Of a DNA stretch of 64,000 nucleotides, positions 1 through 64,000 are shown piece by piece (within the stretch, counting starts at the first letter, position 1; the number at the start of each line of letters is the position of its first letter). The stretch comes from Polytrichum commune (Eukaryota; Streptophyta; Polytrichopsida; Polytrichales; Polytrichaceae). The stretch is from positions 63,952,533 through 64,016,532 of the forward strand of contig OX485804.1 in the NCBI GenBank assembly GCA_950295325.1, read 5' to 3'. The notes below the pieces were generated by a model. The model worked only from the letters and a program-made list of their open reading frames with translations. It did not search any database and was not told the DNA's origin. A program made the position numbers and the translations under genes.

Positions 1-3000
1 TGATTGTGGACTATGGATTGGTTGTAGTTAGCATCTAAAAATTGTGTAACCATAATAATACTTTACCTAAAATAGAACCAAAACATAAACCACAACCACA
101 TTACCCTATTGTAAGCAACATGTCGTTCGCTCACACTTAAAACTTGTCCTAAATATGCTTATGCTTAATTCATTCATGCCAGTTTGATCTCACAAGATTA
201 AATCAAGGACTTTGAAGTTGATTTCGATTCCAAATCAACTTCAAAAAGAAAAGTGTAAGCTTTAAATGGGAATGACAACTAATACTTTAAGAGAACGTTG
301 GGTTGATAATTTGCCAAGGTTGTCACTGGTCACGTAGAGCTCATTAATCGTGGAGATATATATGTATTCTAGCGAACATTGAAAGCCCTTCCATAGATTT
401 GAGGTGAAATAAACTTCTTAATTTATCTTTTGGGTCCCAATACATAAATTTGGGGCCCAAAAGGCTAATCCCAATACGTCTTTCACTCACATAAATGCAG
501 ACTATAATACGTTTCATTGCATTACATTTCCACTTCCAAAATGGATCATCTTTGAATGGGAATCTCCAACCCAAAGTTGACTTGCTTTACCATTATAACT
601 CTAATCAAAGCCATGGTTCACACATGTTGGTAAACCTAAATCCACTGGTAGCTTTACCTAGAAATGTGGTTAAATTAGCTACATGCACCAACTGACCCAT
701 CTTCATACTTAGAGGCAACTTAACCTTTTGTATCACGTAACATGATTACACTAATCTACATGTGGGAAACATGACGACTAAGTTGTCGCCTCTTAGTATC
801 CATAGATCCATCTTCTCACACATATTGTGCGAGGGAGGTTGACTATGTATATATATTCACACATGGAGGCAAAACTAAGCTCACCCATGTTGGGCATCTG
901 ATAGGTTTACCACAAAAGTAGCCTTATCTTTTCCAAGATTGGAGGTGAGTTCTTTTCATAGCTTACCATATTAATGTTAGGTTAACATTGGCACGATTGA
1001 ACATACAGACCATTAACTAGAAATAAGCTCAAAATCACAAAATAGTATGCACTTTATCACCAATGTTGTATTAGTATCATTTGTTTTTTTTGTCAATACC
1101 AGATTGGTACGAGTATGCAACAATTGATAAAATTATGCACTAAAGTTACATTGGTGCATCGACTGCTATACTAATGTTTTAAACCGATCTTAGACATTGT
1201 TAACACTCTGATATGAAATCTAAGCTCCAAGTTTGGGTATCAGGCATGTTTGATATAATAGTATAGCATTAATTCATACCTAATGTAACATAACAATACC
1301 GGTCCATCATTGGTTAACTTGCCACCCGTGATAAAGAATTGACCAGGTATTTGAAAATGACGTTGTTGATATAGTGTAGAGGGTTCATAAAGATCTGCTT
1401 ACGTCATTGAAAATACCGTAGTTCACTGGTTCTGACCACGTTACGCCATTTGCTTGAGTACCCTTGTGGGGTCCTTTCCAAGACCTCGAGTTCCCAACTT
1501 CTAGGGCTATCATCACGGCTACTTCAAACTATACAATCAAAGCAAGGTACCAATTTCAAGACCGTGGCCGCGATCGTGGTATTATTTTGCAATTCACTTA
1601 AAATTTGTGGCGCTATTTTGGGCACCCCCAACTCCACATACTATTTTGGCCATTGGATAAGACCAGGATTTTTCTCGTTGGTTAGCAATTGCAAATTGCA
1701 AAGATGTCCTTTCAAATTTTGGAATTGGAGTTGAGATGCAAAAATTACAAGAGGTCAGATTGAAGATGTTATTTCTCTTTAAGTGATGAGTGGGATTGAG
1801 TTGAGATGAATGAAACTTAAGTCTGTAGAGAACAAATTTTTATCAGACCTCCCTAAAATGTGTGGAGGAAAGTGAAATTCTCACTTTGCATGTAAGTACT
1901 ACATGGACATAGTAGGTTACCTTTCCTTTTTCAGGGATATTAACTTACGACTTGAACTCCCAACCACATTTTGGGAGGATTATTGCATTCAAACAACCCT
2001 CTTTAAATTCAACCACTATAAATATTGAAAACCGTCTATAGCATATATATCTTAAACTAATTTGAAATCTGCATTAGCTTTGATATCCCAAATCTTCAGT
2101 GGAGGCAAGCCACTTTTATTATAAACCTATAAGAGGTGTGATTTTGATGTGGATGGATGAGAGCTACGATCATTTGCAACACTCCTCGCTGACCCCATGC
2201 CAATCCATGCATCCCTTATAGACAACTAAAGACTCTAGTCGAAACCAATCCATTATAGGTTCGTGGTTAATCCCAATTTGACCTCATCAAATTGATACTA
2301 ATTTCGGGATCAGTCTATGATATAGGTTATTGTACTCTCGCCTTCTAAATGCATGAGCTTACATGGTTAGTAACCCTTACTCACCAAGCCCTACATCCAC
2401 ACAAGGTCTTGCAAGTCTTGTATCTAGCAAACTCCATAGTATGATTTTTTGGTAGTTGGTTCATGTTTTTGGGCGTCTATGCATGTAATCTTGTATACAG
2501 CACTCTAGATGAAGGGACTCTAGTCAAATCAAGCCTCCTATATGCTAAGGGTTGATTCATTCCAGTTGACTCCTACTAGACCAATTCGGGATATATATGA
2601 CATTTTGATGATAGCGATTATTATAATTAACAATCTTGGCACTCTGCATTTTCACTTTCTTGATGGATAAGTTTCCTAAATGCCATGAACCTCTAACATG
2701 AGCACCATGGACTCTTCTTGGTATCTAAAGTCTCATCTCAGTACACCCTAAACTCCATAATATCAACCCCCATAATGTCACACATTCTCTAATATTCTGA
2801 AACCCTAGGGAACAGATGTCCGTTGTTCAAATCTCACTCCTTATTGTCACATTTCTCTTCCTTATATCATAAAATTTGTCATTAATGCAAACCACCAAAG
2901 AAGTCAACCCACATCCTCGCATTGCGCCATGTGTCAACATGTGGAATGTCTTCTTCTTCTTCTTCTTCCTCTTCTTATGCCACTTGTTGAATGTTGGTGC

Positions 3001-3559
3001 ATGCATTCGCCACATCGCCCGGGAAGGCCAAGTGGAGTGGACCACACTAGCGTAGGTGACGGGAGAACAAATTTAAATTATCCTCACATCTCCTTTGTGT
3101 TATTCCATAATATCACATGCTACACAATTTCTATAGTATCAGGCATCCATGTTAACACTACAAAACTATGTAATATCATGTGCACTTTGGTTGCCACAGT
3201 CGTGATACTACGGAGTTTAGAGTGTAATACGATACTTAATGATATGAAACCTCGATTATACAACGCATTTGCCATCGACCAAACTTTGTAGTGTTAGTCT
3301 AACTCCACATTACGACTACAACGCTCATACTATGACATTGTTTAGGTCCAATGTGTCCTATAATAGAGGTAATTAATGTGCATATGTGATGGGACCCACA
3401 TATTGATTTGCCTTGAGATCAGGACGTTGTGCCAAGTACTTAACGAATTCATCAATAGGTTAACTAATTTTAACTCAAGTTACTTGTCTAACATTTTGGT
3501 TCTAGAAAAAACGTTGCACTTTTGAACCTTTGGGTTTGGGTGGAGGTTGAAGAGGTTAA
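1..3559. other. intergenic, no gene recognised
   Basis: AT-rich sequence in which the open frames are short, overlap on both strands and show no recognisable domain. One small perfect hairpin (14-nt arms, 211-224 and 232-245) is visible. The stretch 3220-3360, just before the pogo-like transposase remnant, has a TIR-like motif (CCTCGATTATACAACGC) that may belong to that element. Confidence 0.6.
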
Positions 3560-4735
3560 CCAAGATGCCACTTTTGATTTTGTGATATGCACCAGAAGAT
3601 GTTTACAATATGGATGAGGTTGGTTAATTTGATCATGCCCAACCAAACAAGACACTAGTGCAACAAAAGCTTGTGGGTGCAAAATTCAGAAGGACCAAAT
3701 CACTCATGCTCTTGCTGTAAACATGACAAGTAGTCAAGCACCAACATGTTAAAACCTACAATTAAGTGCAAGTCTCTAAGCCCAAGATGCTTTGGAAGGT
3801 GGTTGCCAACAAATTATGTGTGATCATTTGCAAAAAAAAAGGCCCAGATGACATCATACGTATTTGGGAGTTGGATGGTGAGCTTCAATGTACATTTAAA
3901 ATTTCAAAAGCAAAAGGTATTTTATTATTATTATTATTATTATTATTATGGACAATTCTACTACTTATGCCCTCAAGCATGTTGTTAGTGGTGAATTATT
4001 TTCCTTTCAACCTTACACTTGAGCAATATTACTGTTGCTTTCTTACCACCTAATGTTACAAGTGGTACAACCCTTGGATCAAGGAATAGTTCTTTCATTC
4101 AAAGTTCAATATAAGAAGAAAGCTTTTGCAAGGGGTTCTTTCCCAATTTGATTCTTCTACTACTCACCAAGACTTGAGGAGAATAGTGCCTAATGTCAGG
4201 CACGTTATTATGTGGAACTCTCAAGTGTGGAGAGAGATGAATTTATGAATCTGAAACAGTTGGACGATGTCCAAGATTTTACATGCAAACTAGAGTGCCA
4301 ATTTTGCCATGGATGATGAATGTTGAGAAATCGAGAATGAAAGAAGCAACAAATGAACTAGTAAGTCTCATTCACATCTTTGAAGGTGAAGAAATGCCTA
4401 TTGAAGAATATGTGCAGTTTGCAGGGGAGGAAATTGTTGATGTATAGTGCAACATGGCTAAGTTGGTGGATTTGGCATGGGGAGACAAATCCATTTGGGT
4501 TTAGATTTGAATGAAAAGCCAATGGAGGGGAATGATGTGGTTGACCAACCAACACCAATTGTCAAGCTTCCTCAAGCTTGTGAGTATGCCCAATTACTTT
4601 CAAATTTTGCGGTGAAGTAGTCTTCAAAGTTTTCAATTGTAGAAGTGATGAACATGCAATCCTCTATGGATAAATTGAACAAAATGTCAATTTTCAACAT
4701 CAACAAACATTGCATGTGTGTCATATGGTGAAGAC
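3560..4735 (+). pseudogene. pogo/Tigger-type DDE transposase remnant
   Basis: Decayed transposase of the DDE_1 group (Tc1/mariner superfamily; pogo, Tigger, jerky, CENP-B-like), which cuts and pastes DNA. No single frame is open, but the family blocks occur in order on the plus strand through several frameshifts and stops. They are YAPEDVYNMDEVG (3586-3627), GCKIQKDQITHALAVNMT (from 3675), PRCFGRWLPTNYV (from 3782), MTSYVFGSWMVSFNVHLK (about 3850-3905), MDNSTTYALKHV (about 3948-3985), VQPLDQGIVLSFKVQYKKK (4065-4121), and the acidic C-terminal tail MPIEEYVQFAGEE (about 4420) to EYAQLLSNFAVK (about 4581-4617) and beyond. The first block holds the conserved DE and the fifth the conserved DN of the catalytic core. 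The N-terminal helix-turn-helix region was not found. A TIR-like segment (AACCTCGATAATACGAC, near 4878) may mark the 3' end. Confidence 0.85.
3921..3950. repeat. (TTA)n microsatellite inside the pogo remnant
   Basis: About nine TTA/ATT units. In the transposase frame they encode Leu/Tyr/Ile immediately before the conserved DN. This is where active relatives have a short Leu-rich strand, so the repeat probably grew from leucine codons. Confidence 0.9.
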
Positions 4736-5289
4736 ATCATCAGGGGACTATAATTTTTTTACTCCATATTATGTGATGTTGTGAGTGTATTTTTTCAACA
4801 AAAAATTTCTTTCATATTTATGTATCTCCATTAAGTATACAAATTGATATTTTACATTGAAATAGGCCAATTTTCTTGTAAACCTCGATAATACGACATT
4901 TGAGGCCAAAACATCACATTATTGAGACTATGACATTTGGACAATACAATATTTTCTTGTGCAACCAAATATCTCATATTAACCCCTAAGTTCCTGTGCC
5001 CAGTTTCCCTCAAAGCTGCCCAAAAAATGTGACCTCAATTTCAGCGACCGTACTTGAAGATTTGAAGTTTTTATGGCAAATTGAATTGTATAGGTGTTTG
5101 CAGGCTAGAGGTGACTACTCACAGTCCAAATTTAAACATTGAAGTTCTATTATGTAGGAGATTATAATAGGAATGTCAATAGTGGTCTTGAGGGGCATAA
5201 GTTCATAAATTAAATTAGGGTTTCTTTTTTTATTGAACCTCCACTCACATCGTCTCCAAATGAAAAAAACACGTTACCATGTCCAACTA
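4736..5289. other. intergenic, possible 3' end of pogo element
   Basis: No coding signal. It contains the TIR-like text near 4878-4975 (CCTCGATAATACGACATT, then ATTATTGAGACTATGACATT) that resembles Tigger ends. The matching 5' terminus was not proven. Confidence 0.4.
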
Positions 5290-5685
5290 AGGGTGACTTT
5301 CCATACATGCCACTCGCTCACCAGATTCTAGTGGGAATAAGGACAAACCCGCCTAAATGTAGATGAATTCTGATGGGGGTAGGGTTTGTGCTAGCTAGCT
5401 ACTCTCATCTTCTTAAATTTGGGCCCACCTATTAACCCCCTCCTCTAGGTTAAAACCTCCTACTCCTCAAATCGGTCTCCAATCCTTTGGTGACTGGCAC
5501 TTGTAGGTTAAAAGTGCTTCAGAGGGTGCATGGAAGTCTAGTGGCCCGTGTCCATGGCCCTCCACATTCTAGTAGGCCGCAAGAATGTGGGTGGTTGGCG
5601 GTTTGTGCTTATCTACATGCAAACACCTCCAACCCATTATTATCTAGAATCTAGTGGGTGAGCGGCCTACATGGAAACTCACCCT
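5290..5685. mobile_element. non-autonomous TIR element, about 396 bp
   Basis: The ends are inverted copies of each other over about 45 nt with several mismatches. The left end runs AGGGTGACTTTCCAT then CTCGCTCACCAGATTCTAG (5290-5333). The right end, read on the minus strand, runs AGGGTGAGTTTCCATG then CTCACCCACTAGATTCTAG (5685-5642). No transposase is present inside. No clear target-site duplication was found, so the superfamily is not assigned. Confidence 0.65.
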
Positions 5686-6839
5686 AAAAATTCCAACAAT
5701 AGATGTTTAGGAGATGTTGCGTTTGAGTGTCATGCAATTTTTTAGATCAATTGGGAATCATTTGCACATAGGGATCAACAACAAAAAAATGTTTAGGATA
5801 TGTTGCCGTTAAACCTCGGAGGTGACAAATGTCAAGTTTGCTTCGTGGACCGGTTCCACTACAAACCAATTGAGAGCACACTCCCATATTTGAATTAATT
5901 AAAATAAATAGTTGACTCTGTTGAATCGAAAGTATCCATGTCGTAGAACATAGCAAACTGGGACGTGAACAAGACGAGTAGTTGAAAGAGTCAAGAAACA
6001 GTCCGAACTAGTGTCAAAGGGGTCAAAGCCAACTGCTCACGACCAAATTACGGTTGCATGGAACATTAGGGGTTAAAGAGGGAGAACAACACATAATCTT
6101 GTCCATTGAAAAGGTGACAACACAATGAACTATTTTATAACTTATAAAGTACGACTTTTAAATGATTTGACTCCAAAAACAACTGAAACCAATCCATTAG
6201 TATCTAGTTGGAATGAATCGACCCTCAACTTGGTAGCTCGACGCGGACTTGTTTTTCTCTGGAGCCCTTTCATCCACGATGAACGAGTTTACATAGACCC
6301 CATGAACCCCCAAGCCCTAGCCTAAAGTCCATAGGATATGACACCCCAGTAACAGTTTCACGAATACCAATGCCATTCTCATTACATAGCCGGCATTCAG
6401 AGCAAAGGCCGTGACTCTCTGCATATGTAGCCACCTAGCTAGCTAGTCATGCTTGCTTACTTACATAACAATTGTCAAGTTTGCAGTGCGCATGTGAATT
6501 CTGTGTTTTGGATTTCTCTTGACAGGATCTGACTTCGTAGGCACTTCTAGCTGCTGCACATACAGGCATCGGGAGTAAAGAAGAGGAAGGAAAAGCTATG
6601 GAGTAGGCAGCTACCACTGTAGCCGTTCATGGAAACAATAACATCGCGGGCGGGCGGGGCGGGCCTACAATGAGGCCGCTTCTTCAAAGTACGCATGTTG
6701 TTTTTGCCCACCAAAATTTAAGAAGAAGTGGGTACGTGCAGTACTTACTTGTGGCATGTATATAGATATCTGCACCCAGTGTCATGTACATCTGTTACCA
6801 ATTTTATTCCGTGGTTGGGAACCAATGATCGCCACTTAG
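5686..6839. other. intergenic, no gene recognised
   Basis: No coding or RNA gene signal. Short G/C-rich patches (GGGCGGGCGGGG near 6649) stand out against the AT-rich background. Confidence 0.5.
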
Positions 6840-7060
6840 TAACAGATGAACCGGTGGGATTCAACACCTAACCTGTTGAAGAAAATTATCCATCATTTTA
6901 GAGGAATTTAGAGACTATACAGTACCTCAAATTAATAAAGGAAAACCGAGAGATGTAAAAATGTAACCGGTCGGACTTGGAAACAGTAGTAGAGATCTCA
7001 ACCGATTATTCCCAAACCTTCCCTCGACACTTGTCAGAACTCGAGGGCTTCTCGTGGAAA
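6840..7060 (+). repeat. dispersed repeat family D (CCGGTT-rich), copy 1
   Basis: Shares order and wording with copies at 25215-25410 and, inverted, 17970-18360. The common text is a GATGAACCGG motif, CATTTTAGAGGAAT, GATGTnAAnATGTAACCGGT, and TCnACCGATTATnCCCAAA. No coding capacity. It lies immediately left of a TIR element. Confidence 0.7.
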
Positions 7061-7100
7061 CAACTAGAAGTTGCAAGTTGTGTATAAGCATACAGACATT

Positions 7101-7767
7101 ACACCGTTTATGGCATTCAGTGTCATGCACACTGTTGGTGAATTGTCTAAACTAGATGCTTAGAGGTCTAGTAGTGTCAACATGACACTATTTGTCATTA
7201 TAAGCAGATAATGAAGCGCACAAATATTTTGATATGGTATTCAACGCAACACATTGGAGTTGCTTGACATGATAAATTTATGTTTTAGTGTGTAAGAGAT
7301 GGATACTATTGAGCATACTAATGTCAAGTTTCATGTCTTTATGATGTAGTATGCAAGGGAAAGAAAATATTGAGTATACTAATGACAAGGGACGTGTGTG
7401 TGTTTACATACTAGTATGCAACATGAAGATCATATTGAGAATGCTAATACCAATAGTCGTTGTGTTGACATGACATGTTTACATCTTAGTATGCAAAAAG
7501 GAAGATATTATTGAGCATACTAATGCCAATGGTCATGTGTTTACATTTATAGTAAACTTGTTGACCATTGTGTAACCTAGACATAGAGCTTTTAATATCT
7601 TCAGCATACTAATGCCAAGATATTCATATGCACACAAAAATGCCAAGTTTCATGAGGTTACACTAATGGTCAAGTTGTTGGTCACTAGTGTACTAACCTA
7701 GGATACACCTCATAAATAAGGTTGAGTGACCCTACTACACACGTAACACTTAATACCATAACAATAT
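7101..7767. mobile_element. TIR element family E, copy 1 (about 667 bp)
   Basis: The left end ACACCGTTTATGGCATTCAG (7101 on) is matched in inverted form by the right end, which reads TATATTGTTATGGTATTAAG on the minus strand. The interior holds about four imperfect sub-repeats built on AGTATGCAnnnnGAAGATnnTATTGAGCATACTAATG (7280-7620). It has no transposase, so it is non-autonomous. Relatives are at 22921-23718 and 57901-58096. Confidence 0.7.
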
Positions 7768-10700
7768 ATTAGTAATTGGAACTCCTTGTTTAGCTTCAAG
7801 TTTTCTAATTATGGTAAATATTGTGGGGCATGATGTTAATGGAATATTCCCCACTAAAAGCATTGGGGGTAATATTGTGGGTGCCAGCCCACACTACATG
7901 ATATTGGAGGTTCAAGAAACACATGATAACATCTCCTTCAATTCTTGCTTGATCTCCACAAACAAATAGTCTATCCAATAGAACATCTTGTGCTCTTTGG
8001 ACATATACCAAGACCGCCTCCTAACCCTTAGCCATTTGGACGTATTGACCATTCAAAGATCAATTGCATCCACCTTCAAGAAACAAATCCATGTCAATTT
8101 TTGATGTTTCTCCCTCAGCTTTTGAACTCATAAGTTTATGCTCTTTGGATGTGCATTCTCGATTTCTTTGAATTGGTACCTTTATCACAACTAGAAGTGA
8201 AAGAACGAGTGGTTGAAGGCTCAAGCATAACTAGCGCTGCATGCTACTTTCATGCATGAATATGGTGTATATTGTGGGCCACACTATAAAAATGCAGAGA
8301 GTAGGTCACACTGTACATATGGCCACATTATGTATCATAATCAATGTAGCGGCCACAATGGCATCCTACTTTAAAATTTGTAAATATGAAAACATGCAAA
8401 ATCTTGGAGGCACGATGATGAGATTGTGGAAAATTCAACCTTTGACCTAGGAGCAACTAACTAAGCACAAAGTCATATTATCTCCACCATCTTTACATTT
8501 TAGTACATGTTTTTAATGTTATTAAATATAACCTTATAAACTATTTTCATCTAGAGTAGCAAACATATCGTGACTTCATTGATGAGGGAGCCTCACTCTT
8601 ATGGTAATAATGTGTTCAACAACTTCATGATATCTCACTTCTGTGCTATGACAAGATCTAGAGTCTACTTATCACTTATGAAACCAAGGTAGGCATACCC
8701 GAAACCACTTCACACAACTAGCACTATGTACCAATCTCATACATTTGAAACCTCCAATGCATGACGGTGACACAAAGTGTAGGTTGCTTCAAATGCATAA
8801 TAATAGAACATAGTGTTGGTTGTTGGGTTCAATGTTGAGATCCATGTAGTTTGATGGTTTCTACACAAATTATCCCATTTAGTGCATGTAATTACTGAAA
8901 GTTACAAAATACTATAACTATTTAAAGAGATGCACTATTTGACCAAACAAAATCATTTATGTTCTATAATGTCCGAATTTTAGTACAAATGGAACTCCTG
9001 AGTAAGATGTTGTTGCACTGTGTAGCTCCAAATTGGCAACATGCACTAATTGGGATAATCAGTGTCCCCACAAGCCTGTAGAGAATTGGTTTCTACCGTA
9101 TCCCAATAGATTGTGGTAAAAGCCATGAAACCCTAATCCAATGATCCTCCTTTCTCCTTTGCAGGAGCCTATTGAGTCAATGGTCCAAGTTTAAGTCACA
9201 TAGACCATGTTTCCACTAATGAAGACTTATTGATAGTTCACAACTGATTCCGTCGGCTATGCAACACTTCCTTATCCAATTTTTTCATGATGACCTCAGT
9301 ATAATTTAACATACTTCAAGGTCCACCTCCATAAAGAGGACAGAATAGGACCTTCAAAGTATTTCATAACTTATTTTGGTTCATTTCAGCTATGTGCTGA
9401 AAGTTGAGATTTGAACATCAAAGCAATGAAGTTGAATGTCAAACTCTAGGCTTTTAAAGAACTTGGGATTCTTCTCAAGAATCACTTTTGGGTAGAAACA
9501 TACACAATCAAACTTTGTAACCGCGTCTATAAGATGTAAAGAGATGTGGTTTTCTAACTTAAGTAGAAAGTCTTAGAATGTCCGGTGGGTGTGTGGGTGT
9601 CATAAAATCAAAAAAGGACATTGTTTAGTCGGGAACATGGGATTTTAAAGCACTTGTAAGGGAGGTTATGGATTGCATGATCTCCTCGTCTTTGATAGTT
9701 TCTCATGTACATTTAGTTTCACCCCCTGAGCTTTGAACCTTTTGCATAAAGTAACACACATTGTTCATGTGCCATAAAATAATGGTGGAAAGACTAGAAT
9801 GTAGAATCTTTGCGAAGCAAACTTGTTGATAATGTTCTAAAGATCACATCCACACGGTCTAGTGCTACGCAATAACTTGGTAGACTTCATCAAGTATCTA
9901 TGAGTTTCAAGTGAAATAAATTCCTCATAATTTAGAATTACATAGCTTCCAGGTTGAAACTTTGAAAGATAATTGATATTGAGAATGAGATCTTATTCAC
10001 CTTAAACTAAGAAAACACGAACCGTATGACATTAAACTAGAGAAAATTAAGAGATGGTTATGTGTATTTATGAATGACACAAGAAAACTAAGTACCTCAA
10101 ACTAGTTTGATTGGGAATTGATACCAGATTAAGACACGTATTGACAATCATCTTACATGTTATACATAGTAATGAAAAGGTTATGTTAGTCAATTGCAGT
10201 GCAAGTTACTTGGTTGCAATGTACTAGAAACCCATATACAACCCACGTCATAAGTTTAGTGTCACATCTCACAAACCCTTTATTCATATTGGTGTGAACA
10301 CATTACTATTATTACTATTACTATTACTATTACTATTATTAAAAAAACACAAATGGTTTTGAAAAAGGAAGGGAAATAACAATAAGTGATGTACGGCCAT
10401 GTCGGGTAGCTCGGTTGTACTCAGAACCACACAAGGGGGAAAAGTTTTTTCTGTCCCGGCATCAAAGGAGAGCGGGGTATACCTCATACACAGACTTTTT
10501 CACTCCGCCTAGTACCTGAGCTTCCAAGAACGTGTGTTGTATATGACACAATTCCATGTTTGGAAAAGCGAGTCAAACTGCTTGGAACGGAAGCTCATGA
10601 CCCACGGCGAGGCGACGCGACACACAAACACAACCGATTGGATTGCTTGCTTGTTGTTGCAGCCGGGGTGGGTCATTTCATTTCATTCATGGGCCCGGGC

Positions 10701-10829
10701 CCAATGCCCTTCAACAACCCTTCCCTAGCTAGCTAGCCAGCCTCCCTCCCCTCGCTCGTCTTGACTACAGTAGTAAATTTGTAAAGTACGCTACTACTGC
10801 CACTTTCTATAAGAGTTCGGACACAAAAG
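7768..10829. other. intergenic, no gene recognised
   Basis: About 3 kb of AT-rich DNA with only short unsupported open frames. An ATT/ACT trinucleotide tract lies at 10302-10340. From about 10500 base composition becomes more GC-rich, with GGGCCCGGGCCC near 10691 and a CTAGCTAGCTAGCC run near 10725. Confidence 0.5.
10302..10340. repeat. (ATTACT)n microsatellite
   Basis: Alternating ATT and ACT triplets, about 13 units, in non-coding DNA. Confidence 0.9.
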
Positions 10830-11124
10830 ATGGCATCAGCAACATCTCCCCACCTCATGAAAAGGAGCCAACCCAGTTGCACGAAACTGCACCCTCCTTT
10901 CGAGACTCCGCGAATATTACTTTATTCATGTCTTTGGTATTCTCATCACTCCACTCCACTGCCCGGCCGCCTCCCTCCTTGCGCCTTTCGGGCAATAATG
11001 CAGCCAGCGCCCACGTCCATGTCCAAGGCTTGCATATTCCACAAACCCTTGTTGCTTGGAGGGTCACCAATCCTCGGCGGACAGCGAGGGGCCGGGCCGG
11101 GCCGTGCTGCGCTAGATGGCTCTT
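10830..11124 (+). other. unrecognised 98-codon open frame ended by a MITE
   Basis: An ATG-initiated frame in GC-richer DNA, 20 nt after a TATA-like CTATAAGAG (10807-10815). Its TAG stop is contributed by the MITE inserted at 11122. I recognise no domain, and overlapping frames of similar length exist on both strands, so this may be chance. If it was ever a gene, the MITE truncated it. Confidence 0.15.
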
Positions 11125-11559
11125 AGAGCATCGCCATCCATCCCCGGTTGAATTGAAAATCGGATGTAGAGTAGTTCGGTTCAGTCTGGAATCGCCCCAC
11201 CCATCCGCAAAACAAATGAACTGAACTACTCTACATCCGATTTTCAATGAATGTCTTGCAAAACTGAGTTGTTTTGCAGTGTACAAGCTGCCCTGAACTG
11301 CAGCGATGGGAGAACCAATTTACCCGGAGAAAAAAAATGGGGACACTGGTTTTGCAATTTACAAATGAAATGGTTGAGTTTGAGAAGTGACCAGTTGAAG
11401 CTCCTCAGGTGTCCAAAAATTACCCTGAAGAAAATTACCCTGAAAATGTAACGATGGGTGGGGCACCTGGACAATCTGCGACCTGAACTGAACTGAAAAG
11501 TGATGAATAGCATCAAAGCATCAGTTCAGGGCGCCATCATGGGTGGTGATGCCCTTAAG
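11122..11559. mobile_element. 438-bp MITE with 5-bp target-site duplication and internal hairpin
   Basis: Both sides carry the direct repeat TGGCT (11117-11121 and 11560-11564). The termini are inverted repeats: CTTAGAGCATCGCCATCCAT on the left, and CTTAAGGGCATCACCACCCAT read inward from the right. No transposase is inside. An internal inverted repeat (11152-11183 against 11217-11248, 32-nt arms with one mismatch, 33-nt loop) could fold as a stem-loop RNA. Family not assigned. Confidence 0.8.
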
Positions 11560-11564
11560 TGGCT

Positions 11565-12760
11565 CGTTTCCGTAATCGGACCCCGATCAATTTGATTGGT
11601 GTGGTGTGGTGTGTGGTTCGGTGAGGATCAACGAGCAAACACCCTAAAGGCACATGAGGTTGGGCTACGCCTTCAGATATTAACAACCACTCTACACTCA
11701 ACAGTGAACACGATTGGGAGGACCTATCTACCATGTTAAGAAATCAACAGACATGCACCTCCAATTACCATGATTGAATCGAGGGAGGTTCGATTTTCGA
11801 TCCAGTTTCTGTTGGCGTTTCATCGCAGATTTGCTACTACGACACAAGTGTGGTTGTTGTTGTTGTTGTGTGAATCCAATCGATAGAAGTTGGAGAATAT
11901 GAAAAAATAACCATGTAACACCCACATGCCTTGTTGTTGATGATGAGGCTATAGTAAAAGCAAGCCCTCTTAATGATTGATTCCCAAGTTTTAAAAAGAG
12001 GTGTAAGAGGCAAGAAGAAGGAAATATGTCATTAACCAATTTCTGAAGTTTAGCCCATGTGGGCCATCTAGGATATTGACCGAGGGTGCCCAAAAAACTC
12101 CCCAAACCTTGCTCTAAGCAAGGAGGGAGGGTTGTTGTAACTATTGTTGCATTTGGTGTTGCATCGACTAAGCATCTGGTAGACCTTACTAATTTGTCTA
12201 AGCAACGCATGAATGTCATTACAAATCCCCCTGCCACTAATCATGCGTGCAATGATGTCCAAGCTGAACCATGTACCTTGTTTTTAAGCCTTTCACTAAT
12301 TGGAACATCAAGGTGACATTAGCGTTTATCTCACGGAGTCTACCACACTCCGTGCTTCTAGGGAATTAGTTGGTGCGAAATCATCTTGATATACTTATGA
12401 TTTCATTAGCGTTTTGGCTTCCCGGATTTTAAAATCGATTTCATTTCATTTTATAATTTAGTTATTCTCAAATAGATTCTCATGAGTTAGATTTTAATAT
12501 GTCAGTTGGATCCATAGGTTGACTATTACCCATGACATAGGTAGGCATCTAGATTTTATGATCAAAGGTGTGCCATGACAAGAGAATGTACAATTTCTTT
12601 TTTGGTGTGGTTACCTCGTCATATAGTGACGAACTCAGTGAACGCAATATGTATGATGTCATTTCAATATTCAAATGGACAAATCTTAAATTGTAAGTCT
12701 ACAATTTCGCATCCAATATCGTGTGTGAAGGAAAAATTTAAAATAAATAAATAAATCATT

Positions 12761-12793
<33 letters not shown>

Positions 12794-12875
12794 GTGTAAA
12801 GAGCCAATGTGTCATCTTGTGATGATGAGGTCTTAGGGAATGATGACTCCAAATTAGATATTGAATGTTGGGTTT
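11565..12875. other. intergenic, microsatellites
   Basis: No supported gene. The longest open frame (minus strand, 11728-12237) has no recognisable domain. An AAAT-type run, (TA)n and (CA)n occur in succession at 12738-12793. Confidence 0.5.
12761..12793. repeat. (TA)n then (CA)n microsatellite
   Basis: TATATA... at 12761-12778 passes directly into CACACA... up to 12793. Compound simple repeat with no coding role. Confidence 0.9.
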
Positions 12876-15102
12876 GGGTCCAAGCAAGGTAAAGTGGACC
12901 AATGTTGAATGCTTTAGAGTATTATCTGAAATTAACAAGTTGTAGCAAGTGGTATGGGAACATGGTTAGAACGAGTGAGAACAAGAGGTAATAAAGTTGT
13001 TGATGTAGTTACTCTCCATAACATGAAGATTGCTCGTTAAGGGAAAGTAACCACCACGGCTACTCCTTTGACAAACCTTGAGATTGCCAAGCTACCAATT
13101 CCATGCTCTTCTTGGTGGAGATTTCCAACCTTATCTCATGGATTGTTGGTTGTTGCCACCATTTTCCACTCAAGATTGATGGTAGTGAAGTTGTGGTGTT
13201 TATTGCCAAAGGAATGGCGGTTGTGATGTATTAGTGAAGGAGTGGTGGAATATAGGAAGGAATCAATTATATGAGGTACTTCTTTCTTGCTTGATTCCTT
13301 GTGTTGGGTGTGTTACATTGTGCTTTGCATGATAAAAGGTTTAGGGTTTTCATGAAGGAAATGGGTTGGAATCTTTGGTCTTGGTGTTGCAATCTTGAAT
13401 ATTTTCTTAAATTGTAGGTTTATTGCTTGAGATTTTCAGTTTTGTGTCCACTGTCCACATGTGGTGAGTGTTGCATGAGGAGGGTTTGGACAAAGGAGTG
13501 TTGGCTTTACATATTTTCAAAGAAGTTGGAACTTGTTTAGGGTTGTCAGTCTCTTGAACAAGTTATGATCCTCTCGCCCTCCACAATGGCAAAGAGACCT
13601 CGAGTACAAAAAGTGAAATCTGATAGGCCCGTATTTGAGTAGGAGAGAGAGATCGTATTAACGAAGATGTTGTTGTTTTTGAGGGATCATTATGGAGTAT
13701 TGAGGATCCCTCTGTGCAAAACTAAATCTTGAGAACGAGAGTTTAGATGTCCATAGGAAACTTGGTTCAGACCTTGAATTATTCCAATGTGAACAAGTGT
13801 AACCCATGTAATCGTTCAAACCCTCACCCTTGAGTAGACAGATTGAAAGGCCAGGGTTTATAGACCTCTTTAACTATTCCCATCTATCAGTTGATTCAAT
13901 CACAACACACCACAGCATGCAATCAATACTACACCATGTATGAGCTTGCAATTTTAAACTTTCGTTTCTATAACTAACAGCTGCAAAACCTATAAGGTTG
14001 AGTTGAATCAACGTTGAATGAACATCACTCTCTAAATATTGGGTCAGCACTGAAAAAGCCCCTAAATATTTAAGCGTATGTATCACCACTAGCTCAACAT
14101 TAAAACGGGATCACTTTTCTTTTTGACATGTAGAGATCGCTTGCCTGACGATGCACTAACCAATACATGGAATCTTGATAAGCTGCAAAGGTTAACATGA
14201 GAAGAAAATGATTATGGACGATGAAACTCCCTAGTTTTTCCTCCATACATCGTTCATCCTCAAGATCTTGGACGAGAAAATTCAAATTGTGCTTCCGAGC
14301 TTCGGCCTCCCTCACACCTTCTGAACCTCCCAAAGCTTTGATGCCAAACCCTAAACCTTGAACCTTCTGCTTCCTGACCAAGCACCAAATGTAACCCCTA
14401 CGAATGTTCAAACCCTAGCCCCTGCCTCATCCAACGGTTACCTGTCGTCCTTGATCCATCCCACGGTCTAGATGAATCCAGCTTTGACCTTTGTTGAAAG
14501 TTCACTTCATCACTAGAACATAACATTACTAAGCAACTGCGGGCATTGGGAATATAACCATGAGATGCTTGGGGCTTAGCCTAAAGTTGAGTCGTCTGAC
14601 ACAATTTACCAATATTCTAATGAAAAATATACGACGCCCTACACCTTAGAATTGGCATTCCAAAACATTCCTTCATTTTCAATCTTGACATGTTTGAGGT
14701 TATTAAAAGTGGGTTCAAATAAAACTATGTAGTTTGAACTTTGGATTGCACTTTTGTTTGTAAAAACAAGTTGTTTCAAAAAAAAAAATTAATTAATTAA
14801 AAAAAAATTTGTGTGACGAGTGTGTAGGTTGAAGTTTTAGTTAGGGCATGACATGTTTTTGGAAGGAATTGAGTTAGTTTTTTTACTACTAAGTCATCAT
14901 TTTCTTGTAATTGCAAAATCTATCAAAATAATTAATGATTTGTAGAAAATGGTTGCAAAGTACACCACAAATTTGACTTGTACTAGTTTTATGCCCTATT
15001 TTTATTAATGAGTTTCCATTCTTGGGACCACTTTCTCTTTCACATCGTCATAAAACATTGACTGGAGCCTCTTTGCAGTTCATTTTACCTTGCTTGGACC
15101 CA
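12876..15102. mobile_element. candidate TIR element family F, long copy (2.2 kb)
   Basis: GGGTCCAAGCAAGGTAAA at 12876 is matched perfectly in inverted form (TTTACCTTGCTTGGACCC) ending at 15102. The same terminal motif bounds a short element at 24484-25101. The interior has no recognised transposase. It includes a small unassigned frame starting MAKRPRVQKVKSD near 13600 that breaks after 18 codons. No target-site duplication was found. The two motifs could also be two separate short elements. Confidence 0.4.
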
Positions 15103-15449
15103 TCCATGTAAAGAGGGAATTTGAAGAGGAGGTAGAGCATGCTGCAATCCAAGATGTATTCACAACTTGGAAGACACCATATGCCAAAAGGAGGAAATTT
15201 GCACGCATCCTAGTAGCATTGGTACTACAACCCACCCCAAATGTTTCAAAGGCTACCACAAAGAAATCATTGGTGGACCTCACAAGTGGGAGGCATTTGC
15301 ACATGGAAGAGACTTGGTCGCAATAGTTCAGTACATTCGATCCTCCACCTATTGACTTTAGTGGTGCAACTTCAAGTAGCAAAGAGACATGGGAGAGGTT
15401 GCCCACTTTCCTTCAACTTCATTTTGTTTTGGAGCGAGAGACCATTTGG

Positions 15450-16350
15450 GTTGTAGCTCAAGAACCTAATAGGTATGCACATGAGTTTCTAGTGGATGGA
15501 AACACTCAAGACCGGAGATTCTTGGGCTTTTATGAGATGTGCAAGAGTTGAAGACTTACTTGGCCATGTGCCTATACACAAGTGTCAAATCTTATTGGGT
15601 AAAAGTGGACCTTTGCTATGATGTCTAGTGATATCCAGTGCCATGAATAGGAATAAGCTTCTAGCCCATTTCATGATGTCTTTCATGTAGTTGATGGAAT
15701 ATATGTTTGTAAAGATATAACCTCACCTTTGCATAATAAGTTGTACAAGAGAAGACAATTCTTGGATGTATTTAGAGAGGGTTGCAAGAGCAATTGGAAT
15801 ATGGGGAAGGATCTAACTGTGGACGAGATGGGCTACAAGGGCATATATTGTCTAGTGCAATAACATATGCCCAAGAACATGTGAAATAGACTTTTAAGTT
15901 AAGCTACTTCATTTTCATGACAACGCTATACTTTATAAAATTCATTATGCTCATTTTGTTTTTAACATGTTGTGAGCACTTCCTGACCACAATTTCTTAA
16001 TTTTTCTAGGTATGGTGTTTGTGTGATGCATATAGCAAGTATGTGTATAGCTTTCACGTAGGGGCCAATGGACAAGACATGGGTTTGAAAAGTGAAGCAA
16101 AAAAAGTGAAGCCAAACAAGGGCCAAAGGTAGTCATCAAGTTGGTACCTAGGTTGGTCAACGGGGGTTGATTGTGTGAGGAAGAACTTTTGTTTTGGGGT
16201 TGTGATTGGCTAAGAAAACTTAGACTCAAACACAAGTCCACCTTAAACAATTACTTTGTGATTGGAAGTCGTTATGCAAAACATATGAATAAATTTCAAC
16301 AACTTTTTCCTAGAGGCATAGAAGGTTTGAAGAAGTCAATGTATTAATTG
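15450..16350 (+). pseudogene. piggyBac-like transposase remnant
   Basis: Blocks of the DDE_Tnp_1_7 (piggyBac) transposase occur in order, separated by stops and frameshifts. They are VVAQEPNRYAHEFL (15450-15491), ELKTYLAMCLYTSVKSYW (from 15545), FHDVFHVVDG and RRQFLDVFREG (15669-15790), NWNMGKDLTVDEM then YKGIYC (about 15792-15850), VWCLCDAYSKYVYSFHVGAN (from 16012), and VVIKLVPRLVNGG (from 16129). VDEM carries a conserved acidic pair of the catalytic core, and two residues appear deleted just after it. Between HMPKN (about 15862-15876) and VWCLCD is 125 bp starting GTGAAATAG and ending TTTTTCTAG, which could be an old intron. A further upstream part may lie at 15167-15355 but is not diagnostic. 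Clearly inactive. Confidence 0.8.
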
Positions 16351-17423
16351 GGTAGGTTTCTAGAGCTTGATTGGGCAGAGGAGAATTAATCCTTTTTTTT
16401 TGAAGTTGTGTTCAACACAAAAATTTATAAAATCAAGATTAATTTCACCTCCATAACGATTTTCAAGGTTTGAGGTAGTTTTGCATTAGTTATGCACAAC
16501 TACATTGAAGAACAATACTGGGGGTTCATCTCAAATTTAAATATAATCCCATATGGATTGTGGACACTACTCCACACTATTCGCACTCTACTTGTATAAA
16601 TGGAGAGTTTTCCTTCCAAAGTTTTGCAATTAAATCAATGTCCATTATTAGCACCTATTACCTATCTATTGGGTTAGTGGTGAACAAGTATAAATTTATA
16701 AAAGTTACAAAAATAATTGCCAAAAATATTTGATTTTTGAAACAATCTCTAAACTAACTTTGGAAAGATATTTATTTATTCAGCATAAGTGTGCCGCATT
16801 GGCTATCTGCATATTGTTAAAATGAGGTTTTACCATTTCATCCAAATACCCCCACTGTGTTGGAGTGGACCATATGTGGCAGGGTGCACCAAACTCCTTC
16901 AGATGCAAAATGCTTGCCAAAATGACACGTCGCTTCAGGAAGGATAATACAATGAGTGCGTTGTTATGAACACTTTGAACAATTTACGATATGTAGGGGT
17001 TTGATGACACAATAACACTTGGACATGTCAAACACATCAAGTTACGAAAACCCGAACAAAAAAAACATGAAATTTGAGCTCAATGCATTTGGAACCCACA
17101 TGAACCACTTATAAAAGCTTGGAATGAATCTCATAGATAACAAGCAATGACTTTCTTCTTCTAGAGTTGTACATTTCAAACTTGGATATGTACCTTTAAC
17201 CTTAGAAGACCATTATAGGTCACTGTCCATATTAGGTGTACCCACCTCAGTGACATAACCCCAGGCTCTAGGGGTCACAGTGAAGAAGGACAGTGGCAAG
17301 CAACCATGTCTAGGATAGTAAACGATGGGTTCATGTCATGATTTTTTTACCATTGATGATGGGAAAAAGCCTGAGGTAAAAAAGTAAAGAGTACCATACA
17401 CATACATATATATGTGCCTCGTG
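16351..17423. other. intergenic, no gene recognised
   Basis: AT-rich. No coding block, RNA gene or TIR pair found. It ends at the tandem array. Confidence 0.5.
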
Positions 17424-18360
17424 ATGCCATCAGGCCCACCCGATCTCATGTTCCTCACTGTGACAAACAGCTACTATGTTAGGCTTTGCTTAATTATATT
17501 AATCGACCGAGTGTTCAGGGAGATTTGTGAGCGTATTTGGTCAAAACCCTAGTGTTCTCAAGCCCAACTGGCTACATGTTGTGATCTTCTCAGTTTTACA
17601 TGCCATCAGGCCCACCCGATCTCATGTTCCTCACTGTGACAAACAACTACTATGTTAGGCTTTGCTTAATTATATTAATCGGCCGGGTGTTCGGGGAGAT
17701 TTGTGAGCGTATTTGGTCAAAACCCTAGTGTTCTCAAGCCCAACTGGCTACATGTTGTGATCTTCTCAGTTTTACATGCCATCAGGCCCACCCGATCTCA
17801 TGTTCCTCACTGTGACAAACAACTACTATGTTAGGCTTTGCTTAATTATATTAATCGGCCGAGTGTTCGGGGAGATTTGTGAGCGTATTTGGTCAAAACC
17901 CTAGTGTTCTCAAGCCCAACTGGCTACATGTTGTGATCTTCTCAGTTTTACATGCCATCAGGCCCACCCGATCTCATGTTCCTCACTGTGACAAACAGCT
18001 ACTATGTTAGGGTTTGGTTAACTATATTGATCGACCGAGTGTCTGGGGACAGTGCCCGGGAAGTTTTTGGGCATATATAGTCGGTCAAGATCCTAGTGAT
18101 TCTAAATCCAGCCGGTTGCATGTTGACATCTTCCGGTATTGCTTTCATTCATTTGAGGTATATTCCATCGATTCCTCTAAAATGATCACTAATTCTCCTG
18201 AAGTCTCCAACTCCAACCGGTTATTTCTCAAACTCAACCGGTTCATCTGTAACTGACCGCTGGTTCTTTCCGGACACATAGTTTGAGGAGATTTGTGAGC
18301 ATAACTGGTCGAAATCCAAGTCTAACCGGTTACATATTGTGGTCTTTTCGGTTTCTCTAT
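17424..18360. repeat. 176-bp tandem array grading into repeat family D
   Basis: Three nearly identical 176-bp units begin at 17424, 17600 and 17776 with ATGCCATCAGGCCCACCCGA. A fourth starts at 17952 and diverges after about 60 bp into older, CCGGTT-containing versions (18010-18130 and 18280-18360). The inner part of each unit is related to the inverse of repeat family D, so the array probably arose by recent amplification of part of a D copy. The first three units differ at only a few positions, which points to recent expansion or homogenisation. Confidence 0.85.
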
Positions 18361-18779
18361 ATTGACTTGTCATATGTTCCATAGATTCTTCTAAATTTGA
18401 TCCGTAATTTTCCTGAATTCGAGAACTTCAACCGGGTCATCTGTAATTAGCTGTTGCTTCATGGACTCGGAAGTCGGAGGGAGCCATGACACAGGCAGCG
18501 CTGGGAGTGACTCAGAGTGCGAGTGGCCCGGTTATTGGCGTTACCCAGACCTGGGGAGTGCTTTTGCCCCACATGTATGGAGAAGCTTGCGGTGTTGCCA
18601 CATGTTGATTAGAAACCACAAAGTTGGACGCATGCCAAAAAGCATGTCCTCTTTGTTTCACACAGTGTGATGCGATGCGCTTGTGCTACTTTATTTTATT
18701 GTTTGGCAACATATGACCCGCACATACAGCATGCTGCAACAAGGGGGTTGATGATGCTACTATACCCATGGCATGAGGT

Positions 18780-19160
18780 AGATGGGTCTTAAATGGTTAC
18801 TTTTTCCAACCAGCCTACTTCTCCTAGGATATGCAACACATGGATTAGTACAAGATGGTTAGCAAATCCAAATCGAGTTTGTAGCAAACTGTCCTCATAA
18901 CTTTTGGAGCTCATATGGATGTCTTACTCATAATCAAAGTGAAGATTCTTGTGCTCATTAATTGGTCATATAAGTCCTTCCAATTATATTGATTATTGAG
19001 TTTAGGATGGTTATCATGTTTGAGAATATAATCCAGTCTCTTTGAAACACATGTCTTTTTGGTATTTGTTCTTGAAGCCACACCTAATTACATACACTCA
19101 AATGTAGGTGTTCAATTGTGATAAGTGGTTGAATTAGGCACGTCTACCTTATTAGTCCAA
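18780..19160 (+). repeat. dispersed repeat family C, copy 1
   Basis: A ~380-bp non-coding repeat seen eight times in the window. Landmarks in order are GGGTCTTAAATGGTTACTTT, TAGTACAAGATGGTTAGC, TTTTGGAGCTCATATGGA, TCAAAGTGAAGATTCTTGTGCTC, a GGTCATATA motif, CAGTCTCTTTGAAACACATG, and ACTCAAATGTAGGTGTTCAA, ending near GGCACGTCTACCTTAT. No TIRs, poly(A) tail or coding capacity could be shown, so its class (SINE-like or non-autonomous fragment) is open. Confidence 0.75.
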
Positions 19161-19489
19161 GGGTTGGGCCTTCGCGACTTGGGTTTTGTAAGGTCTGGTT
19201 TTTCATTTAGACAAGTGAGTGGATGGTTGAAAGCTAAAGGTCATCAGAGATAACCGCACCCTTGACCTTGTGGGTCCAACCATAAGGCCCATCTACACGT
19301 CTCTCATCTAGATTATTTATTACTCTTACAAATGTCAACCAATAATGTTGGTTCAACCTTGGAGAGTAAAAACGATTGTGGATGGAAACACCATGGGATG
19401 AACATGCGATAGGGAATTATTGAACATGGACATACCTCATTCACCCAACATCATGGAAATGGTATATAAGTTGGAAGTGACTTTTTAAA

Positions 19490-21420
19490 GCTAATTTTAC
19501 AACAAAATTACAATACCCTTCCCCCCAATTCACTTTACAATATAAGCCATCCCCATAACTCCCCCTCCCCTAATACAACACCAAAAAAATGCCTCTCACC
19601 TCCATACTAATAATAGCACAACAAAATAACTAAACCAACATCAATTCCTTCCTACATTCACTCATACGCAACAACCTACAACACAATTTACATACCGCAA
19701 CACCCACACCCATCACTTATACACCTCAACCGGCACCTCATTGCACCGCAATTGCAACCTCCCCATCCTACACCACACCATACACCCCTTCCACCAAAAA
19801 TAACCACTTCACCTATTAACATTTACCCCCCCCCCCTCTCCCCCATATAGAGAGGGAAACGGTAATATGGCCCACTCATGCACACATAGTTGCAAAATTA
19901 CCGGGCTACCCAAATATTTTAACGCACTTTGCACAAAACTATACGCACTTCTTCTCGCAAGAGAACACACCAAAACACTCACCACATACACATTAATCTC
20001 CACCAAATACCTCAATAGCATACACCTCCTACTCAATCACATAAGACACCCCTCATCCCAAAACAACCACCTAGACAAACTCATCATCACATACATAATA
20101 AACACCATCAAAACCTCTAGACACAACATCACCATCAAAAATGTAAGAGCTCACACAAACATCCAAGTCAATGATGAAGCAAACAAACTAGCCAAACAAG
20201 GTGCACCAAAACCCATGATTATAGAAACCCCTTTTCACCATATAGGCCAACAAACACCATTATGGCCCTCTATCCCCCCTACTTCAACTCAACATGACTA
20301 TGTAGTTAGGAACCTAAAAAGATACATAGAAAATGAACACAAACAACTCTAAAAACACACATTACAAACACAATACTAAATGTAGAAAAAATGGCTATCC
20401 ACCCAAGACATTCCCTTGAAATGGTCAAACCTCTTTTGGAATGCACCCTGGATCACGGATGCCCAAACCACCCTGGTCCTCAAATTTTGCTAAGGGAAAT
20501 ATATGGGAAATTACCCCAAAAAAAAATTCAAACAAGAAATCTCCCCATTATGTAATTTATGCTCATTAAAAGAAACTAACACTTGCCTCCACCTCCTCTC
20601 ATGTTGTACGAATCCACACATAAATAACTTCCACACCAATAGACATAATAAAGTAGTACACACACTAACCGCCACTCTCCTAGCTCACCCTACCATGAGA
20701 TGCTTCACACTTGTAAATGCCGGGATAATTGAAGACAAAACACCATAAAATACTATCCCTTGATGGCTCCTCCCATGCACAAGCTACCTTCCAAAATTTA
20801 AGTCCCCCGCCAAACTATGCCCGGACATACTATGCATCCTAGGCACAACACCCACAGACAAACCCCCATATACACCCCACCCAACCTTAAAGTACAATTC
20901 CTTGGGTTTACATACTGTACTGATAGATTCCCCCAAGCAACCACCACAAGAAAACTAGAAAAATACGACGTCCTACAAACAACACTAACCCAACAAAGAT
21001 GGATAGTCCTACCCCACATAATCATGACAACATGCATCAAGGGCACCATCCACAAAGCCACAACCAAGAGCCTCCTAGACCTTAAAATCCCCACGGCCAA
21101 AGTTCACAAATATGCATGCAACAAATACACTTAATAGCCATCAAATACCTCACCCTACTCATACTTAACAAAAGAAAACTTGAAAACCACCAACTCCCTA
21201 TCCTACTCACCTAACCACCATGCCAATAGGGATAGACAACCCCCAAGGCCAAGCACTAGGAAATGAACCGTACACAAGTTGAAACTACTATAGATAGAGA
21301 CAAGGTCCGCATTACACCCACCCTCATGGTACTCATATCAACCCACTAGAGACTCATATGCCTCCTCGGACAATAAGAGGGCCTTAGCCCCCCCCCCCCC
21401 CCCAACCCATGTTTCCTTGG
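19490..21420 (+). mobile_element. LINE retrotransposon remnant, 3' half: RNase H plus restriction-like endonuclease (copy 1)
   Basis: C/A-rich sense strand, unlike its surroundings. The RNase H region (frame 19867-20352) has KLYALLLA, HIRHPSSQNNHL and VRAHTNIQVNDEANKLAKQG, but the usual TDS catalytic site has become ISTK. Next come CNLC, then HLLSC (C-x2-C-x9-H-x4-C), and RHNK (20641-20652). After WLLPC and KLCPDILCILG (about 20762-20845) follow VQFLGFTYCTDRFPQA and KLEKYDVL (about 20893-20980). The tail AIKYLTLLILNKRKLEN is at about 21139-21189. CCHC-RHN-PD is the layout of the restriction-like endonuclease of R2/CRE/Dualen-type LINEs, which nicks target DNA. The acidic residue expected in (E)FTYC is Gly here. 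The reverse transcriptase half is missing. Inactive. Confidence 0.8.
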
Positions 21421-21590
21421 TCACGATTGGAACCACCTCCACTATGAGGCAATAGCACTTGTCCCACAACGCTGTTCGTTATACCCACGTCTTGCGTTCA
21501 CAAACGAGCTTGCAACCATGATCAAGATGAAGTGTCCCTCATTTACGCAAACAACAAGGATTGGCGTCGTCTCTTTCTCTCTTGTTAATG
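21390..21590 (+). repeat. repeat shared with the GID4 upstream region
   Basis: Begins with a C16 tract (21390 on), then CACTTGTCCCA, a CGTnTnGnnTTCACA motif, an ATGATCAAG motif and GTCCnTCATTnACGC. The same order is found at 51090-51270. It lies at the 3' side of LINE copy 1 and may be part of a related element. Function unknown. Confidence 0.55.
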
Positions 21591-22920
21591 TCATATACTG
21601 CTAGTGTAATAATATGTTGTGGTGATGTTTTAGTATTTGATATTTTGAGAAAAAATGACTCCTAGTTAACTTGAAATGATAGTCCATAGTTGTGTAGTGG
21701 TCAAGAATGACAAAAGTCAATACGGTGACACTAATTACTATTTCCTCTTATATTCTTATATTCTTTTCAATGATATGATTTAAGCATGTAGTGTTTTTTC
21801 CTTCAAATTTTTATAGATAAAAGGTTAAAAAAAGACTAGTGCCACTAAATTGCAATTTATTGTAGTTCGAATGGTAGGACCATAGTGAGACTTCAAGAAA
21901 AGAAAAGGAAATAAAATAAGGTGTTTGAGTTTATTTATTTATCTATTACGTATGGACGTACCATTTGCCAGATGAAAGAAAGAAGAGAAGCCCACAAGAA
22001 GGAGGGTAGTGAAACTTGGGTCATGTTTACTGTCCATGAATCATTTGTTGCAAACCCACAATATCGTAATCCAGGTTGAGGCAAATAATGCATCGGGATG
22101 GCCTGGGCTGGCAGGGAGTGAGTATTTTGAAAGCTAGTTTGCCTGTACCAGTGCATTGATTGGGCAAAACATGTGCTCTTTGCCAAAGACATTATTGAGT
22201 TTCCACTGACTAAGTAAGTACCAGGTCCAAGTGGAGGGACACATTTTGCCATGAAATTCCTTTTCACTTCCACATACGTCTTTCATAAGTGGAGTGTCTC
22301 AATCCATGAGAAAAGCTTGTCTGGAAAAAAATTAAGTTCTTCCAATGTACGTAAACTGGCCTGATAGGAGGTGCCACGCCTGCGTGGCATCAATCAAATC
22401 ACTAGACCCGTTCAATCTGACTCTCACAGATCCAAATGGATCGGCTTTGTGGGCAAAAATAACAAAATTCTCAACTACAGTAAGTATCGATCTAACATGC
22501 AGGGAAGAAATCCAGCTTTTGATTAACAGTCATCATCAACACAACCTGTTCCATCAGCTTCAACGATCGATCTTCCATTGTCTTCCATATCCACCTAATC
22601 TGAATTCCTACTTCCGACGGTGTTTAAGTTACAGCAGAGTCAATCACAGGTCAGACATTCCATCAGCTTCGACAAACTCAAACCATAATATCATCTGCCA
22701 CATCAGGAATTGTCACAGCTGGGTGGCATGGGTTTCGAGAATGCTGGATCATGAGCAGATCGCACTAATTAACTTACTGATCGAGAAGGCTCGATCGAAG
22801 GTGGCAAGGCATGATGAATCAAGGTGCTGATAGCTTAATTAATTGCACATACTTCATCACCCGATCATCAATGACTTCAAAGTTCGCCACTAAATATGTC
22901 TTGGGAACAAAACTCACCTT
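21591..22920. other. intergenic, no gene recognised
   Basis: Two longer open frames exist, at 21935-22273 (minus) and 22345-22830 (plus, 161 codons). Neither shows a domain, a biased composition or splice-consistent extensions. GC content is a little higher than in flanking DNA. An ancestral unique region cannot be excluded. Confidence 0.4.
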
Positions 22921-23718
22921 TACACAGTTTATGGTGTTTAGTGTCACATGCATAGTGATCAACAACTTCACCATTTGTGTCATCTCATGACACTTGACAT
23001 TCAAGTGCACTTACTGGTATCTTGACAAGAGTATGTTCAATAATGTTATGAGTTGTATGCCTATGTTACACAATGGTCTACAAGTTGACTAACATGTACA
23101 CAAATGACACTTGCCATTAGTACGCTTTAGAATATCCTCCTCTTGCATACTAAATGTAAACACGTGACACTTGCCATTAATATGCTCAATCATGATGTCT
23201 TGCCCTTGCATACTAAGGGCCGGTTCGCACGAGTCCCAAGTCACTCGAGGTCCATCCATGCAATCTGAGCCATTCAAAGCATGGAAGTTGGGACTTACCA
23301 CTTCACACAAGGTCCCAAGTCTAACATGGATGCCTACATGGCAATACTTTCTGGAGGTGAGGCTTGGGACTTGTGTTGAGAGTTGGGTCGAGCATAAAAG
23401 CTAGACCCACCTCTCAACACAAGCCCCACGAATATTTTTGAATAAAATAATCAAGATCCAACTTCAATGATAACCAACCATATTTTAGTGGTTACTTGAA
23501 ACCCACAAGTTGGGACTCGCTAACATGAGTGCGGACTTGGGACCTCATGTGCACCGGCCCTGAAACGCGAAACTATCATCTCAAGTACAGTATCCCGATG
23601 TGCAAAACAATACTATCATATTAACAAGCCGTAGACATGACACTTTGAAGCGTCTAATGTGCCTATTTCAGGCCCTTCGCACAGAGTGTGCGTGACGCTA
23701 AATACCATAAACGGTGTA
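22921..23718. mobile_element. TIR element family E, copy 2, carrying a nested element
   Basis: The left end TACACAGTTTATGGTGTTTAG is matched by the right end, which reads TACACCGTTTATGGTATTTAG on the minus strand, followed by GTCAC on both. Internal sub-repeats with GCATACTAA and CACTTGCCATTAnTA match copy 1 at 7101-7767. The body is interrupted by a different TIR element at 23216-23561. No transposase. Confidence 0.75.
23216..23561. mobile_element. TIR element (about 346 bp) nested in family E copy 2
   Basis: The left end AGGGCCGGTTCGCACGAG then TCCCAAGTC is matched in inverted form by the right end, which reads AGGGCCGGTGCACATGAG then GTCCCAAGTC on the minus strand. A further internal inverted pair (ACTTGTGTTGAGAGTTGGGT at 23370 against CACCTCTCAACACAAG at 23409) suggests a fold-back core. 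It is non-coding and inserted after its host, so it is younger. No clear target-site duplication. Confidence 0.7.
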
Positions 23719-23725
23719 GTGCACC

Positions 23726-24194
23726 AGCCCCGCCAACCCTGCCACAGGTTTAATACAAAAAGGCCCCTATCCAAAATGCCAAGAGAATGCAACAGCAAGA
23801 TAAACCTCCCCAACGACAAAACAGGCCAGGAAGTGAAGATAAGGAAGGGGGGGCAAGTCACAAGCACAGGACTGCCGTCACCATGCGTGGCCTGGGACGT
23901 GTCGGGTAGGCAGGCAAACCAGCAGCACTCTGGCAATGCCCGGACCCACAATTCGCCGGCTTTTAGGTCTTTCTCTTGGTCTCTCGGTCTTGGTCTCTCG
24001 GTCTCGGTCTCGGTCTCTCAGTCTCTCTCTCTCTCTGCACACAACTGCAGCCCAGTCTACAAGTCCAGTCCGGTCCGGTCCAGTTCAGTTCAGTCTACTC
24101 TAGTTTACTATAGTCTACCTGTTAGGGCTGGCCGTCTGCAGTGGCCCGTTGGCCACGTACAACAAGGGCAATCAACGGGGGAGAATCGACCGCT
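23726..24194. other. intergenic, pyrimidine-rich
   Basis: Contains a (TCTCGG)n/(TC)n tract at about 23968-24038 and a degenerate (CCGGT/CAGT)n run at about 24064-24118. A 197-codon open frame spans it on the plus strand, but its protein is simple-sequence Ser/Leu and not gene-like. Confidence 0.5.
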
Positions 24195-25212
24195 ATGGTG
24201 GATGGGTCTTCAATGGTTACTTCCCTTCCCCCCCCCCCCCCCGCCCGACTAACTCCACTTCTTGTAAGAGATGATACACGTGATTAGTACAAGATGGTTA
24301 GCGATTTCAAAACGAGGCCGTAGTCATTGTCCTCTTACTTTTGGGAGCTCGTATGAATATCTTATTTATAATCAAAGCAGAGATTTTCGTACTCGTCAAA
24401 TTGGTCGTATAGGTCCTCCCAACTATGTTGACTATTGCGTCTAGAATGCTAACATGTTTTGGGGATTTAGTTCAGCTTTGTTTGTGGATGCAAGCATGGT
24501 AAAGTGGACAAAAAAAGTGCTATGGTATACTAAAACCATAATTTTTTTGGTCAAAGGCCTAAAAGTAGTAGCAAAGAGTTATTTAAATTGGAATTTTTTT
24601 TATGATGACCTCTATTGTTGTGTTAAATACTCAAATGTAGAATATCAAGTTGAGATCTTCAATACTTAGCATCAAAAATGATGCTAAAAAACAAATGGTT
24701 GAGTTTGGTTTTGGATGTAGATTTCATGACCTTAACTATTTTGACATTAGAAATTATTTTTTTTATTCCTTGAATTCATTATCTACTTGAGGGCATCACC
24801 ACAAAAATTTGTAAAAAACCATCAATTTAATGTTATTTTATCATATTTTAAACAAATTTTAGACAATCACTTATTCAATATCACCTACTTGCACGCCACT
24901 TGCACCATCTTCTAAAATAGGTAGACTTTTCTTGGAATTCTTTTTGTCATCATAAATTGCTTGGCTTTGTAGATCAAGATGTTTTTAAAATGTCTATGGT
25001 TTATTTCTTCACAAAATTCAAAGTTAGTACATAAAATTGAATCACTTTCACTTAACACTAAGCAGAGATCAGGAGTTGTCCACTTTACCGTGCTTGCACC
25101 CTTGTGCACACGTCTGTTTGGTATATGTTCTTGGATCCATACGGGATCCCATACCACACTCATATACAGGTGTTCTAATAGAAAAAGTAAGTGAGTAAGG
25201 CTTGTATACCTT
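24195..25212 (+). repeat. dispersed repeat family C, copy 2, split by an inserted element
   Basis: The left part (24195-24480) matches copy 1 from GGATGGGTCTTCAATGGTTAC to the vicinity of CAGTCTCTTTG. The right part (25105-25212) resumes at ACACGTCTGTTTGG and ends with the terminal TATACCTTA. The gap is filled by TIR element F2. A C16 tract at 24227-24242 is internal. Confidence 0.7.
24484..25101. mobile_element. TIR element family F, short copy (about 618 bp)
   Basis: The left end GGATGCAAGCATGGTAAAGT then GGACAA is matched by the right end, which reads GGTGCAAGCACGGTAAAGTG then GACAAC on the minus strand. AT-rich, non-coding interior. It interrupts a family C repeat, so it inserted later. 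The same terminal motif occurs at 12876 and 15102. Confidence 0.7.
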
Positions 25213-25214
25213 AG

Positions 25215-25410
25215 TTACACATGAACCGGTTGAGTTTTATAAATAGCTAGTTCAAATTCAAGACTTCCCCCCCAAAAAAAATGACCCATCCAAAGGAATT
25301 TACAAAAGATTCCCCGATTTAATAACGGAAAAACTGAAAAGATGTCAACATGTAACCGGTTGGTATTGGAAACACTAGGATCTCGACCGATTATGCCCAA
25401 AAATCTTTGT
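25215..25410 (+). repeat. dispersed repeat family D, copy 2
   Basis: Contains ATGAACCGGTTGAGTTT, GATGTCAACATGTAACCGG, TTGGAAACACTAGGATCTCG and ACCGATTATGCCCAAAAA in the same order as the 6840 copy, and inverse to 18010-18256. Abuts family C copy 2. Confidence 0.75.
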
Positions 25411-26229
25411 GCGCATTGGATAAGGACTAATAGGGTATGTGGCCCTATTGCAGGCTCTTCCAACTCCACAAACAATTTCAATCGTTGGATCAACTATGGA
25501 ATTATTGTCATGTCCCGTTAGCAATTGTGTCTCACGTGGATTGTCATTTCATGTTTCATAATTGGAGTTGAGATGCATATGTTACAAGAGGACAAAGTAA
25601 AGAGATTACAATCAATAGTCTGGTCTAACTTAGTCTAGTCTACAAGCTAGGGTTGGCCATCCCCAATGACCCATTGTCTGCGTATAACAAGGCTATCAAG
25701 GTGTATGGCCCTGTTGTGGGCAAGTTTGGCTCCACATTGAATTTTAGCCATTGGATTGGCTCTAAAATTATCATGCCACAAAAGCAATTGCATCTCACAT
25801 AGATTGTCATTTCAAGTCTCATAATTAGATTTGAGATGCAAAATTGTAGGTGGTCAAAGTGAAGATTCTTCTCCTTTGAAATGATCACATAGACCATTGT
25901 AATATGTACTCAATATTTGAACCTAGAATGAGGTTTATATTTTAAGCACATACTCCAATCTCATTATAAAACATGATTTTATAATGTTGTCCTTAACTAC
26001 AAGCCTTGTCATATATAACTAAAACATGCATATGGTTAAGAATAGTGGTCCAACCCCCTCTCCCCTCATACACAGACATGTGGTCCAAGCCAACCCCCGC
26101 TCCAACCACCTCATCATTTCCATGTTTCCTCGAATCCGTCCTCTATTAGACTTGGAATGGTGGAGAGTGATAGAGCAACAGCCTCACCACCCATCAATCA
26201 TTGCTCAATTGTATATGTGATTGATATTC
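25411..26229. other. intergenic with a partial family C repeat
   Basis: A degraded plus-strand piece of family C lies at about 25855-25970 (AGTGAAGATTCTTCTCC, a GATCACATAGACC motif, TTTGAACCTAGAATGA). The rest is unassigned. No gene. Confidence 0.5.
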
Positions 26230-28320
26230 AACCTTCCAACACATTCCATACATCTACCTGGGAGAAAAAGGTCATCAACAAATCACATAGGCAAACTTTG
26301 TCGTTGTACATGAATTCCTTAAACCCACTCCACGAGCTTGAGCACTTTATCTTCTTCCAACAACAAACACAAAATACAGTTACATTACGACCAAGAACGC
26401 TTCCGCCCACAACGAAATACCACCAGACAAATCCAAATGATCGTAGCCGCCCTAGAAGATGCAAAACACACATCTCGAGACAACCACGTCATCTACATTG
26501 ATTTCCAAAACACCTTTGGCACCATCGACCATGCACGACTCTTAGCAATCATGGATGACTTAGGCTTCCCACCCAACGTCTTAGAAATAGTTAACGACAT
26601 CTACATCAACTCCACAATGGCCTTCCACAGGGTTTACTATAAGACCACTACATCAATCAACATAAGTATGGATATCATACAATGCGACACACTAAAAGTC
26701 ATGTACCTCTTTATAATATTCCTAAAACCCCTCCTTAGATGGCTAGAAATTGGTTCACTAGGTAACCACTTTTTAACCCCCCAATAGCACACGCATGGTA
26801 TGGCCTATGTGGATGATCTATCAATCCTCACAAACACAATTCTAACCTACAACCACAAGTAGAAAAATTCCAATAATTGTCAAATGGGCACACGTGGACC
26901 TACACCTTGCAAAATGTGCCATCACAAGGAAGCTTCAACAAGGCCAAACTCAAACTGGTCCTATTAGGAGCCCTTATCTAAGGACAAAGAATAATTTTCA
27001 AAGGACAAAATTTTTTTCAATTTTAGCATAAAACGAGCCATACACTTACTTCGGTATACTTTGACTAGTCCCATCATCAAAATTGCAAACCCAAATAAAA
27101 CTTACCATGAACAAAGCAAAGCAACAAAGTAAACTCCTCCTAACCTCCCTAGCAACTAGCTACCATGCCTCTAAAAATCAGAACACTCAAAACACTATCA
27201 TCACCCTTGGCATAGTCTATGCTTACGCATTCTATGGACTCCTATTCTTAAAGCCATACGTCAAGAAGGTAGTCCAAATTTGAGCAAACTCACACTTGTT
27301 TTTTTTTGTAAAATCTGCAAAAATAGGACCAACATATTAACTTAGCTCAACACAAAAGACTTCGGCATCAATATCACATTCATGCCCAAATGAACATAGA
27401 TTGCAAAGGTAACAACTCATCCAAGCCCTAAACGACCAATGCCAACTAGGAAAGATATTATATCAAAGACTTGCCAAATATACTTTAACAAAACATGGAA
27501 CCTCCCTAAACTTACATACCAAAGCATGTGCATGATCCCTTACAACCATGACCCTCTTCCTACTAGAACGTGGACCTTGAATTACACATATCTACATGCA
27601 ACAAAGCAATACCCGTTGAACAAACCTCTTTGGAGAAAGAAAGGCTTGTCCACCTTGCATATAAGTCCTTAACTCAAGGCATGTATGCACACACAACATT
27701 TTACACTTACCAACACTAGCACTCAAAACAAACCGCCCCTAAGACAACACATTGCCCCATGGATCCTAAGATGTACATGCACCACCACAACAATGCTCAT
27801 GCATGGCAAGACTACAACCAAACATAGTATTCATGAAAGGTGCCTCATTGGAACAAACCAACCCCTAATATCATCACCTCACCTTACAATCCAAATAATG
27901 AAGTTCACATTCACTCACAATAGATATACCAAACAAAATAAACACGAACCTCTGAGAGAAGCCATTAAAAACCCAAGGTTGCCAAGTCAAACCGCTCATA
28001 ATGATCACTATGGTGTAAGAGGTGCAATTCACATGTGAAGCATTGATCAACTAGAAGCACCTCCATATCCTTTTCTCACTTGCCAAGAAATAGTGAAAGA
28101 TGTCCACCATATCGGAATCAAATTTCTCACATACTACATTGTATGAAACGAACGGAAACAAGAGGGGAGCAAGAGCCCAAGCTTCTCCCCCCCTCCATAG
28201 AAACACTCTACCTATTGCTATTGTAACCTCACCTTATAGCCCAACTACCACAAGGCGGGTAGTAAACCCTATCATGTCATTAGAGTACTCTTGAACAAGA
28301 TAGGGCCAACAGGCTCACAT
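26230..28320 (+). mobile_element. LINE retrotransposon remnant: reverse transcriptase to 3' end (copy 2)
   Basis: Reverse transcriptase motifs are clear: ERFRPQRNTTRQIQ (about 26390-26432), VIYIDFQNTFGTIDHARLL (about 26488-26544, the catalytic D motif A) and LGFPPNVLEIVNDIY. The AYVDDLSIL box (about 26802-26828) is the variant YVDD catalytic box. Downstream the frame is broken many times. The C-terminal domain is still traceable: ARLQPNIVFMKGA (about 27812-27850, with the PD of the nuclease changed to PN), IQIMKFTFTHNRYTKQ (about 27889-27936), QVKPLIMIT (about 27985-28010), VRGAIH, and GIKFLTYYIV. The 3' end reads ACTCTTGAACAAG then GGGCCAACAGGCTCA and is shared with copy 3. No poly(A) tail. 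Inactive. Confidence 0.85.
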
Positions 28321-28469
28321 TCATGTGGCTCAATGTGACATTGGTGTTTAATTTTCTTTTCTTTTCTATTATGTCTACATGAATTCCTTAGTGTACTAGA
28401 TACATAAAACTTATACAATGATGTGCATTGTGGTAGAAGGCCAGCTGATTCAAAACCTCGAGTGCTTAA

Positions 28470-28880
28470 ACATTTCTTATTGAGGTGGACATACCTAATT
28501 TGGTTACTTATCTAAATTGGACACCTATATTTGAGTGGTATGTGGTTTCATGTGGTTTCATGTGGCTTCACAAACGAATACCAAAAAGACATGCACTAAA
28601 AAAGAATTAGTCCATTGCATGCTTCAAAATATGATAAACCATTCTAGGCTCGATAGTCAACCTAATTGATTTGGGGGGAGGAGACCTATATGACCTCAAC
28701 ATGAGAATCTTCACTTGGATAATAAGTAAGATGTTCATATGAGCTCCAAAAATGATGAGAAAAGTGGCTATGACCTCGATATGAATTTGCTAGCCATCTC
28801 ATCACGTGCTAATCGTGTGTGTGTTTCATATCCTAAGAGAAGCGGCTTAGTCGGAAAAGTAACCATTGAAGACCCACCAC
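28470..28880 (-). repeat. dispersed repeat family C, copy 3
   Basis: Inverse orientation: ACACCTATATTTGAGTGGT, AATACCAAAAAGACATGC, GACCTATATGACCTCAAC, GAGAATCTTCACTTGGATAA, GAGCTCCAAAAATGATGAG, and GTAACCATTGAAGACCCACC at the far end. Confidence 0.75.
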
Positions 28881-30395
28881 TCCTCCTAAGGGAGGAAGCG
28901 ATGGAGAGTGGGCGATCGAGCGGGTGAAGGGTTGAGGGAAAGCCTCCAAGCTCAAGCTCCCCCTGACAGCCCCCCGCTCCCCGCACCGGGCTCGGCCTCA
29001 TGCACCCGTGGAGCCCCGTCAGCGGCCCAGTGGACGCATCCCAGCCGTTGGGATGATGGACGGTTGCGATAGCCTAATCCACCCGCTCCAGCAGACAACG
29101 GGTCTCTGGCCGGCCGGCCCGGCTCACCGTCTTTACCATTCTTAGCTGCTCTCTACAGGGCCAGCATTCGGCCACGCCTCTGGATATCCAGCCGTCCCCA
29201 ATTTAACCCCTGTGCCTTTTGGCTACCCCCGTCTGGGATGCCATGGATGGGTGGACATGGCCATGCTATGGATGGGTGGATATGGCCATGCCATGGGTGG
29301 GGGGGATGCCCATGCATGTGGGTATCTGTTGGGGTTGGCCATGAACAGTGCCGGAGGTCGCTGATTGGTCGCCTTCTGGGGATGCATGACCGGCATGTGA
29401 CTTTTGTAGCCTTGCGGTAAGATTGAAGCTTGGTGAGTGGACGCGGATATGCAGGGAGAGAAAGAGAGAGTGAGAGAGAGGGGGCGAGAGAGAGGGAGAG
29501 AGAGGGAGAGAGAGAGAGAGAGTGATCCTTGAGAAAGAGGGCGAGTGGATTTCGGCCCAAAAGGTCGATTCATAAGGTCTGGTCCGGGCTCCCATTCGAC
29601 AGCTCTTTTGCTAAGTAGCATCACCTCCTTCTTGGCCGGAGCCACATGATTCATTCCTGCTTGCTTGCTTTCTTGTTTGATTGATTCCTTACACATCCCA
29701 CAGTTCCGTTGCTTGTTGGGTTTGGTGCGGGTTTTGCTTTTGCGGAGTCGGCCCTTTGTTGCAATTAGCCTGTGAGTGACTCGAGAGAGATCAGTGTCGT
29801 GCACTTTCCCTTTCCCCTCGGGACAACATTCTTCTCCACTTTCCGGACTTATGTAGATGAACCATCGTCACCTACCCTCTTGCTGTTGCTGCTTTTGCTG
29901 CTGCTTCGCATTAACATCGGGGGTGGGGTTGGGTCATCAAGGCTTGAGCTTTGGGTAGCTTTGGGTGGGTGGGTGGGATAGCTTGATCAGAAGCGCTAAA
30001 AGGGCAACTTGCGGGGTAGCCTCTTGGTCTTTTTCCCTTTCTCTCTCTCTCTCTCTGTGGTGCATGCGCGAATTGATTTGTGGGTCACCGCAGTGGGTAG
30101 TCTGTTGGAGTCGTATGAAAAGTGAGAACTGACTTAGTGGGGTCCCCTTGATCGGACATTGCAAAAAGATAGAATTCCTCAAGACTTAACTGGGAGCGGG
30201 GTTTGGGGATGTCACAGTGAAGGATAGGCTAAGGGTTAGGCTTTGAACTTGGTTGGTTGCACAGGTGGGGGATATTTGCAAGAGAGCGGGAGAGGGGAAG
30301 AGAGAAGAGGAGGTGCACAATCTGGGGTGTGTTTTGAAGCGGGTCATGAAAGTTGGGAGAATTTCGTAGCCTAGTGGTGACTCCAGCGGAGAGTC
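28881..30395 (+). promoter_or_regulatory. upstream region and probable 5' leader of the Dof gene
   Basis: GC-rich patch at 28930-29140, then degenerate repeats of an ATGGATGGGTGGACATGGCC motif (29240-29315). A (GA)n tract is at 29455-29523 and a (CT)n tract at 30043-30057. Purine/pyrimidine tracts of this kind are common in plant promoters and leaders, but no TATA box or start site could be fixed. Two very short upstream open frames precede the main ATG, 30209-30220 (3 codons) and 30346-30369 (7 codons). If they are in the mature leader they could damp translation. An in-frame TGA at 30378-30380 bounds the main reading frame. Confidence 0.5.
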
Positions 30396-31664
30396 ATGCA
30401 TCTGCCCATCGGACACCCGGGGCATCTGGGGGACTTTGATGATGAGAGCAACATCCATCTGGAGGAGCTGCACGCGTCACGGTTGCAGGTGGATTCGGGG
30501 TCAGGGAGCGAGGGGTCACAGGGGAGCAGGGGGAGCGGAGGATGCATCCGTGAGAAGCCAGTGAAGGTCATCCCGTGCCCGCGCTGTCAATCCATGAACA
30601 CCAAGTTCTGCTACTACAACAACTACAGCGTAAACCAGCCGCGACACTTCTGTCGCAACTGCCAGCGTTACTGGACCGTGGGTGGGACGCTCCGCAACGT
30701 CCCGGTGGGCGGAGGATCCCGCAAGAAGACCCGCAGCCGCAGCCGCAGTGGAAATGACAACAATAACAACAACTACTTTCAAGCCGGAGTAGGGCCTAAC
30801 CCTCCTCCCGGCTTGGCTAACCCTGGTGCTTCACAGTTTCCGGGCCTGGACACTTTGCGGCAGTTGTCAATGCTCTCGCAGTCGCAGCAGCAGCATCAAG
30901 TGGGGTTAGGATTCCATAGTGGCCAGCTTGGTGGATTGATCCCTTCACCCCACTCACAAATCCCTTTCCTCCAGTTTGGCCTGGAGCCGACGCAAGGTAT
31001 GTCGTTCTCTAGCCAGCTCTTGAGCAAGCCGGAGCCAACCGATCACCTTCACTCTCTCTTCGAGACAAACAGCGCCGGCGGATTGATGCCAAGTAACTCA
31101 GGCGGTTACTACATGCCGGAAGTGGAGCCGAGCTCTCATTCTGAGGCTCTGGCCACTGTAATGCAGAAAGCGGGGTTATGGTCCAACCTCCCTGGGAATC
31201 ATCACCATCATCATCAGGTCCATCAGCCCTGCGCCTCTGAGGTTGCTTGGGAGGAAATGCAATCCAAATCCTCTCCTATTAACCCCCCGGCTCCGGCAGC
31301 GTTCAAATTTGAGGAGACGAGGGCCAGCAACCTGAACAGCAACAGCAACAGCAACAACAGTAGCAACAGCAGCGCCGTGTTGCATCCTCCTTCCAAGCCT
31401 GGGTTCTGGGAAACGGCGTTGATGCACAGCCGACCTCCGGCGATGGAAAGACCTCCTCCGGGTATGCATGCATGGGACGATGCTCAACACCGGAGTAACA
31501 ATCTGTCCCCACATGCTAGCAGCAGCACCGAAGAGGGTGGTACCAGCAGCACTCCCAGCACCGGAGGCTACGTTTCTACGGGGCTATTTGGGGACGCCGC
31601 AGCATCACCTTGGGGTGGCTTGCAATTGCAACAGCTGAACGTCCCTCCAGAGATTTACTTCTGA
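30396..31664 (+). CDS. Dof-domain zinc-finger transcription factor (422 aa, intronless)
   Basis: Plant-specific nuclear DNA-binding protein. Dof domains recognise AAAG cores. The domain spans about residues 55-112: [20 protein letters not shown], then [20 protein letters not shown] and [12 protein letters not shown]. The four zinc ligands are C61, C64, C86 and C89 in the family's C-x2-C-x21-C-x2-C spacing. A basic [11 protein letters not shown]-like stretch follows and may act as nuclear localisation signal. The rest is low complexity, as usual for activator regions: a His run near residue 268, an Asn/Ser repeat near 314-326 and a Ser/Thr-rich C-terminus ending NVPPEIYF. The ATG is chosen because an in-frame TGA lies 18 nt upstream. 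The acidic N-terminus ([12 protein letters not shown]) precedes the domain. Which Dof subgroup it belongs to, and its targets, cannot be told from sequence alone. Confidence 0.95.
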
Positions 31665-34194
31665 TCTCCCAACTGAGGTTAGACTCTTGCCAGATTTTGA
31701 GAGCGCCCTCTGAGTACAGTAAAGTAGTGTAGTAAGTGACAAGCAGGAGCTCACTCCTCCCCAGGCTCGCCTTCTTCTTTAACTCTTGGCGGGCGGCTTG
31801 TACAGGCACACCTTGTAAAATTACTACCTTTTGTAAATACTAACACTGGGTTTCCTGAGTTTGGATACCATTTGAACCCCCCGCCCTCCCCCCCGTGAAC
31901 TGTGAATATCACTGAGCTCCAATTATTCTCGACGGTTCATGTGACACATGAAGAAGGCTGCTGCTGTTGCTAAGACTTGCAAGGGAAGGATCTTGCATCT
32001 CTGCTGTACCAACGCTAGTGGAGTAGACTATAAGATGATAGGAACCGCATTATTATTTTAGCCCTAGTTACCATCCTCCGTAGCTTGCAGTGGTGCCTCG
32101 AACCCTTGAGATTTTTAATTTTTGATCCGACTCACTCTCCTTGATACATTAGATCTGATCTCATCAACACAGCTGTAACTATGATACCGCGACTGTCTCT
32201 GTCGCTTTTGATTGTAGTTCGCCACTTTTTCTTAGTCAAAGGACATGGAGTCTCCTCTGTGTCACCTATGGCAAATTTGTTGCACTCATGTGAATTTTGT
32301 TCACTTAGTAGTCGTCTGCTTCCCTTGTGAACCTTGCATACACTTTGTTGTCGAAGTTAGTGGGATTGTGACCAATGAGACACTTCAAATTTAAGTCTTC
32401 TCCCGCCGTCTGTTATTGCGAGACTAGCTGAAATTTGTGCATCAAGCAATGCAGGGCAATGCAGTGCATTACTGCCTGGTGTTGAAGATTGTGGATTCGA
32501 GACTAGCCTCTATGCATATGTACTCATGGCAGAATAAGCTTAACCCAGCGCCACTCTTATGAGTCCATGCCAATCAGAAATGCGGTGTAAGTGTACCCGG
32601 TAAGTCGCTTTTGATCTGTGTAGCCACTTATGGGGTTGGATCAGGTGCACAGTCAAGTTCATCATGGTTAGTATATCTTTTCTGTTGGATTTGAATTCCA
32701 GGCATAATCGAAGTTGCTAAGAAATGAAGACCGTATCAATAGTCCAACCTCGTCACAGAAAGGGCCGATGGTGCCTAAGAATCTCAGTTGTTACATTGTC
32801 CAAGGTTATGTGAAGCAGTTGTGCTCCCTGAATTCGCATATTCTTCACATGACTTCAGCATTTGACAGTTTCGGAATGAACATATAACTTGTGCAGTCAT
32901 TGTTCGAGGTCAGTTGCAGCGTTCTTGTATGACTCTACCGAACAGAGAATGAATTTGCACCAGTATCTCATTTGTGTCAATGTGTGAACCTCATATTTAG
33001 AAGAATCCCACTAGAAATTCTTAAAACCTTTTGAGGGGGTCTGGTTGATCAGATACGAAGAGCTTTAGGTGGATGCTTTGACGCAATGGGTGTTGAAGTT
33101 GTGGGTACCAAAGTCTGAGGGAATTGTCAATCCCCATCTTTCATATAATCTCCAGATCATGTCTGCATGATCTGGATGTGATAACTTCAATCTGATGAGC
33201 AAGTTTCAGCAACTGATTTTCAGTGCTTAAGCTGCTGGCGAAGGTCTAGTTTTCTGAATCACGGGAGGTCTGATAGTGGTCTCATTATCATGTCAATGTG
33301 AGCTTGTTATAGGCACATTTGGATTGAGAAATATTGACCACACTTTTATTCCTAGTGCATACTGTCAATCTTGGAAGGAATCTATAACCTTGTCAAGCAA
33401 TGGGAAGATTGTTCCCTTTCAGGTCCCCCCCCCATTTTGATAAGCCATCCTCCTTGTTGATTACCTTCTTATGAGCTAAGTCGAAGGTGGAGACTGTATG
33501 TGGCAATCCTCACCAATAAATTTTTCATCACCTTTGATTGAAATTCTAGGAGTAAGGGAATAACCAAGAAGGATTTTAGGGGGACTCCAATACGTGCACA
33601 CTATGGGTCTGGGGGCATGAGAATAATCCAACAAGGTTGAAACGATGTCAATTGACAGTGTGATAACTATCTTAGACAAATATCGCCATAGTCTAGCCAA
33701 GACGTAAGGCATTCCACTTGTCATATGTGAAGGTTATAGGCATAAAACAAATGGATGACAGCTTGTTGGAAAGATTTCTATGAACTAGATTCTACACAAT
33801 CTTCCAACAAATGACACTATATTCTACGAACTCTTGATATTATCATTTGAAGGCGAAATGATTCAAACGATTCCTTTTGGTACCCTGAACATAACTCAAG
33901 CATTGTACCAATTGAAGGATATCATAGTACACACTGTATACAAGGAATGCCTCCAGATTTGGGATTTTTAAGACGATTAATGACAGATACTTTTTGTAAG
34001 GAAAAAAAAGGAAAGAAAAAAAGAAAATGATTTCCAGTTGGAGAATCTCGTAGAATCTAGTGGTGTGACCATGTCCTTTGATACTACCTAGTGAACATTG
34101 GATGATGGACCCTCTAAGTTTATCAAACCTTGAAAATGACATTAAGAACGTGTTTTTTTTGGGTCTGCTGTACATGTGAAAATCTTTGTGCAAA
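31665..34194. other. 3' flank of the Dof gene, no further gene
   Basis: The first few hundred bases are probably the 3' UTR (TTTTGTAAATACTAA near 31829). No domain-bearing frame follows. A C-tract lies near 33424. Confidence 0.5.
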
Positions 34195-34310
34195 AATCTA
34201 GCAGCTAGTTACAAATGAACCTGTTGAGTTTGAGAAATAACTGATTCATGTTCAAGACTTTAGGCAAATTGCTGGCCAATTTAGAGGAATCTGTAAATTA
34301 AGATTGGAAC
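34195..34310 (+). repeat. dispersed repeat family D, partial copy 3
   Basis: TTACAAATGAACCTGTTGAG then TTTGAGAAATAACTG and AATTTAGAGGAATCTGTAAA match the inverse of 18180-18256 (GAACCGGTTGAGTTTGAGAAATAACCGGTT). Degraded fragment. Confidence 0.55.
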
Positions 34311-35479
34311 AGATTAGCATGGATTCCATTGATCTTGGATAAGATGGATCTAGAATACTTTTGTCCAATTTCATTCTGCACTGATATGAATCGAATCAGG
34401 AACAAATATACACATAACCTTGATATGTTAATACTTATCAAGTCACAGTCAAAATACACAATTATGTTAGTGGCTATTGCATGAGTATTTATGGTCCATA
34501 CCATATTAATTTGGATTAATATCACCCATTTCCTATACCATTCGTGCATATATAGTAAGAAATTCACATTACTTGATATTGGTAGGACACAAATATTCAA
34601 GGAAGATCTTTCTAATAAAAACACTAGTAACCAATCATATCTCTATATCATGCAATTTTTTTGACATCCAAATAAAATCCTCCTAGCATCAATATGTTCT
34701 TGAGATTAATTGACATGGATATTTCAAAATGCACTTGTCTTGCGAACCCCAACAAGTCTCAGTATTCGATATCATCATTTACCTATATACCAGTTCAACA
34801 TTGGTCCATTGGTTCAACATATGCTCCATAAGAGTGGTGGGAGATGTATAATAAGATATTGTTAGTTAGTGATAGGTAGACAACTTGGTACATTGGTTGA
34901 TGAGCTATTCAAGAGCACAATGTGCAAAACAAGGTTTATGGCTAGTCTTGCTTGAACTTACCTTGTGTGTATTGATGAAAGCTCCATCGACAGTATTCCA
35001 TAAGAATAATGAATAACACACATGAGATTTTGCATTGGATTTGGGGCATAGGTTGCACCACTATCATTATCAACGGAGGTGGTCTGAGTACTGAACTCTC
35101 AAAAGCCTAGCTAGGTGGTCATACAACGTGGCACTTGGTATAAGGAAGGTGGTGCTAAAACCGCCATTTTCGCTGTTGAGTGAAGCTACTATTATCAAGA
35201 TATTTAAAGAAAGGTTAGCCATTGAAAGGGGTTCCAATCCACTAAAGTGTGTTTCATTTGATTTATGTTTGCAAAAGTTATAAGGGTTTAAACTTTTGTA
35301 GATAGATGATCAAAAACCATCACATGTTCTAGTGTTTATATCATGTACATTCTCAAAATTAATTGCACTTATACTGCAAAATTCTAGGGTGTTCATTTTG
35401 GGTTGGGTAATGATTAGATTAATTATTCTCTATCATAGGTATGTAAAGGCCATGACAATGTGTAGGGGTTTGGGGGCGT
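34311..35479. other. intergenic, no gene recognised
   Basis: AT-rich, unsupported short frames only. Confidence 0.5.
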
Positions 35480-35880
35480 AGTGTGTTCAAATGGTTACAC
35501 ACAATTGATGGATGATAAGGTAAGCAAAGCAATTAGTACTTTGGTTACTCATCTTAAACGAACACCTATAATATTTGGGTGGTGTGTGATTAGGTGTGGA
35601 TCTAAGAACAAACACCAAAAATGCATTTTTTTAAAAGAGATCATATTACATGTTCAAAATTTGTTAATCATTTTAGGTTCAATAGTCAACATAATAAAAT
35701 AAATTAAAAATCTTCAATTTGATCATGAATAAAATATATGTACAATTGAGCTCCAAAAATTATGAGGAAAATGACTACAAGTATGACATGGATTTGCCAA
35801 TCCTATATTGTGCTAATTGTATGTTTCATATCCCACAAAAAGTTGGATATGAAAACTCATTACACCAAAATGTGAAAAAA
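35480..35880 (-). repeat. dispersed repeat family C, copy 4
   Basis: Inverse orientation: ACACCTATAATATTTGGGTG, AACACCAAAAATGCATT, TTCAATAGTCAACATAAT, and GAGCTCCAAAAATTATGAGG. It continues with GACTACAAGTATGACATGG and ATGTTTCATATCCCACAA, which match copy 3. Confidence 0.7.
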
Positions 35881-36965
35881 TCTGACAATTTGTGCATACA
35901 ATCACATGAGGTCCGTCGGATATGGGCATGGTTTCATATGACCTTGCAAACCAAAAGAATTGATTTATCATGTAATCACATGCCAAAACCAAACTACATT
36001 GCTGAATATTCCTAAATGTAAAATAGATGATGGAAATGCACTGTAGTGGATAAATCGCTCCAGCCTGAATGATTAAAACAGAGGCATAATGTCACAGGCT
36101 TATAAATGCAGGCATTGTACACCAGTGACGTAATGCTCAAGTGTCTATAGATCATGTACATTCATCATTTAGATCCGAAGTGACCAATGCACACGTAGGG
36201 CACAAGATAATGAGTATCAATTTAATAGAGTTTTCTTTGAGGTGGGATCTAGTACAATCATTGCAGGAATAGGTGGAACTGTTGTGTCAAATATATGCAA
36301 AAAGTGTCCAAGCTTACCAAAATATTATAAGAAAATGCCCACTCTGCATTACTGTGTACTTCAGTCCTATTATCCTTTCGAAATAAGCAGCTGTGGAATT
36401 TAAAGAGGAGATGAATGTCTCACAATCCAAGACATCTGCCTACGGGTTGCACATCATAAACCTGAGAATTGACATGCACTAGTAAGTTGTGCATCCTTTG
36501 TGCCTGTCATCACTTTCCATGTCAACCTTGATGAGGCAAGATCAACTGGCCATTTCTATACATACTTTCAGTTCGTTGATACATGAACAAGTATGACCTT
36601 CTAATAATAGAGACAGGTATATTCTATATTCTTGAGGGAAACCAGGATTTGATGTGCCTCTTTTGGTGTAAAGCCAGATAGGTCTAGGACCCAGTTGGCA
36701 TTCATCTAAGAAAGAAAATGGAGTTCATCTTTCAGTTAGTTCCACCTTTACCTCCTGCCCCACAAGTTCTTTTATAACATTGGCTAACCTCAGGTGGGGC
36801 TCATGTGTAGAGATTCGCCATGAAGCAATATCATGGTGATGACCTGTGCGGTTTAAAAGAAACAGTCCTGGTGGTTTGCCTGGGAAGAATGACTAGCTAC
36901 ATGTGATCAAGGGCAATGGGCATGTAGCAAGCAAAATATAGGCCAATGTACTCTTGGCATTGAGA
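35881..36965. other. intergenic and 3' flank of the minus-strand 14-exon gene
   Basis: No independent gene. The part next to 36966 is probably 3' UTR of the minus-strand gene. Confidence 0.5.
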
Positions 36966-39900
36966 TTATCGTTCTGGTGAGGAAAAGTATATGACTAAAA
37001 AGTACACTACAAATCCAGCCACTAAAATTCCTCCATAAAGCAATGCCTGTGTAGAGTGGACTGGCCTTGCATACACAACTTTGCAGCAACTCATCTGATC
37101 CTTCTCTGTCAATATCATATGTTCCACATACCTGCACACATAAATTTAACAACATATGCAATAAATTAGACAGATTCTCTGAAATTCATCTAACAATAGC
37201 ACAACCTGTACAAACAAGTCACCGATTTGATTTTGGCTCTCCATTCCACAAGAGTTTGAGATCTTACTGCTGGGTGAACTGAGCGGATTGCAGAACAGTA
37301 GAGGCATTCCCTACTGCATCCTCAATTCTGTGATCGTAAAGCAGGGCCGACAAGTGCACCAATTGTTCTTCCAGGTTGTCCAAGTACTTCTCCAGTCGCT
37401 CTACCTTTTCATGGGGTAAAGGAGCAGGTAACATAGTTGTTTGTTTGGAAAATTGGTCGATCCATAGCTCTACTTTATTCTTTTTCCTCTCTTCTTTCAC
37501 TGGTTCTCCAAGAGGTGTGCGAAGGTACTCAGACACAAATCGTTGAATCTCATCTGTGGACTCCCTGATTGTTTTCAGTGCCATGTGCACACGAGCATAG
37601 ACTGCATTTCGCTGCACCACAAAAACAGTGTTTTGTTTTAAAACTAGGAAATTCCTGATATCAAGAACAGAATCTATAATCTAGGCCAAAAACTTGACAG
37701 AGGACATAGCTACGAAACAATACTGAAGTACCCATAGACCTGCAAGGGCGAGAGCATGCTCATCTTTTCAGAATAGCATGGGAGGATGACTTACATAGGA
37801 TAAATTGTAAAAAGATTGCTCGTAGCATGTTTCAGAGTATCCAGACAACAAGGTGCAAAGCAGTTTACTGAAAAGATACAGAACATGTATAGAAAGACGC
37901 TCCAAATCTGCTAATCCCACTGCAGGATGGTTTTTGAATTTTTTCACACATGCACCAATTTTGTAGGTGCTAATTAATGTAAACCATAGATAATGTATAC
38001 CAGTTGATGACCAGAACATAGAACAATCGAGGTCTAGTTTAAGTAGGCATGGGATACCAAGTGCAAGGAGGGATACCAAAGAAAGCTTACCTTGGCAGTA
38101 TCCTTCAGTAGGTGGCTTACACTGGAAGTATTTGAGAATGGACCAAATGGATGATGGCCTGAAGCCCAAAGCCAATCAAGAACAGGGCGGTCATGGATAT
38201 GTGACGCCCGCTCATAAGGTGCAACCAAGCCACCTACAACAGCAGCCAGACCAGCCATGATATGTCGCTGTGGGGAGGCTGGTATTGCCATCATTCTCTT
38301 TGTTTCTGACACAGCACTATTACAAACAATAATTATTTAGCACAAATGATAACATTGCCAGAGAAAAATATATTCCATGCTATCTAGACCAAGGATGCAT
38401 CTTAAAGGTCAGTGTCAATTTCTATTTGATCCACTATACAGTTTGGAAAAATTGAACAGTAATTGCACAGGTGATCACACAACTGCCATCCCAAAAACAG
38501 TATGGACTGCTGCAACATGTTAAGCTCATAGTGCGGGGATGGCATGCTAATTCATATTCACAGGTGCAACAGGACAGGCCGACACAGGCCCAACTAGTGA
38601 CATTCATGATACAAACTGTAGAAGAGCAGTTCATGTCATCCTTTTGTCAGTAGCCAATGGCAAACAGAGGGAGAGACAGAGGACACAAAAGCTCACCTTA
38701 GTGGAATAGGGTCTCCTGGATGCTGCAGTACAAACACTGCATCATGGCTCACCCACATCAGATTCTCTCCTTCCATCAAAAGCTTTGGGTCTACATCTGC
38801 TAAGGATAGGACAAACCTGTCACACAACCACCCACACAATTGACAAGTCTATTAAACTTTTAAATGTCTTGTCACACACCCAGATTTCATATTCTATCTA
38901 ATCCATTTTACTCTAACAAGCTCGCTATTTCAATGCAAGAATTTGGACAAACAATCGTACCAAAGAAAAGAAAGATCCCAAGCAGTTCTGTACACTTACA
39001 CAGGAATAACACGGGTGCCATGAGATTTTGCAACTGCAAGAGGATCTGTTGGCACTCGGTCTCTACCAGATCTTTTGTCCTTCTTTGCCTTTTTCCCACC
39101 ATATGGATAACTGGGTTGACGTGATTTCACTATAGAGTCCTTCGCCTCTGTGTTATATTGTTGCTCCCAAGTTTGCTGTACAAGATGCTTCTATGAATAT
39201 CCTTCCAGTCTAAATACTGAATGCAACTGTTTACAAAACATGTGTAGCTACATGCAAGTAAACTAACACACAAACATAATGACCGTATCTCTGCAAAACA
39301 CAGGCTCTTCAAGATTGGTGTCTACAATTCGAAATTTAAAGATAACCATATGATAATAAAAAGTATCATTCTGATTGATGTGTCATTTACAACACAACAA
39401 AATCATACCTGTGGTACACGTGGTCTGAAATATCTTCTTGAGAGTTCTGGATCAGCCACTTCAAGAAGACCTGCAGCTAGTACATCGGCAGAGTGCCTCA
39501 TCTCCTGCACCCCAAGGAGGACAGCTTAAGTACCACTAACAACAGTCCTCCATATATGATGCATGTACTATCAAATATATTGCAAAGACGTGTAAACATA
39601 CTAAAAGAAATAAAATTTGCAGTTCAAATCACCTCTCGAAGTACAGCCCCATCGAGGAAGGTAAGTGTCTTGGCATGGAATCGACCATCTGGACGTGTGT
39701 CATGTGTGGACATTCCTCGCATCGCTTTGGCAACAGCCATAGCCAGACGCTCATGATCATGTAGGCTATGGGTCCCTGCCACTACCACCACTTCCTGCCC
39801 AGGATGTAGCATTGACTTTACCTGTAAAATGACATATGCATTCGAATATCATGGACATTAGAACCTTCAAGACTGGCTGCCAGACAGAGCTCTTTTACCA

Positions 39901-42474
39901 GAAAAAAATGTTTTAATGAAAATAAACTCTTCAAAGACTACAAACATCTGGTTACAATTTAAACTCGGCATTTCTTAGTTTGCAAGTGTACCTGATTTCT
40001 TATCTCATCCACATCTATGCTGTAGTTGCTTCCAGCTTGAAGAGGATTGTACTGCAAATGATTTCGTAGAACAATAATAGGTACCAATATGCGTGATGAC
40101 ACATCCACAATGTCGAACCTGTTTTCCCCATGCAAACATTCAGGAACAGAACCCTTCTAAATTGGGGGAAAACATTCATCTATACTGGCACAGCTATTCT
40201 GTAGATCTACAAACCAAGTAGAAATATTGTAAGATTGTATGCAATCAATAAAAAAGTTGAGTGAAGCGCATGCATCAAAGAGAAAACTTCTATCTACTTG
40301 TCACTTTAAACTGAACAAAGGCCATGCATCTTACCTGACATCTGGGGCAATGACATGCTCGAGGGCAGAAACAATTAAGCCTGAGATTTGACCACAGAAC
40401 ACATTTTCCACCACACTAGGCTTAGGAGCAGCACGGCGTTTAGGGAGTAGGAGATTCTGAAGCCTTGGCACAGTCCTGTGGCCTACACTTCCTTCTTCCG
40501 TTTCCAGTCTTCCATATGAACAAGGTCCTGCTGAAATATCAATCACTGCATACCTATACATTGCAGGCCAATAAAAGATTAATCAAAAGTAATTTGTGAC
40601 AACATTGCAAGGAGTAGGGGAAATTTAATCTGTAGAACTCTGGCTGGTGAGCAGAAAATTCAACTTCAGAAACTACTGGAGTTTGAAGTAATTCTCCAAA
40701 TCGTAGAAGATAATTGATGATTATTACAAAGGAATAAACCACACAAAATGCTTTTAATGGATGCTGGATACAAACTCATATGCAATTGATAGCAATCCAA
40801 TGAATTATAGAATAATTTTAACCTTCCATGACTGAGCCAGACTTGGGTAGCAGCACCCCCATTGTAGCGGTATCTGTACACATATCCAGCTTCCTGCTGC
40901 TGGAGTTGCTCTGCAGTTAGTTCTGTGACGATGGAAGGAGGTGCTGTCCCATTATTTTTCGGATTCATCCTAGCCTGCAGAAAATTATATAAAAGCCATG
41001 ACAAATCAGTGATTCCATCCCCTATGAAGGAGATGCAGGGGAGAGACAGTACCGATCAACAATCCACGTATACTACAACGATTCAGAACATGAAACCAAA
41101 AGAACTTTGAAACTATCAAGAAATACACTGATACTCAAATTGCATATCTGTACTGTCAGCTCAGTCATTTGCCTATCCTCATGTACTAGTTCTTGGGCAT
41201 GTTAAATAATCAAAAGTACTCTTTTTAAGTGCATATAGGGGACAGCTGCTGCACCATGCTTAAGACCACAGAAACTTCACATCCCCAGTAAGCAACAATT
41301 TACAAACCTTGTCGAGGTTGATGACAAAGATAGCATTTGGAAGAGCCCTGTTGTTTTCTGAAGCCGCATCTGCTGGAAGTCCAAACAAATAGCTATACAG
41401 TCTGTCAAAGGTCGGCTCCACTGCTGTCGCCTCAACCTCAAAAAGGGGAACTTCCTTCCCAAATTCACTCTGTCCACAAGCTCCAACAAAAAAAATCTTA
41501 GACAAAAATGGCACACCTGTTCTGGCGTAAGAGATAAATATACTCTACTATTGAACCCAAAACCAAGCGCCTGGAGCAAGATTTTTTTCAATAACTTAAG
41601 AGGCTTGAATGTCTTATGCAGAAGGCCAATGTATGTACCTCTCTGGCTACACCTGACTCCACCATTTTCTGATTCATTTCCCACTCGATGGTAAGGAGCT
41701 CCGTTTGACCCACCTAGCACAAAACACAGTATAGACTCCAGGTAAACCATGCCCAAAACAACCAAGCAGAAAGGTAATCATCGAAAAGATTCTAAGCCAA
41801 ACCCTAAAAGTTCAAAACAATCAAAATTTCACCAACATTCAAGCTGATCTGCGACAAGACTGAGTCTCTCTCAAGCTGCAAGAATACCAAATTCATGTTT
41901 AAATCTTACCGGAATCACATTGTAGCTCAAGTCGAACTCAATGTCCAGCACTTCGCCTGTCTCCATGCAGGCAGGCCGGTGTGTGGGGAATGTTTGCTTC
42001 ATGTGCTCATACAGCTTGTCATGATCAATCTTGAAACGGTAACCTCCATCATTCAGAAACCCTACGAGAATCACATTGACCTCAAGTGGCACAGGAAATG
42101 GAACCTGAACACACCCAGTTCGGAACAATCACAATCAACTGCAATTATGCATCTCACTTAGCAAGGATTCCACAATAAACAACAACTTAAAAATTTTAAA
42201 ATTTTAAAAAACCAAACCTCTCTGAATCAAAACTCACATCCAAAACTCCTAAATACACTCAACAGTCCAGAGCCCCCACCTGGGCGCGGGAGTGAAGAAG
42301 CTCGTGGGTCATCTTCCGGACATCGTCACGGTGATCCTGGAAATTTCCGTGATGCCATTGTGGATTCCCGGGGTCTCTTCTGAATGGCTCGGTGACAGCA
42401 ATCACCGCTAGAAACGATGATGAACACAACAACAGCAGAAATAAAAACAGGGTTGCGACGCCCCCTCCCATCAT
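36966..42474 (-). CDS. secretory-pathway single-pass membrane protein, At5g58100/At3g28720-like (14 exons, 813 aa)
   Basis: Exons, 5' to 3': 42474-42280, 42104-41910, 41713-41639, 41469-41308, 40974-40823, 40553-40335, 40118-39992, 39821-39633, 39504-39409, 39175-39000, 38816-38697, 38316-38091, 37611-37268, 37131-36966. All introns are GT-AG and phases agree throughout, giving one uninterrupted protein. The ATG is used, with an in-frame TGA 16-18 nt upstream at 42490-42492; the frame could open 3 nt earlier only at GTG. Residues 1 to about 27 form a signal peptide (LFLFLLLLCSSSFLAVIAV). A long lumenal or extracellular region follows, with VNVILVGFLNDGGY near residue 74. A basic patch (GGKKAKKDKRSGRDR) lies near 495-510 and a charged helical segment near 710-735. 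One membrane helix is at about 788-808 (ALLYGGILVAGFVVYFLVIY), with a 5-residue tail SSPER. I place it with the plant At5g58100/At3g28720 family; I recall At5g58100 being linked to pollen exine formation, but its biochemical role is unknown to me. Confidence 0.92.
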
Positions 42475-42492
42475 CACCTCCGATTCCCTTCA

Positions 42493-44099
42493 CGCCACCA
42501 TCTACTCGGTCAATCACTCGCTCTTACCTAACTCACACATACACAATCTGATATTGCGCCTGATGATTTGATGCATTCTGGAAAACCCACAATCACTGAG
42601 TTGTTGTGTTCCCTTCGATGCATTCCGTGCGGATGGTCAAAGCTCTCCCATGCCGCACAGGGGCGAGCTCCAGAGGAAAGCCCTTGCCACCTCAGATGTT
42701 TGGATTTCCATGTCACTCATCTTTTAGTTACAGGTAGATGAACCGGGCGATGAATGGGTTGAAATGGATAGATGAAATTGGATGTGCGCCTCTATTCATC
42801 CACTGGCCAACCGGTGCACGGGGTTGGAGCGATGATGTGGCAACCATATTGTGGTCTCTAAGGTTGTTCCCTTCCTCTTAGTTTGAAAAAAGTTTGTAAT
42901 CTTTTTCATGCATGTTTTATTTTTAAAAATTTGGATAAGAAAATGAAATCTCTTGTTGTTGGCTTTATTTTTAATCGTTTCTTAAATAAGTGACCTTCAT
43001 TGAAATCGCTTTGTCCTTCTAGGTGGATTCTTCAATTAAAGAAATACATTAGAACTTAGGGTGCAAATAAAGAAAAATAAAACATATAATACAACTTACA
43101 ATTCTATGTAATATATAGCATATCAAGCCAACATTTCTATACATTATTGTATTTTTAGTTTTTCAATCCTTCAAACTATGTTTACAAAAGTTGGTGGAAT
43201 CTTGAAACAAAATGTTATCATATAATACATGGATGTGAAGTTTTTTGAATTTTATAATCAAAATTTGATACATAGATGTACGGAAAATCAAAATGCTAGA
43301 TTCAGATCTTAATCATATGGATGTAGTCTTTGTGTGATTTGTAATAACATTTGTTTTTGTGTGAACAACATTTTGAGCACGGAACGTTGTCCATGTTAAG
43401 TTATCTCACATAAGAAACATATGTTGTTCTTTTAAGGGTTAGCTAGAGTGTAAAAGTAAGGTTACAATGTTGGGCAAAGCGGAATCATTGTGACATTTCT
43501 AATCATCGCTAAATTACATGCTAAACACTTTGTATGTTGATCCCTAAATTGTTCATGTGGCACATCACCTTCTTCACAAATTTAAGACAATAGTTGGAAA
43601 GGTGCTATAATTGCATTAGACTATACTACCAAATTTAGAGTTTTTGCAATCGTCGGGGACACAGAGTAGGAAGCAGCAACAAGAGAGATTGTGAATTCCA
43701 AAGGAGAAGAGAAAGGAAACTATTTCTAACCCTAACCCTAGCAAGTGACGTGGTTGCCTTAAAGGGCAACATTGTGGGAAAGGACTATAAGCCTCCTCCT
43801 CAATCAATTCAGGTTTCAAATCGGCTCTTAAAAACAAACCATGAGCTATGGATACTTTCCAAATTTTGTTCCATATCTAAACACTCGTATAGAATAATTT
43901 TCATGCCAATATCTATAAGCCAAATCACATTCGTAAATGGACAATTTCTTTGGATAATCAAAACCAAAAGAAGAAGAAATAGAAGAGAAAAACCAATTAA
44001 AGATCAAAGAAAATAGCAAAGTTAGTATTAATTAAACACAAATAGGTGCAAATTCCATAAACCAATAATTGTTTTTTAAGGAGAAGAGTAGTTTCAATG
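42493..44099. other. 5' flank of the 14-exon gene, then AT-rich intergenic DNA
   Basis: The leader and promoter of the minus-strand gene lie immediately right of 42474. Beyond about 42850 the DNA is very AT-rich. Two copies of the telomere-like CCCTAA occur at 43727-43740, too few to matter. No gene. Confidence 0.5.
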
Positions 44100-45825
44100 A
44101 TAGAGCAATGGTCTCCAAAACCAATTGGCATTGTGTGAGGAAGATAAAATTTGATGGGTTTTGTGTTCTTGACTGGGTTGTAAACTTCATCATGTGGTCC
44201 CAACACAAAATCATCACACAAAACGTTTGGGCACACACATGCATTCAAGGCAACGAATTGGCAGATGCATTAGCAAATGAAGGTGCCCTCAAAAGCACCA
44301 TAACCCCAGTATCACACATATATGTCGCGCACACCATCCCAAACAAACTAACCGAACCCCCCTCAACCACAAACCTCACAAGCATCGTTAGACATCTACA
44401 ATCCTACATACAAAAAGAACACATTGGGCTCACAATCACATACGCCCAAAAAATCCCCTACACAAAAAAATGGATATTAAACAACAATCAAATAGATTGA
44501 AAACAAACAACACAAATTTGCAAATTTTGTTCTGCACAGTACATGGGAAATCACAAAAAAAATTTATTTTGGTCTCACACATACACGAATCCCAAAAGTA
44601 CCCTTTGCCCTAGAAATGATAAAGACATATGGCCACACCTCCTCTTCATGTGCAAAAACAAATTTCTCAAAGGATTCCGAATAGCATGATATTCATGAAA
44701 GTGTCACATGGCATGCAAGAATGTCACAAATGTCGTTTTCTTTGACACAAGGAAGGCCAACTTGAATTGGTCTTTGGAGGCAGCTTTTGCCAACAAAATC
44801 TAGATGTTTTTACAAAATGCTAGTAGCATGTGCAAGTGATAACAAGGGAAGAAGTTTTTTTATATCATGAATACTATGTTCTTCATTGTTACTTCAAACA
44901 CTCTTGATAACAATCAAAACATAACATTCATGATACAAGAAGACTTATTCTTTACTTTATGAACTTGTACCATAGGTGCCCATACAAAATTAATTTCAAA
45001 ATGCAAATTTTTCCAAAGTTGAAGTGCACCCCACAAGATTAGAAATTGAGTTGGCCTTGGGAAAAAAAATGTCACATTCACATGTGACATTTCCACAAAT
45101 ATTATGTTATGATTCCTCAAAGGACTTTGAATAGTAAGACACAATGCCGCCATCCGCAAATGAACCAATCTACTAAAATCATGCATACACACATGTCACT
45201 TCACACTCACCAAGGCCGGAACAATAAATAGCACACCTCAAGGTAACAACATCCCACCATGGATACTACACTGCATGTGTAACACTTCAAATGTGCATGC
45301 CTCACCAAATTATAGCTAGATATCATACACATACAAGGAGATACTACAGAAGAAACATGCCCACTAATACCCACACCCAACCTCTCCATACAAATAATCA
45401 AAATCACATCCACCCAGGACAGATACACCACCCAAGCCATCCAAGCCTTAGACAAATACAATCCACTAAGAAGAAGAAAAATTGTGCACAAGGATGGATA
45501 GTGAACCCCCTCAAAGTAAACATTGTAGGTGTCCGAGGAGCATCAATACAAACAATCTAGACGAACTCCATAGTCTACATATACCCATGACATCCATCAA
45601 AAACTCAATGAAAAATATACACATTCTAGCCATTAAACCCCTCACATACCTAATCCTAAACAAACATAAACTAGACAATAAACAAGCTCCCCTCCCCCGG
45701 GATAATACCCCTTGCCACTTAACCCATGAACAACAAACTAGGGCCCATCTACTGTGAGGTAGGCACTAAACCCTCTCTTGTACCAAGGGGACTCTTGAAC
45801 AAGGGAGGGCCAACAAGCTCAAATT
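44100..45825 (+). mobile_element. LINE retrotransposon remnant, 3' half, interrupted (copy 3)
   Basis: Same family as copies 1 and 2. The RNase H C-terminal block VWAHTCIQGNELADALANEG is at about 44223-44282. Then come QYMGNHKKNLFWSH, STLCPRNDKDIWPHLLFMC (about 44591-44650, the CCHC region with its first Cys lost) and KGFRIA, ending at 44684. About 490 bp of unrelated sequence follows where RHN should be. The element resumes with HFTLTKAGTINSTPQG (about 45198-45245), PPWILHCMC, IQIIKITSTQDRYTTQAIQ, a GWIVNPLKVNIVGVRGAS frame and AIKPLTYLILNKHKLDNKQ (about 45632-45688). The 3' end ACTCTTGAACAAG then GGAGGGCCAACAAGCTCA (45790-45820) equals that of copy 2. Nuclease acidic positions are lost. Inactive. 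Confidence 0.8.
44690..45185. other. insertion interrupting LINE copy 3
   Basis: About 490 bp with no similarity to the LINE protein. It falls between blocks that are contiguous in copy 1 (CCHC and the WLLPC region) and has the AT-rich composition of surrounding DNA. No convincing TIRs. Possibly another non-autonomous element or a rearrangement. Confidence 0.45.
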
Positions 45826-45848
45826 AACTTCAGTAATCATACAAATGT

Positions 45849-45911
45849 TTGTTGTTTGTTTGTGTTTGTGTTTGTGTTTGTGTTTGTGCGTGCGTGTGTG
45901 TGTGTGTGTTT
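45849..45911. repeat. (GTTT/GT)n microsatellite
   Basis: TTTGTG-type units turning into (GT)n, directly after the LINE 3' end. Open frames reading Cys-Val through it are artefacts of the repeat. Confidence 0.9.
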
Positions 45912-45992
45912 TCCCTTCCCTTTCTTGAATGGTGGTTCATATCGGTGTTCTTTTATAATACCAATTCTCTCTTCTCTCTTTCTGTGAGTATA

Positions 45993-46163
45993 TACATAAC
46001 ATTATTTAGATCCATAACAATGTTTTATGGGATTGACAATATTCCACATAATATTTTTGGATATTTCCCACATTTAGACTGAATGTGGGAAATATCCAAA
46101 AATATTATGTGGAATATTGTCAATCCCATAAAACATTGTTATGGATCTAAATAATGTTATGTA
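45993..46163. repeat. perfect 82-bp inverted repeat with 7-nt loop
   Basis: The left arm 45993-46074 and right arm 46082-46163 are exact reverse complements over 82 nt. The loop is TAGACTG (46075-46081). Flanks are unrelated beyond the arms (the next pair mismatches). Arms read TACATAACATTATTTAGATC onward from the left. There is no coding content. The perfection implies either a very recent event, selection for a hairpin, or a library or assembly artefact. Confidence 0.95.
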
Positions 46164-48070
46164 GATTTGAAATGAAGATAAACAATTAAGAAAAAACTGC
46201 AAACCATTGATCCAATTGTTAACATGGAGTTGTTATTCCTAGGTCAATCTAGCTTAGTTCAAGCGGTACAAGGATAACCAAATGATGTTTATGGGGCATC
46301 CAACGTTGAACAATTTGTTGACACCTCATTTATGGCCAAAAAGAGGCTCCACATAATCACTCCTAGCAACGGGTGTCTACCAATGTTGGTCGGGCGTTAT
46401 GTTTTTTAAGCCATTATGGTAGGATTTCACATTTTTTAATGCCACTAGGGTATGGGTATTTGACGATATCTTTGTTTTCAATACCATGCAAGAACCTACA
46501 TACCTAGGTAAAATCGTCTTAGTATCAATATGGTTTAGAGTGGTATCAACCCAAATAATAGCTCGGGTATATAAAGATTTTGTCACCTTGACATACCCAC
46601 CAATTAGCAATATTTGAGTGGTATTACAATTTTGATATCCACAAGTAGGTTCTTTGATACAATTATTATTGATGTTTACTATTGATACCATGCATTCACC
46701 TCTACATTATACCAACACTGGTTTTACCTTCATAATAAGTTGACCCATGTTGAAATGATAACAAGTTTATTTATTATAAGGTTGAGCCACTATAAAAGGG
46801 GGATTTATCACTAGAATGAACATAAGGTATTGAGGCTTTAAAGCAACATTTTAAGAAACTTTGCTATTTCAAACATGTTAAATAGCTTGGAAAAAATTCA
46901 ATCAAATTCCATAAATTAGCAAATCTATACGAAGTCTACCCAAAAAAATTCAAAAAATAATAAATGCACATGCAACATACAAATTTTTGCAAAGTTGTCT
47001 TATGGATTAAAACCTTTTACTCTCCACTAGGGGGTCTATTGATGTTGGATTGCTAGGTGAGAATCACCACAAAATCTATGTAAACGGTGGCAATAACTGT
47101 AATTGTCCTAAGGTAATGAAATTCCTTGTCGCATAAGTAGTGACATGCATGAATGGTGTAACAATTGCCTTGTAGTCTCCAACATGGATTCAATCTTATT
47201 TTAGGTGGGAATACTTTATTAAATGAAGGTGTTGTCCCCCTTTTTTGGATCACTTCTTACCTTGCCTCATTGAGTGGATAGATCCCCGATTACCCATTGT
47301 GATTGACCAAAGTTGGTGCTCTTAAAAAAACATTTTTGCATCCTTCTTGCATTGACACTATGAATGACCGAAGCTTTTGTTATTTTGTACTTATTGCCAC
47401 ATATGATTAATTGCTTTAACGATGACTTATTCAAATGCACCCCAGCTACATTGTTTATGGTATACTTTGTGGACCACACTCTATGCAAGGAAATCAATAC
47501 TAGAAACATCGGGGATAATATTTGTGGCGCACGCTCTTTTACAACCCACAATGTATGACTTAGCATCCGAGGTATACATTGTAGGTCATAATAGTTTAAT
47601 TGGATAGAAAATAGTGTGCATTCCAGAGACTTCCAACAAAGTGAGATCCAATTCATACCCATCCTACCTGGGCAATTTTGATTAAAATAAAATTAGAATA
47701 CTTCTTTGATTTCCAAAACGTAGATTACAATCAAATTGAAAATAATCATTTCACCCAAAAATTCCTTTTGAAAAGTAGTTTCCTGAAAATACAAATCCGT
47801 TAATTTCGGGTACCCTTTAACCAAACGGCAGTTAGAAGCTTTTTTATTACAAGGCAAGGGTAAATAAGCTTAGATATTGAAACCATTTTATGAATACACC
47901 AACTCACACACATGCACAGACTCACACTGGAGAAAAAATTGTTGTCATTCATGATGAAATGACTTTGATTGCTTTCAACCATAAGTATATATAACATGTT
48001 GTAGGACCATTATACATCACTGTACACATGAAAACCAGGCTCTTCTATCCAGAAGATGCTTCAAATGGTG
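46164..48070. other. intergenic, no gene recognised
   Basis: AT-rich. The longest open frame (minus, 47267-47662) has no identifiable domain. The part near 48070 is probably GID4 3' UTR. Confidence 0.5.
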
Positions 48071-50964
48071 TTATTGAAATTGGTAGGTGGCAAAGCTGTG
48101 GCCTGCTCGGCCTTCATTTGTTGCCTTGAGTTCAAGCTTTTGATATGGGCTGTGCATATAAGACAACAGATCAATGACGTCAGAGTGTGAACATGGAACA
48201 CTGGTGAAAGTTAATGACTTGGGTAGCAAAATTACAGGAATAGAAGAACATGATTTTAGTTGCGCACACAAAATTCACTTGTACACGCAAGGTCATCACA
48301 CAATTTAAACTTATGTAAGGTAATTGAAGGTTTGAAGGCCTAGTGGTGCATGCTTCACCTGCTATTTGGGTCATAGTAGAAACCGTGTACGGAACCATCA
48401 CTACGAGAAAAACAAACGTAGTAGAACCCCGCAATTGTTAATCCGCAGTCAGTGCCCACATTCACAAAAAACTTCTCCTTCCATCTCTGCAGTTGACAAG
48501 CAAGTGTTAGCCCAACTGCTTTTGATACTATCCATCGAGACGATAAAATAATCAGGAGATGCATGGCGTTTGTTTTGAAGTCACAGATTATTCATCAATA
48601 GTATATACACAAACCTTCTTGCTCTGCTGTTTATGGATGCATGAAGGCTATGTTGTAATACTACAGTGCCCTGAGAGATAACAGAAATTGATGTTTTAAA
48701 GCACATCAGCATTGTGTAGATTCAACAAGAGAAAACCATTTGTAAAGTCCTTGTCAGAGATTCAATGGTCCTCACCATGAATATGTAGGGATGATTTATC
48801 AGATCCAGTGATTTCCCACCATCCTTCTGCACCTCCTCCTGCATCAGTATTAAAATATTTCAGTAGTGAACAAGAATGCAACCCTCCTCATTCCTATATA
48901 CACACCATACCCGAAGTACTTGATTAGTTTCAGATGACCCAAATACTTTGCAGGCTGTTAGAAAATACCAACTATAAATAGGGTATACAAACAGCAGAAA
49001 TTACATATGTAACACTTACTCGAAGCTCAAGAAAGGAGGCAAACTTAGACCAATGCTTCACATCTGTTTCCTTCCTGCAGTTTCGACAGTTGAGAATCAT
49101 GAGGACCAACAACAATAGACTGTCATGTCATAAGTGCAGGTACTGTGTTCTACACAACAAACCCAACAGACGGTGGTAACAAACTAGCAGAAACTATTAT
49201 CAGATAAATGGTTGTTCCAGAAAATCCAAGGGATGTATACACAGATACAACCAAAGCAAGAAACAGGAGCAACAGAGACCAAAGATCACTAATACATTGA
49301 AAGTGAACTAAACAAGCAGCCAATAATTGCAGGTTTCTCTGACATTATACAATCCAGTTTCCAGCTTAAAACTGCATCAATCTTTCTCAAAGATTCAAAT
49401 AGTGCTATGACCTTCTGCACCTCTCAGATAACACAATATAAGCTAAATAGTTGGGAAATAGATAACTAAAGGCACCAGCCACAGAATTGACTAAAGTGAA
49501 GATAAAATATCCTCTCTATCACGTCCTATAACAATATTCCAAAAGTAAGGTGAGATATCTGCCTAGGTTCACACTACAGAGACAACATCTCTAAAAAGTG
49601 CACACAGCAACTTCTGCATCTGAATGAAGTAGCCTTGGGACCCATTGGGACCCAAAATGAATGCTGCACTTACGATGCATCCCACTGTCCTGTGTAGAAA
49701 GTAAAATTTTTGTTGTCAACAATTTCACCCTCCCAGAAGGTTACTACCTGTGGCCATCAGAAAACCACCACTTATGAGCTTGACAGGGATCACCTATAAA
49801 ACAAGTAAATAGCTCAGTTTACATGTAGACAGAGAGGCTAATAGCTGCCCAATCTGTAGCCTGACCTTTAAACAACATACACCAACATATGAAAAACAAA
49901 TTCCAGATTAAAACAGATCACAGATAGTGTTGCAAATCTGTCATCAGCTACACATGAAAACTTCAAACATAGGATTCGAAAGTTGGAAACAGATCCCATG
50001 TGGAGCAAGTGATCCCCGTCCTTTCAGTCTGTCAGACAGGTTTTGCAGAAAAATACCGGAGTCTCGGCGGCAGGTACATTAAGAGCCTCCATGCTGCCAC
50101 ACAAGTATCCATTCTGCATGTCACACCCCTGCAACCGAACATTCACTTTCCATGCTTCATCTTTTTGCATATTCGACACATTTTGTGTCCCTGCAAACGC
50201 CTGCACAAGACACATTCTCAGCATGTTTTCTAAGTAGATGTCGAATATCTGTCAACTCATCATCACACAAAATATAATACGTGATGTAATGATGATTCAG
50301 TGATCCTCTTCTCATCTCTGTCACATAGTGCAAAAATTTGACTTGAGCTTAATGTTGATGAGGTTTAGGGCTTCGGAACAAGACATCCCCCATCAGTGTG
50401 TAGATGATAGTGGTATTCTCTTCATTTGTAAACAAATGCTACAAAGACTTTCTACAGGTATTACTCAACAACACAAGGATGCCTATTTTGTTGGTTGTCA
50501 TTCTTGGCAATCTAGGCACTAACAATTGACTAGAGAAATATACCTAATACAAGAGCTCAAAACACCAGGCCATTGCTAAACCGCTTGAGGATCTTTAACT
50601 ACTATGAGTCTACTGACCAAGAAAATCCGCTGAAAGACACGAATAATTGCAACTTCTAAACAACTACAACATATTCTGGCATTGAGATAGTTGACCTCCA
50701 GATTCTCATATTACCAGAAAGAGAAAAAAACCGGTCGTATTGTAGTGGTCAAACACATTACAAGTCCCAGATACTCTCTTCTTCATAAATAACAAGGATG
50801 ACAATAAAGTTTCAAACCTAATTATATGAATAAATTGCAAGCTAGGGTTTCCCGCCAATTCCCCGATCCACAACATCAACACTAGAAGTGGCAGGGAGGT
50901 AACAAGTGCCCACCTGACCAACGTTCAGGAAGGTGCAAGGCGGGGGCAGCGCTTGGCCTGGCAT
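48071..50964 (-). CDS. GID4: GID4 homologue, Pro/N-degron receptor of the GID/CTLH ubiquitin ligase (7 exons, 197 aa)
   Basis: Substrate-recognition subunit of the GID/CTLH E3 complex. It binds proteins with N-terminal proline and directs them to proteasomal degradation. Exons, 5' to 3': 50964-50914, 50200-50057, 49747-49674, 49074-49020, 48838-48776, 48486-48359, 48149-48071. All introns are GT-AG and in phase. The ATG has an in-frame TAA 22-24 nt upstream. The short N-terminus (PPPCTFLNVGQ) is followed by the Vid24/GID4 beta-barrel. Signature blocks are GYLCG (48-52), FWEGE (69-73), HWSKF (97-101), RWKE (130-133), GFYYVCF (149-155) and GFYYDPNSS (164-172), ending in YQFQ. E133 and Y151 align with human GID4 E237 and Y258, which contact the degron, so binding looks intact. 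The length is close to the roughly 215 aa I recall for plant orthologues. It is divergently placed from OST3. Confidence 0.95.
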
Positions 50965-52829
50965 GAGACCCCTGCACAACCCCACTTACTGTCAAGAGCC
51001 GCAAGGAAAATCAAAAACTACATAAATAAACACAGCGAGACATCATCAGAGCGATGCTCTCAAAATTCAATAACACAATTTCCCTCGTACACAAGAATGC
51101 CTCCTTGCCTCCGAAAGGGACCACCTCCGACAAGAGGCAAGAGGCAGGAACACTTGTCCCATAGTCATGCTCAGTAAACCCGTCTCGTATTCACACATGA
51201 GTTTGCGGCTATGATCAAGGGTAAAGCGTCCTTCATTCACGCGTAATCTCTCTCTCTAGGAATCTCTCGCCACAAACAGCAGAACCGACGGAGAACAGAA
51301 GAAAAGAAAAAGAGTCAGCACGACATACCCTAACCCCTTCAAAAAAACTTAACCGACATTTGAGCACATTTCTCAAACCTCACTCACCCACCGTCCCCCG
51401 TTCACAAAATGGCAAATCATCCATCACCACTGTGACACAACTCCGTCGAAAAATCCTTAAACCAAAGCGATCGGAAAGCCACACTCTCAACCACTCCTTG
51501 AAACCGACACAGAGGCATCAAAATCCCGGGATAATTTTCAAAAAAACTCAAACACGAGCCAAAATTCGTAGGAGCGTACCCAAGCCGGATGCGCGCAATA
51601 CTGTGAAGGGATTTGAGAGGGCAGAATTTCGCCGCGTGGATTTAGAGCGATCAGTGCAGCGACAGGAAGCGAGAAAGAGAAGTCTTCACAGGTGATGGAA
51701 GTTAAGGTGACCTGAGGTTATCTGGCTTAACTGCGGTTATCTCTCGGGTTTGCCCAGAGCCCACGTGGAGCCCTCTCATTGTGTGCGCCCTTTTTACTTT
51801 CATCATAATTTCATGGCAAACCTCATTAGTCAACACATACCTCACCTTCAGGGCCACTTCACACACGAGACTGAGAGCCCGTGACCATCACACTTCAAGC
51901 ACTCTCATTGGTGGAAAAGGCAGAGCCGGTCTAAGTTCGCTTCACACTCCGCTTGAGGGACCAACGGAGTATGTGAATGCAAAATGGATGTTGCAAAATG
52001 GATGTAAAGTCTACATGGATTCCTACATGGCATCAAATGGATCATGTTTCATGTTCATTTGAACTATTTTCAAAAATCACCTTATGGAGGTAGGCCTAAC
52101 ACCAAACTGGGAGACCGTGGCACTCCGAATGCTCACAACCGTTGATTTATTTTATTCTATCATATGTGATGACTTGCATGAATAGAAATTCATTGAAATG
52201 GTATTTGATTAAGGATCCGGTCACACATGACTTCACACTACACTTGAGGATCCGTGACCACACTACATGATTTTGGAGGTGAATTGGGACGGCCTTCGGA
52301 CACTTTGTTTTCGGCTCTTACAATTTCATGGTCACGGCTCTTGGCTCGTGTGTCAAGTGGCCCTGATGTGGCCTCTCAGGCTCTGTATGTTTTGAACAGA
52401 TTGTGCAATCAAATTTGAGCGTGTTCCGGATGGTTGAGCATTAGGAATTGTAGATTCATGCGCCACTCAGTGTGTGACAGAGCTCAGCAAGCATGTAGTG
52501 CAATTAGGTTCATCGTGGAGTCAATTGAGTGCATTCCTTAGCACCTCAGGACTGAATTGCAGGATCATATTCCGTGGTGCTCTGTGACATGTAAGGTGAT
52601 GTAGTCTCTACATGGAGCTTCTTCTGGGGATGTGATTGTGGTGTGGATTGTGCAATGTTGGCACATTTCTAGGGTGGCATTCGTTCATGGTGTGGATTGA
52701 TGGGATGCCAGGACAAGCACAAGGTGAAGAAGAGGATGGCGAGGGAGGTGGCAAAGGCGAGGAATTAGTGCTGGAGGGTTGAGGCATTTGGGAGATTGAG
52801 GTAAATTTAGGTTTTCCGTCTCGGTTGCG
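50965..52829. promoter_or_regulatory. shared intergenic region between divergent GID4 and OST3
   Basis: A 1.87-kb region that must hold both promoters and leaders. No TATA box can be assigned with confidence. It contains a repeat also found at 21390-21590. Short frames here (for example 51360-51695) show no domain. Confidence 0.45.
51090..51270 (+). repeat. second copy of the 21.4-kb repeat, in the GID4 upstream region
   Basis: ACACTTGTCCCATAGTCATG, CGTATTCACACATGAGTTTG, CTATGATCAAGGGTAAAG and GTCCTTCATTCACGC parallel 21450-21560. Its position right upstream of GID4 means it could contribute regulatory sequence. Confidence 0.55.
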
Positions 52830-53852
52830 ATGGGGGTGAAGTTGCAAAATGTGGTGGGGTTGTTCAGTGTATTGGCCCTAATCGCGGGCATCGCCAAAGC
52901 GGATACGAACCAGGATCGCGTGGCAGAGCTCGTGCATTTGCAAACCGTCTCGAAGGATGGAGTCGTGCGGTTGGACGAAGGCGGCTTCCGGCGCTTCATG
53001 TCGATCTCGGATCCGCGTCCCTACTCTCTCATTCTGTTCTTCGATGCACACCAGCTTCGCAACAACAAGGAGCTGAAGCTGGAGGAGATTCGGAAGGAAT
53101 TCGGGTTGATGGCTTCCACATACATCAAACATAATAAGGGGCAACCTTCGGAGACCGAGGTGTTCTTCTGCGACTTGGAGTTCAGCCAAGCGCAGGGTGT
53201 GTTCCAGCTGTTTGGAGTGCAAACGCTGCCCCATGTGAGGTATGTGCCCATGGGGAGCGGCGACCAACACTCTAGCATGGAGATGGGCACCGAGTTTCCC
53301 CATATTGCCGAGGCCATGTGCTCCTTTATGACATCCAAAACGAAGATAGACTGTGGTGAAATCGAACGCCCCCCAGCCTTGACCAGGAACCAAATCTGGG
53401 CGTTGACAGCATTGTTGGTGCTGGCTTCTCCCTTCGTGATCAGGCAGATGATCGCCCCCCAGTCGCCGTTGCGGGAGCCTAGGGTTTGGTTGTCACTTGC
53501 GTTGATGATCTACTTCTTCAGTGTGTCTGGAGGCATGCACAACATCATTCGGAATATGCCGCTCTTCATCCAGGACCGCAACAACCCCGAGAAGCTGGTG
53601 TTCTTTTACCAGGGTTCAGGGATTCAGCTGGGAACAGAGGGGTTTGTGGTGGGTTTCCTATACACCATCGTGGGAGCGTTGCTAGGGTTCGTAACCCACT
53701 TTGCCCCCATGATGCGCTCCAAGGTTGCCCAACGCGTTGTGATGCTCGTCGTCATCACCGTGAGTTACGTGGCGGTCAGGAAGGTCATCGCCCTTGATAA
53801 CTGGAAAACAGGCTATTGGATTCACGCATTTTGGCCAACTCGCTGGACTTAG
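52830..53852 (+). CDS. OST3: oligosaccharyltransferase subunit OST3/OST6 (340 aa, intronless)
   Basis: Non-catalytic subunit of the ER oligosaccharyltransferase that transfers N-glycans to nascent proteins; related to yeast Ost3/Ost6 and human TUSC3/MAGT1. Residues 1-24 form a signal peptide ending GIAKA. Residues about 30-175 form the lumenal thioredoxin-fold domain, with DPRPYSLILFFDAHQL (61-76), LFGVQTLPHVRYVP (127-140) and the cis-Pro at P134. Four membrane helices follow at about 189-208, 217-236, 270-290 and 299-319, matching the family's layout. Highly conserved stretches include NPEKLVFFYQGSGIQLGTEG (252-271) and LDNWKTGYWIHAFWP (322-336). The CxxC redox pair of yeast and animal relatives is absent, which as far as I recall is also true of the plant form. 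The start is bounded by an in-frame TGA 33 nt upstream. Confidence 0.95.
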   Translation: MGVKLQNVVGLFSVLALIAGIAKADTNQDRVAELVHLQTVSKDGVVRLDEGGFRRFMSISDPRPYSLILFFDAHQLRNNKELKLEEIRKEFGLMASTYIKHNKGQPSETEVFFCDLEFSQAQGVFQLFGVQTLPHVRYVPMGSGDQHSSMEMGTEFPHIAEAMCSFMTSKTKIDCGEIERPPALTRNQIWALTALLVLASPFVIRQMIAPQSPLREPRVWLSLALMIYFFSVSGGMHNIIRNMPLFIQDRNNPEKLVFFYQGSGIQLGTEGFVVGFLYTIVGALLGFVTHFAPMMRSKVAQRVVMLVVITVSYVAVRKVIALDNWKTGYWIHAFWPTRWT

Positions 53853-54155
53853 GTTAATCACGCCTTCCTCCACTTGATGGATGTTGCTTCTCTACAGGTT
53901 TCGCCCCTATTTCTTCTTTCCACATGAGCTCTAACAAGGTTCAACAATGCATAAGAGTACACATATGTCAAATTGTTGTTTCATCACTCTTGTATGTAGT
54001 CACACTACCAGTTTGTGCGAAATTGTCTCAGCCTTCGTTCTCTAAATTGTCCCAAGTTGTGGAAGGTGATGTGCGAAATGACTCCCCTGACCTTTACACT
54101 ATCTGTAGTAATAGATTGACATTTGCATGTCTATCTGTTTGCTATAAATTGGTGT
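53853..54155. other. OST3 3' flank
   Basis: Probable 3' UTR. No further gene. Confidence 0.5.
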
Positions 54156-54269
54156 AGGATAGCATGGCTGGGGCGAAACAACCCGTACACTGGTTCCTTG
54201 GAGCCAAGGGTTTAGGCATCCAACAAGGAACGAGTGTATGGGTTTGTTCGCCCAAATCAGGATAGCATG
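54156..54269. mobile_element. 92-bp hairpin MITE flanked by 11-bp direct repeats
   Basis: The direct repeat AGGATAGCATG occurs at 54156-54166 and 54259-54269. The 92 nt between form an almost complete stem: GGGCGAAACAACCCGTACAC then TGGTTCCTTGG pairs with CCAACAAGGAACGAGTGTAT then GGGTTTGTTCGCCC. An 11-bp duplication is in the range known for Mutator-type insertions (9-11 bp). It lies about 300 bp downstream of OST3, possibly within its 3' UTR. A miRNA-like precursor is an alternative reading. Confidence 0.75.
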
Positions 54270-55084
54270 TCTTAAGCGTACAGATATGACAGTTACTATG
54301 CTTCAAGAAGAATGATCTTCAACACATTGTAGTCTAGTAGAAAATTGCAAAGCATCCATTCGATCTTCACCTTTTTGTTTATTATGTTACATATTCTTCA
54401 ATCGTAGCATCTGATTTGGTTTTATATTGTAAGTGCATATTGTGGAGTGAATTCCTGGCACTAGTAGGGCCTACAGCAATGCGCACTGTATTGAAGTAAC
54501 ATGGAATTACCTGTTAGCTGGTTAGATCTCCATAGTGAAGGCTATGAAGGTCATGAATGACGTGAATTGAAATTAATCTGATGGCAAGAGAGGCAAGTGT
54601 TGTTGTGTTTATGCTTCTGACAAAGTGGGGGTTAGAGACTTGTTTTTGTCACAATGTAATCGTTGTGTTTATTATAATTATCCAGTAGTAGTAAATTTTC
54701 AAGGTTAGGGTCAAGAATGTCTGGAGTCAGGATTATTGGTGAATTCAGAAGTACATGTTCCAATTTTGATGGTATTCCCTTGTTCTATACCATCTACAGT
54801 AGCTTCTGGAATGGTATTTGGCTATGCACTTTTGATGCAACAAAATCATGCAGGTGTTTAAGATGAAACTCATCTGAAGAGTTTGATCATCAATTTGTTG
54901 AAGCAGACGAAGAAAGTATGTTGGGCTCAATGTGGTAACTTTCCTGCTCAACACTGTTGTTAGGCAGGTTTCACTCTTGCCTTACACCCTATAAGTTGTG
55001 CAGCTGTGGGGTCAACCCTGGACTGGAAGTTTCGGCTGCAACAGCAGACACAAGAAATGGCAGCAGCATACTGTAGGTAAGGTA
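54270..55084. other. intergenic, no gene recognised
   Basis: No coding, RNA or repeat signal beyond simple AT-rich sequence. Confidence 0.5.
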
Positions 55085-55380
55085 GACCACCCTTTATTTG
55101 GGTTATTTTTCTTATTAGGACACCTATATTTGAGTGGTATGTGGTTTGGTGTGAATCCAACAACGGACACCAAAAGACATGTGTTGAAAGATTGCTCATA
55201 ATATGATAATTGTTCAAAGCTCAATAGTCAACAGGATTGGGAGGACCTATATGACCATTTAATGAGCACAAGAATGTTCACTTTGATAATGAATAAGATA
55301 TTCATTAGATATGCAAAAATTATGGGGAAAGTGGCTATGGCATCAATTTGGATCACAATAAGTTTTGGAACATTCTGACT
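55085..55380 (-). repeat. dispersed repeat family C, copy 5
   Basis: Inverse orientation: ACACCTATATTTGAGTGGTA, GACACCAAAAGACATG, CTCAATAGTCAACAGG, GACCTATATGACCAT, and AAAGTGGCTATGGCATC. It forms the left arm of a large inverted pair with the next copy. Confidence 0.75.
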
Positions 55381-55574
55381 TGAGAAATATTTGAGAAATA
55401 CTGGTGAACAGTTTGAGTCGCATGGCCTTTGAATCCATTTTGAAACACATCAACCAGATTCTAAGTATCCAAGCTTGCCAAAGTGTCAAAGAGCATGTGC
55501 CACCTTCTTCCATAGGGGCGACCTCTATGTCAATTTGGGGTAGGGATGGTAAAATGCACTTTTCCACTAAGGTG

Positions 55575-55960
55575 AGTGAGCCTTAAATGGATGCTTTCAA
55601 ATCTGCATCCACTTCTCACAGGATGTGAAACATGCAATTAGTGCGGGATACTAAGCAAATCCAGATGGTGCATGTAGCCATTTTCATCAAAATTTCTGGA
55701 TCTCATATAAATATCTTACTCATTGTCAAAGTGGAGATTCTATTTTGTCATTTTAATGGTCATATAGATCCTGCCGATTATGTTGACTATTCTAACCTAA
55801 AACGATTAACCAATTTTTGAACACACAATCCAGTCTCTTTTAAGCACATGTCTTTATGGTGTCCATTCTTATATCCACACCTAACCACGCACCACTTAAA
55901 TTTAGGTGTCTGTTTATGATGAGTAACTGAATTAGACTTGCTTACTACCTCAGAAAATTT
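55575..55960 (+). repeat. dispersed repeat family C, copy 6
   Basis: Forward orientation: GAGCCTTAAATGGATGC, TCTGGATCTCATATAAATA, TCAAAGTGGAGATTC, GGTCATATAGATCCTGCC, CCAGTCTCTTTTAAGCACAT, ending with TTTAGGTGTCTG and ACTTGCTTACTACC. With copy 5 it makes roughly 250-300-bp inverted arms around a 195-bp spacer. Confidence 0.75.
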
Positions 55961-57900
55961 GTCCCACATTCATTAGTTTTCAGGAAGTACAAACTAGACT
56001 TCTGAAGCACCTTCTGAAGTACAATCTAGAGTTCTGATTCTCTGAACTACTTGTGTGTGGCTAGAAGCAAGTTCAAGATGAAAATGAAAGACAGGGATTA
56101 AAATCAATGCATTTACTGGCTGTGAATTTAATTTAAGTGGTAAAGTTGAGGTACATTCAGTTTTTAGTAGCCTTTGAGAACAACTTTGGGAACTTTGAGA
56201 ATGCTACTACACTGGCCCTTTTTATTTGTTTTTTTTTTTTTTTTTTAAGTAGTAGGTTTGGCTACATGATGAGTTCAGAAGTGGTCAAGGTGGTATGAGA
56301 CTTTTTTTTGGAGTTTAAGGTGGCCATTCAGATGAATTAAAGGGAGATAGTAAGCTTGTTTTTGTACATGACTTTGTTAGATCGATTGATAATTTGTTGC
56401 TCAATAAACAAATTACAACCAATCATCATGAGTGCACAATGTGGTATTGTGAAGAAGCAAGCTCTTAGGAATATGAACTTTGTATGCAACTAATTGGAAA
56501 TGATTAGTAGCCATACTTTGAAAAGAAAATTGGTCACTTGACTATTGGAATCTTTTTGTAACAACTTGTTCTTATTTAAAATGAGTAAAATAAAATAAAA
56601 CCAAGGCACCTTTTCAATATCATATTTCTTATTCTTTTTGCACGATGCTTTAGTTGAATGTCTTAGTACATTAAAAAAAAAATTGGGCAACTTTTCTCAA
56701 TACACTTGCACCGCTTATATCATGTGTTAGAATCGTATAAAACCTATGTGCATGCACTTGACATGAGCATGTCAAAGTCCATATATAATAGCAACCCCCA
56801 AGGGGGAAGTTGGCTATGTCTTGAAATTGAACAAGCTCACTAGAATTGGGTACATAGAAAAAATTGCACTAGTCCCTTATACATCTAGAGGCCTTCAAGT
56901 TCAACTACTTTGCAAAGGTACGAGAGGATCAACATGCACATATCATGCATTTCAAGCACTTGCCAACATCTTAGGCTACCAATTGTCTAAAATATCAATG
57001 TGCATCCTAATTAAATCAAAACACACACATAAGATGATTAATGTTAGAACTTCATACACTTGGAGTACCTAATATGTTTCTACACCCCAAAAAATTGGAG
57101 CAGCCCAATTAAACCAAAGAATACATCCAAAATGGACATTATTGCATAAAAAGACTACTTATACAATCGTACATACAAGTCCAAATAAGGAGGTTGGCCT
57201 TTGTATTAACAAAATTGCATCAAAAGGTCCAATTGTGGTTACAAAATCTACTACTATTCAAACTCAATTCTAAATTCCATGCCAATGGAATTCCAATCCT
57301 CCTATTCATGAATCAAAAACCTCATCATAAGGGAAATCAACAAGGTTGAATTGCCTTTGGTAATACCTGCCCACTACAAGGCCCAAATGAGAATCTTTCC
57401 AAGCCACCTTCAAGCACTACCATTGCACTTCACTCTGGAAAATAAAATTTAGTACTCAAAATCCTTAAACTCCACTACAATCAACAGGAGGTACCGTTAA
57501 TCATCATTACATGAACAAAAAGGTTACAAGGTACAAGCTGAGAGAGCAAAAGGGTGATGACCAGAAGGGTGAAGAATGAAGGAGAAAGTGGTGACATTGC
57601 TCACCCCATGCAACTAAACCCTAGGGGAGTTGAGCCCTTGGATGGGAGGATGGGCTCCATGCACAACTGACAATGAGTAGAAGTTCATTGGCTATTTCCC
57701 AATAATGAAGCTCATTAGTGGGTCCCAAGTTTAGGTGACCCATGTGAAGCTAGTTGGTGCCACCTTTTACCCACAAAGAGTAGAGGTGACACCTTACAAG
57801 GCATAAATCCTTTCTTTTTAAATATGTGTGTAAATCAATACACTTTACCATAGCAAAGATGCTACTAGTAGCCGGGAAAAAAAAGGTTGCAGTCTACATG
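55961..57900. other. intergenic, no gene recognised
   Basis: Contains a T-rich tract (56226-56250). An 83-codon frame at 56821-57072 starting MKLNKLTRIGYIEKI has no family I can name. Downstream pieces (57180-57300) look equally frame-broken, so this may be an unidentified retroelement remnant. Confidence 0.4.
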
Positions 57901-58096
57901 CACAATGTTTATGGAATTTAGATCACTTCCTATTTGAAATTACACAACACTAAAGCTTCTTTTTTTATGGATCTCAAACTTTTTGTTTGGACATTAATGT
58001 TTTTGCTTGGTAAAAACTTTCATGAATAGTAACAACATTATAGTACTACATAACCCCAAATAGTAAGTGACACTAAATAACATAAGTGGTGTACTC
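57901..58096. mobile_element. TIR element family E, short copy 3 (about 196 bp)
   Basis: The left end CACAATGTTTATGGAATTTAGATCAC is matched by the right end, which reads ACACCACTTATGTTATTTAG then TGTCAC on the minus strand. The termini match those of the 7.1-kb and 22.9-kb elements. This is the size of a MITE derived from the longer copies. Confidence 0.55.
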
Positions 58097-59534
58097 ATTG
58101 TAGAGGTTACCGAGCCATATCGGAGTGATATAACGTGGCAATAAGATCTTGTTACTTGCACTTTGGACGGTTTGAATTATAATATTGACAATAGTGGACC
58201 CTAACAAACTACAATAAAGATCTAGAGAAAGGAAACTCAATTGAGGTGTCACGGGGCATGTCATTGGAAATATGACTACATACATCAACACCGATTGTGA
58301 TATTTTATGTCACATGTGTAATAGTGTCACTTACCCTTATACCATGAAGCATATGTTAGGTTACAATCAGGGGGGGTGTGCACCTTTCATTAAAAACCAA
58401 AAACCATGTGCATTTGTAACATCTTTTAGAACTTCCCTAACATATGTATATTGTAAAACCCTAACATTCATTAATAAAATCACTGAAGATTTTTTCATCC
58501 CCCAGATGTAACTCATAAGCATCTAAGTCTAAAACATATGTCATAGAAGTTTATACAAGTCTTGTTTTTAAATCTACCATCAAATGATCCATAAGATCAT
58601 CAATCCACTTAATTATTGTTGGTTCTTTTTTTATACCAGCAAGAACCAATCTCCAAGCTCGATCCTAGAACTTGCAACCCTTAGAATTTGCAACAATCGC
58701 AATCCCTAAATGCTTGATCCAAGTTGTTGCACACATTGGAGGTTTGTTACTGATACAAAAACGATTGAGAGCCAACCCACTTGGGAATCAACACCTTTGC
58801 AATTTCAATGCTGCCCATGATCTAAAGATGGCATCAACCATAAAGAAGCGCCGACCATTCGTCTTGAAACCCTAAGCAAGAAGTGGCCTCATTCTCAAAT
58901 CAACCACCCTTTACAAAACCCTAACATTGCTTCTTCCATACATACATGGAGGAGATAAGGAAATGAGAAAATTATCCATCCTAGTTTCATCCAATCTTAA
59001 ATACTTATCCCAAAAAGCCTAGTGACTTTACAATACAAGTACAACATTTATGTATTTTCTAGAGGCCCTCCATACATGTACCCAACTACGTGTTATACTT
59101 TGTGTAGCATATGTATATGTAATACGAAAAAGTTCAAATGGATACCCTTTTGTGCACTCACATGTACTCATACGTGTTATGGCAGCTGCAACCCCCCGGG
59201 AGTTTGTGAGGCCAAACCGCCCACCCTTAAGCGTCCTAGTCCGGGTGAGGGCATGGTGATCACATTCACATTCTTCCTAGTTTAATCGTTCCTCCGTCAT
59301 TCACTCCATTGCATCACACATAACTTCGATCACACCAATTTATTCCATGTCATGAGTACAAGCGTTGAAAAACGCTTTTCCTATCAGTGCTCTCTTAATT
59401 CCCTCTAACAACTCCCCACACAATCGCCAAACCACTTACATGAATCACTAATTATCTAGCCAACCCATCTTCTTCAACTTAGGGCGCTAGATATAATTAG
59501 CTATCATTATAAGCTTCCCCTAAACCCGTTACCA
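58097..59534. other. intergenic, no gene recognised
   Basis: Short frames only. Composition is A/C-rich at 58630-58930 and 59280-59530, as in the LINE copies, but no LINE protein block was recognised. Confidence 0.45.
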
Positions 59535-59760
59535 TCTAGCTACTGCCTCCACATTCTGGCCTTAACCCAACGCTAAACCTTCTGTCGCAGCTGACCAGCG
59601 CTAAAACCTTCTGTCGCAGGTAACTGCCTCCCTTTCTGGCCTTAGCCCAGCGCTAAACCTTCTGTCGCAGCTGACCAGCGCTAAAACCTTCTGTCGCAGC
59701 TGACCAGCGCTAAAACCTTCTGTCGCAGCTAACTGCCTCCCTTTCTGGTCTTAGCCCAGC
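59535..59760. repeat. minisatellite with two-part higher-order unit
   Basis: Units of about 28-29 bp (CGCTAAAACCTTCTGTCGCA then GCTGACCAG) occur five times. They alternate with a longer unit that continues into AACTGCCTCCCTTTCTGGCC then TTAGCCCAG. This gives a higher-order period of roughly 80-110 bp. No coding role. Confidence 0.85.
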
Positions 59761-59857
59761 TAATTAACTAAATTTCTAATCTCCTTCTAATCAAGTAAAT
59801 TCCTAAGCTCCCTCTAATCAACTAAATTCTTAAGCTCCCTCTAATCAACTAAATTCT
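59761..59857. repeat. about 30-bp tandem repeat, 3 units
   Basis: TAATCAACTAAATTCTTAAG then CTCCCTC repeated with small changes, immediately after the minisatellite and before (AC)n. Confidence 0.8.
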
Positions 59858-59869
59858 CCACCACCCTAC

Positions 59870-59935
59870 ACCACACACACACACACACACACACACACCC
59901 ACCAAGAGAGAGAGAGAGAGAATGAGAGAGAGGAG
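59870..59935. repeat. (AC)n and (GA)n microsatellites
   Basis: CACACA run at 59870-59897 and GAGAGA run at about 59904-59932. Confidence 0.9.
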
Positions 59936-61700
59936 GAAGGAAAGAGGGAGGGCACCCAAACCACAACCTCCTTAGCCTTCTCCTACTTAGTAGGACCTTA
60001 TCCTATCCACTAAACCCTCAACCCCTAAACCAACAAGAACATGTTCTAATTCAAACATTTAAATCAAAGGCACTTCCCCTTGCCTCATCAAGCACTACTC
60101 CTCTAATCAAAACACTCCCTAATGTCACTAAGCTCCTGAATAACCACACAAATAGGCTTAAGGCCTAAACATAAATCCACACCAAGCCTCACTCTTTTTA
60201 TACTTTTAATTGTTTCAATAACACTCCAAATGCAATTCTAAGTAGATCCTAAACACAAAACAAATATGAGCACTCATTTTGGGCTCATAGAGTTCAATCT
60301 CCCTTGCAAGCAAAGCATGAGATTCATTTCATGGGTTACAACTAAGACCATTGCCTTCAAATGGCCTCAATGGAAAAATGGTAGAATGTTGAGATGGTGA
60401 GATTGTCATTTTGGGTAAAGAATTGGAACCCTCTAAACAATTTACCTTGCTAATTGGAGTAAAAAAAAAAAGCTTCCCATGTTAAATGTTCATTCACAAA
60501 GTGTAGTCCCTAACAAGTTGATCTAAGTACATTTTACATTGTGCCGTGCCATCAAAGCTTTCAACATTTAGTTTTTTCTTTGTCACGTCTCCATATCAAG
60601 GGATGTAACCATGAGAAATCCTAAATCATTATATGTCAGTGTTGGATGCTAGTGTAAACAAGCCGTAACTTAATATAGGTTTTGTGATACACGTGATAGA
60701 TTTGTTAATAATAATAATATAGCATTGGATTTTTTTAGTGTTAAGTTTTTCCATTTCCTCCACATACTTGACACTTTGATTGTTGTGATACTTCATTCAT
60801 TTACTTTCAAAAAGGAAACTTGAATAATTTGTAAGTTTTAAGGTGAGCAATTGACCCAACAAACCCCACAATGATCAGGTGAACCATAGCAAGTAACACT
60901 AGCAATGATCGATGGAGAATGCAACCAACGCCACTTGCAAGGTGAAAGCAAGTCCCAACCATTCAAGTTACCGGCTTGATGTTGCTAGGTGAAGAAGCTA
61001 CAACTGAGCCGCTCTCGTGAACCCCTGAACAATTTTAGTAGTATCATACCAATTGTGCACTCATCTCTCTTCAAACTTGAGGTATGTAATCTTCATCAAA
61101 AATAATTTGAAGTCATTTTGTGTGGACATTAAGAAGTGTAACCTTTCAAGACAACAAATCATCATTATCCATCAAAAGGTCATATAATAATGTATTATCA
61201 CGTTGACTACGTTGGAATACCATAAAATGAGAGACCCAAATTGAACTGCAAAAACATTCAACAATAAAAACACGCTCACTCAAAAACAAAACCACGTAAC
61301 CTAAATCAACAATGTGACCATTGTCATACGTGTGAACCCCAAATATAAATAAGTATAGTGTATAATGTTGACTCTAGGCCCATTGTTGGTTGGGTATTAC
61401 GTACCCACTCCCATCTTTTTTCCATGGTCCTTCTCATTCATCCAAACTACGAACATATATCCTAGAACACGTTTCCTCGTCGAGATTCCCCCAGTTGTCT
61501 TATAAGGGGTTATAGTACTCGATGGAGCTCTTCAAAACCATGTGCCATAGAACCAAAGCTCTAGTTTCCCACTCGGCGTGCAAAAAGAGGATGCTAGGTC
61601 TCCACAATGGGCGATGAATAGAAGACAAAAAATATATATAAAAAGAATAGACTTAACATGAATCATGGATTGTGTTCTCCAATACCAAAGCTCATGCCAT
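59936..61700. other. intergenic, no gene recognised
   Basis: A/C-rich at first, then AT-rich. No domain-bearing frame. Confidence 0.5.
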
Positions 61701-61701
61701 A

Positions 61702-61803
61702 TTAAGTAGTACTACACACTACTACACTACCACCCACATGGGAGGACTACAAAAAATTGGGTACTTAAAGACAAAAGTAGTGTAGTGTAGTATAGTACAA
61801 TTG
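61702..61803. repeat. short imperfect inverted repeat
   Basis: AAGTAGTACTACACACTACT then ACACTAC pairs with GTAGTGTAGTGTAGTATAGT then ACAATTGTAC across a 48-nt loop. The arms are simple-sequence-like (TAGTG units), so pairing may be incidental. Confidence 0.45.
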
Positions 61804-62044
61804 TACCTCGCATTCATCCAAACTAAGCAATATATGTTTCTTACATCTCATACGTGTTTTCTTTTTTTATTCATGTCACAACGGTTCTCACTAGAAAGGT
61901 TTGAATATATGAAAGCCATGAGTTCAATTCACCTACAACACTATTTTGCTCATACAAATATTCTCATGTTTTTCAATGGAATGAATATAGTCTCATTAGC
62001 AAGACACGTTGCACTCTTGATTGTTTTTTTTAGGGTTTGGTAGA

Positions 62045-62475
62045 AGTGCCTTAGATGAATTTTTTATTCTTTTATTCTTTTATGTTTTTATTTCTTTCTT
62101 TGCACTCACTTTTCTTGTAGAATAATATGCACCATGAAAGTAGTGCAAGAAGATTAGTGAATCCAAATTGTGTCCATAGTCATTTGCCTCATGATTTTCT
62201 TGGAGCTCATTTGAACATTTTATTCAGTATCAAAGTGAAGATTCTCGGGCTCAAGAAGTGGTCATATAGGTTCTCCCAACCCTATTGATTATTGAACCTA
62301 GAATGATTAGCACATTGTATCTGAGCACGTAGATGGCAGTCCAATCTCTTTCAAACAAATGCCGTTTTGGGTGTCATTTCTTAGACCCAAACCTAATCAC
62401 AAACCACTCAAATATGGGTGTCTAGATTATTGTTGTGTTTGATTTAGGCACATCTACCTTATATGTGAGTGGTTG
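62045..62475 (+). repeat. dispersed repeat family C, copy 7
   Basis: CTTGGAGCTCATTTGAACAT, TCAAAGTGAAGATTCTCGGG, GGTCATATAGGTTCTCCCAA, CCAATCTCTTTCAAACAAAT, ACTCAAATATGGGTGTCTAG, and the terminal GGCACATCTACCTTAT. The first 110 bp are less certain. Confidence 0.7.
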
Positions 62476-63365
62476 GCGATTCTCAACGCAAGTTGAGTAT
62501 GACTTTTTTTTGGATTTAATGCATTGGATGCTCAGATTGTGGGGAGTAAATTGTGGACTCATGCAGTTTATTGGCAAAGCTAAGTAATGTTGTGCATAAC
62601 ATTACTGAGCAGCTAGACGAAGATCTTTTTCCAAAGAAAGAGGTTGCAATTAAAAACCTTTAAATCTATTGTTGCTTGTCAAAAAGTTCACAATACACAA
62701 CCAAAGTGCTCCCAATAAACAAGGAATCCTGAAATTAAAGGATGGTTGTTCTTGCCCGATACCTAGTCCCACGAGACACAACCAAGGAGTTGAGTAATGG
62801 TATGTGAACATGAGGTCTATGTTTATGCAATAATAACTTTCCGTGCCCAGATTCTTGTCATGGTATCCAAATTTCTCTCGTTTGGTTCCCATACATGAAT
62901 AATAGGAGACTAGGTAGAATAAGAAGCCCAATGTGGGCATCAAAGGTGTTTATGGATACTTCTTGGTAGACTTCGCAAATTCATTAAGATGCTAGATTAC
63001 AAAAACAAAAACAAAAACAAACTCAAAACCCACAAAATTGGAGTTTTTTGTTCCAGGTTTTATATGTACTAAAGTAGATGATGCTAAAATCGTCACTTTA
63101 AGTGTTGAACAAAATTATTATTATTAAAATTGTATTTAGTTTTATTTTAATAATAAACAAGGGAACTCATTGCACCAAAAATATCTGACTTAAATTATGA
63201 TAATGCAAATTCAAAATTTTATTGGTGGATGACCCAAAACCAACACATAAACGTGATATTTAAGTGGTGGATACTCTTAAGACCAATATATATGATCTTA
63301 TTGTGTGAAAACACTTTTAGGGTTTTGATATTGGGTGAGGTGTTGGTTTTAGCATTATCCACCTT
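62476..63365. other. intergenic, no gene recognised
   Basis: AT-rich with an (AAAAAC)n run at 63000-63020. No gene. Confidence 0.5.
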
Positions 63366-63938
63366 AAAGGTTGTTTACATCATGGACCATGAAGTCGTCC
63401 CAAGGCCCTGTAAAATATAGATTGGTTGTTGAACTCGTCCCGGGACCACTTTGATTTACACCAAGGAAAAAAATGTCAAAGTGACCATGGAGTTCGAGGT
63501 CCCCAAAAAACATGTTTTAAGGCCTACATTATCCACTGACATGGTCCAACGGGTTTTGTTGTGGGAGAGGCAAAAGAGGTGCTCTAGTAGAAAAAGGCAA
63601 GGGCCCATGGCAAAGGAATGTTGTTGTAATAAGTTTATACTGATTTTTTTTTCTAGGAGGAAGAGAAGATGAAGACAAGAGAATGATCAAACTTGATGAT
63701 TTATTTCAAAATTGCCTTTTTTGAACATACATTAAAGAACTCAACACACTCACTATTTGGTGCATGGTCATTCCTCTTGGTCCACATTCAATTTACACTC
63801 AGTGAGGGGCCCAAAGGCTTTGTAAATTGGTGTTTTAAGAAATCGGGACCATGGAAGTTGGACCATGAAGTCGGACCATGGACAAAAGGCCACCTTCCAT
63901 GGTCTGACTTCATGGTCCATGGTGTAAACCAGCCCTTT
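63366..63938. mobile_element. TIR element with palindromic subterminal region (about 573 bp)
   Basis: The left end AAAGGTTGTTTACATCATGG then ACCATGAAGTC is matched by the right end, which reads AAAGGGCTGGTTTACACCAT then GGACCATGAAGTCAGACC on the minus strand. Just inside the right end the motif GGACCATGAAGTCGGACCAT repeats in both orientations (63850-63930), so it can fold on itself. No transposase. No clear target-site duplication. Confidence 0.7.
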
Positions 63939-64000
63939 AGTTCCCCTGTGCTTTTTCTAACAAAACTGCTTTTGTTCCAATCTAATGGTTATTGTTGGCA

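What the first reader, a model, noticed from the sequence alone, without database searches (positions are those of the whole stretch)
19490..21420. Plant LINE family combining RNase H with a CCHC-RHN-PD restriction-like endonuclease
Seen: RNase H block, C-x2-C-x9-H-x4-C, RHN at 20641, then CPDILCILG and FTYCTDRFP in that order. Known: CCHC followed by RHN and PD is the layout of the R2/CRE/Dualen-type nuclease, whereas common plant LINEs (L1, RTE) use an APE nuclease. Inference: this is a little-described LINE lineage of land plants, with RNase H upstream of a restriction-like nuclease on one polyprotein.
Basis: partly seen in the sequence, partly recalled or inferred. Interest (0 to 1): 0.78.

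Follow-up and report, generated by a model that had tools for sequence, protein, structure and literature searches.

The report
Plant LINE carrying two nucleases
The window holds decayed pieces of a very abundant plant jumping gene that carries two different DNA-cutting enzymes, a rare layout known mainly from algae, plus a domain related to an mRNA-cap-modifying enzyme that is unexpected in such an element.

Summary
The motifs are real, but the window copy (19741-21202, +) is a 5'-truncated, frameshifted relic. Relatives in the same genome read through: a LINE of about 11.85 kb with an ORF1 and a long ORF2 (2,372 aa in L003) reading APE nuclease, reverse transcriptase (RT), PCIF1-like domain, RNase H, CCHC, RHN, PD...E...K restriction-like endonuclease (REL). 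So it has both APE and REL, the defining layout of the Dualen/RandI group. Held papers place that group in green algae and cryptophytes; a held review gives land-plant LINEs as L1 and RTE only. The RT forms its own clade, apart from the host's L1-like elements, and scores higher against R2 than against human L1. Unexpected: a domain matching Pfam PCIF1 (cap m6Am methyltransferase family) lies between RT and RNase H, in 7 of 7 copies not chosen by that match. Its NPPF catalytic motif is replaced in 20 of 20 aligned copies, yet it is under purifying selection; I read it as a repurposed RNA- or cap-binding pseudo-enzyme. A covarying 3' RNA ending in (TTTTC)n is the likely template-recognition element. 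Untested: the REL fold by structure, RT placement against known Dualen, and whether known Dualen has the PCIF1-like domain.

The parts
19741..21202 (+). 5'-truncated, frameshifted copy of a Dualen/RandI-type LINE (RNase H to REL)
   Evidence: tblastn with ORF2 of L003, L004, L005 and part of L012; domain-by-domain tblastn
19804..20352 (+). RNase H-like open piece; catalytic Glu and two Asp positions replaced (by eye)
   Evidence: Pfam RNase_H E=1.9e-4, below cut-off; tblastn with intact RNase H domain E=1.7e-19
20551..20607 (+). CCHC zinc knuckle C-x2-C-x9-H-x4-C
   Evidence: sequence; all four positions invariant in 17 aligned relatives
20641..20649 (+). RHN motif
   Evidence: sequence; invariant in 17 of 17; aligned to RHNK of R2 chain 8gh6
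20818..20844 (+). CPDILCILG: PD of the restriction-like endonuclease
   Evidence: sequence; P and D invariant in 17 of 17
20907..20933 (+). FTYCTDRFP, in another frame; the Glu before FTYC in relatives (IEFTYC or VEFTYC) is Gly here
   Evidence: sequence; that Glu is invariant in the 17 relatives
26365..28167 (+). second fragment: RT (26365-27571), then C-terminal REL piece (27583-28167); interior missing
   Evidence: tblastn; RT piece lies in the 12-row family clade
44177..45697 (+). third fragment: RNase H end to REL end
   Evidence: tblastn

Best explanation
The feature is a dead, 5'-truncated copy of a very abundant non-LTR retrotransposon of the Dualen/RandI kind (APE and REL in one element) in a plant genome, probably a land plant. 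Anatomy shown from other copies: an ORF1 (1,294 aa in one full-length copy, frameshifted in the other; no Pfam match); one or two 2A-like GD(V/I)xxNPGP peptides before the APE; then one ORF2 frame of APE, RT, PCIF1-like domain, RNase H, CCHC, RHN and PD...E...K REL; then a covarying 3' RNA with a (TTTTC)n tail. Inferred mechanism: target-primed reverse transcription. The 3' RNA structure and tail recruit ORF2p; one nuclease nicks the first strand and the other helps with the second strand or target choice; RNase H removes the template RNA; the 2A-like peptide may release ORF2p from its leader by ribosome skipping. The PCIF1-like domain has lost the catalytic NPPF motif but is conserved, so it most likely binds the element's own capped RNA or its 5' end instead of methylating it. 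That last step is the least certain (about 0.3).
For: ORF2 of 2,372 aa open in L003. Pfam in order: APE (PF14529 1.9e-7), RT (PF00078 2.1e-33), PCIF1_WW (6.4e-7, 29.6 bits, just under the cut-off 31.1), RNase_H (2.5e-13); same set in L004; in a second subfamily, L034 plus L025. APE Q-E-T, GDFN and SDH and RT YADDL patterns in 9 of 9 loci that reach them; the APE Asn (TWN) in the 8 of 9 loci displayed. CCHC and RHN patterns in 28 of 28 loci (six-frame counts, so chance hits add), PD in 26 of 28, FTYC..RF in 24 of 28. REL: C,C,H,C; R,H,N; P,D; E; K..KY invariant in 17 of 17 chosen full-length rows. RT vs PDB: R2 75.7-117.8 bits, human L1 59-61.5 bits. RT tree: 12 family rows one clade, 100/100. 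PCIF1_WW in 20 of 20 rows, best E 6.5e-14; 13 of the 20 had been fetched through that family, so the unbiased count is 7 of 7. The A1 profile hits only PCIF1 chains in the PDB. Median dN/dS 0.04-0.20 by segment, PCIF1-like 0.12. 3' RNA: 16 of 38 pairs changed on both sides, 0 of 500 shuffles as high. Two copies 98.9-99.2% identical over about 11.85 kb.
Against: The REL profile matches R2 only at E=0.75, and only over the end of the CCHC and the RHN; the PD half rests on motif order and invariance. No exact target-site duplication longer than 6 bases in the two full-length copies, so target-primed insertion is inferred. The branch that sets family plus R2 against the L1 rows has only 71/100, and the program warned of long branches. 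No Dualen sequence was at hand. In the 3' RNA one of five covariation measures is not above shuffles (further pair types, 150 of 500), and helix 1 has no both-sided change. The 2A-like peptide is in the APE frame in 5 of the 8 loci that have it, in another frame in L004, L005 and L006. dS is near saturation. In the decayed third subfamily only 2 of 6 loci fetched show the PCIF1-like stretch.
Confidence: 0.85

Rival explanations
1. A plant L1 with the usual CCHC zinc finger and an acquired RNase H; RHN and PD are chance letters.
For: Plant L1 elements also carry an endonuclease, RT and often RNase H (PMC9033089 passages), and the host has L1-like copies (14 rows; label from RT letters, recalled).
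Against: Family RT clade apart from the 14 host L1-like rows, 100/100; RT scores higher with R2 than with human L1; RNase H has the H-type KV(R/K)AH..I.GNE.AD pattern in 27 of 28 loci, whereas archaeal-like RNase H, as in plant L1, has R (PMC4640811 passages); CCHC, RHN, PD, E, K invariant.
Confidence: 0.03
2. A REL-only LINE of the R2/Utopia/NeSL kind with RNase H, the APE belonging to a neighbouring element.
For: RT closest to R2 in the PDB; Utopia elements of oomycetes have RNase H with REL (PMC4640811 passages).
Against: APE lies in the same uninterrupted frame as RT to REL in L003 and L004, and three APE patterns are in 9 of 9 loci; median APE dN/dS 0.13. Utopia's RNase H is upstream of RT; here it is downstream.
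Confidence: 0.03
3. The PCIF1-like stretch is a composition artefact or only a vaguely similar linker, so the element is an ordinary Dualen in an unreported host.
For: In subfamily A the scores lie about at the Pfam cut-off (L003 31.3 bits and 29.6; L004 26.9; cut-off 31.1); PCIF1 chains of the PDB are matched only at 8.7e-4 and 0.13; the catalytic motif is absent.
Against: 7 of 7 rows not chosen by this family match it, and no other family is matched by more than 2 of 20; of 177,635 distinct PDB sequences only PCIF1 chains match; the 150 scored genome hits are all over the cut-off, from 697 candidates; seen in three subfamilies.
Confidence: 0.1
4. The PCIF1-like domain is an active methyltransferase with an altered motif, marking the element's own RNA or DNA.
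For: Conserved FG(S/A)-x-G, and W-x-G then A-x-P a few residues on; purifying selection.
Against: N/D-P-P-F is replaced by (H/F/Y)-P-x in 20 of 20 aligned copies; the N/D is essential in this enzyme class (recalled).
Confidence: 0.12

Closest known systems
Dualen / RandI group of non-LTR retrotransposons (green algae; also annotated in cryptophytes)
   Same: APE and PD-(D/E)XK-type nuclease in one element (PMC3636483 passages); RNase H also reported for Dualen/RandI (PMC4640811 passages); 3' end a short non-poly(A) repeat (RandI (ATT)n, (CTATTT)n; PMC3747384 passages).
   Different: Host is probably a land plant; tail (TTTTC)n; PCIF1-like domain and 2A-like peptides are not mentioned in the passages I saw. 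The original 2005 paper is not held, so whether known Dualen has them is unknown to me.
R2 (REL-only LINE)
   Same: RT is the best PDB match; CCHC end and RHN align with R2 chain 8gh6.
   Different: Has APE, RNase H and PCIF1-like domain besides; listed copies are spread over the seven large contigs.
Plant L1
   Same: APE, RT, RNase H and a CCHC in one ORF2 (recalled in part).
   Different: RT clade, RNase H type, REL motifs, tail.
PCIF1 (cap-specific m6Am methyltransferase; function recalled)
   Same: PF12237 match; PDB profile match.
   Different: NPPF replaced; embedded between RT and RNase H of a LINE.

Membership tests
Dualen/RandI | APE and restriction-like endonuclease in the same element | tested here: met
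   APE by Pfam in the same open frame; CCHC-RHN-PD-E-K invariant. REL fold itself not modelled.
Dualen/RandI | RNase H in the polyprotein | tested here: met
   PF00075 2.5e-13 between RT and REL; catalytic Glu kept
Dualen/RandI | RT groups with Dualen/RandI RTs | not testable with these tools
   no Dualen sequence found in the collections; RT is its own clade apart from host L1-like rows
Dualen/RandI | 3' end is a short repeat, not poly(A) | tested here: met
   (TTTTC)n after a conserved hairpin in subfamily A copies, degenerate in L004
R2-type restriction-like endonuclease | CCHC then RHN then PD...(D/E)...K in order | tested here: met
   17 of 17 chosen full-length rows; 32 loci had a REL match
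R2-type restriction-like endonuclease | PD-(D/E)XK fold | tested here: inconclusive
   profile matches only R2 chains, E=0.75, CCHC/RHN part only; no structure predicted
L1 (plant) | RT inside the L1 clade | tested here: not met
   family clade 100/100 apart from 14 host L1-like rows
PCIF1 methyltransferase | PF12237 domain | tested here: met
   20 of 20, of which 7 not chosen by it
PCIF1 methyltransferase | NPPF catalytic motif | tested here: not met
   0 of 20 in the aligned domain
2A/StopGo peptide | (D/G/C/N)(V/I)ExNPGP, in frame with the downstream protein | tested here: inconclusive
   canonical E in L005, L007, L010; H, K or Q in other copies. In the APE frame in 5 of 8 loci. Motif from PMC12846837. 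Activity not tested.

The most novel reading that the evidence does not exclude
An ancient dual-nuclease LINE lineage survives and thrives in a land plant after capturing a cellular cap-adenosine methyltransferase (PCIF1) domain, whose active site it lost and which it now uses to hold its own capped mRNA. It would be a LINE that reads the 5' end of its template as well as the 3' end, and so favours full-length insertion.
Probability: 0.3. Interest if true: 0.85.

Novelty: new variant of a known kind. Interest (0 to 1): 0.6.

Why it matters
Dualen is used in print as the link by which APE-type LINEs arose from REL-type LINEs (PMC4640811 passages). An abundant plant lineage with long open frames widens the range given in the papers I saw (green algae, cryptophytes), and, if the host is a land plant, goes against the statement that land-plant LINEs are L1 or RTE only (PMC9033089 passages). 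A PCIF1-derived, motif-less domain in a LINE polyprotein is a new handle on how LINEs recognise template RNA. Practically, such elements may be filed as L1 or unknown in plant genomes (inference) and can be looked for with the domain set given here.

Tried and rejected
Rejected: plant L1 with chance motifs; REL-only element. A chromodomain between RT and the PCIF1-like part: Pfam Chromo E = 0.011-0.09 in 4 of 9 pieces scanned, all four of subfamily A, none in the 5 other pieces; I gave 9 of the 16 pieces aligned; not claimed. ORF1: no Pfam match over its first 1,232 aa, PDB matches only at E 0.27 or worse for its last part; but it is old, with relatives in L058 and L061 at 32-62% identity. Looking outside the host: no relative of the REL in viral contigs or genome contigs, nor of the PCIF1-like part in viral contigs. 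Target-site duplication: no exact repeat longer than 6 bases in two full-length copies. NPPF strings: a six-frame count found some in 9 of 29 loci; none lies in the aligned domain. Patterns that first seemed to fail were too narrow: the RNase H Glu (RAEMMA in most of subfamily B) and the APE Asn are kept in the rows shown. Host name: not obtained. LEAFY (6 exon matches at 3 places) and a Dof-like ORF indicate a streptophyte (recalled); a moss guess from seven large contigs stayed untested, and the paper searches for it gave nothing useful. In print: searches for Dualen, RandI and PCIF1 with retrotransposon, retroelement, bryophyte or plant terms showed no land-plant Dualen and no LINE PCIF1 by title and abstract start among the rows listed (8 of 8, 5 of 5, 2 of 2, 5 of 5, 15 of 373, 2 of 2 and 3 of 2,433 papers), and in the passages I opened. 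One paper reports LINE/Dualen in cryptophytes (PMC12747079 passage), so the group is not confined to green algae. The 2005 Dualen paper, a 2016 review on adenine methylation, the 2013 plant L1 RNase H paper and the 2013 2A/LINE paper are not held, so earlier description there is possible.

Full report
OBSERVATION. From: CCHC at 20551-20607, RHN at 20641-20649 and CPDILCILG at 20818-20844 lie in one frame; FTYCTDRFP at 20907-20933 lies in another. Stops interrupt the first frame. The RNase H piece 19804-20349 matches Pfam RNase_H at E = 1.9e-4, below the curated cut-off; the CCHC and FTYC pieces match nothing in Pfam even at E up to 10. The window copy is a relic: tblastn with an intact relative covers 19819-21202 in three collinear pieces, best E = 3.3e-76. 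Two more fragments of the family are in the window, at 26365-28167 and 44177-45697, on the + strand.

HOW COMMON. The window lies at C2:63952533-64016532 of a 408 Mb assembly. Searching it with the FTYC piece and with the CCHC piece gave 150 scored matches each, the cap, out of 2,627 and 2,564 first-look candidates. The matches lie on all seven large contigs. Many are decayed; some lie in open frames of over 2,000 aa.

ANATOMY. I fetched eight long copies (L003-L010) and later others. L003 has a 2,372 aa open frame. Pfam finds, in order, APE (PF14529 1.9e-7; PF03372 3.5e-5, just under its cut-off), RVT_1 (2.1e-33), PCIF1_WW (6.4e-7, just under its cut-off in this call) and RNase_H (2.5e-13). 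After RNase H come the CCHC, RHN and PD motifs, which no Pfam model covers. L004 shows the same set. A second subfamily (L034 with L025, one open frame of 2,924 aa) has RT, RNase H and PCIF1_WW over their cut-offs and APE under its cut-off. A third, decayed subfamily is nearer to the window copy by blastn; of six loci fetched for it, L058 has a PCIF1-like match between RT and RNase H, L057 has one beside RNase H, and L056, L059, L060 and L061 have none.

RESTRICTION-LIKE NUCLEASE. REL matches were found in 32 loci; I aligned 17 full-length ones, leaving out partial and some near-identical rows. Invariant columns include C34, C37, H47, C52 (CCHC), R64 H65 N66, P124 D125, E152, and K168, K171, Y172; a second cluster C109-x-C111-x4-C116-x-C118 lies between RHN and PD. 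A profile of this alignment finds only R2 chains in 177,635 distinct PDB sequences, but weakly (E = 0.75) and only over the end of the CCHC and the RHN. I did not model the fold.

REVERSE TRANSCRIPTASE. Against the PDB the RT scores 75.7-117.8 bits with R2 proteins and 59-61.5 bits with the L1 chains (8c8j is listed only as RNA-directed DNA polymerase). In a tree of 30 rows, 12 family rows (11 loci and the window fragment at 26 kb) form one clade at 100/100, apart from 14 host L1-like rows and 3 R2 rows; the join of family and R2 against the rest has only 71/100, and the program warned of long branches.

PCIF1-LIKE DOMAIN. All 20 members of alignment A1 match PF12237, best E = 6.5e-14; no other family is matched by more than 2 of 20. 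Thirteen of the 20 had been fetched because one search listed them for that family, so the count free of that choice is 7 of 7 (subfamily A). The A1 profile's only PDB matches are PCIF1 chains (6irx 8.7e-4, 6irv 0.13). In the printed alignment to 6irv the PCIF1 NPPF stretch falls on the family's A-(H/F/Y)-P: 0 of 20 rows have N/D-P-P-F/Y/W. A six-frame count over whole loci found NPPF-like strings in 9 of 29 loci; none is in an aligned domain. In the genome, 150 scored PF12237 matches all pass the cut-off, from 697 candidates; the best is 55.6 bits. Of the 20 of these fetched, chosen mainly by long open frame, 20 have a REL match in the same locus. I saw none that looks like a cellular PCIF1 gene among those fetched, but most matches were not fetched and exons are scored apart, so absence is not shown.

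SELECTION. Pairwise Nei-Gojobori estimates among the copies that hold a segment in one frame (7 of the 8 loci given, 6 for two of the eight segments): median dN/dS 0.13 APE, 0.04 RT, 0.12 PCIF1-like, 0.06 RNase H, 0.09 CCHC-REL, 0.14-0.20 for linkers; dS is often above 1, so values are rough, and pairs beyond the formula's range were dropped (13 to 21 of 21, or 15 of 15, usable). The PCIF1-like domain is constrained about as strongly as the APE.

ENDS. L054+L003 and L055+L006 match at 98.9% (10,373 columns) and 99.2% (1,564 columns) and share one 5' end; the first copy spans about 11.86 kb. An ATG that opens ORF1 lies at that end: 1,294 aa in the first copy, broken by a frameshift in the second. 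Between ORF1 and APE lie one or two 2A-like modules: GD(V/I)xxNPGP occurs in 8 of the 9 long loci (L003-L008, L010, L034; not L009), with the canonical E in L005, L007 and L010. It is in the APE frame in L003, L007, L008, L010 and L034, and in another frame in L004, L005 and L006. Functional 2A peptides in LINEs are known (PMC4981915 passages). The 3' non-coding end of seven subfamily A copies folds into four helices: 94.7% of cells paired, 16 of 38 pairs changed on both sides, 0 of 500 shuffles as high for four of five measures (further pair types: 150 of 500), and slid versions pair only 28-38%; helix 1 shows no both-sided change. It ends in (TTTTC)n, degenerate in L004. A search with this end scored 40 of 396 candidates, 5 of them (L003 and L006 among them) at 98% identity or more, which suggests recent movement.

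LITERATURE (passages read, no whole paper). Dualen encodes both APE and a PD-(D/E)XK-like nuclease (PMC3636483) and is set by its authors between REL-type and APE-type LINEs (PMC4640811). Held papers place it in green algae (PMC3747384; PMC8226300; PMC4438587), and one reports LINE/Dualen in cryptophytes (PMC12747079). A review of land-plant transposons lists only L1 and RTE LINEs (PMC9033089).

VERDICT. A Dualen/RandI-kind LINE in a plant, probably a land plant, with a PCIF1-like domain that I did not find described. The element class is known; the host and the extra domain make it a new variant.

Noticed in passing
window 17424-18049: Tandem array, period 176 bases, 3.6 copies, 97% matches.
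   Followed up: partly
window 30381-31664 (+): 427 aa open frame with a Dof-type zinc finger (recognised from memory), likely a host transcription factor gene.
   Followed up: no
window 52800-53852 (+): 350 aa open frame resembling an OST3/TUSC3-type oligosaccharyltransferase subunit (recognised from memory).
   Followed up: no
L003, sense strand of ORF2: Strong base bias: A 39%, C 32%, G 11%, T 18% in the ORF2 coding strand; window 19490-21420 keeps it.
   Followed up: partly
L003 aa about 1467-1517: Chromodomain-like stretch, with Y-x-C-Q-W...W invariant in 16 aligned pieces, between RT and the PCIF1-like domain; Pfam Chromo E 0.011-0.09 in 4 of 9 pieces.
   Followed up: partly
subfamily B 3' ends (L025-L027) and subfamily A 3' ends: Both end in a similar terminal hairpin TTCACGCCGG...CCGG.GTTA or a close form of it, although the rest of the 3' region differs (by eye).
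   Followed up: no
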